Positions 1-64,000 of a stretch of DNA of 64,000 bases are shown piece by piece (positions within the stretch are counted from its first letter, which is position 1; every line of letters begins with the position of its first letter). The position numbers were made by a program, and so were the translations under genes. Source of the stretch: Pisolithus tinctorius. Taxonomy: Eukaryota; Basidiomycota; Agaricomycetes; Boletales; Pisolithaceae. The stretch covers positions 62,001-126,000 of the forward strand of contig JANFAH010000058.1 of NCBI GenBank assembly GCA_024663395.1, in the 5' to 3' direction. The notes beneath the pieces are model-generated. The model made no database searches and was not told where the DNA came from. It saw nothing but the letters and a program-made list of their open reading frames with translations.

Positions 1-1315
1 CGACTAGACCAGAGTCAACAGGGAATACGCAAGAAACGGTACCGACAGTCCCAAAACACAGACATTGCAAGGCAAATTCTTTATCGACACCCTGCGGAAG
101 CACCAACGAAAGCAAAGCCGCCGTGGGATGAAGCCCAGGGATCGCATCCGCCGCAAACCGACCTGCTCTTGCCCATTGGTCGACGAGCGGAAGACCCCAG
201 AATGTCATCCACAAGAACGTCCATATCCATCCGTAGATACCTTGGACGCGGCGGCCCACTTTCTTGGACCAAGCACGCTCCAATAACACTCCGACACCGT
301 TCAAGAAGAAGAAGCCGATTTCTGCCGGGGCACTACCTCCTCGTCCGACTGCGATAAGCTCGATGTAATGGAAGATGCCGGATACCAAGAATGTCCCGAG
401 AATACCCCCCGGACGACCAAATAGGTATCCGAAGGGTATCCCACCGCACGAAACAAAAGGAAAGCGGAGCATTTGTTGCCACCGTCGTCCCCAGAGATCA
501 CTTAACGAAGTGGACAGCCACGGCTTGTCGAACACAGGTGGCCACTGCGTTGGATGTTGGAAGAATACGGTGATGAATACCATAGCCATAGCATAGTATG
601 CGAATTGGATGGCTAAGTATGCCAACCAAACTGCGAGATACGCTATCCCCAGCGTGCGCAGATACCTGGGAATCAGCGGAAGTGAATAATCGAAGACGGT
701 GTCGCCTTCCCACGACCTGAAATTCGGAGAGAAAGTGCGAATGGTTTCCGTGCACGCATCGAAAGCCAGACCGTAGAAAACTACGCGGATTGCCGCGTAC
801 ATCAAGAATCGGGCTCTTGAATTTGCTGCGCTAGATGGCCGGACAGCGGGGATTGGGGTTCTTCGCGACCAATTCCAACCGATACCGCGAAGATTTATAA
901 ATAGATCCCACGCATTCCACAAGGCCACAGGAACGCTGGTCTGTCCTGATTTTCGAACATTGTCGCGAACGTAGGGTTCTTGCACCATAGCCCAAGTAGT
1001 GACTCGCATGCATGTGGATACCATATGAGCCTAGCAAGCGGGGTTGAGTTGACAATCCACTTTCTTCTAAAGATGCATAGAAGGACTCACGAAGAATAGA
1101 GCGTTGCTTTGGGCTTTCCCAGGGTCCCCACAAGAAAAGTCGAATGTTGAGGCAGCCCTCCACGCGAGCCACGGTAAGGTGGGTAGCAAGGCGATACGTA
1201 GTAGTGACGTGTTTCTAAGTTGCACCAACACTCCCATAACATACTGGACGGCAAAAATGGGGAGAATGTGGGTGACGATATCCTGCCCTGTCGGGCATGC
1301 TTTTTCTATCATCAC
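1..1315 (-). CDS. Wax synthase domain membrane protein (MBOAT-like acyltransferase), 3' end beyond window
   Basis: Membrane O-acyltransferase-like protein of the wax synthase family, expected in ER or lipid-body membranes, transferring acyl groups to alcohols; several basidiomycete paralogues act in secondary metabolism, so the substrate is open. Exon 1 (1315-1091) encodes a hydrophobic N-terminus from MMIEKACPTG. A 60-nt intron (1090-1031, GTGAGT...CTAG) follows. Exon 2 starts AHMVSTCMRVTTWAM and runs to the window edge. Family marks in order: the NLRGIGWNW segment, QWPPVFDKPWLS, LWGRRWQQMLRFPF, then FLVSGIFHYIELIAVGRGG with the expected active-site His. About 1.2 kb reads without frameshift. 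The stop lies left of position 1. It diverges from the Aim18-like gene over about 300 bp. Family is certain, substrate unknown. Confidence 0.85.
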
Positions 1316-1614
1316 TGTGAAATCTGGGATGATTGGAATCAGTGGTCATAGTCCTCTAATAAGCAACCCTTACGGTTTACCTATCTCGACGGTCGTTCGA
1401 TGGCGACAAATGGTTGAAAGGATGCTCACAGAGGTCCCTCTGATTCTCCAGCAACAATTTTATATCTCGCTATTGTTCGTTTCCCTTCTTTTTGATGGCC
1501 GTTCACGGAGACAAGGTGTTCAATTGAGTAACCGAACTTGGATTGGTCCGATCCGGGGCGGCCCGGCCCACCACACTCCACTAATCCACTGGTACTTACT
1601 AGTGTCTACTTGTC

Positions 1615-2720
1615 ATGTCGCACTTCGTCAAGTCGTTGGCGTCACTCAGAGTGTGGTCGACGCGTATCTCAGCCCATGCAACGACGCGCCAGTTGACGAC
1701 GGCCTCAGCGTCCCACATTCCGCGCTCGCGGGTCCTCAAGCTTAACCCCTGTGGTGCTGTGGGGAGCTGCCTCCGTTCTCGGTGTCGCAGTATGCTCTGC
1801 ATCAGACCAACAAGGTGCACCTCGAAGCACCGCAGGTCCGTCCAACAACAACTTGACGAGGAAATCGAAAGTAGGGTATATATACTGTTTTTAACTCTTC
1901 TAGACGTATTAACGCGCTTCGACACACGTTTCGTTCGCCGAAAGTCGACCCAGGGACTTCGATTGCATTCCCAAAGACTCTGCAAATACCCTCCAAATTT
2001 CCCCTCCCAAAGTTCTCGCTCGTCGGAGTTGGCACGCGAACGGTATCTTTCATCGGGATCAAAGTATATTCTGTTGGGTTTTACGCAGATTTGAACGACT
2101 CGAAATTGAATGTACGGCGAGGCACATTTTACTGAATGTTCTTACCCACTTTTTCTCAGGTGCCTCTCGCAGCTACTCCAGAGGAAAAGATTGAGCATAT
2201 CATCCGAAATACTGCCTGTGTCATCCGCATAGGTACGTCATGGATACCTTCTAATTATTAGTTCCCTCTTGGAAACCCCCCGCGCCCAAAGTACCCACCC
2301 GGAACACCTCCTACACCCACCTTCGCGACGGCTTCGTACGAGCACTCACCGGCCGGATTCAACTTCGAAAAATCTCGCGGTGCACTCACGCCAGAGATCG
2401 AATTTGCCATACAATCACCTCTACGCAAGCTCAAGACACTCTTCCCAAATGCCGCTCTCACCAAGGGTACCCCTCTCGACATACTAATCACTGCACCAAC
2501 TGGAGACCAGAAACAGCCCAGAAGACTAGTGTTTAGGGACTTGGGATCGATCGAAAGTGATTGGGTTTCTGAGCAAGTTTCTTCTGACATATTTCGAAGT
2601 GAATGGAATCAGTCCACCGGTGAGTTGATCGTGGTATTCGAACAGACGGTATCGCATCGCTAAAATACCACCTAGCTAAAGAAAGCTACAGCAGAGCGAC
2701 TGAAGTCATTTGGGAAATAG
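1615..2720 (+). pseudogene. Aim18/chalcone-isomerase-like mitochondrial protein, frame broken at three places
   Basis: Homologue of fungal Aim18/Aim46 (chalcone isomerase fold, mitochondrial inner membrane). A basic presequence starts MSHFVKSLASLRVWSTRI. Next come a membrane segment around VVLWGAASVLGVAV, exon 2 with SIAFPKTLQIPSKFPLPKF and GIKVYSVGFYADL (1904-2111), exon 3 with EEKIEHIIRNTACVIRI (2160-2232), exon 4 from 2262, and a last exon ending LKKATAERLKSFGK. Homology changes frame near 1740 (presequence to membrane segment), near 2370 (after LRDGFVRALTGRIQL) and near 2560 (before LLTYFEVNGISPP). Each break needs a one-base indel and none fits an intron. Introns are otherwise canonical. 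Either a recent pseudogene or uncorrected consensus indels. Family assignment is firm; functionality is doubtful. Confidence 0.7.
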
Positions 2721-2901
2721 CAAGTCTCTTACAAACATATATGTAGTGGACGCACATTTACTCAATATATACGTCAAGGCAAAGTTGACAGCAGCATCGT
2801 GGATAATCAAATGAAACTCGAGAACGCGACGACGACATGTCAAACAGATAATGTAAATGTATGTATGGATGCCAACGGTGATAAACTGAAGCTCAGATGC
2901 G

Positions 2902-3958
2902 TCAATCATTCTTCTTCGACCCCGTCTCGAAATTCGGCGGAATATCCATGGCGATGTCCCTCATGATGCCTCCAAAATCGAGATCGTTACGCTTGAATAT
3001 ATCAGAAATGATATTGTCAACTTCCGCCGGTACGGGCTGAGGAACACCGTCTGTGTACACGGTGTGTGCCCGAATGACTTCGGTCATCTGCATGAAAACC
3101 TGCTCCTTGCCCATTTCCCGTAGTTTATCCTAGATTTCATGGATCCACAACAACAAACAAAAATTGGATACGACTCGACTCACTTTGAGCTTTTCCATCA
3201 TTCCAAGCTTCATTTCGTAGTCCACCTCGCTATTTTGCTGAATGACCGACCACGCCGATTTCATCTTTATCCAGGTGCTCACATCCCACGTCTTGGAACT
3301 GATCGTCCCGTTCTTGTTTGCCTCACACGCAGCTGCCATCGCCTTGTAGTCGTACGCCCACTCTTCCCATGGGAGGCCAAAGTTTATCTCATTCATTTCT
3401 TCCGGGTCGACGGCACGTCGTAATAGATCCTTTAAGAACGTATCTTTCTTTTGCGGTGCCTGAGCGGCGATGTTGACCATGGTTGTAAGTGTAGGTCTCC
3501 GGAAGACAACTTCTTCCTGTGGGAAGCCATACCGAAGTCGGAACATAGCTGGACCTCTCGTAAAGTCAAGCACTATGGGAAGAAGGATGACGAAAATGAA
3601 CAAGTCGAGAAGGATGTTGCCGAGAAGCGCCCAGCCGAGCGTGGGGACGGGGACCTCAGACGACAGAGGAACCACCTGGCTGATGGCGAACAAGATCCCA
3701 TAGCGGTATAGACCGTCGTACGTACGTCGCAACAGGATGAAAGCAAAACACAGATTTATGCCGAGGAGTGCAAAGAATCGACTTCTGTGCTGCAAGCTGA
3801 CACAAGACGTCACGGCGAATGCGAACTGCACGGACTCACTTGCGATGGGTGGGACTACATGCGTCGGTATGGGTGACATATATTTCCACCCTCGGGTCGC
3901 ACTTGGAGAGAAATGCGTGGACAGCACTGCTCTCGGGAATCTTGTGTACAGCTGGCAT
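2902..3958 (-). CDS. Uncharacterised basidiomycete multi-span membrane protein
   Basis: I do not recognise a named function; the sequence resembles conserved hypothetical proteins of Agaricomycetes. Start chosen at 3958 (MPAVHKIPESSAVHAF...). A GT-AG intron then removes about 55 nt, joining HRK to SRFFALLGINL. A run of hydrophobic segments follows (LLGINLCFAFILLRR, ILFAISQVVPL, LGNILLDLFIFVILLP), then DFTRGPAMFRLRYGF and a soluble C-terminal half with acidic and aromatic patches. A second intron (3183-3130) precedes the last exon (DKLREMGKEQVF to KKND, stop 2904-2902). No signal peptide. It converges on the Aim18-like gene with about 180 bp between stops. Reading frames are intact. Confidence 0.7.
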
Positions 3959-4043
3959 CCTCGTATGCAACTGAATACCCTCAGCTAGTCGGACATTCGG
4001 GTTTACTACCCCAGATCACGTGAACAAGTCAGCACGCTTCCCT

Positions 4044-4053
4044 GTATATAAAC
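4044..4053 (-). promoter_or_regulatory. TATA-like element upstream of the 2902-3958 gene
   Basis: On the minus strand this reads TTTATATA, about 90 nt upstream of the proposed start at 3958, a common spacing in this window: the ARD and small-secreted-protein genes have TATA boxes at a similar distance. The 4054-4349 interval beyond it shows no gene I can support. Confidence 0.4.
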
Positions 4054-4349
4054 TCGCCCTTCAATTTTTTTTACTCTTTTCTTCATTGATTCTTCCACTA
4101 TCATAGCGCCGATGACGAGAACCGACGGTGCAGAGCGTTGAGTCAGACCCACGCTTCGTCGTTGTGGTCGGCGTTGACATCGCCCGTTCGGCACCTTTAC
4201 CCACCCTTGTTACGAACAAAAGGAACGGGCTGCCATTCCTCTGACGGCGTCTCATGCGGAAGATATCATGTTTTTTTTCTCTCCTTGTATCTATGCTAGG
4301 CTTTCTTCACCGGTGCAATCTATGAGTTGGGCAGTGATATCCCGTTGGG

Positions 4350-4890
4350 TTTTTGAACAGGTACAATTGGTGGTAGTCCTCTGCGTCGTACTAGGGTTCA
4401 GCATCTTGGATCTGTATAGATTCTACGGTCCGAAGAGAATTGCTTCGATCGCACCTCTTCACTGATACGTTTTGTGATAGTTCGCTGTTCTGAACTGTGA
4501 GTGAATATGGCAGAACGCTGTAAGCAACAGTCAAGTTGACAAGCATCTTGAGAGAGAATGGTTCGACACACGGGTCACCCCGTTACAGCCTCGTTCACCG
4601 TCGTCAGGTTGTGAGTACGATAGAAGAATTCTACGACCGTGTCATATTTTGATAGGGCGAGTGCTCTGTCGTAGCAGACTCACCTACGAGCTCGGCTTAC
4701 GATACTACCGACGGGTCGAACTCGATCCTGATCGCTTCTGTATGGTCTATGTTTCCTATACAGACCTCTTGGTTGGAAGGGCTAATGGAAAACTTCTTCC
4801 CCCGGTGTATCCTACACAGGCCTTCAGGATTCCCCTGTACCTCGCAGGGAGGCGTTGCGTCAGGAAGATCCTCAGAAACAACCACTCATA
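4350..4890 (-). pseudogene. Degenerate methionine sulfoxide reductase A copy (psi-MsrA 1)
   Basis: On the minus strand this follows the intact MsrA gene at 21057-21874 over both exons, but with many indels. The best stretch reads EVCIGNIDHTEAIRIEFDPS, against [20 protein letters not shown] in the intact gene. The + strand segment at 4360-4460 matches the exon-2 region at 21110-21230 with decay. There is no continuous frame and no catalytic GCFWG motif. It is the leftmost recognisable piece of duplication copy A. Confidence 0.65.
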
Positions 4891-5140
4891 CTGCACGGAC
4901 ATGGCTGGCATAACAGTTATGACGGACTTCCGACAGTTGCTGGTGGTGAATTCCTAAGAGCAACCCGAAAGTACAGAAGATGTATCGGTGCAATACGGTA
5001 CGTTTGAGCTGTCCCTATCACGTCGGACTCAACGTTATACGTATCACATCTGGGCGACCTCGGTTGTCCGGTGTCGATGTTCCCAAGACATTTAAAAGAC
5101 AATCACACCCATGTATGCAACACTCCAATACAAGTTGTGG
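4891..5140. repeat. Duplicated spacer, paralogous to about 20820-21085
   Basis: Non-coding spacer between MsrA relics 1 and 2. Segments such as the one at 4980-5000 and the stretch at 5100-5155 recur at 20918-20940 and 21030-21090 with scattered substitutions. The duplicated unit therefore already held two tandem MsrA copies before the segment was duplicated. Confidence 0.55.
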
Positions 5141-5400
5141 GTCGGATACTGGTACCTCCTCTGATTTTTTTGCACGGTGTGACTGGTTGTAATCCTCAGC
5201 GTCACACCAAGACCCAGCTTCTTGGACCTCTGTCGAATCATTTCGCCCTTGAAGGTAAAACGCTTATCATGTGCTGCTTTCATCACACGCTCCGCAATAG
5301 GCCGCTGTTCTTGACTGTGCATGAAGATCGCAGACCGGTACTCTATAATGAGGTCGGCGCTTAAAAGCCCTCGGTTGGTGATACGGTATTCATTTGGGTT
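5141..5400 (-). pseudogene. MsrA C-terminal exon relic (psi-MsrA 2)
   Basis: Minus-strand remnant of the MsrA last exon. It keeps HSQEQRPIAERV, FTFKGEMI and a YQYPTHNLYW end, matching [20 protein letters not shown] and [10 protein letters not shown] of the intact gene at 21057. Indels break the frame around the [12 protein letters not shown] motif. No N-terminal exon follows upstream; homology fades after about 5400. Confidence 0.6.
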
Positions 5401-6127
5401 TTTGAACGGGCACAGTTAGGCTTTGAGAGGAGAATGGTCCAACGTATGGGTGCCCTTGTTATGGCCTCGTTTGCTCAACATCGTCTGGATGGAAGAATTC
5501 CACGTACGTATCAGGCACGCCGCACAGCCCACCAGACGACCATTGCTGATATTTTGTTTGTGCGTAGTCTAGTGGAGGCACTACAACGGCCTTGAAACCT
5601 ACTAAGCAGTTGCCCCACCTATGTACATTTGTTCATGTGACGACAAGAATGCCACTTGGAACCGCCGATCTTATTGCGATATTCAAAACTTGGTCAGTAT
5701 ACTTCTTTCCCCGTTTTCTCCGCTAACCCGTTCTCCAGGAATAACGCCCAAGACATCCGTAACGAAACGCATATACCTGTTGGTGGGACCCCTGACAAAA
5801 AAGTGGTCCTGGAGGGACTGAAACCTCAGATGGCTTTGAGCGGAGGATTCGATCTTGTGAACACATTATATTCTTCAGATTAGCAGCAATTGATCACGAA
5901 GGTTGCATCCGAAGTTGGGATTTTCATGGCAGCGTAAGTTTCGGTATCTGCCTGTGTGTCGCTGTACAAACGTTTATACAGGTGTTCAACCGGGATGGAT
6001 TATCGTACAGTTAAAACTGAACACACGTTGCAACCCATACGGTAGAATTGTGCGCCGATCACAGGCTTCACACATTGCGAACAGCTTTGATGCCGACCGC
6101 GGTGTACGAGTGAAGAAACAAACCTTC
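5401..6127. other. No supported gene; junction inside duplication copy A
   Basis: In copy B the equivalent position between MsrA and the MFS 5' end holds QCR6, a secreted-protein relic and the MFS body, none of which I can find here. Short open frames exist (for example 5656-5883 +), but none has recognisable motifs, a credible start context or intron structure. It looks like a deletion scar plus unrelated sequence. Confidence 0.5.
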
Positions 6128-6560
6128 AATCATGTTAAGACGGGCGCAGTGAAGAGGTTATATGGGCAGAAGCCTCGCTTGATTCTAAGGACAGCAGAGT
6201 TTCCTAGTGTGGCTTTGCCCGTGAACTGCACCATGGCGATGACGTTAAAGGACAGCATGTCTTCTCCCCGCAATGCTCACTACTATATCATTATGATCCG
6301 TTGAGTATAAGGTCAACAGAATCAGCAGCGACTTGCTACACATCATGGAAAGGATGTGCCTACTAATTTTCTTGCGAAAGCATGGACGGCCAGATCATTG
6401 TGCTACACGAACCGGGTACGCGGAGCTTCCTCAGGATTGAGGTTCCAGGGAACCCGGCTGCGAGTCGGGCTGTGGTATCCACCTCTTTGTTTGAAACACA
6501 CATGGTGTTTCTCGTCCGTTGTAATCCCACTGGAGCTGTCCGAACTCCTGGGACCAGATT
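6128..6560 (-). pseudogene. 5' fragment of the MFS transporter gene (copy A)
   Basis: Nucleotide-level paralogue of 25418-25870, which holds the first exons of the intact MFS gene. Exon 1, including the region encoding the acidic N-terminus, is recognisable at about 6400-6545, and the intron and exon-2 regions at 6130-6390. The start ATG of copy B (25857-25855) is changed: the + strand reads ctcctggg here against ctcatggg there. Homology stops abruptly near 6128, so everything downstream of the second intron is missing. Cannot encode a transporter. Confidence 0.75.
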
Positions 6561-7356
6561 GTCAGCACCGTACTCCTGCTACCGGTCTCTCGTTACTGCA
6601 AAAGCGGTCCCAGTTCTGGTTCCGGTGGATAAGCCGTGGGGCACTGGTACGGCTGGACGAAATTCCACCAGAGTTATGGTGTTCCCGGCCAATGAAAGAG
6701 TGATAACTGGAAATCCACAGTTGTGGCGGAGAAGGAAGAACAAAAATCGCGATCGTCGTCGGATTGTGGGCATCGGGGTCCTTCATTTTTGGCCACCAAG
6801 TGTCCCACAAGATAAGAGATTTAGGGCTAATAAAGGACTTTGCTGGCCGTCCTGTGTGTCCAGAGAGCGACGCCAAAGCCAAATATACGGTACCCTCCGC
6901 CTCGTGCGGGCGGGCACAAAGACTGGTCAGGCAGACGATTGAGACTCTCACGTCAGAGCAAGGTGATTAACACGAAAGTGGCGGACCACAGTTACAGCCC
7001 GGGCCGGTACGGCACTCACACGCTCGGGGAGATAGCGGGGCACGCCGATCAGATCGTTATATAGACACGTTTACATAAGTACCTACCTCAAGGCACATAC
7101 TAAACTGAAGAAAAGATGCTATCATTTTGCCTGATAGATGGTGTTGTTTCTGAAGATCGTCCAAAGAAAGTCAGATTGTCCACGGTACTCATTACCTTGT
7201 GGGCTTATTTCATTTGCGTCGCAGGATTGGCTGTATATGCGAGAAGCATCATGGCATTCACGTGACAGAGCTTTTTCGACTTCCGGTGCGTGATGTACCA
7301 GTTGGCCATCGATTTTTCAAGCTTCGCTGTTCACGGTGTGTAGCGTAGGGTGATCG

Positions 7357-7825
7357 ATGGCTAGTGTATCTGCACTGCTTCCGGTCTATCGCCACCTCCG
7401 AGTATTGTCCAATTACTGCTCATTTTGCTTTCGGTTGTCAGTTTCTCATATTGGGTCCATCTCCCTGTTTCTTCAGGCGCTGTTGGTCATTGTGGCGCCG
7501 CTGTATTCGCTGTGGCCTTTGAATTGTCACCAATCACTGCCATTCTGTCTGTCGTGGTACGCGCGGCACCGCTCACTTCATACTCGCCCTTGTACAAAAC
7601 GACTGCGGCTCTTGATCTTCTCAATATGTTTTGTGCCACAGCATGCATAGCTGGTGCTGTTACGGGAATTTTTTTGGCCGCTACGTCACCGTCATCGTCG
7701 TTAGCATGTTTACCATTTCCATTTCGGGAAACCTGTTTCATCGCAAGACGATCCAGACTCAGTCTTGTCTTCCAGTTAATTATCCACTCTGCTGGCTGAA
7801 ACGACGAAACGTACGCATGCAATAA
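7357..7825 (+). pseudogene. Frameshifted copy of the 26536-27033 membrane protein
   Basis: Paralogue of the intact gene in copy B. Related peptides occur in different forward frames: FLQALLVIVAPLYSLWPL in one, then VVRAAPLTSYSPLYKTTAAL and MFCATACIAGAVTGIF in another, so at least one frameshift separates the halves. The C-terminal basic tail (KRRNVRMQ) is kept in yet another frame. The region between 6560 and 7357 is alignable to 25870-26530 but I see no coding content there. Confidence 0.65.
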
Positions 7826-8432
7826 TGCAATGACAATTCTCAATTACCCAGATCCAGTCTCGTGTCGTTACCTGTGCCTTATCATCGCCTTTTCTTTGTT
7901 GTAGCCCTGTTTTCTAAATTATTGCGTCGTCAGCGGCTTTTCGTCGGAAGTGTTTTCTCTGCGTCCTGAATCACCCAGAATGACACGAAGATGCCAGTGG
8001 TCCAAAGTAAGTCAGAAGGTGACTCCCGTTCGCACGAACCGATACTCTCAGTGAACATATTCTTACGTCACTTGTGTACCTTCAGGTGCTGCGGAGCCCT
8101 CTGTAATCAATTGGCCTATACCACTGGCCGAATCTCGAGCGTGCTTTATCTCCGTCATGAGAGGGTTGCTACATCGTTGAAGCATATCCCAATTGCGGCG
8201 TGCCCGGGCCGATCGACCGTTGATCACCGGGAAAATCATACAGGACAAAAGGTCTTTCCAGACTTACACTAGCCGGCGTCCAGGAATGGTGTCCCGCCGT
8301 GCTAAGGAAATATCGGTATCGTCCCAATACTTGGGTTACTCAAGTGTACCATCACTATGGGCCCGTCATGCTGAGTAAGGGTGCAGTCATTGTCATTTAG
8401 AATCACAATCGAGAAACCCCCCGGGTTGTGAG

Positions 8433-8440
8433 TATATATA
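8433..8440 (+). promoter_or_regulatory. TATA box of the ARD gene
   Basis: TATATATA about 85-90 nt upstream of the ARD start at 8525. In the otherwise alignable upstream region of the broken ARD in copy B (about 27945-27965) the stretch holding this box is deleted: copy B passes from gggttg directly to aagcatctggg, whereas copy A has about 22 extra bases containing the TATA. Confidence 0.6.
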
Positions 8441-8524
8441 CGTCGCCTCTGAATGCATCTGGGCAGCACCTACCAACTGACGAACTCACAATCCAGTCTA
8501 CTCAACGCTTTACTTTACCCTCCT

Positions 8525-9231
8525 ATGACTCTCACCTGTTATTACTTGGATGACTCCTCTGCTGACCCCCGCCTTCCCCATGACTCTGGGAGGCCCGTGG
8601 ACTACTCCCACGTCCTTGCCCTTGGGGTCGAGCACTGGAACGTTCCCGTACCAAGCGACGGTAAATATGTGGTAGTAGACCACATCATGGAACAGCGGGG
8701 CTACCGCTACCATGATTTCGTCACTCTAAACAAGGAGACGCTGGGAGAAGCTCTCGAGTCCGTGCTCGATGGGTTCTATGAAGAGTAAGCTTCAATCTTT
8801 GGGATAAATAATCATAGTCATTGATTCACGACTCGCAGACACATGCACGAGTTCGAAGAAGCTAGGTACATCATTGCCGGACACGGATACTGGGACATTC
8901 GTGGTAAATACTTAACCCACATCCGAAAGTTTCACAGCCTAAGTTTCTCCCCAGAACACCCCACCGAGACATGGATCCGCTTCAAGGTTGGCCCCGGTGA
9001 TCTTGTCATCCTTCCCCCTGGCATGTTCCACCGCTTCACGCTCGACGAGAAATCAGACCTATCTTCGATGAGAATGTTCCTGGTCAGTGACCCTTCCCAC
9101 TCTGAGGTAGTTTTATTTGCGCTAACTAGGTGCTGCAGGAAACGCCCTCTCGCCACGCCCTCCCCCGCGGTAAAGTTGCAGACGAGAACCCCTACAGGGT
9201 TGATTACCTCAGGACGATTGCCGTTCTCTAA
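8525..9231 (+). CDS. ADI1: Acireductone dioxygenase (methionine salvage)
   Basis: Metal-dependent dioxygenase that converts acireductone to the 2-oxo acid precursor of methionine, plus formate. Exons 8525-8784, 8839-8903, 8955-9082 and 9139-9231 with GT-AG introns. The N-terminus has RLPHDSGRPV. Exon 2 carries the cupin metal ligands in HMHEFEEARY (two His and a Glu) and exon 3 the fourth ligand in PPGMFHRFTLDEK. It ends ENPYRVDYLRTIAVL. Length is about 185 aa, normal for fungal ARD. The frame is intact, whereas the copy at 28024 is broken, so this is the only working ARD in the window. It lies in duplication copy A next to PIF1 debris. Confidence 0.9.
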
Positions 9232-9364
9232 CTTATACCAAATTCTCGTGGAATCGGGGAGGCTGAGCTACGTGGGTTTGTTATATACGGGTAGTTTAAT
9301 TTGCAGCAATTTGAAGCCAAACTCCTTTGCGCTCCGTTGATCGTGCCACAACGCCGGGTGATAT

Positions 9365-9640
9365 CAGGCGCACAGCGTAACATCAGGCGATGGGGGAACT
9401 GATGATCGTGACTAATGCCTTTACCATGAAACTATACAAGTAATTTAAATTGGCACCGCACAGCGCTCCGTTCGTTGGTCACTGGTTAGAGTATTTCTGC
9501 TTGTCAGTCTCTACCACATGCAACGGCTTGTTTCATCCGATGACTCCCGGATGAGCCATGACCTGGATAGACGCGATGAGTAAAAGAGTGCACCCCATCC
9601 TTGCCTTCTTGGATCAAAACATGTTCAAGGCCAAAGCTGC
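9365..9640 (-). pseudogene. PIF1 helicase 3' fragment 1 (copy A)
   Basis: Minus-strand relic of the last PIF1 exon and 3' flank, paralogous to about 28840-29170. It keeps VMAHPGVIG and VVETDKQK, against [10 protein letters not shown] and VVETDKQK in the intact gene, but an in-frame stop and indels disrupt it. The AT-rich 3' flank containing taatttaaat is also shared. No upstream helicase motifs are present. Confidence 0.65.
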
Positions 9641-9907
9641 GGATACCGAACGGTGATTTGTCAGGCTGGAGCAACCACATGCACACTCACTAGTATTGAT
9701 GGCCTTACGTGGTTTAAGAAGGCGGGTCTTCACATCATTCGATCCATCGACTTGAGAAATGTTTGCAGGGTGGGTAGCGGCGAATGTGATGACGTGCCGC
9801 TGTGTTCGCATGAATCGGTCTGCACCACGATATCTATCCGAATGGTGCGAGGCGACACGTGAAACAGCGAGGGACCAACGAGTGAAGACAAAGGGCAGAA
9901 CCATTCG

Positions 9908-10179
9908 TGCGCCACGCCCTCCCCCGCGGTACAGTTGAAGACGAAAACCTCTACAGGGTTGATTACCTCAAGACAATTGCCGCTCCCCAAATCGTACCTC
10001 ATAGAGTTCTCGTGGATCGAGAATCAGGGTAGCTGGGCTACGCGGGTTATCTTTTACGGTTTTTATATATAGTTTGAGTTGTAGAAACTTGAAGTCGAAC
10101 TGTTTTGCGTTCCGTTGATTGCGTTACGAACTCGAGTGATATCAGACGCGCAGCGGGGGAATGTGGGAACCTCCTATAG
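9908..10179 (+). pseudogene. Second copy of ARD last exon plus 3' flank
   Basis: Repeats 9147-9420 (ARD exon 4, stop region and 3' flank) with scattered substitutions, so ARD exon 4 and flank were tandemly duplicated within copy A. No upstream ARD exons precede it; 9641-9907 contains no gene I recognise. The chromovirus inserted in this second unit: its target site CCTTG is at 10180-10184. Confidence 0.65.
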
Positions 10180-10184
10180 CCTTG
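10180..10184. repeat. Target-site duplication, left (CCTTG)
   Basis: The five bases flanking the left LTR match those flanking the right LTR exactly, showing that both ends come from one insertion event. Confidence 0.9.
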
Positions 10185-10473
10185 TGTGACTCCGATGCGA
10201 AGTACTTAGACTTGCAACGTAGGCACAACAGAACTTTCTTAAGCACGCTACAAGTTATCCAGACGTTGCGGTCTGTATTGGTGTAGGGAAAAGAAGTCCC
10301 CGTACTCTACGTCTTACAGGCCCTTTTATACTGTAGAGGATAGGCACGAACACGTCAACGTAGATGAACAGGATAAGTAAGAATAGCAAGGACAAATGAG
10401 AAACTTATTGAATCTGTCAAACAACAAACAACTCCTGAGAACGCCCACCAGTCGTCGGGCCGAAAACCTCACA
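10185..10473 (-). repeat. 3' LTR of the chromovirus
   Basis: 289 bp, bounded by TG and CA. Aligned by eye it matches the other LTR without gaps and with one difference: A at 10370 against G at 19531. The difference falls in a CpG (CG in the 5' LTR, CA here). A TATAAAAGGG box on the minus strand lies at 10330-10321. Confidence 0.95.
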
Positions 10474-10484
10474 TTCCCCCCTCC
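10474..10484 (-). promoter_or_regulatory. Polypurine tract (plus-strand primer site)
   Basis: Element-sense GGAGGGGGGAA directly abuts the 3' LTR, the position and composition expected for the polypurine tract that primes second-strand synthesis. Confidence 0.8.
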
Positions 10485-10532
10485 AGGGTACAAAGTACCC
10501 TCTCCAGGTGTGCGCGGCGAGTCGCGACGTTT

Positions 10533-11363
10533 TTAGATGGCTTTCTTAGCGGATTTACCCGAGGCCTTTTCCGAAGGCTGTCCAGCCAACCCTGAAGCGC
10601 GTGGCGCGGGACTTGCCGAGAAAGCCTCGCCTCCTACCACCCCCTCCTCGTCTTCTCCTTCCGCGTCTAGGTCGTCCTCAGTCATAGGTTGGTCCCCTGT
10701 GGTTTTACTTGGTCCAGCGATGGAAGACTCAGGCTCGTGGTGAGTATAAACGCCGGGTTCGCCATAGAGGCCGCCTCCAGCTGACTTCCTTTTGGACCCC
10801 CTAGATCGGGATCTGTTGGGGCGGCGTCGGGTGTACGATGGTTCGCTGTAAGGGCTCTTCCCGCGACGACGATCCTCCCTCCACTCGCAACAGTCAATAT
10901 ATCCCTGGTGAGACTTCCGTTTCTGCCTCTTCAGACGCTCAGCGTTTTCCCAGAGCAGAACATTTAGGGTATCCGCCTGCGAACTGTTGAGTACTGCCCC
11001 CCCATCTATCTCTTCCCGGCTTCGCAGGTCGGCGTCCTCACCCAGCACCTCGTGCTTGGTCGGCGAAGGGCCCAGTGCAATGACCTCCAATTCTCCGTCA
11101 TCGTCGACGTCGTAATATGCGAAGCGCGCTCCTGTCAGCGCCATTTGCCTGAATGCTTCTCGGAAGGTATGATACCCTGAGGGAGTTTCCAGGATGGTAT
11201 CATGCTGACGACGTAATGCGTGGTCATGATCGAAGAACGCCTTAACCTGCTCTCTGTGGATAACCACCCATTCCCCTTCCTCACCATTCTCGTCGAAAGT
11301 GCGGACTCGGAAGAAGTCGCCACGGTAACGTTCGATATATTTGTTACGGTAGGGGGCTGACAT
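10533..11363 (-). CDS. Chromovirus 3' ORF of unknown function
   Basis: A 276-aa open frame downstream of the chromodomain and in the same frame as gag-pol. From MSAPYRNKYIERYRGDFF it has a folded-looking half with WVVIHREQVKAFFDHDHALR and ARFAYYDVDDDGELEVIALG. Then comes a basic Arg/Ser-rich stretch (RRRPNRSRSRGSKRKS) and an acidic tail around MTEDDLDAEGEDEEG, ending in Lys-rich residues at a TAA (10533-10535). No signal peptide or membrane segment, so not an envelope protein. The basic stretch could be a nuclear or nucleic-acid-binding region. I cannot name the domain. In-frame codons continue upstream to a TGA at 11607, so it may be the C-terminus of the polyprotein rather than a separate gene. 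Confidence 0.6.
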   Translation of the reverse strand: MSAPYRNKYIERYRGDFFRVRTFDENGEEGEWVVIHREQVKAFFDHDHALRRQHDTILETPSGYHTFREAFRQMALTGARFAYYDVDDDGELEVIALGPSPTKHEVLGEDADLRSREEIDGGAVLNSSQADTLNVLLWENAERLKRQKRKSHQGYIDCCEWREDRRRGKSPYSEPSYTRRRPNRSRSRGSKRKSAGGGLYGEPGVYTHHEPESSIAGPSKTTGDQPMTEDDLDAEGEDEEGVVGGEAFSASPAPRASGLAGQPSEKASGKSAKKAI

Positions 11364-11753
11364 AGGATTAATTTTAGCTCGTGGGGACGAAGATCGAGCG
11401 TTGAAGGACAGTAGCTGTAGTTCCTCGACGATCTCTGCGATGGTATTTTGAACAGGGTCGACGCTCCTTCTGTCGGGTGGATGAGACCTGTTCCTGGATG
11501 TCCACCAAGAAGATGGTCGAGTTGGGCGAGGGTGTGTGGTACAATTGTTACAATCAAGAGGCAGATTGCGGTCAGCTCTGCATTGTCCCTGACCTCTGGT
11601 TTGCGGTCAGTAATACGAGTGACGACGATTAGAGGGGTGCGTAGGGTGAGCAGGCGTTTTACCGCACGTTTGTTTCCGAGGTGGACCTCTAGGCTGATAT
11701 CGACTGGGACAGGTTCGTTGCACGTGAGGAGATTGGCGTTGGTTCGATCTAGG

Positions 11754-12260
11754 TCACACAGCGTGGGGGGCAGGATGTGGGATGTAGCGTGGTGATGGTT
11801 TACGAGCCAGGGGGATAGGTGGTGGATAGTGATGCTGAGGCCGCAATGGGGGTGAGTTCCTCTCGTTTGCCTGGCATCTTGGATTCGGACATGGGCGGTA
11901 TTTATGGCTTTCGCATGACTGCGGTGCCAAGTGTCCAACGAACACCTGAGGATCGTCGTCGGACGATTCCCCGTCACCCTCGTCCCTCAAATTTTCAATC
12001 CCTTCGGCCCCGATGGCCTCAAGATAGTCGGTTAATGCCTTCAAATGTGCGACATCCTCGTATGGTAACCACGTTTGGTCGCCAGCTGTCCATCGTACCT
12101 CGAACATGGCGTTGGAGTGGCTTCCGCGGTGCCGGAGTATACGCTCCACGGCCCACTCGCGGTTGCTCCCGCCAAACTCCGGGATTTGGTTGTCCCGTCT
12201 TCCGGGGAATTTCCTGTCATCGTTCGGGATGTGAACTCTCAGCAACGAAGAGTGAAACAC
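11754..12260 (-). pseudogene. Chromovirus chromodomain region
   Basis: C-terminal part of the polyprotein after the integrase. It opens with FHSSLLRVHIPNDDRKFPGR, the usual integrase-to-chromodomain junction. The chromodomain follows (EWAVERILRHRG, FEVRWTAGDQTWLPYEDV), expected to target integration to methylated histones. A Pro/His/Arg-rich tail precedes a TGA at 11756-11754. It is separated from the integrase by an in-frame TGA at 12275-12273 where family sequence has Arg between NLKQ and GVHDVFH. Confidence 0.85.
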
Positions 12261-12272
12261 GTCGTGGACGCC

Positions 12273-14099
12273 TCATTGTTTCAGATTCGTAGGGAGGTCG
12301 ATCCTATACGAGTAATTGCCAAAATCCTCCACTATCCGGTAAGGTCCCATGAATTTCGGGACAAGTTTCTGAGACGTTCCTTTCGGGAGGCTAATATTCT
12401 TTGTAGACACATATACTAGGTCCCCTTTGACAAACGGGCTGTCATGGCGCTTTTTATTAGCGCCAATTGTCTGCTTTACGCGCGCTTTCATGATCGCGTC
12501 ATGAGCGTCCATGATCGTAAGTTTCATTTTGTTGGCAAACGCTCTAACACTTGGATACTCATTCTTTGTAGGCGCGTCCCAGATCATCCTCCGGGGCATG
12601 CGGCCGGTGTTCAAGAAGAAAGGTGCGTATCCTGTCGATTCAGATGTAGCGCTGTTGATCGTGAATTCGATAGCGGGTAGTCGGGAGACCCAATCCTTTT
12701 GATTAGGTCCGACGCAGCTACGCAGCATCTGGCCAATCGTGCGATTGGCGCGTTCGGTTGCTCCATCTGTCTCAGGGTGGTATGCGCTTGACATCTTTTG
12801 CTTGATGCCAATCAGAGCGTTTAGGTGCATCCAAAACAAGCTTGTGAATAGCACATCACGATCGCTGATTACGGCTCTAGGTAGCCCATGGTATTTGTAC
12901 ACTTCCGCAAACATCAGTTCTGCAACTTCGCGCGCGGTGTAGGTAGTCTTGCTTGGTACGAGGTGTACCATGGACGTTAGTAGGTCAATGATCACAGTTA
13001 TAGAATCATAGGTTCCATTCTGGTCCGTCGATTCAGGGAGTGGCCCCACAAAATCTACACCTATCGCTTCCCAGGGTCTGGAGGGTACGGATAGCGGGTT
13101 GAGGAGCCCGAAGGGTTTGTGCGTTGGGGGCTTACTGCGCTGGCACGTTCTGCAAGACGTGCAGAATTCCGTGATGTCTTTTACCATAGTGTCCCACCAT
13201 AGGAACTCCCTTATATACGAGACTGTTTTCTTCGCTCCCAGATGAGCTAGTATTGAGTGCGCTTGATCAATGACTTCTTCTCGAAGTCGTTTGCCATCTA
13301 CTTCAATGTCTGGTACACAGAATACCGTGCGATCCGGTAGCTTCAATTTGATAAAGCCGTCTGGGGTAACCTCGAAGTTTTTAAACACCTTAGGGTCGTT
13401 CACGATCTGCTTAAAGAACGGGTCACAGCTGTATTTATTCCTTGCGGCCTCCAATAGTCCCTCGTTTCCAGGGTAGACTACCAGCGGTATGCATGTCACT
13501 CTTTCCTTATTTGGGACGTGTGTATTGGTGACCGGATTTGGATCCGCATCCTGCGTGTCTTGCAATGTGGGCACAGCGTGTTCGCCTGTAGGTAAGGTAG
13601 GTGTTTCCACACCTTCTCCCCCCTTCTTTCGCTCACCTGGTCCCAGCAGAGCGAAACGTCCTTTCATTCGACTGGCGAATTCCATACCCGTCTCTGGCCG
13701 TCCTGTCTCTGCCGGCGGGGGAGAGGGATGATGACCTCGTGATCGTCTCGCTGCCTTGTCTGTCTGCACAGACGCAGTAGGTTGGCCCTGTGTCTCTCGA
13801 GGGGGCCTAATCCGGATTGTCAATTTGGGCATGCCAGTCGGCATCGTCGTCGATGGCGGTCCACCTGGTATGTTCGCCGATTGCCGCACCAATGGCTGAT
13901 CTTCCTGATCTTTCCTGCCGCGCGGAGACATGGCGAGTGCCTCGACGCCGACATACACAGGTGCGGTTATAATCTGGCCCGTGCTGGATAGCGATGTCGA
14001 TTCGTCAACGTCCGCATCATGGTGGAGGTATTCGCTGGGTGCACAGATCGTGCCCGGTGCATCGAATTCGTAGATCCTCGACAAGGCATCCGGCAGCAC
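12273..14099 (-). pseudogene. Chromovirus integrase
   Basis: DDE integrase. The zinc-binding HHCC module is visible around DQAHSILAHLGAKK and FCTSCRTCQRSKPP. Catalytic residues lie in AIGVDFVGPLP (Asp), VISDRDVLFTS (Asp) and HPETDGATERANR (Glu). Upstream residues (from VLPDALSRIYEF) form the RNase H-to-integrase linker. The frame joins the RNase H part through a TGA at 14171-14169 inside the conserved LSG-x-QARWLEKL motif. Confidence 0.9.
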
Positions 14100-14171
14100 G
14101 TTCTCCTCACCCGGGATGTATTTAACGTCGAAGTCAAATTCAGCCAGCTTTTCCAGCCAGCGCGCCTGTCA

Positions 14172-16964
14172 TCCAGAGAGGTCCTTTTGCTCTAACAAGT
14201 AAGTTAAGCCCTTATGATCGGTTACCCAAGTAAAGTGAGTTCCTTGTAGGATGTCCTTGTGATGGAGCATCGTCTCGACACCTGCGAGCAGCTCCTGCTC
14301 ATGGACTGGGTAATTTCATTGCGCGGATGACATCTTCGCTGAGCAGAAAGCAGCTACCTTCGACGACTTCCAGTCTGGGCCTTGTGCAACGACACCGCCG
14401 ATGCTGTTCCCGCAAGCATCGGTCATCACCCAGATTGGATCATGACCAGGTGCATAATTAAGGGGCACGCGACAGTGAGGTGCGCAAGCGGTAACATATT
14501 GTTTGACCGTCTCAAAAGCCCGTTGTTCAGTGTAGGTCCATCGGAATGGGCGCGTCTCCGCGCTTGCCTCTGCTAGGACCCCCAGCGGTACACGCACCTT
14601 ATAAATATTGTCGGCAAGATAACCAACTGATCCGATGAACCCCTTACACAGGGTTCGGTTCGTTGGGACCTTCCAGTTACGAATCCTATCGACCTTCTCG
14701 GGATCCATCTTGATCCCCTCGTTGGTGACGATGCAGCCGAGAATCTTCACTTCGTCGCACAGGAAGCGTAGCTTCTTTTCGCTCAGGTACAGTTTCTCTC
14801 GAGCGAGAACCTGGAGTACTAACTTAACATGACGTATATGGTCTTCTAGAGTTTCAGAGTAGATGATAATATCATCTAGGTATACGTCCATAAAAGACCC
14901 AATATATTCCCCGAAGATATGATTCATAAGTGCTTGGTAGGTTGCAGGCGCGTTACAATCCCCTTGCTGCACGACGAGGCTGACCATATTCCCATCAGGA
15001 GTGGTAACGGCCGTGCGTTCTATGTGTTCAGGGATCACTCGGATTTGCTTGTAGGTGTCAGCCCCATCAATAATCGAGTGGTAAGGCTTTCTTGCCACTC
15101 AACGTAGTATTCTGTCCATATCTGGCATCGGTGAGGCCAACTTCCTGGTATTCTTATTCCTTTCTCTGAGATCGACGACTACTCGTAGGCATGGAGGGTC
15201 ACCCGCCTTGGGGATGAGCAGCATTGGACATGTATTACGGGCCGCAGTGAGCTCCCAGCGACCAGTCTTTAGGTACGCATTTTTCTTTTCAGTCCAGAGC
15301 GGTCGTAACGCTTCTGGACATTTAGACGGTCTCCACAGGTATATCTTTCTCTCATCGATGAGAGGGATCTCATGATTTATCGCCCTGAATGGAGGCAACG
15401 CCATCGCACCCACCTGCGAGCACAGCGGCTTCGACAATCCCTGAAGGTACCTCCGCACTTTCTCAAGGCTTTCGTTAAACACCTCTGTCGCCCTGGATTC
15501 GAGTACTGACACCTGCGACCCTTTCATCTCCAGGGGAGCCGTACTACCAATTACAACCCGGGGTGAGTGTAGTCCCACCATTACCTGATGTTGATACAGG
15601 AACAGGGTTCCTAATATCAAATCGTAGTTTTGTATATTCATCACATCGAAGTGACGCTCGCAGTCTATTCCTTGATATTGAAAACGTACTTTCGTTCCAA
15701 AGTTAACCTTAGAGCGCGAGCCCTGAACGGCCAACTGGATGGTGAGTGGCTTTTCAAGGTGAATTCTCTTTACATTCAGCTGTTCAGCCAGCGTTACTGA
15801 CATGAAGTCAGCTAGTGACCCGGTGTCAATTAGTGCCCTGGCGGGTTGGCTGTTTATGTGCACGACTACTACCAAGGGCTTTGGGACTTTGCGAGTGAAG
15901 TCCCTTGCGATCGCAGCGTTGCGTTGTAGGGTCAGTCGATCCTCACTTTTAACAGCGGCACCATGTAAGTGAAGCAGGTGGCATGGTACACCATCGAGCC
16001 CGTCGTATTCGTCCTTCGACTCGTCGTTGTACTGCTCGAACATGTGGGTCAACCCTAGGTCATCTTCCTCCATAGGATCAGGCCTAGTGAGGTCCATGCA
16101 CGCGCGGAGTAATCTCTTCGCATGCCAATGCACGACATCAAACTCTTGCGATTCCAGCTTGTATGCGGGGAGCTCGAAACATACGGCCATGTGATAGTCA
16201 TATACTTCGTAAGTTGAGTCATCCTTGAGTGTGCATGCGAATCGGTTCTGATTTTCTCCTTCGAGTACTTGGAGACTGTACGTCTCAAGTTTGGCCTCTA
16301 TGGCCTCCTCGACCGGGCGTCCCATAGGTGCGGATCGCCACGTTCGGGCCCTATCCATTTGTCGTAGATTAGATTTCATCATTCCGGTCTTTTCTCCCTT
16401 TCTAAACCAGTACCAGGAGTCTAGTTGGAATGCGGGATTCCTCAGCAAACCAGTTTTAACGGTGACGATGTCTTCGGGACCTAGTACGTCCTGTTTGCTG
16501 TCAACAATCATATGTAGGCCGTCTCCGACGTCATACACCAGGAAACGAGTATCCATGAAAGTACTTGGTGAGTTCGGGTCATCACCAGGGTAGCAAATGC
16601 CTGACAGTCGTTCGACGGCACGATCTTCCAAGGGTTGTCCTATCGCGGTACCGGCGGATCGGTGTCCCATGAACTGGTTACACGAATAGACATGGATTCG
16701 CATCCCCTCTGGTAAGTCGCCATTGTCCGTGGTGATACTACCTTCAGCGCCCTCACCCTCGCCTTCGCTCCAGATGCTTTCCAGCTCTGGGATGTTGTCG
16801 TCATCGTAGACCGTAGGTTCTCGTGCGTGTATGAAATTTAATGATACTCCGGATTCGTCTCTTGATGACTGGGCCAGGTGCCACTGACACTCAACATCCC
16901 CAAAGTCTACGTCTATTCCAAAACTCGCGACCCCCGGAGGCTTTCCTGTCGACGACACTGTGTG
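14172..16964 (-). pseudogene. Chromovirus protease, reverse transcriptase and RNase H
   Basis: Aspartic protease motif ALIDTGSLADF (DTG near 15819-15827). Reverse transcriptase with TCPMLLIPKAGDPPCLRVVV, then VYLDDIIIYS (YLDD at 14871-14882). RNase H starts at DPIWVMTDACGNSIG and runs through NYPVHEQELLAG. Two TGA codons interrupt it: 15101-15099, between DRILR and VARKPYHSIIDG, and 14318-14316, between KMSSAQ and NYPVHE. All parts are in one frame with gag, as in single-ORF chromoviruses. Confidence 0.9.
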
Positions 16965-19268
16965 TCATGACGGGCAGTTTCGGGAGAAGTGTCCTGGTTT
17001 ATGGCAGACGTAACACAGGCCCTCGGCTTTGTGACATTCCTGTTCTTCCTTGCTTAACTTAGGTGTGTCGCGTTTTCGCTTCTCTGAGCATCCTTCCCTT
17101 TTTCCTTTGGGTTGACTACTGTCCGTAGGGGCATTTTCTTTCCGTGATTCATAGTCCCTTCGTCTTTTCCTGCGGTGACGTCTCTGTCCCCGCTTCAAAG
17201 GATCTGGTTCCTCAGGAGACGCAGCGGCACTCGCAATAGCTCTCCTTTTACTGCGCCGTCTCTGGGATTTTGGAATATAATCTCCAGTGATAGATTGGGC
17301 GATTTCGAGGACCTCGGCACTCGTGATAACCCTTTTCAGTGAAGAGGTTTCAGGGTTCAACTTTTCTCGCCACAGGTCTCGCTGAAGTTCCTTTCGAAGA
17401 CCAGACCAGAGTTTGTGAACCTTGGCACGTTCGTCCGTTTCTCCGATCATGTTCCATAATTCGTTCAGCTCATACACATAATTTTTAACGGTTTTAGAGT
17501 TTTGGTAGCACGCCTGCAACTTCTCTCTCTGTCGCAATTGGAAGTTAATAGGGAAGCAGTAATTAAAGAGCTCCATGAAGAAATCTGATAACCTCCACTT
17601 GTAGGGGTCACCAGATACCTTGCGTACGTAAAATTCGTATGCTTTCCCCGTCAAGTAGTGAGACAGCACGAAGGCGCGTTTCTTGGGTGCTACCCTACCA
17701 TCCTCAACATACGCCGTTCCCTCCGTTACGAAGCGATGGTAAGAATGGGCATCGTCTGATCCATCGTACTTCGAGGGTGGGATCGGCTTCAGCATCGTCC
17801 TTCGTCGAGACTTAGAACGTTTTTTTGCATTGCGGTGCCCTCGTTTACGGCTTCGGGACCTTCCCCACCTGCGGGATCCGCCTCTGTGCGAGGATCCACT
17901 GGAACTTGTCGAACCACTAGTGGAGGAGGAGCCGTCGTTGCTGTTTGATGGCGAGCTACTGGTGCCCGACGACGAGCTGCTGCTGTCTGAGCGCGAATCG
18001 TCTGACGTCTCCGAACCATCAGAGTTACCCGCAGACGAGCCTTCGTCGGAGTCGCTGTTCGATGTAGCCGAGGTCTCTGTGGAGTCCGAGTCGCTTTCAC
18101 GGCGGGACTTTCGTTTGGGCTGGTGCTTCTTCCCTTTACGCTTTTTAGAGCGCTTATCACCTTTTTCAAGGCGTCTTAGGGTCAAGCCTATATAACTTTT
18201 AGGATTAATTTGTTTCGCTGGTTCCATTGCCTTCGGCGTCTTCTGCCGCTCGCGACGCTTGTCGTCTCGTTGCACGACCTTTTCCACCATCTCCCTTATC
18301 GGGTTGGGGGGCTGTCTGGGGGACCCAGTGACTACTCTCACCGCCTTTGCCTTCTGGCGAGGTTTCTCCCTCTTTCTCCTAGGTTTGCCGTTGCTCCTAG
18401 TTGGCATTTGGCTAACTTTGCCATTAGATGATGCCAGGCTCACTGGCCTTTCTCCCGAAGGTCCAGGTTCTTCTCTGTCACTCTGGATCAATCTTTGGGC
18501 CGTCTTCCAGGATGCTAGCGCGGCACGTTGCGCTTCTAGGTTTGCCTCATCGCCACTTAGACTTAACGCTCCCCAATTTCGAGGATCGATTCCTTTCCCT
18601 TTCTTGTCCCTAGGGGAATCCTCGGGTTCGGATGATGTGTCTGTGCGTACGTTCTTATGCGCGGATAGAGATCTCCTCCTAATCCTTTCCCTCTCTCCTG
18701 GGGTCAGGTTTCTTTCTGCCTCCCGAACCGTTTTCTCGAGTTCGGGTCCTAAGTAGTCACTACAGGCGCATCTCTCGCGCGATTTCTTTCGCACCACTGT
18801 AGTCCACGGCTGCGGGTCGCATGGTTCAACTTCTGTCTCGCTCATTGGCTGAGGAGAATTGGCAATCTCTCTATTATTTTCAGATAGTTCTAATTGAATG
18901 CTGTGAGCCGGTACCGTTGCTTCAACAGCGCTTTTATCATAGGGCTCCGCGAGCTTAAAAGCCCCGGGATACTCCGGCGAGGTCATCCTCGAGCCGGGAT
19001 CGTCTACGGCCACACTTCTGGGTGCCGGACTCGCACTTCTGGTGCCTGCTCTCACGACATCGCTATACTTTCATATAGAGTCGGCAATCTTTGTTGTCGG
19101 GATGGGGGTATTCTTGACAGCTTCAGCGCCAGGCTGAGCCGTCGGACTATGGGGTAGGGATGCTGCTCGAGCCCGAGTAGCTCGGCGCAGGTTGTATCGT
19201 GTGTTAGATATCTCAGTGATGTTCGTCATGATACTCACTTCTTTTCTTTGCGAGGGATCAGTTCGCAA
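16965..19268 (-). pseudogene. Chromovirus gag
   Basis: Nucleocapsid-capsid polyprotein. The N-terminus (MTNITEISNTRYNLRRATR) is separated from the rest by a TGA at 19073-19071. A long charged, Ser-rich central region is followed by the capsid core (YLTGKAYEFYVRKVSG, ELNELWNMIGETDERAK) and a CCHC zinc knuckle CYVCHKPGHFSRNC near 16971-17012. A TGA at 16967-16965 directly after NCPS separates gag from pol; the next codons read HTVSSTGKPPGV in the same frame. With an Arg codon at that site gag and pol would be one ORF. Confidence 0.88.
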
Positions 19269-19345
19269 ATTGTCGAGGGAGGTATCGAGGATAAAGGATG
19301 ATTTTTCGAGGGGTTTTTAGACCAGTTTTTGAAGGGATAAAAATA

Positions 19346-19634
19346 TGTGACTCCGATGCGAAGTACTTAGACTTGCAACGTAGGCACAACAGAACTTTCT
19401 TAAGCACGCTACAAGTTATCCAGACGTTGCGGTCTGTATTGGTGTAGGGAAAAGAAGTCCCCGTACTCTACGTCTTACAGGCCCTTTTATACTGTAGAGG
19501 ATAGGCACGAACACGTCAACGTAGATGAACGGGATAAGTAAGAATAGCAAGGACAAATGAGAAACTTATTGAATCTGTCAAACAACAAACAACTCCTGAG
19601 AACGCCCACCAGTCGTCGGGCCGAAAACCTCACA
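19346..19634 (-). repeat. 5' LTR of the chromovirus
   Basis: 289 bp, TG...CA. It carries the promoter: element-sense TATAAAAGGG at 19491-19482, consistent with transcription starting about 25-30 nt downstream. Identical to the 3' LTR except G at 19531. The right target duplication is 19635-19639. Confidence 0.95.
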
Positions 19635-19639
19635 CCTTG

Positions 19640-19895
19640 TGCGCTAGAGGTCTCGATACATACAGAATAATCAAAATTAATGCCCTTGTCACGAAGCCAC
19701 ATAAGTAATTTAAATGGCACCGTGGTCCGCTCGTTGATCACTAGTAATTGAAGGGTTTTCGCTTGTCCGTGGTAGCGCGACGCAGCTTTAACCTGTATTC
19801 GGCGGCGACTGCTGACAAGTCACCCTTGATATCGCAACCTCACGTTCTCAAAGACTTTTCCCGGATTGACATTGACTCACTCGTTGGATAATCTG
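19640..19895 (-). pseudogene. PIF1 3' fragment 2 (copy A, beyond the retroelement)
   Basis: Continues the segment interrupted by the retroelement. It matches 28920-29035 (3' flank with cacgaagccac and taatttaaat) and, after a gap of roughly 150 bp, 29205-29315, which encodes the [14 protein letters not shown] exon of PIF1. Decayed, with no frame. Sequence from 19896 to 20582 contains nothing I can identify. Confidence 0.65.
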
Positions 19896-20582
19896 CCTTG
19901 CTATCTGCGTCTCTCTTGTCGCCACTAGTGTGGCGAGAATAATCAGGTTCGGAGGTCATGTTTCGGCACGAACTTACCTCCTGATCGGTTCAGGTGGACC
20001 AGTCGACTCACAGCCACCACTGCAGATCGGCAAACACACCTCGTCTTGATAAGCTTCAAGCAACTTGGACAGGAATGGGAGGAAATTTCGCAGGATTTGG
20101 CCGACTAAGGGGCGGCGTTGCCGCAATGGACGTTGCTTTGGGGAAAATGATGATAAATGTTTAGGGTGAGGGATTATGCGTTAACCAAAAAAGCGTCTCA
20201 TTTTCGGGCTAGAGTGACCTTGTAAACAAGGTAATTAACCATCATTTGTTCAGGAGGGCTATGTATCAGGATCAGATCCTAACTTCGAGTCATCGCCATA
20301 ATCCATATACGACCACACGTAGTCAAGTTCTCCGACATATTACCGAACATCCGTTGGCCCTAAGATACCAAAAAGCCAACAAACGTTCAGTAATACTGTT
20401 AGAGCCAACGACCGTTCAGCAATATCTCGGAGAAATTATGTGTCACAGGTCATGTTTGGATTGTGGCTTAAGTACCAACGCAGACCAGTTAGGATCCCAT
20501 ATCACGCCATTGATCTCGCTAGCTTTTATTCCAGGCCGCGGAAGCAGATTGCTGGCAGGTGTTTGTTCCTATCATGTACGTT
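19896..20582. other. No supported gene
   Basis: Junction between duplication copies A and B. An open frame at 20246-20635 (+) has no motif or splice support. No RNA gene recognised. Confidence 0.4.
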
Positions 20583-20820
20583 TTACACACGGGGCCAGCG
20601 CCGGTGACCTTGCTTTGCAGGTAAGCCTGAGGTGATTGCTATGCTGCAAGGAAGTTTCAAGCCACAGTCAATCGATCCTAACCACATCCGCATGTCTTTG
20701 TTTCTCATACAGGTAGGGAAGGTTGGTGGCAGCCTCATTTCCCCCACTGTATATTCCACATAAGTTTTCAGGATTCCCTTGTCCCCCGCAGGCGGGCATT
20801 GCATCAGTAATATGTGCTTA
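20583..20820 (-). pseudogene. MsrA fragment in copy B
   Basis: Minus-strand relic with GDKGILKTYVEYTVGE, matching [16 protein letters not shown] of the intact MsrA about 0.8 kb to the right. Both termini are lost. It mirrors the arrangement psi-MsrA 1 / spacer / MsrA in copy A. Confidence 0.6.
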
Positions 20821-21056
20821 ACTCTCTAGACGCAAAGGTTGCAACTTCATACTACACGCGCATGGCTGGCATTATGACAGATATCGACAGCTGTTGAAAG
20901 CTCCCAAGAGTACAGGAGATGTATCTGTGCAATACGGTCCCTACCGCATTGGACGCCACGTTACTAGTACCCGTCTAGCCTCGATGTCGCACAGTCTATA
21001 CCCTCCCGAAACATATACAAGGCAATCCCATCCATGTATACCAATGCACACGCTCC

Positions 21057-21874
21057 TCACCAATGCAAGTAGTGGGTCGGACACTGGTACCCGCTTGGAT
21101 TGTTGATCAGGTATAACTGGTGGTAATCCTCCGCATCGTACCACGGTCCAGCTTCTTGAATCTCTGTCGCAATCATTTCGCCCTTGGGAGTAAAATACCT
21201 ATCCTGCACTTCTTTCGTTACTCGTTCCGCAGTAGACCGCTGTTCCTGACTATGTGTGAAGATCGCAGACCGGTACTCTACAGTATAAGAGAACGAGGTC
21301 GGCGCTGGTAAGATCTCAGGTTTAGTATCGAGCGGTGACAACGCACGGGAGCCAACATCTGGTCCTTGACGATTTACAGCTATTGGGTCATGAGTGCGGT
21401 AGAAGAATTCTGGCTATGATGTGAGGATACTACCATCCAAATGGCAGGGATGGGCGTCGACTCGCCTACAAGTTCCGCATAAGACACGATCGAAGGGTCG
21501 AATTCAATTCTGACCGCCTCGGCATGGTCTGTGGTCCCAGTGCAGACCTCTCGGTAGGATGGATCGACGGAGGTCGCCTTGCCTCCGGTATAGCCCACCG
21601 AGGTCTTCAGGATTCCCTTGTTCTGGGAAGGAGGATAGTACTTGAGGAAGATGTGTTCGACTCCCCAAAAACATCCAGCCGCAAACGTTGCGATTTCTGG
21701 CTTCTGAGACGCTACATAGACAAGTTGGGATTTAGGAACGGCTTCCCATGAGGATCGGGACGTACCTGAGGTCATGGCAGAACGATATTGGGAGACGTCA
21801 ACGTGTCTCTTCGATATACCCGACGGGATCAAACCTAACAGCGCAGTGCGAACGTTGTTCAACCGACCAAGCAT
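21057..21874 (-). CDS. MsrA: Peptide methionine sulfoxide reductase A
   Basis: Reduces methionine-S-sulfoxide in proteins. A basic, Ser-rich N-terminus ([18 protein letters not shown]) could be a mitochondrial presequence. The catalytic Cys lies in [13 protein letters not shown]. Then come [32 protein letters not shown], exon 2 with EFFYRTHDP and DVGS, and the last exon with [22 protein letters not shown] and CPTHYLHW (stop 21059-21057). Joining AELV to EFFYRTHDP requires a GC donor (GCGAGT); the next intron is GT-AG (GTGCGT...TGTAG). It is the only complete MsrA among four copies or fragments in the window. Confidence 0.9.
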
Positions 21875-22070
21875 GAAACAGCACCGCAGCGATGATCACT
21901 CAGCGTCATTCCAGTGGCGAGACAGCGGAAGCACCGGTCCGCCATAGTCCGTTCCGGTGCGGAGATTATTGCTTTCAGTCGCCGACCGAAAAGCTGTAAT
22001 CCGTAATTTCGCGAACAGACTTGCGGCAAGAAAAGTTCGGGACTCGGTCGAAAAAGTTTACCACCACAAC

Positions 22071-22743
22071 ATGAGCTTGTCCTCGTTTTTCTCTTCCTTT
22101 CTGAACGTCGTTCACGCAGACGCAGACGTTCCGGCAGAACAGGAAGAGAAGGTCGAATCTGCTACAACACACGAAGAAGAAACGGCCGCCGAGGCAGAGG
22201 TTGAAGAAGCGGCGGCCGAAGAGGAGGCGGAGGAACCAGAAGATGTTCGAGCCAGTCATTATGGGGTATTGGAACTTCAAATGCTGATACTTGCGTTTCT
22301 AAATAGCCACATCCTATAATTCGCGAGGAATGCAAGAATGTCGCAAAGTGCGCACCCCTGACACGACACTTTGAGCACTGTCAAGAAAAGGTATCGTCCG
22401 GCCAAGGCCACAAGGGTGAGGATTGCGTGGAGGAACTGTAAGTGCTTCCGTTTCCTTATTGGTTGTCTGGGTGTCCTGTCTAATGTCGAGCTCTATAGTT
22501 GTGCGTACCATCCTTGTCGTCTTCTTAACTGACTTAGCTAACCATACGCGCCCGCTATATGTATATCATAGTCCAGTACGTCCCGATATCCTTTTTTCTT
22601 CAGTTCTTCGGTTCCGCTAATACCGTTTCCCAGCATGATGCACTGCGTCGACGTAGGTCTTGAATCCGAACTCCCTCTTTCATCGTGCTTACATTGGACC
22701 CAAGACATGTGCAGCACCAAAGCTGTTTGCCAAGTTGAAGTAA
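22071..22743 (+). CDS. QCR6: Cytochrome bc1 complex hinge subunit
   Basis: Acidic hinge protein of mitochondrial complex III. Start at ATG 22071 (MSLSSFFSSFLNVVHADAD), then a Glu-rich segment, then the conserved core IIREECKNVAKCAPLTRHFE and HKGEDCVEE, then MMHCVD and CAAPKLFAKLK with stop 22741-22743. Four exons, with a long intron after GAGGAACT (22440 to about 22632) and a short one between MMHCVD and TCAAPKLF whose acceptor is cccaag. The Cys residues of the twin hairpin are all present. Copy A has no counterpart. Confidence 0.88.
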
Positions 22744-23089
22744 ACAGTTTGTTTGTGGTCGATTCCATCTAGGTATGCCCATATTTTAATCTTTGTCACC
22801 CGCCGTTTCAGAAAACAAACGTTCCACAGATTAGATAGTTGCATGTCCACTTTGTTCAGCTCGGCTGAACGCGTATCTTCATGTGTTGCTGGTTATTGTC
22901 AATACCCTGTCGAATACGACTTGAGACACCCGCCTGTGATCAACCATTCAATCCTACTTATTACGTATTCATTTTGGTGACCATGGGGTCATTTCATTTG
23001 ACGCGTGACACGTACCTTGCAGTATGCTGCATCACAGGTGCCAGGTGACGACTGTACTCTCCGTGCCGTCGCTCCCTGGCACCTTTGGG

Positions 23090-23290
23090 ACAGGGGAATC
23101 GAGACACGTAGCGAGGTCTTGACCATCATGCAGTGGTGCATCTGCGATCACCTGGCGGTCATTGAGGTTGGGTGTACCGGTTATTGGCAATAGAAAAACA
23201 TGTGTGCAAATGGATGCACAAGCCACAGGTATTATCTTATACATTCATCTACTTATGAGCAACACTACCGGTAATTGGAAGTCCTTCAGG
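23090..23290 (-). pseudogene. Relic of a small secreted protein gene
   Basis: Paralogous to the intact gene at 34637-35478. The minus-strand peptide PNLNDRQVIADAPLHDGQDL matches PDPNDCQVIADALLYDNQNI, and the neighbouring intron and upstream exon are alignable at nucleotide level (for example tacattcatctacttatgag against tacattcgtctgcctctttt). Conserved Cys residues are lost. It sits between QCR6 and the MFS gene. Confidence 0.65.
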
Positions 23291-23418
23291 TCTGGGCTCA
23301 CCGTCTTTGAGTATTCCAGATAGTCTTCCTATAGTGCCCAGCGCCAAAACCCCAGCGATCGAAGCGTGACTATAAATTCTCCTATGTAATACGTAGTGGA
23401 ATAAAAAAAGTGTTATCA

Positions 23419-25857
23419 TTACAGTACGTATCTGAAGTCACGGTTCTGGCGATCCGTTAAGTCCATGAATTCCTGCAACGTACAAAGCAATATCAGTATC
23501 CAATAGCTTGCAAAGAAATAAACCGAGCAATCTGGAGGGTTCGCTTCACCTTGTCGACCTTGACCTTGATCCGTTTACCACCTTCCGTTACCTTCTCAAT
23601 ATAGTACTCTTCGATTTCGTCCGAAGGCTCTGACTCCCGCCTTCGGTTCTCCCTGTCAAGAAGAACGCGGACGACGAGAAGAATTATCGGACAAACGGAA
23701 TAACAGGCAGCTATGACAGCCCAGGGGACATGATTGCTGTAAATGTGTGGGTAAGGATGAGCTAGCTGGCGGTACAGGAATGTATGCACCGTGGTTTATA
23801 CTGAGCTTTCCACATGAGGGGGCCAGTAGCATTTCCGATACAGTAAGCCGATAACACGATAGCATTGGTGACCACCTTTACAGACAGATCGAGATGAAAT
23901 GCCTGTAAAGATCCACGGAACAATGCTCACCCTCTTTGTATGGCCAGCTGTTACATTACCGAGCCAAGACAAGGCAAGCACAAATCCCGTGCCAGAGATG
24001 ATGGCTATAAAAACGTGAGCCGCTGTCCATGTAACGATGCACACCTAGTGCACGTACTCATGAACTGGCCCACTAGTAAACCAGCTGTGTCGCTCCATGG
24101 CAAGAGGTTCACCAGCGCAATACCTATCAATGCCGGCACAAAATATATAGCACCGACATACGCTCTCCCATTCCTGAAGCGTGCCGCCAAATTGACGCCA
24201 GTGTAGATGGTCAAAATCTCCACGACACCTGGTATCATCGTGAAGAGAGTCGTTTGAAGGTCCGTAAACCCGAGCGAGGCCACAAGGAGCGATTGTTGGT
24301 TAGTAAGTGAGTTTGGGACGTTGTCGAATGCTGAAAAGGCGGCAAAAAGCCATGTCTTCGGGTCACAGATGGCTTCGATGAATCTGTACCACAAGGTATC
24401 TCAATGCTTGGTTAAATGGAACGCATCGCGAGTCGCTCACTGTTCCTTCTTAAAATGCTTATTTTCGACGCCAGTTTGGTTTTCCTAGAGCAACTTAGTA
24501 CCACGGTAGTTATGACATTAAAGACCCACTTTGATCCGCTGCACTGCCTTCACGCGCTCGTCAGGCGTGAGGAACCATGCAGTGGTTGGCGAGTCCGGGA
24601 ATAAAAACCTAACTTCAAAGTCAGGTACTATAATTGTCAACGATGACTAGTTTACCAATAGGATATTGCCAGTATTAACGTTATGATACCAGTGATTATC
24701 ATGAACCTGCAACAAAGTCTTCAGCGGCTATACATCACGAATGAGCAAATACACCAACCACTGCCATGGTTCGAAGCCGCTCGTGTGGATATGCAGCGCG
24801 CCAAAAGCAAGGAGTCCAGAAATGATCTGTGCTGCAAATCCCTCAGGTCATTGCATGTCATATTGAAAACATCCTCACCAGTGCCGTTCATCAAAACTGA
24901 ACATGTTCACATGGGTCAGGAGCGACAATTTACGGGGTGTCATTGTACGTACACCAATATCCCACCCTCAAGGTTTGTTCTTTACGAGTGTAAAACATCG
25001 CGCTGACGATCAAGAAGCCGGCTGTAATCGAACCCTCGCACATGCCAAGGATGAATCGCACGATAAACAACCCCGTGAAGTTCTTGCAAGCGGCGTGACA
25101 TGACAACGCAATAGCCCAAACAAAGATATTCGCGCTGGGGAATGTGAATAAGAACTCACGTAGAAAGTGGCAACAAACCTCATCCATTTTCCGACTGGCA
25201 GTCGTTGTAAGGCGAGATTCTGTGGGTACTCAAACAGTAGATAGCTGAGGTAGAAAATGGTTCCCAGCCTATGAAAATATGAAGACATGTAGGAGCCGGC
25301 AGAGTCAGGAAGAAGTGTCTCCCTCACCAGTTGTATCTGTGTGCAGATGTCAGCAGGTTGGTAGGAGATGAATGGTGGGACTCACTGATTCACTGTAAGG
25401 CTTGTGGCTGCCCTGATGGTCACGTTAAGACGAGCACAGTGAACAGCTTATGTGTAGATGCCTCACTCGATCCCGAGGACGGCAGAATTTCCTAGCGTAG
25501 TTTTATCCATGAACTGCACCCTGGAAATAACGTTAGTGGCTAACATGTCTTCTCCCTGCAATGCTAACCAGTATAACACTATAACCCATTGAGTATAAAG
25601 TCAATAGCTTCAGTAGTGACTTACGGCACATTAGGGGAAGGATATGTCTATCAATTTTCTTGCTAAAGGCTGTTCAAAGATAACCGAATAGCCAAACCAT
25701 TTTGCTACACAAACCGTATGCGTAGAGCCTCCTCAGGATCCAAGTTTCCGGAAAACCCAGCTGCCAGCTGGGCTGCAGTATCGACCTCTTTGGTTGAAAC
25801 AGACACGCCATGGTGTTTCTCGTCCATTATAACTCCACTGGTGCTTTCCGAACTCAT
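23419..25857 (-). CDS. MFS transporter, allantoate permease (anion:cation symporter) family
   Basis: Plasma-membrane carrier of the Dal5/Tna1-type family, which takes up allantoate, ureidosuccinate, nicotinate, vitamins or similar anions; the substrate cannot be read from sequence. About ten or more short exons. The first encodes MSSESTSGVIMDEKHHG to NLDPEEALRIR. Later exons give KIDRHILPLMC, VQFMDKTTLGNSAVLGI, LGTIFYLSYLLFEYPQNLA, FIVRFILGMCEGSITAGF, FLFPDSPTTAWFLTPDERV, FVLALSWLGNVTAGHTKR and the end EFMDLTDRQNRDFRYVL (stop 23421-23419). A 9-nt micro-exon (25328-25336) supplies the residues between NQ and LGTIF. The frame is intact once spliced. Its 5' part was copied to 6128-6560. Confidence 0.85.
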
Positions 25858-26535
25858 GGGATCAGATGGCGCCGTGCTCCTGCCCCTGTTCTCTCGTTGG
25901 TGTAGAAGCGGTCCCAGTTGTAGTTCCGGTGGATAAGTTGTGGAGCCACTGGTGCAGGTGCAGATGTGCGAAAATCCACGAGAGTTACGAAGGAGTTCTT
26001 GGCGCTGGGGGTTCTTAACCGATGAAAGAGTGATAAGGGGGGATCCACAACTGCGGCGGAGAAGGAAGAACGTCGCGATCGTCGCTGCAACTACACATAA
26101 ATAAGTGCAAGGTCCTTCATTTTTGGCCACCAAATGTCCGGCAAGGTAGGAGGAACGCTAAGGGATATTTAGGACAATAAGGGACTTCGCTGGCCGTGAA
26201 TGTGCCCGAAGAAGCTGAGATCCGTATATGTTTACGTTTCGAGGTTCCACGCCAAATATAAGAGCCTGCGGTTTTGCCTGATACACCGATTGTTTCTCAG
26301 AAGATCGGCCAAAGAAAGTCAGATTGTTCACACTACCTTGTGGACCGCCGCGACGGCAACAAGTACCGCAGTCGATAAGAGGCCTCGTTCGAATTTGTAG
26401 CGTTCACGTGACAGAAACTTCTGATCCGTCACATATTACGCCGGCTGGCCGTTGATTCTTTGCCGTTCACGGGGTGTGTATTGTACGCTGATTGAAGAAC
26501 GTGGTATCTTATTCCAGCTTCACAGAAGCAAAGTG

Positions 26536-27033
26536 ATGTCTTCTTTAGCAGACACGACGCCCAGTGTATCTGCTGTCCCCCCCACTGCTTCCGGTCCATC
26601 GCCACCTCCAATCGTCCAGTTATTGCCCATCCTACTTTCGGTCGTCAGATTATCCTATTGGGCCATCTCCCTGCTTCTTCAGGCGTTGTTCGCCATTGTA
26701 ACGCCGCTCTATTTGCTATGGCCTTTGACGCTCCAGTTGCTGTCACCAATCACCATTATTCTGACTGTCGTGGTACATGCGGCAGTGTTCACTCCGTGCT
26801 CGCTCTTGTACAAAACGATCGTGGCTCTTTATCCCCTCTACGTGTTCTGCGCCACAGCATGCATAACTGGTGCTGTTATGGGACTTTTTGGCCGCTACAT
26901 CATCGTCACCATCCTTGGCGTGTTTGTCCTATCGAGAAACTCGTTCCATCGCAAGACGACCCAGACTCAGGCTTCTCTTCCGGCTAATCATCCACTCCGC
27001 AGACGGAAACGACGAAGCGTACGCATGCAATAA
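26536..27033 (+). CDS. Small multi-span membrane protein of unknown function
   Basis: 165 aa. A Ser/Pro-rich N-terminus (MSSLADTTPSVSAVPPT) is followed by about four hydrophobic segments (LSYWAISLLLQALFAIV, ITIILTVVVHAAVFTP, YPLYVFCATACITGAVMGL, YIIVTILGVFVLS) and a strongly basic tail (HPLRRRKRRSVRMQ). The YPLYVFCATACITGAV motif resembles conserved basidiomycete hypothetical proteins. Single exon as called; further exons cannot be excluded. Transcribed divergently from the MFS gene with about 680 bp between starts. The copy at 7357 is frameshifted. Confidence 0.6.
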   Translation: MSSLADTTPSVSAVPPTASGPSPPPIVQLLPILLSVVRLSYWAISLLLQALFAIVTPLYLLWPLTLQLLSPITIILTVVVHAAVFTPCSLLYKTIVALYPLYVFCATACITGAVMGLFGRYIIVTILGVFVLSRNSFHRKTTQTQASLPANHPLRRRKRRSVRMQ

Positions 27034-27039
27034 CGCAGT

Positions 27040-28020
27040 GGCAATTCTCAACTACCCAGCCCCGTATCGTTACCCGCGCCCCGTCTTCGCCTGTCCTTTG
27101 TTGTAGCCCTATTTTCTAAATTATTGCCTTGTCAGCGGCTCTTCGCCTAAGGAGTTCGTTCCACGTCCTGAACCATCCGGAATTGTACAAGGATCCCAGT
27201 GGCTGAAGTCATGTAACAGGCAGAAGGTGGTCCCCCGTGCTTTGCTCGTAAACTGATGGATATATACCATATTTACTTACAAGTTACCTTCGGTGTCCCC
27301 ATGAATTGTAACGTGTGGCTTACACTCTGCATGCGCTGTGTTTAGAACTGATACCAACAACCCTTGAAAAAGTATGAAGACAGCAAAAAGACGAGAGTAT
27401 CGTAGTAAGCGCTGAAACGGATGGTGAGCACTTGAGCTCTGCAGATCCGACTGATCGTAGTCGTTCTTCGCCAGTGGATTATGCAACTGTGGATCAGATG
27501 TTTGTTATACTGTCTGTCGCCGGGACATCTCCGTATGGGCCCTTGCAGTGTACTGTATGAGGACTCTTTCCGCTACCCCACACAACAGACCCAGCTGTCT
27601 GGAAATGCGAGCAGCGCTGAAGGACCGAATACCTTGTGGTGTCGTCGCAGGTTAAGTAAACCTTACGGTGACTCGCAAATCACTGGCTCAACTTCTGAGG
27701 TGCATTGTAACGGGATTCCAAAGTATCGGGCTGAATTGTGCAATATGTGTAAGCTCCCTTGAGTTCCATTTTTATTTCCGCATAATATTTGAGCCTTTCC
27801 TTCTTTTTCTTAGGTACATCGTACACAGCTGGCAAAGTGATTGCACTGCCATTATATCATGGACACGTTTGTGTCTTTGAGTGGGCCAAGTGTACCACCA
27901 CCACTGGCCCATCATGTCGAACGAGAATTACAATTAGGCAACCTCTCGGGTTGCAAGCATCTGGGTAGCACTGCCAACTGACGAACTCACAATTGACTTG
28001 ACGCTTCACCTTACTACCCT
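27040..28020. other. Intergenic, copy B; no supported gene
   Basis: Parts align with 7830-8520 of copy A. About 450 bp (27300-27760) has no clear match in A. A minus-strand open frame at 27277-27486 has one hydrophobic segment but no other support. Confidence 0.4.
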
Positions 28021-28023
28021 CAC

Positions 28024-28689
28024 ATGACTCCCGCCTGTTATTACTTGGATGACTTCCCTGGTGACCGCTGCCTTCCCGTGACTCTGTCAGGCCCGCGGAC
28101 TACTCCCACGTCCTTGCCCCAGGGGTCGAGCACTGGCACATCCCCCGCCCAGTGACGGTAAGCATGAGGAAGTAGACCACATCATGAAACAGCGGCCTAC
28201 CACTACCGTGATTTCGTCACTCTAAACAAGGAGGCGCTTGGAGAAGCGCTCGAACCCATGCTCGATGGCTTCTATGAAGAGTAGGTTTCAATCTTTGAGC
28301 CGGATCCACGGCTCGCAGATACATGCACGAGTTCGAAGAAGCCAGGTACATCCTCCTCACCGGACATGGGTACTGGGACATCCGAGGTAAGTTCCTGACC
28401 TATATCCGAAAATTTCACAGCGTAAGCTTCTTCTCAGAAGACCCACCGAGTCATGAATCCGCTTCAAGGTTGGCCCAGATGACCACGCCGTCCTCCCTCT
28501 GGCATGTTCCACCGCTTTACGCTGGACGAGAAATCCATGGTCAGTGACCCCTCCCACTCTACGATATTTTTATTCGCCCTAACTGGTTGCTGCAGGAAAC
28601 GCCCTCTCGCCACGCCCTCCCGCGGGGAGATCGCTGAAGTTAACCCCTATAGGACTGATTATCTCAGGAGGCCATCTGCGGTTCGCTAA
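28024..28689 (+). pseudogene. Broken acireductone dioxygenase (copy B)
   Basis: Paralogue of the intact ARD at 8525. It opens in frame as MTPACYYLDDFPGDRCLPVT, then shifts frame at the RLPHDSGRP motif. Exon 2 keeps MHEFEEARYI and GYWDIRG. Exon 3 is shifted and lacks the segment encoding SDLSSMRMFL. Exon 4 loses the ADENPYRVDYLRT context. The TATA box region of copy A is deleted upstream. Clearly non-functional. Confidence 0.85.
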
Positions 28690-29008
28690 ATTGTACTTCC
28701 CCATTGAGTATTCGTAGGTCGAGAACCAAGGAGGCCGAGGCAGATTCGGAATGTGGGATGTAAGAATGTTTTATAGTTTGAATTGTAGTAATTTGAAGCT
28801 GAACTGCTTTCCTTTTCGTCGATCGCTGTGCGAAGTCGGGTGATCTCAGACACACAGCGTTACAGTAACACATGTCATCATTCGGGGAATGTGGATCTCA
28901 AGGCAGTCCGGCACTCCGTGGGGTCGATACATATAGAATAATCATAATTAATGCCTTTAGCACGAAGCCATAGAAGTAATTTAAATTGCACCGTCGCCCG
29001 CTCGTTGA

Positions 29009-31230
29009 TCACTGATCGAACGGTTTCTGCTTGTCAGTTTCCACTACCTCCAGCGTTTTGCTCCACTCGATCACTTTGGGATGAGCCATGACCTGTACAG
29101 ACATGATGAGTAAAAGGGTCTATACTCTGTACCACATCCTACCTTCTTGGGGTCAAAGCGCAAAACTTGTAGCCCATCCATTGATGCAGCCCTCGATAGC
29201 GCGACGTAGCTTTGACCTGTATTCGGTGTCAACTACTGACAAGTCGTCCCGGATCTCATATTCTCACCCTTCTCAAAGACTTTCCCCAGATCAACTTTCA
29301 CTCGTTGGATGGTTTGGCCCTGACTTTTGTGTATAGACATTGCCCATGCCAGAATAAGTGGAACCTACGCGGAGCTAAGGACAAAGGTCCACATGTTTAA
29401 AAAATGGGAGGTACCTACCTGCATGCGTCGGGCCAACACTTTTCCTTCGGCGTCTTCGACCTTGAATTCCTCCCTCATCACCAGGACCGCTTCCTTACCT
29501 CCATCTACCGTGGGGAATTCGACTATAGGAAACTTCTCCTCTTCCTTTTGAGCGTGCGCAGATTTCGGAGCTTCTTCTGAGCCCTTCTTTTCGGCGGTAT
29601 CGCTCTGGGCATTCTCCTTACTTGCGTTCTCGTTGACCCTGAGTAGAGCGCCATCCGGTCCGATTCCCACGTTCCTCACGAAACCCGTCGTCTTCGCAGA
29701 CCCTGCACGCTTTTCACTCTCATTAATCAGAGTGCTCATGACTTCTCGATAACCATAAAAGCCAGAAACTCTCCCAACACAGCCATTGACAAGCATCTCG
29801 TCTACGTTCTTGATAAGCATGACCTGCGCGCCCTTCTTAAGCTGGAGAACTTTTTCTGCCAGTACGCCACTGAGAAGTCCCTCACGTGGTTTATGGCCGC
29901 CTGAAACTGGGGCCGAGCTCGTAGGTTTAAAGGGGGCGGGCGCTGCATTTGCAACATGTCTCGGGTTTTGGGATGCGGAGGAATGTGGTTTTCTGTCATT
30001 GGGTAGGTTGGGAAAAGTATCGTGTGAATGGAACGTATGAAGCGGATGGGGCAATGCTCCGAGACGCGTGGCATTGGCGTTTGACACTTCATGCCTCATC
30101 GGGAACAGCTCTGTCGGAGTAATATTGGGCGTGGAAGGGGGGAGTGGAGGCAACGGTCGCGAAAGCGATTTGAACGCTTCACATGCCCCCGGGGAGAGCG
30201 TTCCATGACGCATTTGATTTAGTATAGATATGAACTCTGCGCAGAAGTGAGAGAATCAGACACGAGGTTGCGGAGCAAGTGAGGAGACAAACGGTCATCC
30301 TTCTGACGAAAGACCTTCGTGAGATTGACGGTATGTTCTATACACTGCTTCCACGATGCACTTTCAAAGGCAAAGAATGGATCACCTTTGGACACTGGTG
30401 GGAGCTGGAAGAAGTCTCCCGTGATCACAAGCTGTCATAAAATCTGAGACGAGATGCGGATTGTTGACAGCGCTCATTATACCTGAATACCCCCAAACGA
30501 TTTGTCGGTTTTCTTGCGTAGACGGTCAGCTATCTTCGCCAACGTGTCGAACAAGTGTCCATCCAACATCGATACTGAGAGGCATACATGAGAAATTCGG
30601 GTGTCGAGGATGGATACTACCTTCGTCAATGATGAGGACCTTGACATTTTTCCATCGTTGAAGAGCTGGTTTGCATGTCCTAATGCACTTGATCTGACTG
30701 TCGATATCGTTACTACCTGGGGTCACTGCACCCCACGAATGTACGGTCATTCCTGAGGAAAAGTTATCCGAACGACACTAGCAAACACTAAAGGAAAGCT
30801 AACCGCCTATGTTGGAAGCAGCCATTCCAGTACTTGCGGTTACGGCCACATAGTCTGACCTTCCATTGTGCTTCCTGCGCAACCGAGATATAATGGCACG
30901 TAAAAGAAGGGATTTGCCCGTTCCTTATGGAACGTGCTGTTAGCATGACGAGACGCCCTTCGAGGACGAAACGTTACCCGCAGACCCAGTGAAGAAAATA
31001 TTCTTTCCCTCTTCTACAACCATCTGCAGCACCTTGTTCTGCTCATGACTTAACTCGGCAACGGAGGTGGTTTGGTCCGTGCCACACGTTGCGCTGAGTG
31101 ATACCCGCGGCGCAAAAAACGACTGGATTTTGGATTGCTTTGCCGGATTCAAAGCCTCCAAGTCGTCCGCAGACTTTCGTTTCCTTGGATTCGTCGCAGT
31201 AGTCAGCTTCAGGGACTGCTTTGGAGCCAT
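29009..31230 (-). CDS. PIF1: ATP-dependent DNA helicase PIF1
   Basis: 5'-to-3' SF1B helicase for mitochondrial and telomeric DNA, G-quadruplexes and Okazaki maturation. It starts [19 protein letters not shown] (basic, nuclear-type) with a PCNA-box-like SKIQSFFAP. Walker A is split by an intron: FFTGSAG joined to TGKSLLLR. Then [16 protein letters not shown], Walker B VLIIDE plus [26 protein letters not shown], a fungal-type insert, [45 protein letters not shown] and the end [10 protein letters not shown] to KPFDQ (stop 29011-29009). About nine exons, all GT-AG, no frameshift. Two 3' fragments lie in copy A. Confidence 0.9.
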
Positions 31231-31745
31231 TTGCCCCGGACTAGGAACCTAGCCCAGGAATCGGCGTCCAGAACGAGAAACGAGACAAACAACACGACGA
31301 CAACGCGTGATCACGTGAAACTGACATTGCGTCTTCCACGCTCACCGCAGTTCCATATGTAAGTAGCTACAAGAAGTCACCGTACTTGATGCATGATGGC
31401 TGCATGGAACGGCCGTTAATTGCACCACATCCGAATCGAAGGCAGATTCCAGTTGAGTTATTGGCAACCCTACATATTTACAAGGAAATCTGTTTCGGGT
31501 CCTCGCTGTGAGTCGCTGGCAACCCCGAAAGTGTCTCTCCTGTACTACTCGGCCACCGTCGCCTTTGTTTTTCCGGGGTCGCTGACTTCTGGTGGGAATG
31601 GGTGCTTAAACTTCATTCCCTACACGCACGCAAACCGCCGTAAACCGGGCAACGTACCAGTATGTAAGGCGTTCTTTCCGACCTACCGTGGAGCAAATTC
31701 CCCGCGCTTGACAGAACCGAACACTGTCCCTAGGTCTCTTCCACG

Positions 31746-33746
31746 ATGCGAGGGCCGTTGCTGCCTACCTTCGTAGGGATACTGCGTGCGGCCGTGGCAA
31801 GTGCTGACACTTGGTAGGCTGCTCGTTTCACTGTCGTTCACAGTTCTCAACCGTGCTCCTCCAAAGGTGCGGCAAGAACTACATGTCGAGTCTGCCCCCT
31901 GTTTCCCCCGGTGGCAATTTCCCTATACCAGCTCAATACGATGACCCACTTCTAGCTTTTCAATGCGTGTCTGCCATCCGTCCTTACCTCGCAGAAGACA
32001 CCTCCGCTGCTGTGCTCGTCGACACTCCCGTTGTGTACTACGAAATTGCCAATGCGAGAGTCATAAATCTCGACTCCGATCCCATCTCAGAAGGCGAGTT
32101 GGAGGTGAAGATTAACCTGAACGGCAACACGCTTGGGACTGCAACTGTACCCCTCAACGCCACAGCCTACGAAATTCCGTTTAGTCTGCAAGGAATCCAA
32201 CCTCAAACTAGTCCATATATCCTCTCCTGTGAGGGGGTCTACAATCCCACAAGTCAGGGGGACACTCCACAAACATTTAATGCAACTGCTCCCTTGTATG
32301 TCTTGCCGAACCCTCCAAGTGGTTCGGTCACGAAAATGGACTACCGCACTGGGGCACTTCTGGCACGACCCGCTACAGGGATGAGTGGTAATTATGAACC
32401 TGTGTTCCCCATTGGGTTTTACACGCAGTTCGACGGGTATTTGAATGGAAACCTATCCGTTGTCGATGAGCTGAAAGCCCAAGGGTAAGTTTTCCTTTCT
32501 CAATTCTCACATTCGCTGACTTCTTCGCTTAGGTTCACTATCGTACGTTCCTCGTAATTTGCACTAACGGGTTTTGACTTTAACGTCCAACCTCAGATAC
32601 ATCCAGTACCAACGTTCAGCAATATGACGGCGTTTCTGGACGTCGTTGATAGGATGCAAGAAGTTGGACTGTATCTCATGTACGACATGAGGTGGACCTA
32701 CATGAATTCCACATCCGTTACCGAGCAAGTGAACGCCCTCAAGGACCGTCCCAATCTCCTGCTTTGGTACACTGCTGATGAACCAGACGGCACGTCTGAT
32801 CCGCTGGATGCTACAACCAGCACATATGACCTAATTTATAACCTCGACGGGTACCACCCTGTTAGCTTGGTACTCAATTGCCAAGACTACTACTGGGAGA
32901 ACTACACTGCAGGGACTGACATCGTCATGCAGGACGTCTACATGGTTGGCAACAATGTTAGCTTCTCGAACCAATGGGGCACTGTATGCACGCCTGATTA
33001 TGGCGACTGCGGTTGCGATAACTGTGTAAGTATTCCAGCAGGAGACACTCAGGCAGTTCCCCCGAATTCTACGTTACCTCCCGGTCCCGTACCCGCTAAC
33101 AGCGGCATCGGCTCGTATTTCAACATTGCCGACCGTGTCTCCAGTTTCAAGAACCGGTTAGAAGTTATGGGATGGCAGCGCACGAAGGCTGTCTGGACTG
33201 TGCCTCAAGCGTTTGGTGGATCTCAGTAAGTTCCATATCATGTATGAGACACTCCACGCAACCATGGTTCGCCTCACAAGGTACTGGACTCGCCCTCCGA
33301 CAGGCGAAGAATGGGTTGTAGAAGCCATCTTGGGCATCAACCACGGAGCGCTTGGTGTTGTACCTTGGTCTGACCCGACACCGGATGACATCAAGGCGTC
33401 AGCATCCGCATTTGCGAAGAGTCTCCCGAATATAACACCTTTCCTTTTCGACGCTCAGTCTGCTCTCAGCAGGACCAACTACGTCATTGGGGGGATCGAC
33501 ATTGCGACGTGGACCAATGGATGGCAGACGCTGGTTCTTGCTGCCAATACTGACTACACCAGCGAGACGGTTACGTGGCAAGAAGTGGGCTCTACGGTAG
33601 TTGGTATGACTGTTGCGTTCCAGAGTGGGAGTTTGGAGACGACCTCAGGAGGCTTCACGCTCGGTCCCGTCGCATCTGGGGCGTTTGTCTTGTCTGGAAT
33701 GCAGCAAAAGGAACAAGAACGGATGTATATTACAGGTAGCAACTAG
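31746..33746 (+). CDS. Secreted glycoside-hydrolase-like protein
   Basis: Start at 31746. The N-terminus MRGPLLPTFVGILRAAVASA looks like a signal peptide with a small-residue cleavage site. Exons 31746-31813, 31867-32484, a 10-nt micro-exon 32533-32542, 32597-33225 and 33281-33746, all GT-AG. The mature protein has many N-glycosylation sequons (NGT, NST, NYT, NVS), aromatic-rich loops (LYLMYDMRWTYM, NLLLWYTADEPDGTSD, GYHPVSLVLNCQDYYW), a Cys cluster (CTPDYGDCGCDNC) and YWTRPPTGEEWVVEAILGIN. It resembles agaricomycete proteins described as glycoside hydrolase subgroup catalytic core (TIM-barrel-like). The acidic pair in TADEPDG could be catalytic; that is inference. Confidence 0.65.
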
Positions 33747-33749
33747 ATA

Positions 33750-34636
33750 CATATTGCCCTGACGAGCTCTTGCGTGTTGGTCAGCTCAACGAGCAGTGTT
33801 TGCCTTGAATCCCAAATCGATCTCAAACCTGCCGCCGATAACGTTCCCCGGCAGACGGTGTGCAATCATGCGACCTAACGTACGTCCATCCTGTAGGACT
33901 CCTCCGGCAGAGACAACGTACCGGCACCGTCATCCTCTGACTCTGATCAGTACCACTTACAGGGCCGAGCACTTCTGAGTCGCAATGTCATTTATGATCT
34001 CAGAGCAGTTGATCGACCACGTTTGTGTTGGATGCAGGTCTCGTAGTCGCTACCCTGTCGTTGCCCGAGCTGCTGGACGGGGTGCATGTAACTTCGTTCG
34101 TCACCACGCGTTTGCGAAGTTGCCGTAGATGGCAAATTTTGCCTCTTATTTCTCGTCACCAGCGACGAGCGTAGCCGCTTCAATCAACCTTTCCCTTTCC
34201 AATCGCGTGCCTTTGATGAGAAAGGTGTTTGGTGGGGTTGGGTTGGGCAATGTCGTATTCAACGAGCCTCAATGTTCTCGCGATACATATCTAAAACCTT
34301 TCAAGTCTTTCAACGAACTCTTACCGAGACCATGCTGGCACGATTCCGTTCTGTGTTGCAGCAGATTATGAATCAAAATTCATATGCTGACTGCATAGGC
34401 TTCTGTGTTACTATGCATTGCTTGAGCGGCTGACGACCATAACTCCTTGGCGCACTCAAATAAATCCCATTTCACCTACGAAACATAGTTACTATGCGAA
34501 GAACAAAGGTAGTCCATACAATGAAAATATTCCATTGCCAAAGTCCGCAGAATCTGGCCATCCGCCTTAAGAAGTTTGGATTCTGGATTTCAACACATAA
34601 TCAACTCATGTTACTTTCTCACTAGGGGGGATCCAC
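33750..34636. other. Intergenic; no supported gene
   Basis: Between the secreted hydrolase-like gene and the small secreted protein gene, whose stops converge on this interval. Only short unsupported frames; no RNA gene recognised. Confidence 0.4.
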
Positions 34637-35478
34637 TCACTGGATGAACCAGGTCTGATCACTCGCGACGCAGTTACCGCCATGAGCGTTCTGCTGTGAC
34701 TGACAATTGAATGCGACCCATTCAATAACACTCGACTGTTGACCGTGTCGTTCAACAGAATTGATTGGGGAGGGCAGAGTTAGCATGTCAACTGAGCCAA
34801 AAGGGGCACCCTTACCCAATCGTCCCTACAGTACGTTTCGTTGTAGCTAGCTTGATTGACAAAGAACGTCTCGCAGCTAGCATACTGCATAAAGATAGGG
34901 TTCCCCTTTTTGAAAGTATCAGCTAGTGATGACATTCTCCTAAAGGGTTCACTTACCACAGTGATGTTGAACAGCTGGCCTTGAGGAAGGTAAGTTTTGT
35001 CCTGGCCAAGTACTCGGTGTGAACTGCGTAATACGTACCGATGTTCTGATTGTCATACAGCAGCGCATCTGCGATCACTTGGCAGTCATTGGGGTCGGGT
35101 CCTCCGCCGGCAGGAGTGAAGCAGTTGGTGTTACCTGCAATAAAAAGATGCGTGTTGGTTACTTGACTAGCACGCGAATGAAAGCGACACCCACAAGTAT
35201 TTCCACATACATTCGTCTGCCTCTTTTGAGCAACGCTACGAGCGGTGAGGCTGGGTAGGTTGCTGCAAGAGAGGACCTGTGCTTCCACTTCGTTGTTCTT
35301 ACCAATGAAATGAGTAGCTAGAACCTTCTCATTTTGGCAGACGAAAGCTAGTAGCATGCGTTCAGAAGATCAACGTCGAGAGAGAAGAGCAGCATCACCC
35401 ACGGGTAGGAGGGATCGCCGTGGCAAATACGCCGACAGCGAACGTAGACAGGACAGCAGTTAAAGCAAAGAGTTTCAT
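34637..35478 (-). CDS. Small secreted Cys-rich protein
   Basis: Exon 1 encodes MKLFALTAVLSTFAVGVFAT, a clear signal peptide, and ends at IPPTR before a GTGGGT donor. Later exons encode a Lys/Arg-ended prepeptide (SVAQKRQTNVCGN), CFTPAGGGPDPNDCQVIADALL, GQLFNITV, KKGNPIFMQYASCETFFVNQ, NETYCRDDW and VIEWVAFNCQSQQNAHGGNC, ending CVASDQTWFIQ (stop 34639-34637). The pattern of Cys residues and the PDPNDC motif match a common family of secreted proteins in wood- and litter-decay basidiomycetes. The KR before QTNVC suggests Kex2 processing. A relic of a paralogue lies at 23090-23290. Confidence 0.8.
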
Positions 35479-35557
35479 GTGTAGGCAGAAATCTGAAGCT
35501 GAAGGAACTGTGAGGGGCTACAAGGTACTAGCGAGGACACTCTCCAATATACCCCGC

Positions 35558-35564
35558 TTTTATA
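35558..35564 (-). promoter_or_regulatory. TATA box of the small secreted protein gene
   Basis: Minus-strand TATAAAA about 80 nt upstream of the start at 35478. The interval 35570-36206 beyond it holds no gene I can support; an open frame at 35740-36030 (-) has no motifs. Confidence 0.5.
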
Positions 35565-36206
35565 TGCAACTGGCTGGCGTTTGACTGACCAGCAACCTGA
35601 TGTAGTAGCGCCCTGATACGTCAAAACACTCCAGCAAACCCGACTGAGGCCTAGGGGGTTTCCCACCGCGGCGTTCATTCGCCACCCGTAAGGTCATCTG
35701 GGGTTGGCCCGGAGATCATCTATTGTTGGCTGACACAGCCTAGTTGAGTTCCGCATGCGTCAGAATGTGAGCAAGAAACCATGTCACTTTGGTTTGGACA
35801 CCGGTAAGCTCTGCATACTTGACAGAACGGGCACTTAAAGCCTTCATGAACGTCAGAATAGAACACCGTAGTAACCGGGAATCATGTGGTTTCGATGCAA
35901 TCACAAACCTCTTGACTGTACGGTTGTCATATTCGGGGTGGATGTAATGCCTAGTTCCACACCCCAATGGAATGACGACATCGTCAGTGGAGGTGAAGAG
36001 GTTAAGTCCTAATTGCACCGGTGCGTTCAAGTCTTCATGACATCAGATGCATTTCATATCGCTGTTAGTGTACTCGACGAAATGAAAGTATGTCATCATG
36101 TAGAGAAGAAGGTTCGAAACAAGGTTGCCATTTACTGGAGAGTGGGACGTCACATTGTCATTTGACATGCCTAATATTATTAGAACAAGGCTGTCCACGG
36201 CGTCAA

Positions 36207-39200
36207 TCAGCCTAAACCCCGGACGCGTTCATGTGGCTCCTGCCATGGTACCCCTGGCCATTCGTAAGCTGTTGTGAGGTATTCGACATATACAGGATAT
36301 CACTTGCCAAGTATCTGAAATATCTCCTCTTCTGTTTCTGATGCTATAATACTTCCTGTATCGTAAGCTGTCAAAATGGAAGAGCCAAGGCCAATAATAG
36401 ACAGGGAACGCTCTAGCTCACCGTCGGAAAGCTTTACCCGTCGGTTCTGTGGATCCCGTACGACCCCGCCATAAAGCCCACGTTGATTCAGTGAATAGCC
36501 CATCACATTGGCCTTCAACCTCATCGCGCGGTTAAACTGGAACCGTTCCAGTCATTCTCTCTGGCGGCCATCCTACAGAGAACGCTACTTACGATGTCGT
36601 CGCCCTACATCGCACGATGTCAGGTTAGCGAAGGTAGTGCTTCACCCCAGTTCTATAAACGGACCGTGTAATAAAGCAGGGCTGCTCCTCTACTTTCCCA
36701 AGGAACACATAAAATGTCAATTCGTCTGCGTTTCGCACCAGGATCCGGAAGTTTGCACAAGCCCCGGTAGATTAGCTCCAGTTCAGCCGGATCGGCCGGT
36801 AAAGCCAAGTCCTCAGTCAAGATCTTGGCCGCCTGGAGGCGGTCCAACAATCGCGACAGCACGCCTAGGGTATTGTCGTGAGTCGTAATACGATTTGAGG
36901 GGGGCGAATCGACGTGCCTGAATGAGTGTTGCCGTCGGCAGCAGGACGAGTTATGAGGATATCGATATCCCCACAGTCGGCCTTGCCTCTGCGAAATGAT
37001 TAGGACTTGCGAGTCTTGACATTTATCATCCGCACCTTCGATAACTCCCCATTATCTCAATGAATAAACTCTTATCGATCTCCAGTGCTGTGTGCCACTA
37101 TCAATACCGGGATTCAAACATCAGGGGATAGCAAAACCTATTGATTTTATGGTACTGAAAATCCTTGCAGCCTCTTCTCGCGGCATTCTCGAATTAATGT
37201 CTGTTATCAGCCTCGTAAGTACTACTGGTATGACAGGGGTGAGACCATGCCTACCATCATAGAACTTCAGGCCAATCTCTTGCGCCGGTGATAGCCGGAG
37301 ACTCTTGCTGTTTGCTTTAATATCGTCGAGCGTCCTGTGCCCGCTAGCATACCATGCAAATGCCGTGCTGCGACCTGCAAAACCAAGATTACCAAGGAAT
37401 CGGAACGCAGCTGGCGACACAAATTACTTACCGACACCATAAATACCCTGAAAAAGTCTGGTAACTTCTACATCATCCGTCCGCTCATGTTCTATACGTC
37501 TCAAGTCACCGGTGTTGATTATTTCCATGATCTACTCCTCTTAAGAGTGGAGAATCCAGAGCCTAGGTGAAACTTACCTTGAGAGCCGTCTTCTCACCCA
37601 CACCACGAATGGATCGAGCTTCACTGAAAGAGGTGATCTGCTTCGGATAATTCCGTAGGGCTCGGATACCTGAGTGAGTGAGTTAGCGACCACCACATGA
37701 ACATGCAAAGTTCTCATGCAACATTTTCCATAACTAAAAACTCGCCAACGATCATGATCAGAAGGCTTCGACTTGTGCAATTCCATAAGTTCCTGCAACT
37801 GAAACCCAATTAGCAATATGAGTGCGTGTGGCCTAGATAGTACCAACCTTTTCGATGATTTCTTGGTTGGCGCAGGCCGTTCGTTGGGGCTCCTTCTGGT
37901 CGCAAGTAAAGCCCTGGATGAAGCAAAGTTTTCAAATCATCGAACTTGGTAAGAGCCACCGTTGCCTACTTGTCTTTGAACATTTTCTTTGCGGAATTCG
38001 AATCCTTCATCCCCGTCATCCGATTCGGACTCATCCATCGTCCACTAGAAACAAAAAAAGCTCTGCTCAAACGCTTTGCACGTCCAGCGATGATTTCCCT
38101 ACCTCTGCATCGCGCTGCGCCTTCGCTTGAGCGTAATATTCTGCCAAAGGGTCGTCGGCACCCTCTGGTGTACCAGACGCGGCTTTCCGCGTGGATAATA
38201 TAGCTGGCGGACCACTCTTGATACGCGACGGCCTTTCGCTGGGTTGAAGGTTGAGAGGCGGAGGCGGAAGGATCTTGGCCACATCAGAGCACCCAACCGC
38301 AACTTTGCGCTTCTCCTGGGAAAAGTCGCTGCAGTGACAGTCATAATCCTGGCCTCTAAAGCCAGAAAAATACATACGAGATACGGCTGACGTCATCGTT
38401 GACGTCAATTGACGGACTGGCATTCAGAATGCGTGATCCTGGCTGTTGTCCCTGCTCAGCCTTCCGGCTGGCATGCTTATTCCACTGTCTTCCGGCATCA
38501 ATACGCTGCGGGAATGCCGCATGCATGAACTCGAAGTCGAGGAGTTGCTCTTCTTCATCGCGGTCGTCCACATCCCGTGCCTTTCCCTTCCCCTTCTTAT
38601 CCGTAATTAGCTTCCCGTTTCCGTTGGTTGCGCGTCCATAACCCGATAAGACCCAGGACCAAGTGACGGTGGGGATATGATCAGGTATTTCCGACAACGA
38701 CTTCAACGACAATGCTCGCAGGGTAATGTGAGGGCCCGTATCCGTCACGATGTGGGTGACAACAGCTTGGTCGTACTTAGGAGCTAGAGTACCGCCATGC
38801 TTTATGATCTACGGAGCGAGGAGTTAGATTTTCAAGAATTCGGAGCATACGTGAGCTCAACAAAACAAAGTGGTAAATGGGTAGAGCGAGTCATGGCGCC
38901 GTCTAAAACCCAGAGCGTGCACAGGGTGTACGATATAGAATTGGCGGGAGGATTTTACTTACATATTCCATCCGACCCCTCGTTCTGGTACTAGCGTACT
39001 GCATATCTCCACCAACATAAAATATGCATTTGCCCTTCAGGTAACTCGTCTTGGGGGTGACAGGGAGCATATTGGACTGCAGCTTCAAAGCGTACTCGAG
39101 GGGCGTAACGAGTGTAGGTTTCTCCTTTCCTTTCTTGCTACCTTTCGAAGCGGAACCAACCTTCTGCCTGCTGTTCACGGTCCTACGAACCTTGGCAGCC

Positions 39201-40648
39201 GCGCAGGTCGATCTAGAAGATGACGGTTTTTCGGCATCGGGAACGTCAGATCCTGCATTCTTTTGGAACCTCTCATGAGCAGGGGAGAGTCCAGGACTCG
39301 TAATGTTGCTCAAGTCTGTGTCCAATTGAGGAGGCTTAATTCCCGGTGAAGGTGTCAATAACCGTTGCACTTCCCGTTTCTCGGTGACACTTGGTGGCCG
39401 AGCAACCAACCTTACATCAAACGGAGATGGCAGAGTAGCTGGGGAGGGCAATGGAATCTGTGAAATGTCACTGTCCCTCGACTGATGTGGTGGTATGTTT
39501 AGTGGTCGATCTGAGCTTTCATTGGTCCTTGGCCGTTTCCCACGGGTCCTATGGGGCAACTTCTCTGTAGGAATGACGTGGGTCTTCGACGCAATGGAAG
39601 GCGACTCTAAGACGTTGACTACATTGACCTCAGAAATATTGACTGGGCTGTGGGACAGCTCTACGATCTGTGGAATTTCTACCCTAAAACGTGAACGGGG
39701 ATGTGAGAGATCAAAATCTTGCTCCTGCGATGATGTAGCCTCTGGAATTGGTTTTGTCGCAGAGTCCTTGGGCGAAAGCGATCTATTAAATGCCATTTCG
39801 CTCTCGCACTTAAAGTCCAGAACAGCAGAGGTGTTAGCTAGGCCTTGTACAGACGGTTGGGATTGTCGTTGCATCCTCGTGGTCGTGCTGTCACCGAGAG
39901 CCGTATCAAGAAGGTCATCGGCATCCGGTGGCTTGGATACTTCGAGAACGTCCTTGCGCAACATCGCTCCCTTATGTGAAAGATTGTTCGATAAATGGCC
40001 AGCGACATTCTCGGCGATAATAGGGCATTGGCTAGAAGAGCGATCTGTCGAAGTTGGGGTGCTGCCATTTCAAAAACACGGCATCTCCTCACCCATCACA
40101 TATTTGAGGTGAGTAGGGGCCACGCACCTCGTGTGTAGTGGAATGTCGTGTTCCCGAGTAACACAGGTAAAAACTATATCGGGCATTCCTTCTGTTCTCA
40201 TTCGTTTATCATCTGGAGGATCTTGGCGACCCTCAACCCCTTTCCGTTTCAACCTGAACATTATTGGCAGTGTAAATAGACGCTCATCATTTGTAACGGG
40301 TCCTGTTGTGCGTGCTCACCGTCTAGGCTCGTTATTAGGGGTACCTGTGGCACCTGACGTTCCTAGTGGACAATCTTGAGCTGAGAGATCAACAGGCGTA
40401 GCGGAGCGGTCACGGGTGCAGAACGGCTGCTTCGAATGAGTATGAACGTGCATGTCCTTGCTGGTACAGCCCAAGCTTCTATTCGTTTGTTGAATCGACC
40501 CGTGCGACTTCCAGACGTCTTAACGTACCGTTCTGAGTGGCACGCTTGAAGACGCATGCGGACGTAGGCGTCCATGTCTTCGTCTGGTAGATTCATACGC
40601 TTTTTCTTGCTCTGCAAAGAATTCATCCACATCGTTGTCCAACGGCAT
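36207..40648 (-). CDS. Family-X DNA polymerase (Pol IV / lambda type) with BRCT domain
   Basis: Repair polymerase for end joining and base excision. The probable start at 40648 (MPLDNDVDEFFAEQEKAYES) and the exons between 40650 and 40000 are less certain. A long disordered N-terminal exon (about 40020-38963) precedes the BRCT domain (KCIFYVGGDMQ, IIKHGGTLAPKYDQAVVTHI, IPTVTWSWVLSGYG). The 8-kDa domain has HDRWRVFSYGK, IRALRNYPKQI and IRGVGEKTA. The palm has GSYRR, CGDIDILITRP (two catalytic Asp) and KRRRIDILCVPWESRGA (third Asp). It ends MGYSLNQRGLYGGVV, IIASETEEEIFQIL and GVPWQEPHERVRGLG (stop 36209-36207). Frames are intact. Two introns appear to use GC donors. Confidence 0.88.
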
Positions 40649-40649
40649 T

Positions 40650-42105
40650 GTTGTGGGGGCGTGGCGTAAATGACTTGAAAAGTCCGCGTCACAAACTTGA
40701 ATGCCAGCGAGAACTGCGAATTAACGTCTGAGGCACGTGACTTGGTCGACGGTACGCACTGCCGCAACAAAATCTCGAGAAGGGAGGTAAGAAACGCGTC
40801 GCGGAAGGTGTTTCAGGGATTTGTCTGGTCCCTTGCTACTGCCTCAGATTTGGCATAGAGATTTAGGAGCAGGCGAAGGGCGAAGTCGCAGATCTGAAAT
40901 AACAACCCACAGTGCAAATAAAGTTGGCAGCCGACTGCCGCAGGGTTCGCTTGATCACCCCAGCGAATGTTCCAAGTCGTGCAGAAGTGGGTCCCTGAAA
41001 TGGTTTCATTCATGATCAACACGAGTATTTTTATGGCATAAATGATTATTTTGCAACACCTTTCTTTTACAGGTTTTCGAAATCGATGGAAAGCATAAGA
41101 TTCTGGCTCAGAAATGAAAAATGACTGGAATAGTAATCGGCCGCAGCACCGGGTAGAACGTGTAACGTGCAGACGGCAGAGTGTCTGGGAACCTGTCGAT
41201 AGGACCACGGTATTTTTCTGCATGCAATTATTGGACTCATCAGCACCGTCGAGTAAAGGGATGCAGCTGATACTACACCTCAACAGACCACGAGTATCCT
41301 AGCCAACGGCGGGGCAGAGAATGGGCGTCGTGAGAGCTCCAGGGACTAGTCCTGCCACGCTTGTTGCGTAACTGTCGCAAACTTCCAGGCAGCCAATCCA
41401 AGTCTTCCAGATCCGTCACCGCCCGGTCTTTTGGGTTGCGGGCGTCTACAGAAAACGAGTCAGTCGCACTGCATCCCGAGTCTATCCTTGTCCTGGACCC
41501 TGCTGCCTACCACATGTACTATAATGTTATCGTTGGCAAGAGGCAAACTTTCGCCCGGACGGCTCCGTTTGTAACGTAACGACTGGCTCAATTGTTTCCC
41601 TGCCCCAGCGCTCTCGACGACATTTGTTTGTTCCCAGCTACGTCCCTTGGATCTGTGCAAATTGCCAGACGGTGATTTGAAAACTCTTCTCGTCTTTCTT
41701 ACGCTATTATTGAGCTTGTCGCTGCCACCCGATGCCATCGCCGCAGACGAGATCTTCCAGCCAGCCAGCCAGCAGCATCGATCAACGTGTCGACAACCCC
41801 GGCCACAATGCGTGCGGCTGCCTATCAGGCTTCTCCGCGATCCCCCCTTGTGCATGGACTCCTGCCGCCCACGGTATATAGCTTACACCCCGCGCTGCCG
41901 TCGCTGATCATCATCTCAATCTCGACCTGCTTCGGGGACCGGCTCATCCTCGTGCTAAACTTCTGCGTCGCTGAGTTGGTATCAGGCTATATAATAGCTC
42001 AGGACTCCACCGACATCCCAATTACGGCGACCTGCCAACAATCTATCACACCCTTCTGATCCAACCCAACCCTTTACAGCTTTTCCTCTCCCATCCACGT
42101 CGTCT
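40650..42105. other. No supported gene
   Basis: Divergent interval between the polymerase and the methyltransferase. Open frames at 40813-41283 (-), 41460-41855 (-) and 41647-42059 (+) lack motifs, coherent splice signals or recognisable homology. A Leu-rich N-terminus at 41647 resembles a signal peptide but the rest is Arg/Cys-rich and unconvincing. Confidence 0.4.
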
Positions 42106-43371
42106 ATGGCGATACCGCCCAACAACAATCGTAACAACGCCCGGGATGATGGGCCTGGTACATGGCCTTCCCATCCTTCTTCAAACAACAGATCTCAAGC
42201 GGCGGAACCCGAGGAAGACGGGCTTTCAGACGCCTTTCTGTTCTGACACAGCTTGGAAACGACGAGTTTCCAAGACACTTCACCGAGCGCGAAGGGCGTC
42301 TCTTCCATGCTCATGGCTCGCCGTATCCAATGCCCGTAGATGGCGGGGAACAATGGGTCAATTTTTTCTCTCTTTTCACGCTATTCTAGCCGTCCTGGGT
42401 CATTGACGAACGCCGTAACAGAGACTGAACGCACTTCACGTCCTACTCCACGAGCGCTTGGACTCGCACTTCGCAGGACCCGTCGGCGACGTGCTAGCCC
42501 AAGAGCCAGGCAGGCACAGGCGCGTTTTGGATTTGTGTACGGGTACAGGTAAATGGTGAGTGATCATCTCAACCCAGATAACCCGATCCGTTCTAATACC
42601 ATCTGGTCTTGCTTTGGAAAGGGTCATAGATATGGCAAGTATATTCCCCAATGTCAAGTTTTCTGGCATCGATATAGGTGCGATCAGAATCATTTGTGCT
42701 TACCGCTTACATACTTACCTATTCACAAACTCGTCGTTTAAAAAGTCCCTATTGCGCCGAGAACAACACCACGCAATGTTCACTTCGAGATTGCCGACGC
42801 CACACAGCCGCTCCGGTGGCGTGACGGAACCATGGATTTTGTGCACGCACGCAATGTATCACTAGCAGTTCGTCAGTCCAGCTGCGTGTTGCTTTATTAG
42901 CTTGACGAACCACGACAGATAGCTCACTACCCCCGGATGTTACGCGAAGCCACACGGGTTCTGCGCCGAGGAGGTCTCTTCTTCTCCGGGGAGATACTTC
43001 GCCAAGTGACGTTTGATCCGGAGTGCTTCCAGGGTGTGCCGGCCTTGGATGCGCCCCGGGCAGACAACTTTTATAGACTCATCAATAGAACGTTGGCACT
43101 TCGAGGTCTAAACAACTACACAGACAGAATTGCGGAGTTCGTTCACGCAAGCGGGCAATTTGATGCTATCCGCCGACAAAACTATGTGATTCCGATCGGG
43201 GAATGGTCGTCGTCCCCGAATGACCGACGTCTTGGTGCGAGGTGTCGCGACATCCTGGCCGTGTTTGCCAGAAACCTTGCTCCGATGCTCAAGGATGCTG
43301 CGCATCCAGATGATTTATTGGAGAAATCATTGAGGGGTTTGTGGATGACATTGGGAGTGTACGTGGCCTAG
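42106..43371 (+). CDS. SAM-dependent methyltransferase (LaeA-like)
   Basis: Class I methyltransferase. N-terminal region, possibly from MAIPPNNNRNNARDDG at 42106, then LGNDEFPRHFTEREGRLFHA, RLNALHVLLHERLDSHFAGPV, motif I VLDLCTGTGKW (about 42515-42549), VIDMASIFPNVKFSGIDI, VHFEIADATQPLRWRDGTMD and MLREATRVLRRGGLFFSGEI, ending WMTLGVYVA (stop 43369-43371). Introns are GT-AG (for example GTGAGT at 42548). The Asn-rich N-terminus and the following conserved exon are in different frames over 42106-42350, so either the start is at 42162 in the second frame or a one-base indel lies near 42240. Similar enzymes act as regulators or in secondary metabolism; the substrate is unknown. Confidence 0.75.
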
Positions 43372-44123
43372 TTGCGGTATACCAGACCGTGTGGGCCCGC
43401 AGGTGTTAAAACGGTCAAAACGTAGTATGTTCCTGGTTCCGGTCATGCTTTCTCGCTGTCTGCTTTACTCTCGCGTACTGTGTTGCTCTCTGTTCGTGTT
43501 CGCTTTACATGTTCTCGGTCCGTGAATATCATGCTTCTTCGTTATTAGAGATTCGCCTTGTCTTGGCCGAGAACTCAGAAGATCACGACGCGAACAAGAT
43601 TAGCGTCCACAGTGTGTGATTTAATGACCGGTTGTGACTCTGGAAGAGCGGCTCTGCTATGCTAGGGGAAGGGCTCGATATGAAAGTTACTTTCCGTCTT
43701 CCCGTTGGCATAGGCTGCGCAGGATCGTTGATTCGTTCAGAGTACAGCCATCCTCGAAACGAGTCGGCGTTTACCTATCGGCGATCGGTAAGATCATCAT
43801 CATTGTGGGCGGCCGCCGTGGCATGGGGCTGAGTGTCCGACGATCACAACGCTTAGGATGGATGGTCTGAGTCCAGGTCAGAAAGATCGAGAGGGCGGAT
43901 ATAAGTACCGTCCACAGCCTTCTTGCATACAGCGATCGACACCTCGCGTGCTATCAAGCTATATTCGTACAAACATTCACCACATATTCAAACAAACTGG
44001 AACTCCCTATTTAGCTTTAAAAGCGATTTTCAAACCTCGCTTGGACCCCATGGATCAACATTATTACAACTATATTCAAAAGGGCATGGAAACTTACTTT
44101 GTGTGTGTTCAAGTGCTTGGACT
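43372..44123. other. Intergenic; no supported gene
   Basis: Convergent gene ends. Only short frames without motifs. Confidence 0.4.
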
Positions 44124-44563
44124 TCAAGATCTAGGGATCCAGGATCCATATGTAGGCGGTGGTTTCTGAACTGCCACTTCCGTCTCCGTTTCTGGATTTG
44201 ACTGGATCCGGCGACTTGACCTAACCTGAGCCCTCCGGGAGCGGACCTTGTCTTTGCTGCCTTTGCGAGGACGCTGGCCGAATATACAAGCTACTGCCAC
44301 AAGCAGAGCTATGGGGTGCCAGTAAGCCAGTGTGACGTGTGTACATGTGGTAAGTTGAGAGTATTGAATGAAGCACGGGAAATGGGAACAGGCAGATGCC
44401 ATCAGAGGTGAATGAGGAGACAGAAAAACAGTAACCAACCTAAGAGGCCAAGTACACCAAACACACCCAGTAGTAGGGCTGGTGACCTGGTTTTCGTCTG
44501 CTTGGGGGGGTCGGGAATAATAATGACGGTCATATTGTCTGTCGACGGGAGAGTTGCGAACAT
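44124..44563 (-). CDS. Small single-span membrane protein
   Basis: Start at 44563 (MFATLPSTDNMTVIII), with a sequon NMT, PPKQTKTR and then a hydrophobic helix (ALLLGVFGVLGLL) that continues after a GT-AG intron into LLVAVACIFG. A very basic juxtamembrane tail (QRPRKGSKDKVRSRRAQVRS) and the C-terminus VQKPPPTYGSWIPRS follow (stop 44126-44124). About 100 aa. The PPPTY sequence is a possible Rsp5/NEDD4-type PPxY motif, placed next to an alpha-arrestin gene. I do not recognise a family. Confidence 0.5.
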
Positions 44564-44965
44564 CTCAAAATCCCCTCAAGGATACCTCTCAAATAACAGG
44601 GCCATTACTTTAGGAGTAGTGGTTTCGTGATTTGAGGGGTAGTAAGAGGGTGTGTACTTTAGGGAACGGATTACATGAGTAACCTGATGAAAAGCCATCA
44701 ACTTCGGCGTTGGCACGGCTGACATTAGGATGAGGCCATTATGATGTGACCTTGAGGACATGTTTCCCTTCAAGGGACTGGGAAGGATATTCTGGCCCGT
44801 GCCTGTGTGTTACATACACAACTTACAAATGGGCAAACATTAATGTTATTATCTTATCAGCGGACTCGGCCGACGTGTCTTTCAGGTCGGTTCGGAGTCA
44901 TTTACAGAGGAACATAACCTGAGCTGACCCTTGACTAGGACGTCGTGCACGCGGCCCCAGCTAGG
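44564..44965. promoter_or_regulatory. Divergent intergenic region
   Basis: 402 bp between the small membrane protein (-) and the arrestin (+) starts, so it should hold both promoters. No clear TATA box seen. Confidence 0.3.
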
Positions 44966-47867
44966 ATGGCCGAGGCTGGCAAGAATGCACTGTCCATCCG
45001 TCTGACAGAGCCATTCATATTTCTGCGCACCAATGACCCTTCTGGACCATCCACCAGATCCAGCGGATTCACCGGGACTCGTCAGGGGACTGGTCACTCT
45101 CAATCTAGCAAAGCCGACCAGGATATCCAGCATCGAAGTCGAGCTGCAGGCAGTCGTCACTGCAACATGGCCGGAAGGTCCGTCATACCAATTGACCTCG
45201 TTGAGCCGAGTTTGAACCACTCATCCCGTTCGTGTTAACTAGGTATCGGCCCACGGCGGCTGGATGTAACTAACGATAATACCGTCTATTCTGCCAAGAC
45301 GACTTGCTTTCGTGCTGATGACCTCTCATTCGCAAGACGCGCAACTTCCGTTGGCCCCGGTCTGTTTCTCTCCAATGCAAACGACTACGATCAGGAACTT
45401 CATCCGCGCCCGCCGACCTATACCCCTTCCGCCAGCGCAAGCGCCCAACAAACACAGCCCATGCGGTCTGCCCGTCATGGCAGCTGCGATTTCGTTACCC
45501 GTAATAGAGAGCCTACGCCTCCTATACCTCCCCTTCCGCGGACTCTTCCTTTGCTCTGCCCTCTGCCACTGCTTCTTCCTCCCATGTAGGTCCGCCAGGT
45601 TCCTACTACCCTCTCGAGCGCTTCCCTCTCCAGTGGCGATCAGCACGATGTCACCACATCTAGACGCCCATCAAGCGAGAAGCCTATCCACTGCCAAGAC
45701 TCTCTCACGTGTCTCCCGGTCTCCCGAACGCGGCCGCCGTGTTAATTCACCACATAGCCATGATACCTCGGCCCGCTGTGAGTCCGTCACCCGCACCAGC
45801 CGGGACGCTCCCGCTTCTCCCTGTCGTCAGTGCTAGACGTCGTCAAAGAAGTCACGGGAACCGTTGGGAGGTCCAAATCGAGGAGCGCTCGCTTCGACAG
45901 CAATGGCTGTCCAGAAAACCGAACGAGGGAGGACAAAGGTCCGCGCGGCTGTTCCTCCTACTACGCTGGACGTGGACGCTACCCCACACCGATCCACCTC
46001 TCAACAACCTCGCCAGACCTCCCATCCGCACTCTTACAGCTTTTTCGGTCTTGGGCGTTCTTGGGCTAGATGGAGATGCAGAGGACGATGCCGGACGTGG
46101 GCGCAAGCACAAGGATCATGGTGAAGGATGGAAGGAGTTCAGAGAGGGCATGTTTCATGTTCACCCATCTTTCATTTCGTATTCATTCGCGGCTAACACG
46201 CACTACCTTGTTTTTTTTTGCAGGTACATACACGTACCCGATCGTGTTCCCTCTCTCTCCGCATCTCCCTCCGACATACAAACTTCCATGGGCTTCTCTC
46301 GTATACTCTTCGCGCCGTCGTACACCGACCCGGGCTTTCACATCCAAAATGACCTGTTCAAAGCCCTTCATCGTGTTTCTGCACCAGCCGTTAGTACGAG
46401 CGAAGGTGGGGTGCTTCTGGAGACCCAGGTCCAGTTTCCATCGATCGAGTCTGGGAAGGAAGACTCGGATACTCTATCGAGCTTCCAGGTCGGCTTCTTA
46501 TCGCGGGTGCAGGTGATGAAGTCACTCATCCTGCCAATGATCACGGGGGCGGGAACGTGGGTGGATCGAGGATCAACTTGAATGGTGCCGCGCAGGGCGA
46601 CCGAGCCGATCTCGTCTCGTTGCGCACGTTCAATAGTATGGAGGCACCCCAGGCGAGGATCCCTGCGGAGGGAACGATCGTTCTCGGTCTTACTTTGGTA
46701 CCGCTGGAGAAAGTTAAAGTTTGGCGTATCGCAGCTTTCATAGACGAGCGGGTGACATATCTCTCCAATGGTACGGCCAGCGGGCGCGACGACACGCTTC
46801 ACCGCGTGGTACTGTGGAGCGTAGAGGACACTCAGTCCCCACGACAACGAGAGGAATAGTATGGATGCGCCTATTAGCGGTAAAGCCAAGGGGAAGGAGA
46901 CAGCAAAAGCGCCGAACCGATTCCCATCCTCCCCACGCCTCTTTCTCCACACCGATCTCCTCTCCTTCCTTATCTTCGGCCTGGTGCAGATCCCTCGGAT
47001 TTGATCGGCCCTGGTCCGTATAACTTTTCGACTGTGCTATCCATCCCGGGCTGCGGGAATGCACCGTCAAAGGGACCCTTGATCACTTTCTCGATTCGTC
47101 ATCGTGATGCGGGGGTTCGCGTAGAACATACTTTGCGCATTGTCATACGCGTAGAGAGGGTGGACGAGAACCACGACAGTACCTCGGATAGCGTTGGAGA
47201 GGATAGCAAGAAACAACTATTTGATATCGCGGTGCAAGTCCCCGTGGTCGTGCTTTCCGTAAGTCTCTCTCCTATCACTGCTCAGCATGCCTTGAAGGTC
47301 CTCCGATTACAACCCTAGTGCCGTGCGTTGGAGTGGCAGACTCTGCCTCGGTACTGCGAAGTTCTCGATGACAACGCTGCCAGAGCCCTGAAAGCTGTCC
47401 CTGTGCTGCACGAGTGAGAGGTGGTGTGGTCGGCGAGAGCCAACCAGAACAGCCACACGACAAGTTCTGACGCTTCCTCATTCGAAAACGGGAGTGTCCT
47501 CACTACATCTACGGATACACATCTACCATCGACGGCTTCAGTTCCGGGTCGGGACTCGCTTCGCCATTGCCAGGTCTCTTCTGCATGCGCCAACACCACC
47601 GGACATGCATCCTGCAAACGCCATCGTGCACCAGCAGAGTCCAAACCAAGCGGTGCGACCTGAATCCATGCTAACAGTGCCTCGAGATGCACACATCCTT
47701 CACATATCGCTCACCTCCACCTCCGTCCGACGCATTCCCATTCGCGAAGTCCGGCGAGAGAGCCGTTACCGACTATTACAAGGTATGAGCGATTGGTGTC
47801 CGGTCAGGAAAGTGAGGCTGGGGAAGCGCCGCCTTCGTATGAGAGCGTTGCGGGTAGTGCAGTCTGA
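44966..47867 (+). pseudogene. Alpha-arrestin (Rsp5 adaptor type), multiply frameshifted
   Basis: Arrestin-fold adaptor for ubiquitin-ligase-driven endocytosis of transporters. N-terminal NALSIRLTEPFIFLR, then LVRGLVTLNLAKPTRISSIE, a long Ser/Pro linker with LSSVLDVVKEVTG, DDAGRGRKHKDHGEGWKEF, TYTYPIVFPLSPHLPPTYK, VPLEKVKVWRIAAFIDERV, LIGPGPYNFSTVLSIPGC and VRVEHTLRIVIRVERVDE, ending EAPPSYESVAGSAV with a PPxY motif (stop 47865-47867). These segments alternate among all three forward frames: switches near 45040, 45550-45620, 45920, 46025, 46335 and 46550-46900. Most cannot be explained by introns. Either recently dead or a poor local consensus. Confidence 0.75.
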
Positions 47868-48109
47868 ACGCCTAGTAACGCGAGTCGGTCTGAGTGTAAT
47901 AGTACGTTATAGTTCCGTTGGTAGTTTTCGGTTAGTGGGTGTGGTAGTATATTTTGTTCTGGAGAACCTAACTGTGGAGTACCATAGGCATCAGTAGTTC
48001 GTTTACGAGTTGTACTAATAGCACTTGTGTGTACATTTCTACGCTAGTAGACCGGTGTGATCCGATGTTAGAACCATGGTTTGGGCGCTCACGGACTGCA
48101 GTCACTCCA

Positions 48110-51100
48110 ATGACACCTAACTGCAACCATACATCCTCTTACCCCTGAGCTCAACTATGGCAGCGGGGCAAAATGGATCAAGAATCTGACGCAGGGTCGC
48201 CTGTCTAATTTTCTAGGCGGTCCACTTTTCAGATGTCAACCTCTCCTCGAAACTCTTCGTACATCGACTCGACGGCCCTGGCGTCGTCGACTTGCAGGTA
48301 TGGAGCGCACCAGGGTTGACGAAGCCGCTATTCGCAGAGGCCATACGCAAGAAGTTTAGGTCGGCGAAGAAAGGAGAGTCGTTTGGGCCGTCTTGGCGTT
48401 GAATTCTTGTTCTATTGTCCGTTTGTATGCGGTTGACCAGTGTTCAAACGTTCAATTATGTAGGGTATGTGCACTAATGTTACTGCTCTTGTTGGGCAGA
48501 CTGATAGAGATGTATATGTATAGACGAACCACTGGTGGAAAGTGAAGATGACGATTCCTGCATCATGGAAAGATTACGAGCGGGTCCAACGTACGCACAG
48601 CTACACCTCATTTCGACCTCACCTAACTAGTAAATAAATTCCAGTCGAGTTGACCCCGGCTGTGAGGCCATGGTGTTCTCCACGGATGGCGTTCCGCTCC
48701 AAGGTAAACTTGTGTTTCCAAGTCTCAGGCACTGTTATTGATATCAACGCCCAGGCATAACGGGTGGATTTGGTGGAGATCGTCGCGTCGAGCATATCAT
48801 TCCACGCGAAGCCGTCCTACGGGGAACATACGAAGTCGTCATCGAATCTAGTTGCAATGGCATGTTTGGCGTCCCGTGGAACGGGGATGCCGTCGCACCT
48901 CCAGACGTGAGTCTCTCCCTCCCCGATTTAGTTCCACTTATCTCTCTCTCTCTCGCGTTCGTGCCCTTCCCTGACGGGTTGTTATAGATGAACAGATACT
49001 TCGGGCTGGCATCTGCCGATCTCGTCGTCCCGAATCAGGAAGCGTGTGCGTGCGTTGCCTCCTCTGCATATTCTGTTATTTACCGTCGCCGCACGGTCTG
49101 TCTTTGACAATGTCTCCTTTTTAGGGCGCCTGATGTGGGATTTCAACACCTTGCGCGAGCTGGTGGATACCCTTCCGGGGAACACTCCATTACAGAATAA
49201 GGCCCTGGTCACCGCAAATGCGATTATGAACGCCTTCACGACGGGCGACGATGAGAACATCAACCAGTATGCGTGCTATCGCCGAAGACGTCTTTGGAAA
49301 AGGTTGGGAGGCCAAGGGTGCAGGTATCTATGACGAAGGTGCAAGAGGGCCCAAGTGGTTGGAATATCATATTGTCATATCGTGCGTTGAATTCCAAACC
49401 ATTGCTTGAGTCGCGTCTGCGAACCACTGGCTTTGTTTTTTAATGCTTTGCATGGAACAGGATACGGCGTGGTTATGGCCATATGCAGTTACGCAGCAGA
49501 AGACTGCTCGGTCCTGGTCGACCCAGATCAATCTTATGGAAAGGTTTCCTGAACATCGATTTGCATGCTCGCAAGCGCAAACAGTTCAAGTGGTTTAGAA
49601 CAAGTGAGTTGACTTTGATACCCCTTCTACCCCGCGTTATCTTACCTAAGGGGGAAACAGCAATATCCACCCTTGTTCGAAAAACTCAAGCACAAGATCG
49701 TGTCAGGACAGTTCCACCTCATTGGTGGTGCATGGGTCGAGAACGACGGTAACATGCCTTCTGGCGAAGCTCTCGTCGTCAGTTCTTGTACGGACAGCGG
49801 TATTTTGAGTCTCGGTTCGGAAAGCGATGCGAGACGGCGTGGCTCCCTGACACGTTCGGATTGACTGCTGCCTATCCCCAGCTAATTCGGGACGCTGGGA
49901 TGAAGTATTTCTTTACTCAGAAGCTTTCCTGGTGAGTTGCTTGGTTTCATTGTGCACCTCTCTCGTGGTACTAAAAATGTGAGTTTTACAGGAACAATGT
50001 GTACGTCATGGTCATGCTTTAAAGAAATGCGTAGTGGTTCATGTCCAATACATATGCTGTTCACAGAAACGTTTTCCCGCATTCGACTTTCAATTGGGTC
50101 GGCATAGACGGCACGCAGGTGTTATGTCATATGACTCCAGTCGGTGAGTTATCCTGTCGCGTGCGAGGCTGAATACAATGCGGATAGGTACTTACCTCTT
50201 GCAGATACCTACACGGCCCAGGCTAATGTAGGGGAGGTTAAGAAAGCCATCTCAAATCACAAGGTTCATATGTCTCGTTGAATTCGCTTGAAAACCGCAC
50301 TCAAAAGGTGCTAGAACCTCGAATCGAACGATACCGCACTCCTAGTCTTTGGTAACGGCGACGGTGGTGGAGGTGCACTTCCCAAGATGTTAGAAAATGT
50401 ACGTGTCGACAGCCGTTTGTCCTGTGCGCGCGTTGACGATCATACTCAGCTGCGGAGAATCAGGGCAGTGACGAACAATCACCGCGAGTTGCCCCCTGTG
50501 AGCATGGGTAGCACCGTTGAGCAATTTTTTGAGGATATCGAGAGGGATTCTAAGGGAGGAGCGAGTCTTCCAGTATGGTATGCGTTTGCGTTGTTCCTGC
50601 ATTGTGTTATGGACCAATTATGTTCGATATCAGGCGTGGAGAACTGTACCTGGAGGTAGGATTATGGTGATGCGGTGGGAGAAGTATTCACTTTAGTTTT
50701 TTAGTTCCACAGGGGGACGTATACATCTCACGGTGGGTGCCATCTAAAGTGATTAGATGGATACGATCCAATTGATTCCTCATTTAGGTTCTATCAAGAA
50801 GGGCAATAGGAAATGTGAAATCCTACTGCGCGATGTCGAGGCAAGACCGGCCGTATGTGAATATGTCTGTTTCGTCTGACGAATTACTAGCGTGTTGCAA
50901 CACTCGCAACTATCTACAAACCCGCTTCCAGCAACTACGTATACCCAAAGAAGTCTATCGACGATTGCTGGGAGAATGTGCTCTTAAACCAGTGTGCGTC
51001 TTTCAATTTGGAATGCCCCGTCCGTGATCTAATGGTCTATGTACAGTCCACGACGGTACGTATATACATCTAACACATTGATCGTCATGAAGTGAATGCT

Positions 51101-53246
51101 ATATTGTTTTGTGACACCAGTGCTTCCCGGTTCTGCGATGTGAGTTCCTTGATTATGGGCAAAAGGTTATGTTGAGCTGATGATCCACAGCGGCATGGTC
51201 TACGATGATGCTGAAAGGCTATACTCCGAAGTGAGGCGTGACTGCCAAAAAATGCTCGATGTGGCGTTCGGAGTCTTGTTGAGAGCATCGTCTACGATGT
51301 GTGGAGACTCACGATTTACCGAGAAACCGACCGGTTTTCTCGCTCTCAATCTGACGCCTTTTCCTCGACAAGAAGTGGTTGAGGTCCCTCTATCCGGAGA
51401 CGGCGTTTTACCTTCGTTCCCTACTGTTGTTCAAACATCTTTGGATGGAAAACGCGGCTATGCTTTAATTGAATGTGAAGGGAACGGCCTTTGTGGTCGG
51501 GAAATGTCTATGCGCGACGAGTGTCTGCCAGTTTGTGGTGCGTCTTTGTTTTGCCCAGAACTCTATGTTACAGTAACCTCTGGTTTTAGTTGAAGCCGTT
51601 TCTTCGAACAATTTCATTCTCAAGACCTCTGTCATTAAAATGACCATCCGCGAAGGGCGGATTACCAGCATATATGACCTTGTTCTGAAGTGCGTTTGGG
51701 AATACCTTTTGCAAACAGTGTGGACTAGAAACTTAACTGCTTGCCCGTGCAGGCGTGAACTGATTGAAGAGGGCAAGACTGGTGGTCTTGTTATCTTTGA
51801 AGACCGACCAAACTACTGGGACGCTTGGGGTGTGTTATTCGTTTCTGTTTCTGGGTGTATGTCTCACCCGTAGGTAGACGTCGAGATCCACCACCTGGAG
51901 ACACGCACTCCATTGGCGTTTTCTTCGTTCCGCGTGGTGGCACAAGGTCCTTTGCGGGCTACCGTAGAAGCTCGTGTCAAGTATGGCCAGAGTGATATAA
52001 AGGTCATGGTGCGTCAACCAATACTTCGCTGCTTTGACACCATGCTCACGGAAGGCGGGATGTACAAAGATTTCGATGGATGGGACCAATGGTAAGCGAC
52101 TATCCTTATCCCCCGCAGCAGATTGTGCAATTACGGTCGACAGCGACCCAGCAACATGACTCCCGACCACTCATCAAGTTTGATGCTGAGGTGGACTGGC
52201 ATGAGAGGCACAAGTTCCTCAAATGTGAGCCGTCTCGAAGGAGGGAATTGTCAATTGTCGAATACTAATCTGTGGACACGTCAGTCGAGCTGCCTTTGAA
52301 CATTAACAACACGGTCGCCACCTATGAGTGTCAGTTTGGCCATGTCCAGCGTCCCACGTATAAGAATACCACTCTCGATGCAGCCAAGTTCGAGGTTTGT
52401 GGTCATAAGGTGAATTCGTCTATGGACTTGTGCGGTTGATAGTCATCCTGACCCGCCATACGACGTTAGTTTGCAGACTTCAGTGAATTCGGATATGGCG
52501 TCGCCATATTGTCCGAGTCGAAGTACGGGTTTGCGTGCGAAGGCAATGTCCTTCGTATCTCTTTGCTGAGAGCGGCCACGGCGCCTGACGCAGACCAAGA
52601 TCAAGGTTTCTCCTCGTTATTTATCTTTCCCTGAGACTAATCTGACTGCTATCTTAGGACTCCACGAGTTTTCTTGGGCAGTTATGCCTCATGTCGGGTC
52701 ATTCTTGGAATCTGATGTTCCAAGGGCAGCATATATATTTAACTCTCCATTACATGGTGAGTAGGGTGCACACATACACCCATACAAGTAACGCGGAAGT
52801 AGAACTTAATTTTCTTCACAGTGAGAGCCATCCCTCGAGGAGTAGCATCCGTTGAACCGTTCGTGCGGGAATTCCCGTTCTCTCTTCACGGTGCCCGTAA
52901 CGTTTTCCTGGAGACTGTTAAGCGCGGCGAGGATGATGATTTCGAGTCACCCACTGCCAAGAAAACCGTGGTCCTCCGGCTGTACGAGGCGTTCGGTGGG
53001 TACGGACGCACCGAACTGCGGATTGCCCGTAACGTCCACGTCCTGGCTGCCTACACGACGAACCTGCTGGAGGATACGAAAGCAGAGGTAGCGCTTTCTC
53101 GGGATGTCCAGGGAGATGGAGCGTCCACGTTGGCTTTGGAATTCCGTGGGTTTGAGGTTAAGACAGTGAAACTAGTGCTTGCAGATGCTGAGGGGCGTAC
53201 GAGGAACTCCAAGTCTGACCCTGACCCTGTTCCTATCGGCAGGTGA
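48110..53246 (+). CDS. AMS1: GH38 alpha-mannosidase (Ams1 / MAN2C1 type); 5' half frameshifted
   Basis: Cytosolic/vacuolar alpha-mannosidase that trims free oligosaccharides. N-terminal [32 protein letters not shown] and [16 protein letters not shown]38 core: [56 protein letters not shown] (nucleophile Asp region), [36 protein letters not shown] and [18 protein letters not shown]-terminal beta domains end [17 protein letters not shown] (stop 53244-53246). From 48110 to 49800 the homology needs about seven one-base frame corrections (near 48146, 48226, 48650, 49270, 49365, 49592, 49777). After 49800 about 20 GT-AG exons read cleanly, apart from a probable GC donor near 50847. Confidence 0.85.
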
Positions 53247-56200
53247 GCGCCTTGGTCAGCTTGATTCTATTGTGACATTCAGAAGGTGAGTGCACGGGAA
53301 CACAGGTCCGAGAGTAGGGAGAGCTGGATTGTGGTGAGCGATGATGCCAGCGAGTAAGTGGGGTTGGAAGTCTGTGATCCCGCTCGAAATTGTACAGTAC
53401 TGTCATACTATCACGCAGTGTGTACGACTAATGTTATGTTGTATGGCTTGTCGTCTCTTTCCAAGCTCTGGTTTATTACTTTGTACGGCCTCCGCTCCAC
53501 ACTTTGGTTGGGAAGCTGGTCATCTTTGCGCTTTTGGTTTTTATTGCACTCAAGGCCGGATCGGGGAAGTGATCAACCTGTTCGACCAATCAACATTGGC
53601 CTGGTAAGAATGCTCCAGGTTCGGGCACCTTCAACGGCCGCGACAGTCATCCCCACAACATATGGGCGCTATTTGGAAGCACTTGCTGGCGCTCACGTAC
53701 CGATTGTACTCCGGAGCACTCAAGGCTCGGTCAACGAACTTGCAGCACTCCAACGTATCTGGAATTAACCAACGGCACCGGCGGAACTGGCTAAATTGAC
53801 CATGTCAGTTTGGGACAGTCTAGCCAGTTCCGCAAGCGCGGGATTCTGTCTCGGGACCCGCATGGAGGACCACAAATTCAGAAACAACTTGGTGGAATCA
53901 TAGAATGCAACTAACGAGTACACACAAATATCACGTGAAAATAACGCGTTCGCTGTATTCAACTACCGACAGCGGAGCTCAAATTCGGAGCCACCCCGTC
54001 CACGGCCGTTAGCCATCGACGCGTCGTCCGGGTCTAATGATGAGCTCGTCCAAGTGTCACAGTGTATCTGCATACTATCCACTATACTTCATAAGATGGG
54101 CTGGAAAGGTCTTCCCACATGTCACAAGAAAACTGGACACAATTTTCTGCGCCATTTTGCCATTTTGCCACTTTGCTAACATGTGATAGGGTCGTAGCAG
54201 TAACTGGCAGCATCCTTTATGATAAAACAGTCAGACTCTGGTGGTCACAAAATTCAAAACAATCCAAAGCCTCTGCAAAGTCTGCGTGGCCGCCACTGCG
54301 CGTGAAAGAGGTGGGAATGGTTAATAGGTTGTTTCAAGGTGGATCACATCCTGGAGGAGATTGTGACCCGCTTCGGGGAGGCCACTGTCCTTGCATGGTC
54401 AGGGAAGCCGTCGTCATACAACAGCTATCCCCCGGCTTCCATTTCTGTCTACAGCCAAACTCTCCGCAACTCCAAGGGGAAGAAATGGAACGCGCACCAC
54501 GGAACTTCGCAGAAAGCTGTCCTAGCAGGAAACCCAGAGCATCTATTGTCTGATCGACCCTCTTTCACCCGCCCGTTTTGCAACCCGACGTCTACATCTT
54601 CCATGCATGTGGTTTCTGTCACAACGTCCGGTATATGGGTACTAGGTGGAGGCAATGACAAGCTACATCGCGTGAAGGTATCGGGCCTTGGAGAAGTGGA
54701 CTTCATGACTACAGATGATCTCCCGCTGCACGAGTCACAGAAATTTGCTTTTGGGCATCTGTGGATCCATCATATTCAAGGTCCGAGTAGCGGAATTACC
54801 TGGGAAAGTGACCGTGACTCTAACGCGGATTTGGATCGCGACGTTGGGCTGCCTTCATCATTGCACGTTGTCCCCGCACTTCAGATTGACGGCTATACCC
54901 GATCGTTACAGATGATCGCTTGCCTCGCGCAGCCGTTCAATGTGTTGCAGACGACGAGATTGTCGTCTCTGGCTCGGAACTAACATCACCCCCAAGAACA
55001 TTCGGACTCGCCGGTTTTTTATATACTTCGGTCGGTCTTTCGTCTTGTATTGGTCGTTTTTCTTGCATTTTTCGCGCTGCTCTCGTTGGTATTCTTGTTA
55101 CATGCTGAACGACTGTTTTCTTTCAAAAGTTCCCGCACCCAGCTCCCGCAAGCCAGGGTTTGCAAGGGATCATGCCGTTGGCTCTTTATTATGTAGGGAG
55201 AGGGCCTGTCACACTTGGCACGACAGGTTTTGACACCGGAATGGATTCTAGCCAACTCTCAGTCTGACCCGTCAGTCCAAGCTGGGGGAAGGGCTCCTGG
55301 TACTTGCACAAGTGCTCGTGGCAGCCATAGCCGTCCGCTTGCTATGATTTAAATCACTGTCTTCAAGTAATCTTGTTGGATTTTCAGTTCATAGAGAAGC
55401 GGGGAGATTCAAACCAGCAAGGCAGGAAACTCATTACAAACTGGCAGGTACTCGATGGCGGCGGTCCCACTGTGGTCCCATAGGTGTGTGGGCAAGGACT
55501 AATCGGAGTTTGAACAGACGAAGCTCGTCCTTTATCTTGAGCCATTCTCATTTTCCAGGCGACGTTCCTAGACTCTTACTGTAGTCTTGCCTTGCTACGT
55601 TTTCCGGGTTTGTCAGAGTCATCAGGTAGGCATGCTTACCGGAACTACTCCATTCCAAACACTGTCTCGAACTCAAACCTCAAGGTATCGGGTTAACAGC
55701 AGATTCGGTACACTGCTTGCTCGTTACACGTTCAGCCTAATATATGAATTGTGTCATTCCAATTTGAACGTACCTTCTGCCAAGTCCGAAGAGTCGCGAT
55801 CGTTGGTTCCACCTGGGCGGGCGAGAAAGCTTATGTTGCTGAAACCAGGCTTTCTGGCACGCCCAGGTAAATTCGAGCAAGCCCGCCGTTCATAGCATCT
55901 CGTATTTGGGTATATGAACGATCTTCTACATATGGAAGAACACGTCTTGCTATGCGCGCTTTCGCGGCTGGTGGGCCTTGCCGGGCGCTTGGTGAACGGA
56001 AAAGTCGGATCTCCAGCGGGTAAGTCTGTCCGTAGATCAGCAGGAACAAGCCCCGTTGTCACGGACATCGCGATGGGCACGTACAGTGAGTGTTTTGTGC
56101 CGTTTGTCGTCGCTGGACGCCCTCTAAACTTGGACACCCTATAGGAATGAGCCGTGCATTCGTCCTGCCCATGTGTCTTAGGCGTGCACCGATAACAATC

Positions 56201-56921
56201 TACGGATGTCTAAGATTAGTAAGTGGCTCGCAAGATGTTACGGATATCATCGATTGCGATAGATGCAGCGGTTGGGGAGCAACTAATTCATCCCAGGCGT
56301 TCGACACATCGGAAACTAAGCCTTCTAGTACTCTCACTGAATTGGTGACTTTAGGTCTTTTGCAGAGGTATCTTGGACGAGCTTAGGTTTCGACGAACGT
56401 CTCGTTATCTGGCGATGGTCAGGCCAACTTTTCTGCGCAAAAGTGACACTATTGCTGATCAAGGTAAGATACGATAAGAGCCGATTGATCAGTCACTCAT
56501 CTGCATCGAAACATTCAGGGCTGGCCTGCAGCACAGGCACTTACTATGTCTTTCGTCTTTCGGATCCGCCTCACTGTCCAGTCATAGTTGCCTGTGCTGG
56601 AAAAAAGCGGCCCTTGGACCTATCGCTCCGTGCTGGAAGGATACCACTTTCCTTTTTCTGTTTTAAAGCTCTTTTTCAATCCACGACTAGTCAAACATGG
56701 GAATCAGATATCTATCCACGAGAAAGAAGCCGTCCGTATGACATAGGGGATCTTACCTTTCCACTGCTATTTGACGCGTGCCGGGCTGCATGTCGCGGGA
56801 TCGATGAGCATCATCGGACACGATCTCTCTGGTAGTGTGCGATGATTATACCAAAACCTCACGCCTCGTGTTTTGGGGTATAAGATGCCCTCGTGGAGTG
56901 TTTTTGGAACCCAATAACACC
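53247..56921. other. Gene-poor or decayed interval, nothing named
   Basis: The longest frames are 54119-54553 and 54339-54983 (+). The first contains VTGSILYDKTVRLW, which resembles a WD40 blade. The second contains VDHILEEIVTRFGEATVLAW and SGIWVLGGGNDKLHRV but no family I can name. A frame at 54920-55108 continues with ADDEIVVSGSEL. Frame switches suggest a decayed gene. From 55109 to 56921 I see only short frames. Confidence 0.35.
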
Positions 56922-58869
56922 ATGCCTCTCTCTCGTCTTCCAGCGCGGTCTTTCAGTGGGACTAGCCAGGGCTCCTCCAGACCAGGCACTCCGCGAGCCC
57001 ACGACCTTGTTCAGAAGGAACAATGGCTGCAAGCTGCTCGCGAAAGTACTGAGAATTTCAAGCTACACGGTTCACCAGTTCCACTTGTTTGGGTGGGTCG
57101 ACGATCTTGGGTTGGATGTTTTATGACTAACTTCTTGCGCCAGTTCTACACGGAAGAAAATCGCATCCCTCCTAATGCTGTTCCTTTTAGCGAGGACGTC
57201 AACGGCTGTCCTCTCTTTATTGCTCGTGTCCTTCTAGAAGTAAACTGTTCATTAAACTCATTCCCATTGATCGCTTATTCTGTTTTGCCGTAGGGACGGC
57301 TCTGTGAGCTTTGCATCTAACGGTGCATGCCCCCGCGCCACGTCTCACAGTTTGACTCGCAGATCTCGGTAAAGCTGCCCACCACCTTAATGGCGCTGTG
57401 GTCTCCTATGCTGGCAGAGACCGCATCGTAAGATCTGATCCTCTCTGATAAGTAAGGCTGGGGTTTCTGAAGCGTTTGTCCTGTTGGCAGGTGTCGAAGT
57501 ACGAGGTTCTTACATGTGCCTCTATGATTCATTGGGCATTCCCGAATATCGAACCCAATGGCGTTCTTCCTCGGGGCACTGTGGTGCTTGCTCATCAATC
57601 CAAACAAGAAAAACCATTTGGACATGTGCCGGACCCCCACAACCATGGGGGGCTCTTCAATACTAGCCTTCGTCCTTGTGACATCCCACGCTACATCCCT
57701 GATGATCATGACAGAGAGCTTGCCCTGAAACAACTGGCGTAGGTGTCAAGTCAGTGATATGCGTGCATAGCCTAATTGTCGCCCAGAGAAATCAAGACTG
57801 TTATTTTGGTCGATGATTCTTTGTCGGTATGTTGATCGCACTCTTTTTTTGTCACCGAAATTGACAAGATCGGACCACTAGATGACGGAAGGGAATCTCT
57901 GGGTCCAAGCTAGAGAGGCTCTCGCTGGCATAATTGATATTGCTAACCGGTATGGATCCAAAGGGGTCGATTTGCATTTCTTGCATGGAGATGCATACGG
58001 TGAAAATATATTGGTGAGCTTCGGTTCCGTATTCGAATCGGTGTGTTCGTCCTTACCTGACGAATATCTCGGGTTAGTCTAAACTCGAGGTCGCTAAATT
58101 GTTTGATGAGGCCCTTCCGGACGGTATGTAAACATGCACTTCTCAGACAGGCACCCGATTTGATGTGCATTGCAGGCGAAGATACTCCGACTGGCGCGAA
58201 ACTGGCGCAACTCATCGACTTTTATTTACCACGTGTCGAGATGAGGGAAACTCTGCATCCCCCGATAACCGTCATCGTGATCACGGATGGCGCGGCGAGT
58301 ACGTGCGTTTACCTAGCTTAGTAGCTACATACCCACTTTTCACCCATTATCAAGCCGATCCTGAGGAGCTTGAACACTGCATCGTCACTGCTGCTCACCG
58401 TCTGGACAGCAACGACGTGAAGCCAAATATGTTTGGTATTGCATTCGTGCAGATCGGCACAGACCCAGCTGCAGCGGACGCACTCCGTGTTCTGGATGAC
58501 AATCTTGCGGACACGTACAAAATTAGGGTATGACATCAATGACCTTAGTTCTGTGGCTGAACAATTTACCGTCTCCACCAGGACATGGTGGATACCATGC
58601 CGTTCAATGCTGCTTATGGCACCTTCGACACAGAGTACATGCTCAAGATTCTCCTTGGCGTCCTGCGGAAGACTGTTGACCACCACGAACACCCGGTTGC
58701 GTCGGTTGCCCCGCCTTCGTTGCTATCACCTCTGGCAACAGGAACTGTGCATAACTCTCCGCGTAGCCTACCATCGACCCTGGTTTCTGGGGGGTTAGCG
58801 GGGGGAAGGTCAGGCAGTCCAGGCACTCCAAGCCGCATGTCCTCCCTTAGATCCCTCCCAAGAGAGTGA
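56922..58869 (+). CDS. DM9/DUF3421 and von Willebrand A domain fusion protein
   Basis: Start at 56922 (MPLSRLPARSFSGTSQGSS). The first module is DM9-like: IPPNAVPFSEDVNGCPLFIA, YLGKAAHHLNGAVVSYAGRD, VSKYEVLTCASMIHWAFPNI, PNGVLPRGTVVLAHQSKQ. After a linker comes a vWA domain with a complete metal-binding MIDAS: KTVILVDDSLSM (DxSxS), EDTPTGAKLAQL (Thr) and VIVITDGAAS (Asp). PNMFGIAFVQIGTDPAAADA and KIRDMVDTMPFNAAYG follow, and a Ser/Gly-rich tail ends SLRSLPRE (stop 58867-58869). About nine GT-AG introns, frames intact. vWA proteins with RDMVDT endings are common in basidiomycetes; the DM9 fusion is unusual to me. No signal peptide seen. Confidence 0.8.
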
Positions 58870-59418
58870 TACAATTCCAATCCTTGTCGGCATGTTTCTC
58901 GCCTCAAAGCTCAATTGTAAAGTAATACTCACACGCGTCTAAAAATGCGATCGTCTTGTACCGTAGTCTGAATGGTCTTGTACGATAGGTGGCAAAAACC
59001 AGGTTTACAAAGCCCGACTAGCTTTTTGTGTTTTTACGTACGTGAAAACGTGGCACTTACCAAACCATTTGATAAGAACGCAAATTTGTGAAGCTTCTAC
59101 GTCACTCGATGACTGAGGATCAGACCCTGAACGTTGACAACGCTGAACTTTGAAGCGTTTTCCGACACTCGGACTCACTCGGACTGCATCAACCATGTGT
59201 ACCGCATGTTGAAACATCCCTAACTTTAGTAAGGTAAGGAAATTTCTATTCAATTACAGTGTATTACAATTCATGCCCAGCATTGCAGGGGCGCGTGGGA
59301 CATTGGGGGCTGGACCCTAGCATCACGATGTAGTGCGATACAGCCCATCCTGCCGTGACAGAGTAAAATGCCCACATGCATGCTTCAGCGTTTCTGAGAC
59401 TGATTTCTCTCTGCCGCT
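58870..59418. other. Intergenic; no supported gene
   Basis: A minus-strand frame at 59005-59253 lacks motifs. The interval should hold the promoter of the DUF6533 gene. Confidence 0.4.
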
Positions 59419-60712
59419 ATGATGGGCACCCTCATTGGCTCTACTGCTGCGGCCCTTCGAAGTATCTATTACCACAGCGGTACGACCTCTTCCTCACTTC
59501 GATTGCAATCCTCTTGATGAGTTCATCATCAGCTGTAGCACTCGCGCTTTCATCGTGGGATTGTATAATGACGTTCGGGGATGAAGTCCGTTGTATTTGG
59601 CCGTCAGTCTTTGATACTCCCTGCATTCGCAGAACGCTCATTACCCAACCCTCACAGGATGAAAGGAAGTTACCCTTTCAAATGGTTGTATATATTCCAT
59701 CGCTATTTCCTATTGGCTATTCAGATGTACGTCTGGTGATTATGTATGACCTAGAGTGCTCTGCCGAATCACAATATCAACGGTGTAACAGAATGTGCCA
59801 GATCGCTCTCGCCTTTTTACCGGCCATGTCTTCGCCGACTTCTTCCATTTGGCTTGGTCTACTAGTGCTTATGACAGTTTTGGTAGAATGCACTAATTTC
59901 ACACTGGAATTTATACTGGCGTTCAGAGGTAGGTCTTAATTTTACGGTCCTGAAGTACTTTAACTCGTTTTTCGCCCAATAATCTAGTTTTTGTGCTGTT
60001 TGGTCGCCATCCATGGGTGTCGCGCCTCCTTGGAGGTCTTATCCTGGCCGAACTTGTCTGTTGCATGCCTACTGCATATTCAAGTTTCAAGAGTTACAGC
60101 TCTGGCATTCTGTTCGAGTTATCGCCCAATGCGAAGATACAGATGTGGGGTCATTGGTTTCGAACGCTCACAGCTGCTGACAAAGAAATATAGGTCAATT
60201 ACAATGGTCGTGCATAGCACTCTCATCTCCTTGACAGTGGCTAAGCATTTCTCTATCGTTGGAGCAAGTGGTGCTAGAAAGAACATCATATCACAGTTGA
60301 CGCTCGGTGGAACTGTCACCTATCTCATGATGGCAGGTAAGGATTGCCTTTAGCAACTCCGTGTGTGGGCAATCCATTTTGTTGTGATTAGGTCTACTTG
60401 GTCTTGGTTTCACTGTATCCAAGGTGCCGGATATGCAACCAATTATTCTGTTATTGTACGTGTCATATCTTATTCCAAAGCTTGATTCATAATGCTTCGC
60501 ATACAGCTGGGCTTTGACTGTACATTCGATCTGCGTAAGTTCCTTTTGCTATAAAATATTTGTGTAGATCGTGTTCACATATCGCGTAACAGGGAAGTCG
60601 ACTGATACTGAATATGGCGCGCATGCAGGACCATATGCAAGGTTTACGGGGGGTCGAGGACATTCTACTCACCACCCAGATTGATATTTCCCTTTCCGAG
60701 GACTTGGATTGA
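59419..60712 (+). CDS. DUF6533 domain seven-span-like membrane protein
   Basis: Basidiomycete-specific membrane family of unknown function. Start at 59419 (MMGTLIGSTAAALRSIYYHS); after a short intron the signature VALALSSWDCIMTFGDEVRC follows. Next exons: KGSYPFKWLYIFHRYFLLAI, CTNFTLEFILAFR plus VFVLFGRHPWVSRLLGGL, STLISLTVAKHFSI, and a last exon GSRLILNMARMQDHMQGL to DISLSEDLD (stop 60710-60712). Introns about 50-60 nt, GT-AG, frames intact. The TFGDEVR motif and the C-terminal SRLILNMR-like segment are diagnostic. Confidence 0.82.
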
Positions 60713-61339
60713 CATCGAGACACACAGATTGACTTTCGCTTAGAGCAAGCGACCCCAATCCACATCCTTTTTTCATGTCGTCCTATGTATGTATGTACTA
60801 ACTATAGTAGTTGGGTAGTGAAAGGTAGTCGATGTTTGCAGTATTGAGCCACCAAATGCCCTCAGGGTGCCCCTGGATGCTTAGTAAGTACCAACACCAG
60901 TAGAGATTAGACCTTACTCCCCTGGGGAAGGTGAGGATAATACAACTGACTGGCTTTGCCACAAGTGCCATGTGAGAATGGTGTTGTATGAGGAGGAAAA
61001 GCTCAGCTCAAGATGACTGGGTAGTGGCTTTCCCAACAGCTGGGGCAACCTTCAGTACATCAACAAATGCCTTTGTTCTGTACAGCTCTGTCCAGAGTGA
61101 TCTTGGCTGTGAGTTTCTGTCCAGCTTGCCACAGACTACAGTAATTGTAAGTACATGTCCAGAATACCAACTTCATGGCAAGCCCATGCACCTGGTTAGG
61201 CCATATGAAGCAGTCAGTGGAGGCTGACAATCAGCTGTCACTGACAGGCCAGTAGAGGTCAAGCCCATGTATGGCTTGTGCTCATGTGTTGGAGAACAAG
61301 AGTTTACAGCAGGTGCATTTTGATTATGTAATATACCTC

Positions 61340-61557
61340 TGTTAGGAAGAATAATTTTTCCTCTTTGCACCTCAGTCTTCAACCAACTCAAGACTGAGGT
61401 AAGGTCATTTGTTTACTATACCAAGGACTATAATACTAATGCTACTTAGTACATTCCTTTCTTCCTTAGGTTAGTTTAATTAAAGTCTTTGACCAACTTG
61501 AGACTGAGTACATTCCTTTCTTCCTTAGTGGGACACTCATTTGAACTTCATTTCCTC
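61340..61557 (+). repeat. Putative 5' LTR of the copia element
   Basis: Starts TGTTAGGAAG and ends near CCTCA, just before the primer site; the right end is approximate. Inside are a hairpin at 61369-61400 (ACCTCAGTCTT / AAGACTGAGGT arms) and a direct repeat of about 19 bp (acattcctttcttccttag) at about 61451 and 61510. No second LTR in the window to confirm it. Confidence 0.5.
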
Positions 61558-61562
61558 ATAAA

Positions 61563-61575
61563 AGGTTATGAGCCC
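61563..61575 (+). promoter_or_regulatory. Half-tRNA initiator-Met primer-binding site
   Basis: GGTTATGAGCCC is complementary to the anticodon stem-loop of initiator tRNA-Met (GGGCUCAUAACC), the primer type used by Drosophila copia and yeast Ty5 rather than the tRNA 3' end. It lies a few bases after the proposed LTR end and about 60 nt before the gag ATG. Confidence 0.7.
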
Positions 61576-61635
61576 TGTCTGAAAGCTTCTTCACAAACTG
61601 CTAGAGGAACTACAGACAGGAAAAAACCTTAGACC

Positions 61636-62433
61636 ATGTCAAACAACCCCCCTTCAATCTCTACTGCTGGGAAACTAGGAGCATCTTTGTCAATGGCAAC
61701 TTCAACTGTGAGAGTGACTCAAGGCTTGAGTCAACTCTATGATGTCAAGTCCCTTGACAATGAAGGATCAAATTTCCAGAACTGGAAGGGATGTGTCCAG
61801 ACCATGTTGGATCTCTGTGGACTTTGGCCAGTGGTTGACAGAAAAGAAAAGGCTCCTGATGCCACTGCAAACCCAGTGGAGCATGCTGAATGGGAGATGA
61901 GAAATAAGGAGGCATGCACACAGATTATCCTAACACTAAAGGATGAACCATTGAGTGGGGTATTATACATACCATCCACAGCAGAAATCTGGACCAAGCT
62001 CTGCAAGTGATATGAAGGAAAAGGAAAACAAACAATTGCCTACCTTATTGGTGAGTTGTTCTGTAGCACACTCACAGAGGAGTCCCCTATGGAAAGCCAA
62101 CTAAATGCAATGAAGTGAAAAAGCCAAATCCTAACTTCACTTGGCCAACCCCTAGATGACTCACTCATGGCCATTGCAATGGTCATCTCACTTCCCCAGT
62201 CCTATTCTACACTCTGCACCATCCTAATGTCCACTGAAAACAAGTTATCCACTGACTCCATAACTGCACAAGTCTTAATTGAGGAGCAATCACACAAGCT
62301 ATCTGAAGCACAGACTGCACTTGTAGCTAAAGCAACCCCTAAAGGAAAGGGAAGGGCATCAGACAACAAGGAAAAGAAGAAGAGGAAATGTCATTACTGC
62401 AAAATCCCTGGTCACCTCAAAAGGGACTGCTGA
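61636..62433 (+). pseudogene. Copia gag
   Basis: Starts MSNNPPSISTAGKLGASL. Contains NFQNWKGCVQTMLDLCGLW and WEMRNKEACTQIILTLKD (UBN2/DUF4219-type capsid), then a zinc knuckle CHYCKIPGHLKRDC. Three in-frame stops, all TGA, at 62008-62010, 62116-62118 and 62431-62433; the intervening sequence stays in one frame. The last falls right after the zinc knuckle, where related elements have a basic residue. Confidence 0.75.
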
Positions 62434-62843
62434 AAAAAGAAAGCTGATGAAAGTGCAAAGGCTGGGTTGTCAGGTGAAAAAGAAAAGGACAAAGGAAAGG
62501 AAGGACTGGAACTCACAGCCAAGGTCACACATATCCTAAGCTCTGAGGACCCCCTCCAATTGTTCATGGTGCAAACACAGCCACAAGCCAGCACACAGGA
62601 GTGGATTATAGATTCCAGTGCCCTGCAAATATGTCATGCCAGTGAAACTGGTTCACATCTTTTCATACAATAAACCCTCCACAGCTGGTCATCATTGGAG
62701 ATGGGAGCTCTATCCTAGCCTTGGGGAAGGGCTGCATAGAGGTGGAAATGCATCTCCCAAATGCACAAACAAAAAGAACCATCTTGTGGGGCATGTATTT
62801 TGTTCCAGAACTGGATACAAACTTAGTGTCAGTTCTGTACCTA
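62434..62843 (+). pseudogene. Copia protease region
   Basis: Continues gag in frame through KKKADESAKAGLSGEKEK to EWIIDSSALQ, the site where copia proteases have DSGAS (here Ser for Gly). A one-base shift near 62630 moves homology to NWFTSFHTINPPQLVIIGDG and ILWGMYFVPELDTNLVSVLY, the gag-pre-integrase lead-in. The MITE at 62844 interrupts it there. Confidence 0.65.
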
Positions 62844-63060
62844 CAGTGAGGGACAAAAGCATTGCAATGTTTGTGAGGTGTGACTTGCTGCCAATGTAGC
62901 TTGGGATATTCTGCACAGATAATCATGATACCTATACCATTAGAAAGGGGTGACTCTAGGCATTCCAGAGCACTAAGGTTCAGTCCAAACAAAGCAATAC
63001 ATGCTGAGATACACCCTATTCTTTCCAAAAAGTGCATTGCAATGCTTTTGTCCCTGACTG
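62844..63060. mobile_element. MITE with 26-bp terminal inverted repeats
   Basis: 217 bp. The left terminus 62844-62869 reads CAGTGAGGGACAAAAGCATT..., and the reverse complement of 63035-63060 reads the same except C for G at base 5: one mismatch in 26. No coding capacity. The TIR sequence has a Tc1/mariner look, and a TA dinucleotide precedes the left end; the right end is followed by GT rather than TA. Nested in the copia protease/pre-integrase region. Confidence 0.75.
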
Positions 63061-63258
63061 GTGAAATAGTGAAAAGTGACCGTCTGATGGGATTACTGGC
63101 ATGAAGGATGGGAAAATATGATGACATAATAGACCACATGATCTTCCAGATGATTTGTCAGTGTGTAAACAATGACAAACATTGAACTTGTACCATTAAC
63201 CCTCCCTCTTTTACCACAACTCATGAAACCACCTCTCTAGCTCACATGGTCATTTTCT

Positions 63259-63538
63259 CAAGGAATTCTTATCAAATACTGGTGGCCACCACAGTGCCAT
63301 CAGTATAACATGCTCTCAGAATCATCAGTGCCTTAAAAAACCTGCTGTCAGTCATTCCCTGGACTGTTTCCCCCCCATGCCTGATGTGTTCTGGGACTAA
63401 TCAGTACTTGGAAGGCTGAGAATGTTTTGGAGGTCAATCTGGTACTTCAGAACATGATGGACAAACTATCCCCCTATCAACCAATGCATTTCTGGCACAG
63501 GAACAGTGGTATGGAAGTTAGGGCAAGACAAAATCTTC
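63259..63538 (+). repeat. Inverted repeat, left arm (280 bp)
   Basis: Reverse complement of 64000-63721, nearly identical. Differences I can see include one base in the C run near 63377 and several substitutions near 63500-63535. It contains peptides such as EVNLVLQNMMDKLSPYQPMH that could be copia-derived. The arm may extend left of 63259 if the partner continues past the window. Confidence 0.85.
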
Positions 63539-63720
63539 TTTACCCCTGGGTGTCATCAGAAGGATATGCTACTGAACTGCCATGGAGCAGAATCCTGTGC
63601 TTCCATCTGGCCCTGAATATTGCCTTTGGTCACATATGACCAAATAATCCTTCCCCAGTCACCTACAGTTCAGATCAGAGCAAGATCTAGTGAACCCTCT
63701 TATGGTGCTCAGAGCACAAG

Positions 63721-64000
63721 GAGGTTTTGTCTCACCCCAACTTCCATACCACTGTTCTTGTGCCAGAAATGCATTGGTTGATAGGGGGATAGTTTGTCCA
63801 TCATGTTCTGAAGTACCAGATTGACCTCCAAAACATTCTCAGCCTTCCAAGTACTGATTAGTCCCAGAACACATCAGGCATGGAGGGGGAAACAGTCCAG
63901 GGAATGACTGACAGCAGGTTTTTTAAGGCACTGATGATTCTGAGAGCATGTTATACTGATGGCACTGTGGTGGCCACCAGTATTTGATAAGAATTCCTTG
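63721..64000 (-). repeat. Inverted repeat, right arm (280 bp, runs to window edge)
   Basis: Pairs with 63259-63538 across a 182-bp spacer. The spacer has a short palindrome, TTTGGTCA...TGACCAAA, near 63624-63643. The arm reaches the last base of the window, so its true length is unknown. Confidence 0.85.

Follow-up and report, generated by a model that had tools for sequence, protein, structure and literature searches.

Near-total loss of CpG from a probable stack of old, nested transposons in Pisolithus tinctorius

Repeats in Neurospora crassa are inactivated by C-to-T mutation in a process (RIP) that prefers CpA and needs the Dnmt1-family protein RID (PMC4352252, PMC12543289; we draw on parts of these and of the papers that follow). 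CpG-only C-to-T mutation, strong in Microbotryum and weak in two rusts, has been reported for basidiomycete transposons in the presence of a Masc2-like Dnmt1, and methylation followed by deamination was proposed (Amselem 2015, PMC4352252). In Ganoderma sinense (PMC4457147), C:G to T:A changes account for >87% of transposon point mutations, with CpG preferred and CpA as the second target; 98.7% of methylated cytosines are at CpG, transposons are more methylated than genes, and the RIP-affected transposons, as that paper calls them, are almost all methylated. Tricholoma matsutake (PMC6980582), a transposon-rich Agaricomycete with CpG-biased C-to-T mutation in its repeats, carries masc2 (DNMT1 class) genes and no rid or dim2, and the cause was left open. 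A CpG-to-TpG bias, with RIP and deamination debated as its source, is also described for Rhizoctonia solani AG8 (PMC4014442) and Heterobasidion parviporum (PMC5870257). In the portion of a review that we consulted (PMC13297926), CpG methylation in Basidiomycota is attributed to DNMT1-RFD and DNMT5.

The locus described here lies in a 64,000-nucleotide stretch of a 92.5-Mb assembly (C58:62001-126000, hereafter the window), and it resembles G. sinense and T. matsutake in being the transposon-bearing DNA of an Agaricomycete with C-to-T change directed at CpG. It differs from the former in that the single family examined for it showed no excess at CpA, and in that the loss, which goes down to about 1-2% of expectation, can be given as a rate ratio; neither a level of saturation nor a rate ratio or a strand test appears in the consulted parts of the T. 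matsutake paper. For R. solani and H. parviporum the bias was described from SNPs, about 40% of the C-to-T changes falling at CpG, and R. solani has it in genes and repeats alike, whereas here the change is nearly exclusive to CpG and concentrated in repeat-bearing zones. Unlike Microbotryum and the rusts, the present case is an Agaricomycete at saturation, and unlike N. crassa it shows no CpA preference and, in a weak search, no sign of RID. Among titles and abstract openings, in incomplete coverage of the literature, none announced a rate ratio or equilibrium for CpG in fungal transposons. The kind of process is already on record in Agaricomycetes; what is useful here is its completeness and the rate ratio.

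The features to which the text refers are as follows (window coordinates).

10185..10473, + strand: left LTR of a young gypsy element (class as named in the first-pass annotation), the early-stage comparison
19346..19634, + strand: right LTR of the same element, with 1 CpG change and 0 other changes relative to its partner
59367..59939, + strand: DUF6533 exon of the left-edge gene (E 1.3e-5), CpG-normal
60831..64000, unstranded: CpG-erased block inside the window, with 1 CG; continues to about 73,450 outside the window
60831..61290, unstranded: low-copy flank beyond the DUF6533 gene, CpG-free on both haplotypes
61181-61290: dispersed repeat of about 110 bp in the flank
61798..62307, + strand: gag domain of copia type (Retrotran_gag_2, PF14223; E 6.9e-31), its reading frame interrupted by stops, which were entered as X
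62383..62433, + strand: zinc knuckle (zf-CCHC) of the copia gag, at 17.9 bits under the Pfam cut-off of 20.8
62619..62834, + strand: Pol_BBD domain (PF22936) of the copia pol
62842..64000, ending at L010:414, unstranded: palindromic non-autonomous element of 1573 bp, inserted in the copia element
63081..63082: sole CG of the block

The first-pass annotation had counted a single CG between 60831 and 64000, and this count was confirmed: the 3170 bp (GC 0.443) hold one CG, at 63081, where base composition predicts 155.6 (o/e 0.01; Poisson log10 P about -65). TG (o/e 1.57) and CA (o/e 1.37) are in excess relative to window positions 1-60830 (1.08 and 1.12), and GpC is near normal (o/e 0.85). The earlier remark on base composition needs a correction, in that CpG-poor DNA is somewhat lower in GC than CpG-normal DNA (0.457 vs 0.511, genome sample below). 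The edge is as sharp as had been described. The final CGs upstream lie at 60779 and 60830, the drop at 60830 falling in the 3' region of the DUF6533 gene, and all 1-kb bins of 1-60000 have o/e values of 0.65-1.18; on the other haplotype, the dinucleotide at this boundary reads TG instead of CG. Two further points of the earlier description needed revision. The erased block does not end with the window but continues on C58 to about coordinate 73,450, giving a zone with 14 CG in 12,619 bp (o/e 0.021), and the loss does extend over copia and inserted sequence alike, but what had been listed as a MITE and an inverted repeat is a single palindromic element, about 1.57 kb long, that sits within the copia element. 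That copia element has its gag_pre-integrs and rve domains on the far side of the insert, in L010 and hence outside the window, and further repeats follow downstream in the zone, including an LTR-like pair of 393 bp (L010:4616-5008 and 6993-7385) from a family with 1467 first-look candidates, 40 of which were scored. In a comparison over 244 kb, 57.5% of the zone has a match elsewhere, vs 11.1% of window positions 1-60830.

Parts of the genome are present in the assembly as both haplotypes, with C8 98% identical to the gene flank, and over 60831-61290 the aligned pieces of the two haplotypes are 96-97.5% identical with a small length difference. Spread of CpG loss from the nearest transposon into this flank was considered and rejected, the flank being CpG-free on both haplotypes. 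Because an adjoining stretch of repeat family on C8 has an o/e of about 0.4-0.9 beside the CpG-free flank, the flank was probably erased by something other than the nearest transposon, an older repeat; the segment itself is probably an old, decayed repeat.

CpG erasure is a compartment of this genome and is not unique to the block. The genome was sampled as 16 stretches of 10 kb in half-kb bins (320), placed at round coordinates on contigs 1, 2, 5 and 7 and not at random, with four further stretches on C58, at or beside the window, left out. An o/e below 0.1 was found in 25 of the 320 bins (bootstrap 1.9-15%), spread over 5 of the 16 stretches, and 48.8% of bins were below 0.7. Such complete loss is not exceptional in this genome, and CpG-biased decay has also been reported for several Agaricomycetes. 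Bins with o/e below 0.1 had a GC of 0.457 and those at or above 0.7 a GC of 0.511, a difference that C-to-T loss predicts. Median o/e was 0.42 in the 81 bins with a detected repeat and 0.85 in the 239 others, most of which are not CpG-poor; a general scarcity of CpG in non-repeated DNA, which would have spoken against the decay reading, does not hold. Among these 239 bins 36% fell below 0.7 and 5% below 0.1; repeats were sought within a limited set of sequence, so that many of them are missed, and CpG loss may also leak into unique DNA.

The two LTRs of an element are expected to be identical at insertion, and differences between them record later change. Twenty LTR pairs, chosen by spacing among the best ~40 matches per search and not exhaustive, were all included in the main count. 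Over 5,719 columns they showed 145 visible CpG changes vs 14 other changes; 194 CpG sites were CG in both LTRs, 101 were lost in one LTR, and 44 had decayed to TG in one LTR but to CA in its partner. Loss per CpG ranged from 0 to 2.7 across pairs. The young gypsy element of the window is at an early stage, its LTRs sharing 15 CG and having 1 CpG difference; the pair of the erased zone (L010:4616-5008 / 6993-7385) has 0 CG shared, 4 one-sided losses, 13 TG/CA sites and 2 other changes in 359 columns, although, with a spacing of only 2.4 kb, these copies may be unconnected LTRs and not the two ends of a single element. A family of 18 LTRs showed the full series over its 20 CG sites, from all 20 intact (the L063/L064 LTRs, 20/20) through few lost to most lost. 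Other changes did not correlate significantly with CpG loss across pairs (Spearman 0.29, p 0.21), few non-CpG changes being available, and one LTR pair of atypical spacing inflates the dispersion; the loss may have been gradual or in bursts.

Independent decay of separate copies was seen in the palindromic element, which has the termini TACAGTGAGGGAC and a TA target site in most copies and is presumably Tc1/mariner-like by class. Forty places were scored among 719 first-look candidates for the whole block. The palindrome sample comprised 28 of these 40, the window's own copy included, 27 of which were aligned, L004 being excluded for a match shorter than 1300 bp; 25 copies entered the arm test, from which the incomplete L003 and L039 were omitted. 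Sixteen sites were TG in some of the 27 copies and CA in others, with at least 2 copies of each, whereas five of the seven control classes of double change gave 0 sites and the remaining two, CC/TT and GG/AA, gave 1 each. Such mixtures arise because an ancestral CG decayed separately in different copies. Fifteen of the 16 decaying sites lie in the outer ~230 bp of each end and 1 in the interior, from which it follows that the interior was CpG-free before the copies multiplied. The idea that the block is the saturated stage of the process caught early in the gypsy element, with gypsy LTRs at 15 shared CG and 1 change, is supported as CpG-specific C-to-T decay; it is modified for the palindrome interior, which had already lost its CpG before the element multiplied.

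The rate of decay was estimated by maximum likelihood from the LTR pairs as R, the loss of CpG dinucleotides over the per-site rate of other change. For the 20 pairs R was 478 (285-875; bootstrap over pairs 221-1063). Strict spacing gave 664 (305-1810), omission of three gapped pairs 660, and omission of the two oldest pairs 359 (195-749); by age, R was 122 (52-375) in young, 597 (256-1838) in middle and 776 (303-2848) in old pairs. The palindrome family gave a value of about 170, for which both arms were counted though arms are not independent. When CpG loss is balanced against CpG gain by other mutations, 60% transitions being assumed, the block is predicted to hold 1.1 CG at R 478 and 3.0 at R 170, and 1 is seen; for the 12.6-kb zone the prediction is 4 (R 478) to 12 CG, and 14 were found. 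Because the balance predicts 1-3 CG in the block, near-total erasure is about what this decay gives at saturation. The LTR-pair ratio by itself nearly predicts the residual CG of saturated DNA, which turns a descriptive bias into a measured one, and CpG content could serve to date young transposons finely, at an age at which they have gathered too few other changes.

Several of the RIP marks examined derive from ascomycete RIP and need not hold in this fungus. Among lost sites, TG and CA were nearly even in three families (69:82, 106:82 and 176:172) and skewed to CA in the gypsy family (32:85). No strand runs were found in any of the four families: neighbouring lost sites were on the same strand in 68/135, 58/99, 95/180 and 136/321 cases (permutation fractions 0.73, 0.44, 0.31 and 0.56). 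Preference for a C preceded by T, the TpCpG type of RIP described for Microbotryum and other Pucciniomycotina, was absent in three of the four families, the numbers of sites in T context that were hit, hit on the other strand and kept being 23, 25 and 96 in the L023 family, 30, 32 and 16 in the C58 family, and 86, 123 and 2 in the palindrome; the gypsy family differs (53, 4 and 83). The CA and TpC skews of the gypsy family probably reflect sites shared by descent. In the palindrome family, the sole one tested for CpA targeting, none was seen, with C-to-T changes per site and copy of 0.0069 at CpA, 0.0100 at CpC and 0.0066 at CpT.

An exon-by-exon search of the genome gave three matches to PF00145. 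L029 matches, with E 1.9e-73 and 2e-72, the 7r76 protein, whose entry bears the name DNA repair protein Rad8; we take this protein to be the Cryptococcus DNMT5. The DNMT5-like piece has 259 homologous proteins. L030 matches DNMT1 and L031, 98.6% identical to it, is its other allele, the locus being present on C3 and C59. The named relatives of the DNMT1 exon (67 matches) belong to Hygrophoropsis, Butyriboletus, Gloeopeniophorella, Lentinus, Lactarius and Suillus, presumably all Agaricomycetes. These exon matches indicate that DNMT1-like and DNMT5-like genes are encoded; among the three, one DNMT5-like and two DNMT1-like alleles, there was no sign of RID or of a third methyltransferase locus, in an exon-wise search that is weak and can miss genes.

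The CpG loss is CpG-specific, occurs after insertion and independently in each copy, runs in a graded series from intact to saturated and shows no strand runs in four families. We consider it likely that the block consists of old, nested transposons in which symmetric CG methylation and deamination have run to saturation. The block would be the first part of a ~12.6-kb stack of such elements, whose CG sites would be kept methylated on both strands after insertion by CG-specific DNMT1-like and DNMT5-like methyltransferases; methylated C would become T on whichever strand it lies, independently between sites and between copies, until CG has all but vanished and mainly new CGs from other mutations remain. 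Methylation of the CG sites in this fungus is inferred, as is the deamination of 5-methylcytosine as the underlying chemistry. A CpG-poor state that arrived with the elements, from CpG-poor masters or a CpG-poor donor, is highly improbable. It is true for part of the palindrome, whose interior was CpG-free before copies spread, and is kept for that interior; as a general cause it is ruled out by LTR pairs that lose CG after insertion and by LTR families that hold fully CG-bearing copies and intermediates, and the ancestral CGs of the palindrome decaying separately in different copies likewise argue against a CpG-poor donor. A RIP-like premeiotic process at CpG would use a dedicated enzyme acting in the sexual cycle to convert C to T at many sites at once in recognised duplicates. 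A rate ratio of hundreds, far above vertebrate-like values, and the concentration of change in repeat-bearing zones are in keeping with it, but the palindrome family lacks a CpA excess, the four families lack strand runs, loss is graded rather than all-or-none, and no third methyltransferase locus appeared in the weak search. Some duplicated stretches also keep their CGs (window 8455-9238 vs 27957-28696, 79% identical, 26 shared CG; L013 6928-7361 vs 7133-7569, 85% identical, 20 shared CG), though they are perhaps too short or diverged for RIP. We regard such a process as unlikely.

Methylation and deamination remain the preferred reading, and the high ratio may stem from active mutation, from poor repair of T:G mismatches or from a background of other mutations that is very low. 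A five-fold CpG deficit (o/e 0.2) is quoted for humans and vertebrates; by the same sum it corresponds to R of about 16, which would leave about 32 CG in the block, and the measured ratio is about 10-30 times higher. With R so far above this value, deamination left to itself under ordinary repair does not obviously account for it. A mammal-like rate of deamination could still yield the ratio if other mutations were unusually rare, as with few cell divisions per time in a slow perennial mycelium: the data give a ratio and not an absolute clock, and other changes are very few (14 in the 5,719 columns). No direct point speaks against this version, a sub-case of the preferred reading that concerns the cause of the ratio, and we rate it as improbable. 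CpG decay might instead be actively driven by a CG-specific, strand-symmetric mutator, working either by deamination coupled to the methyltransferase or by a suppression of T:G repair that is targeted to heterochromatin, with CpG lost hundreds of times faster than other mutation proceeds. This is a tentative and somewhat doubtful proposal; if true, a new transposon would lose ~99% of its CGs by ~1-3% divergence elsewhere, and the mutator would act at CpG as RIP does elsewhere, but with no need of RID.

Loss of a uracil/thymine glycosylase was also considered as a cause. Even at E 10 nothing matched PF03167, while HhH-GPD did match; this null is a false negative and shows that an exon-wise profile search can miss genes, here UNG. 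The candidate was dropped, since the ung model TIGR00628 finds exons of UNG on C5/C84 and on C2, the best with E 5.7e-18, although no exon reaches the cut-off set for the whole protein.

The two arms of the palindromic element, a 1573-bp non-autonomous element nested in the copia element, evolve jointly inside each copy. The element was scored across window positions 62842-64000 and L010:1-414, the continuation of the contig beyond the window, together with its copies in L002, L005-L008, L032-L038, and L040-L051. At eight sites in 25 copies, decayed CpG states (former CG sites now TG or CA) matched between both arms of the same copy in 170 of 177 comparisons, a count that omits a ninth site representing a fixed difference between the arms; with this site included, agreement was 170/199. 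Shuffling of arm partners gave a mean agreement of 67.5% and a maximum of 79.8%. Arm identity was 97.9% within copies versus 95.5% for the same arm across copies. Taken together, the CpG-state agreement and the higher within-copy identity suggest either gene conversion between the arms or a palindrome that forms anew each time the element multiplies.

Fifteen of the 16 decaying CG sites in the element are located in the outer ∼230 bp at each end (Fisher p = 8e-8 for ends versus interior, which is overstated because the boundary was chosen post hoc and mirrored sites were counted twice). The interior was already CpG-free prior to multiplication, whereas the ends still carried CGs at that stage, as though a small inverted-repeat element had captured previously erased DNA.

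Two adjacent copies of ∼215 bp, separated by 7 bp, lie further into the erased zone (window coordinates 65279-65716):

L010:1279-1494, first copy
L010:1502-1716, second copy

Between them, 20 columns (10 sites) show a TG/CA difference, and other substitutions number only seven. Judged from this alignment, the duplication probably predates CpG erasure, with both copies then decaying separately.

Transposon content differs between haplotypes immediately beside the DUF6533 gene. The other haplotype of window position 61290 onwards is located on contig C8 (L052:743-3000), where a different, CpG-richer repeat-family stretch (CpG observed/expected ∼0.4-0.9) occupies the place of the erased stack on C58. 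Elsewhere in the assembly, HhH-GPD glycosylase exons were matched almost equally well on several contigs (C34, C17, C51, and C194), which suggests that this DNA-glycosylase locus is duplicated or allelic.
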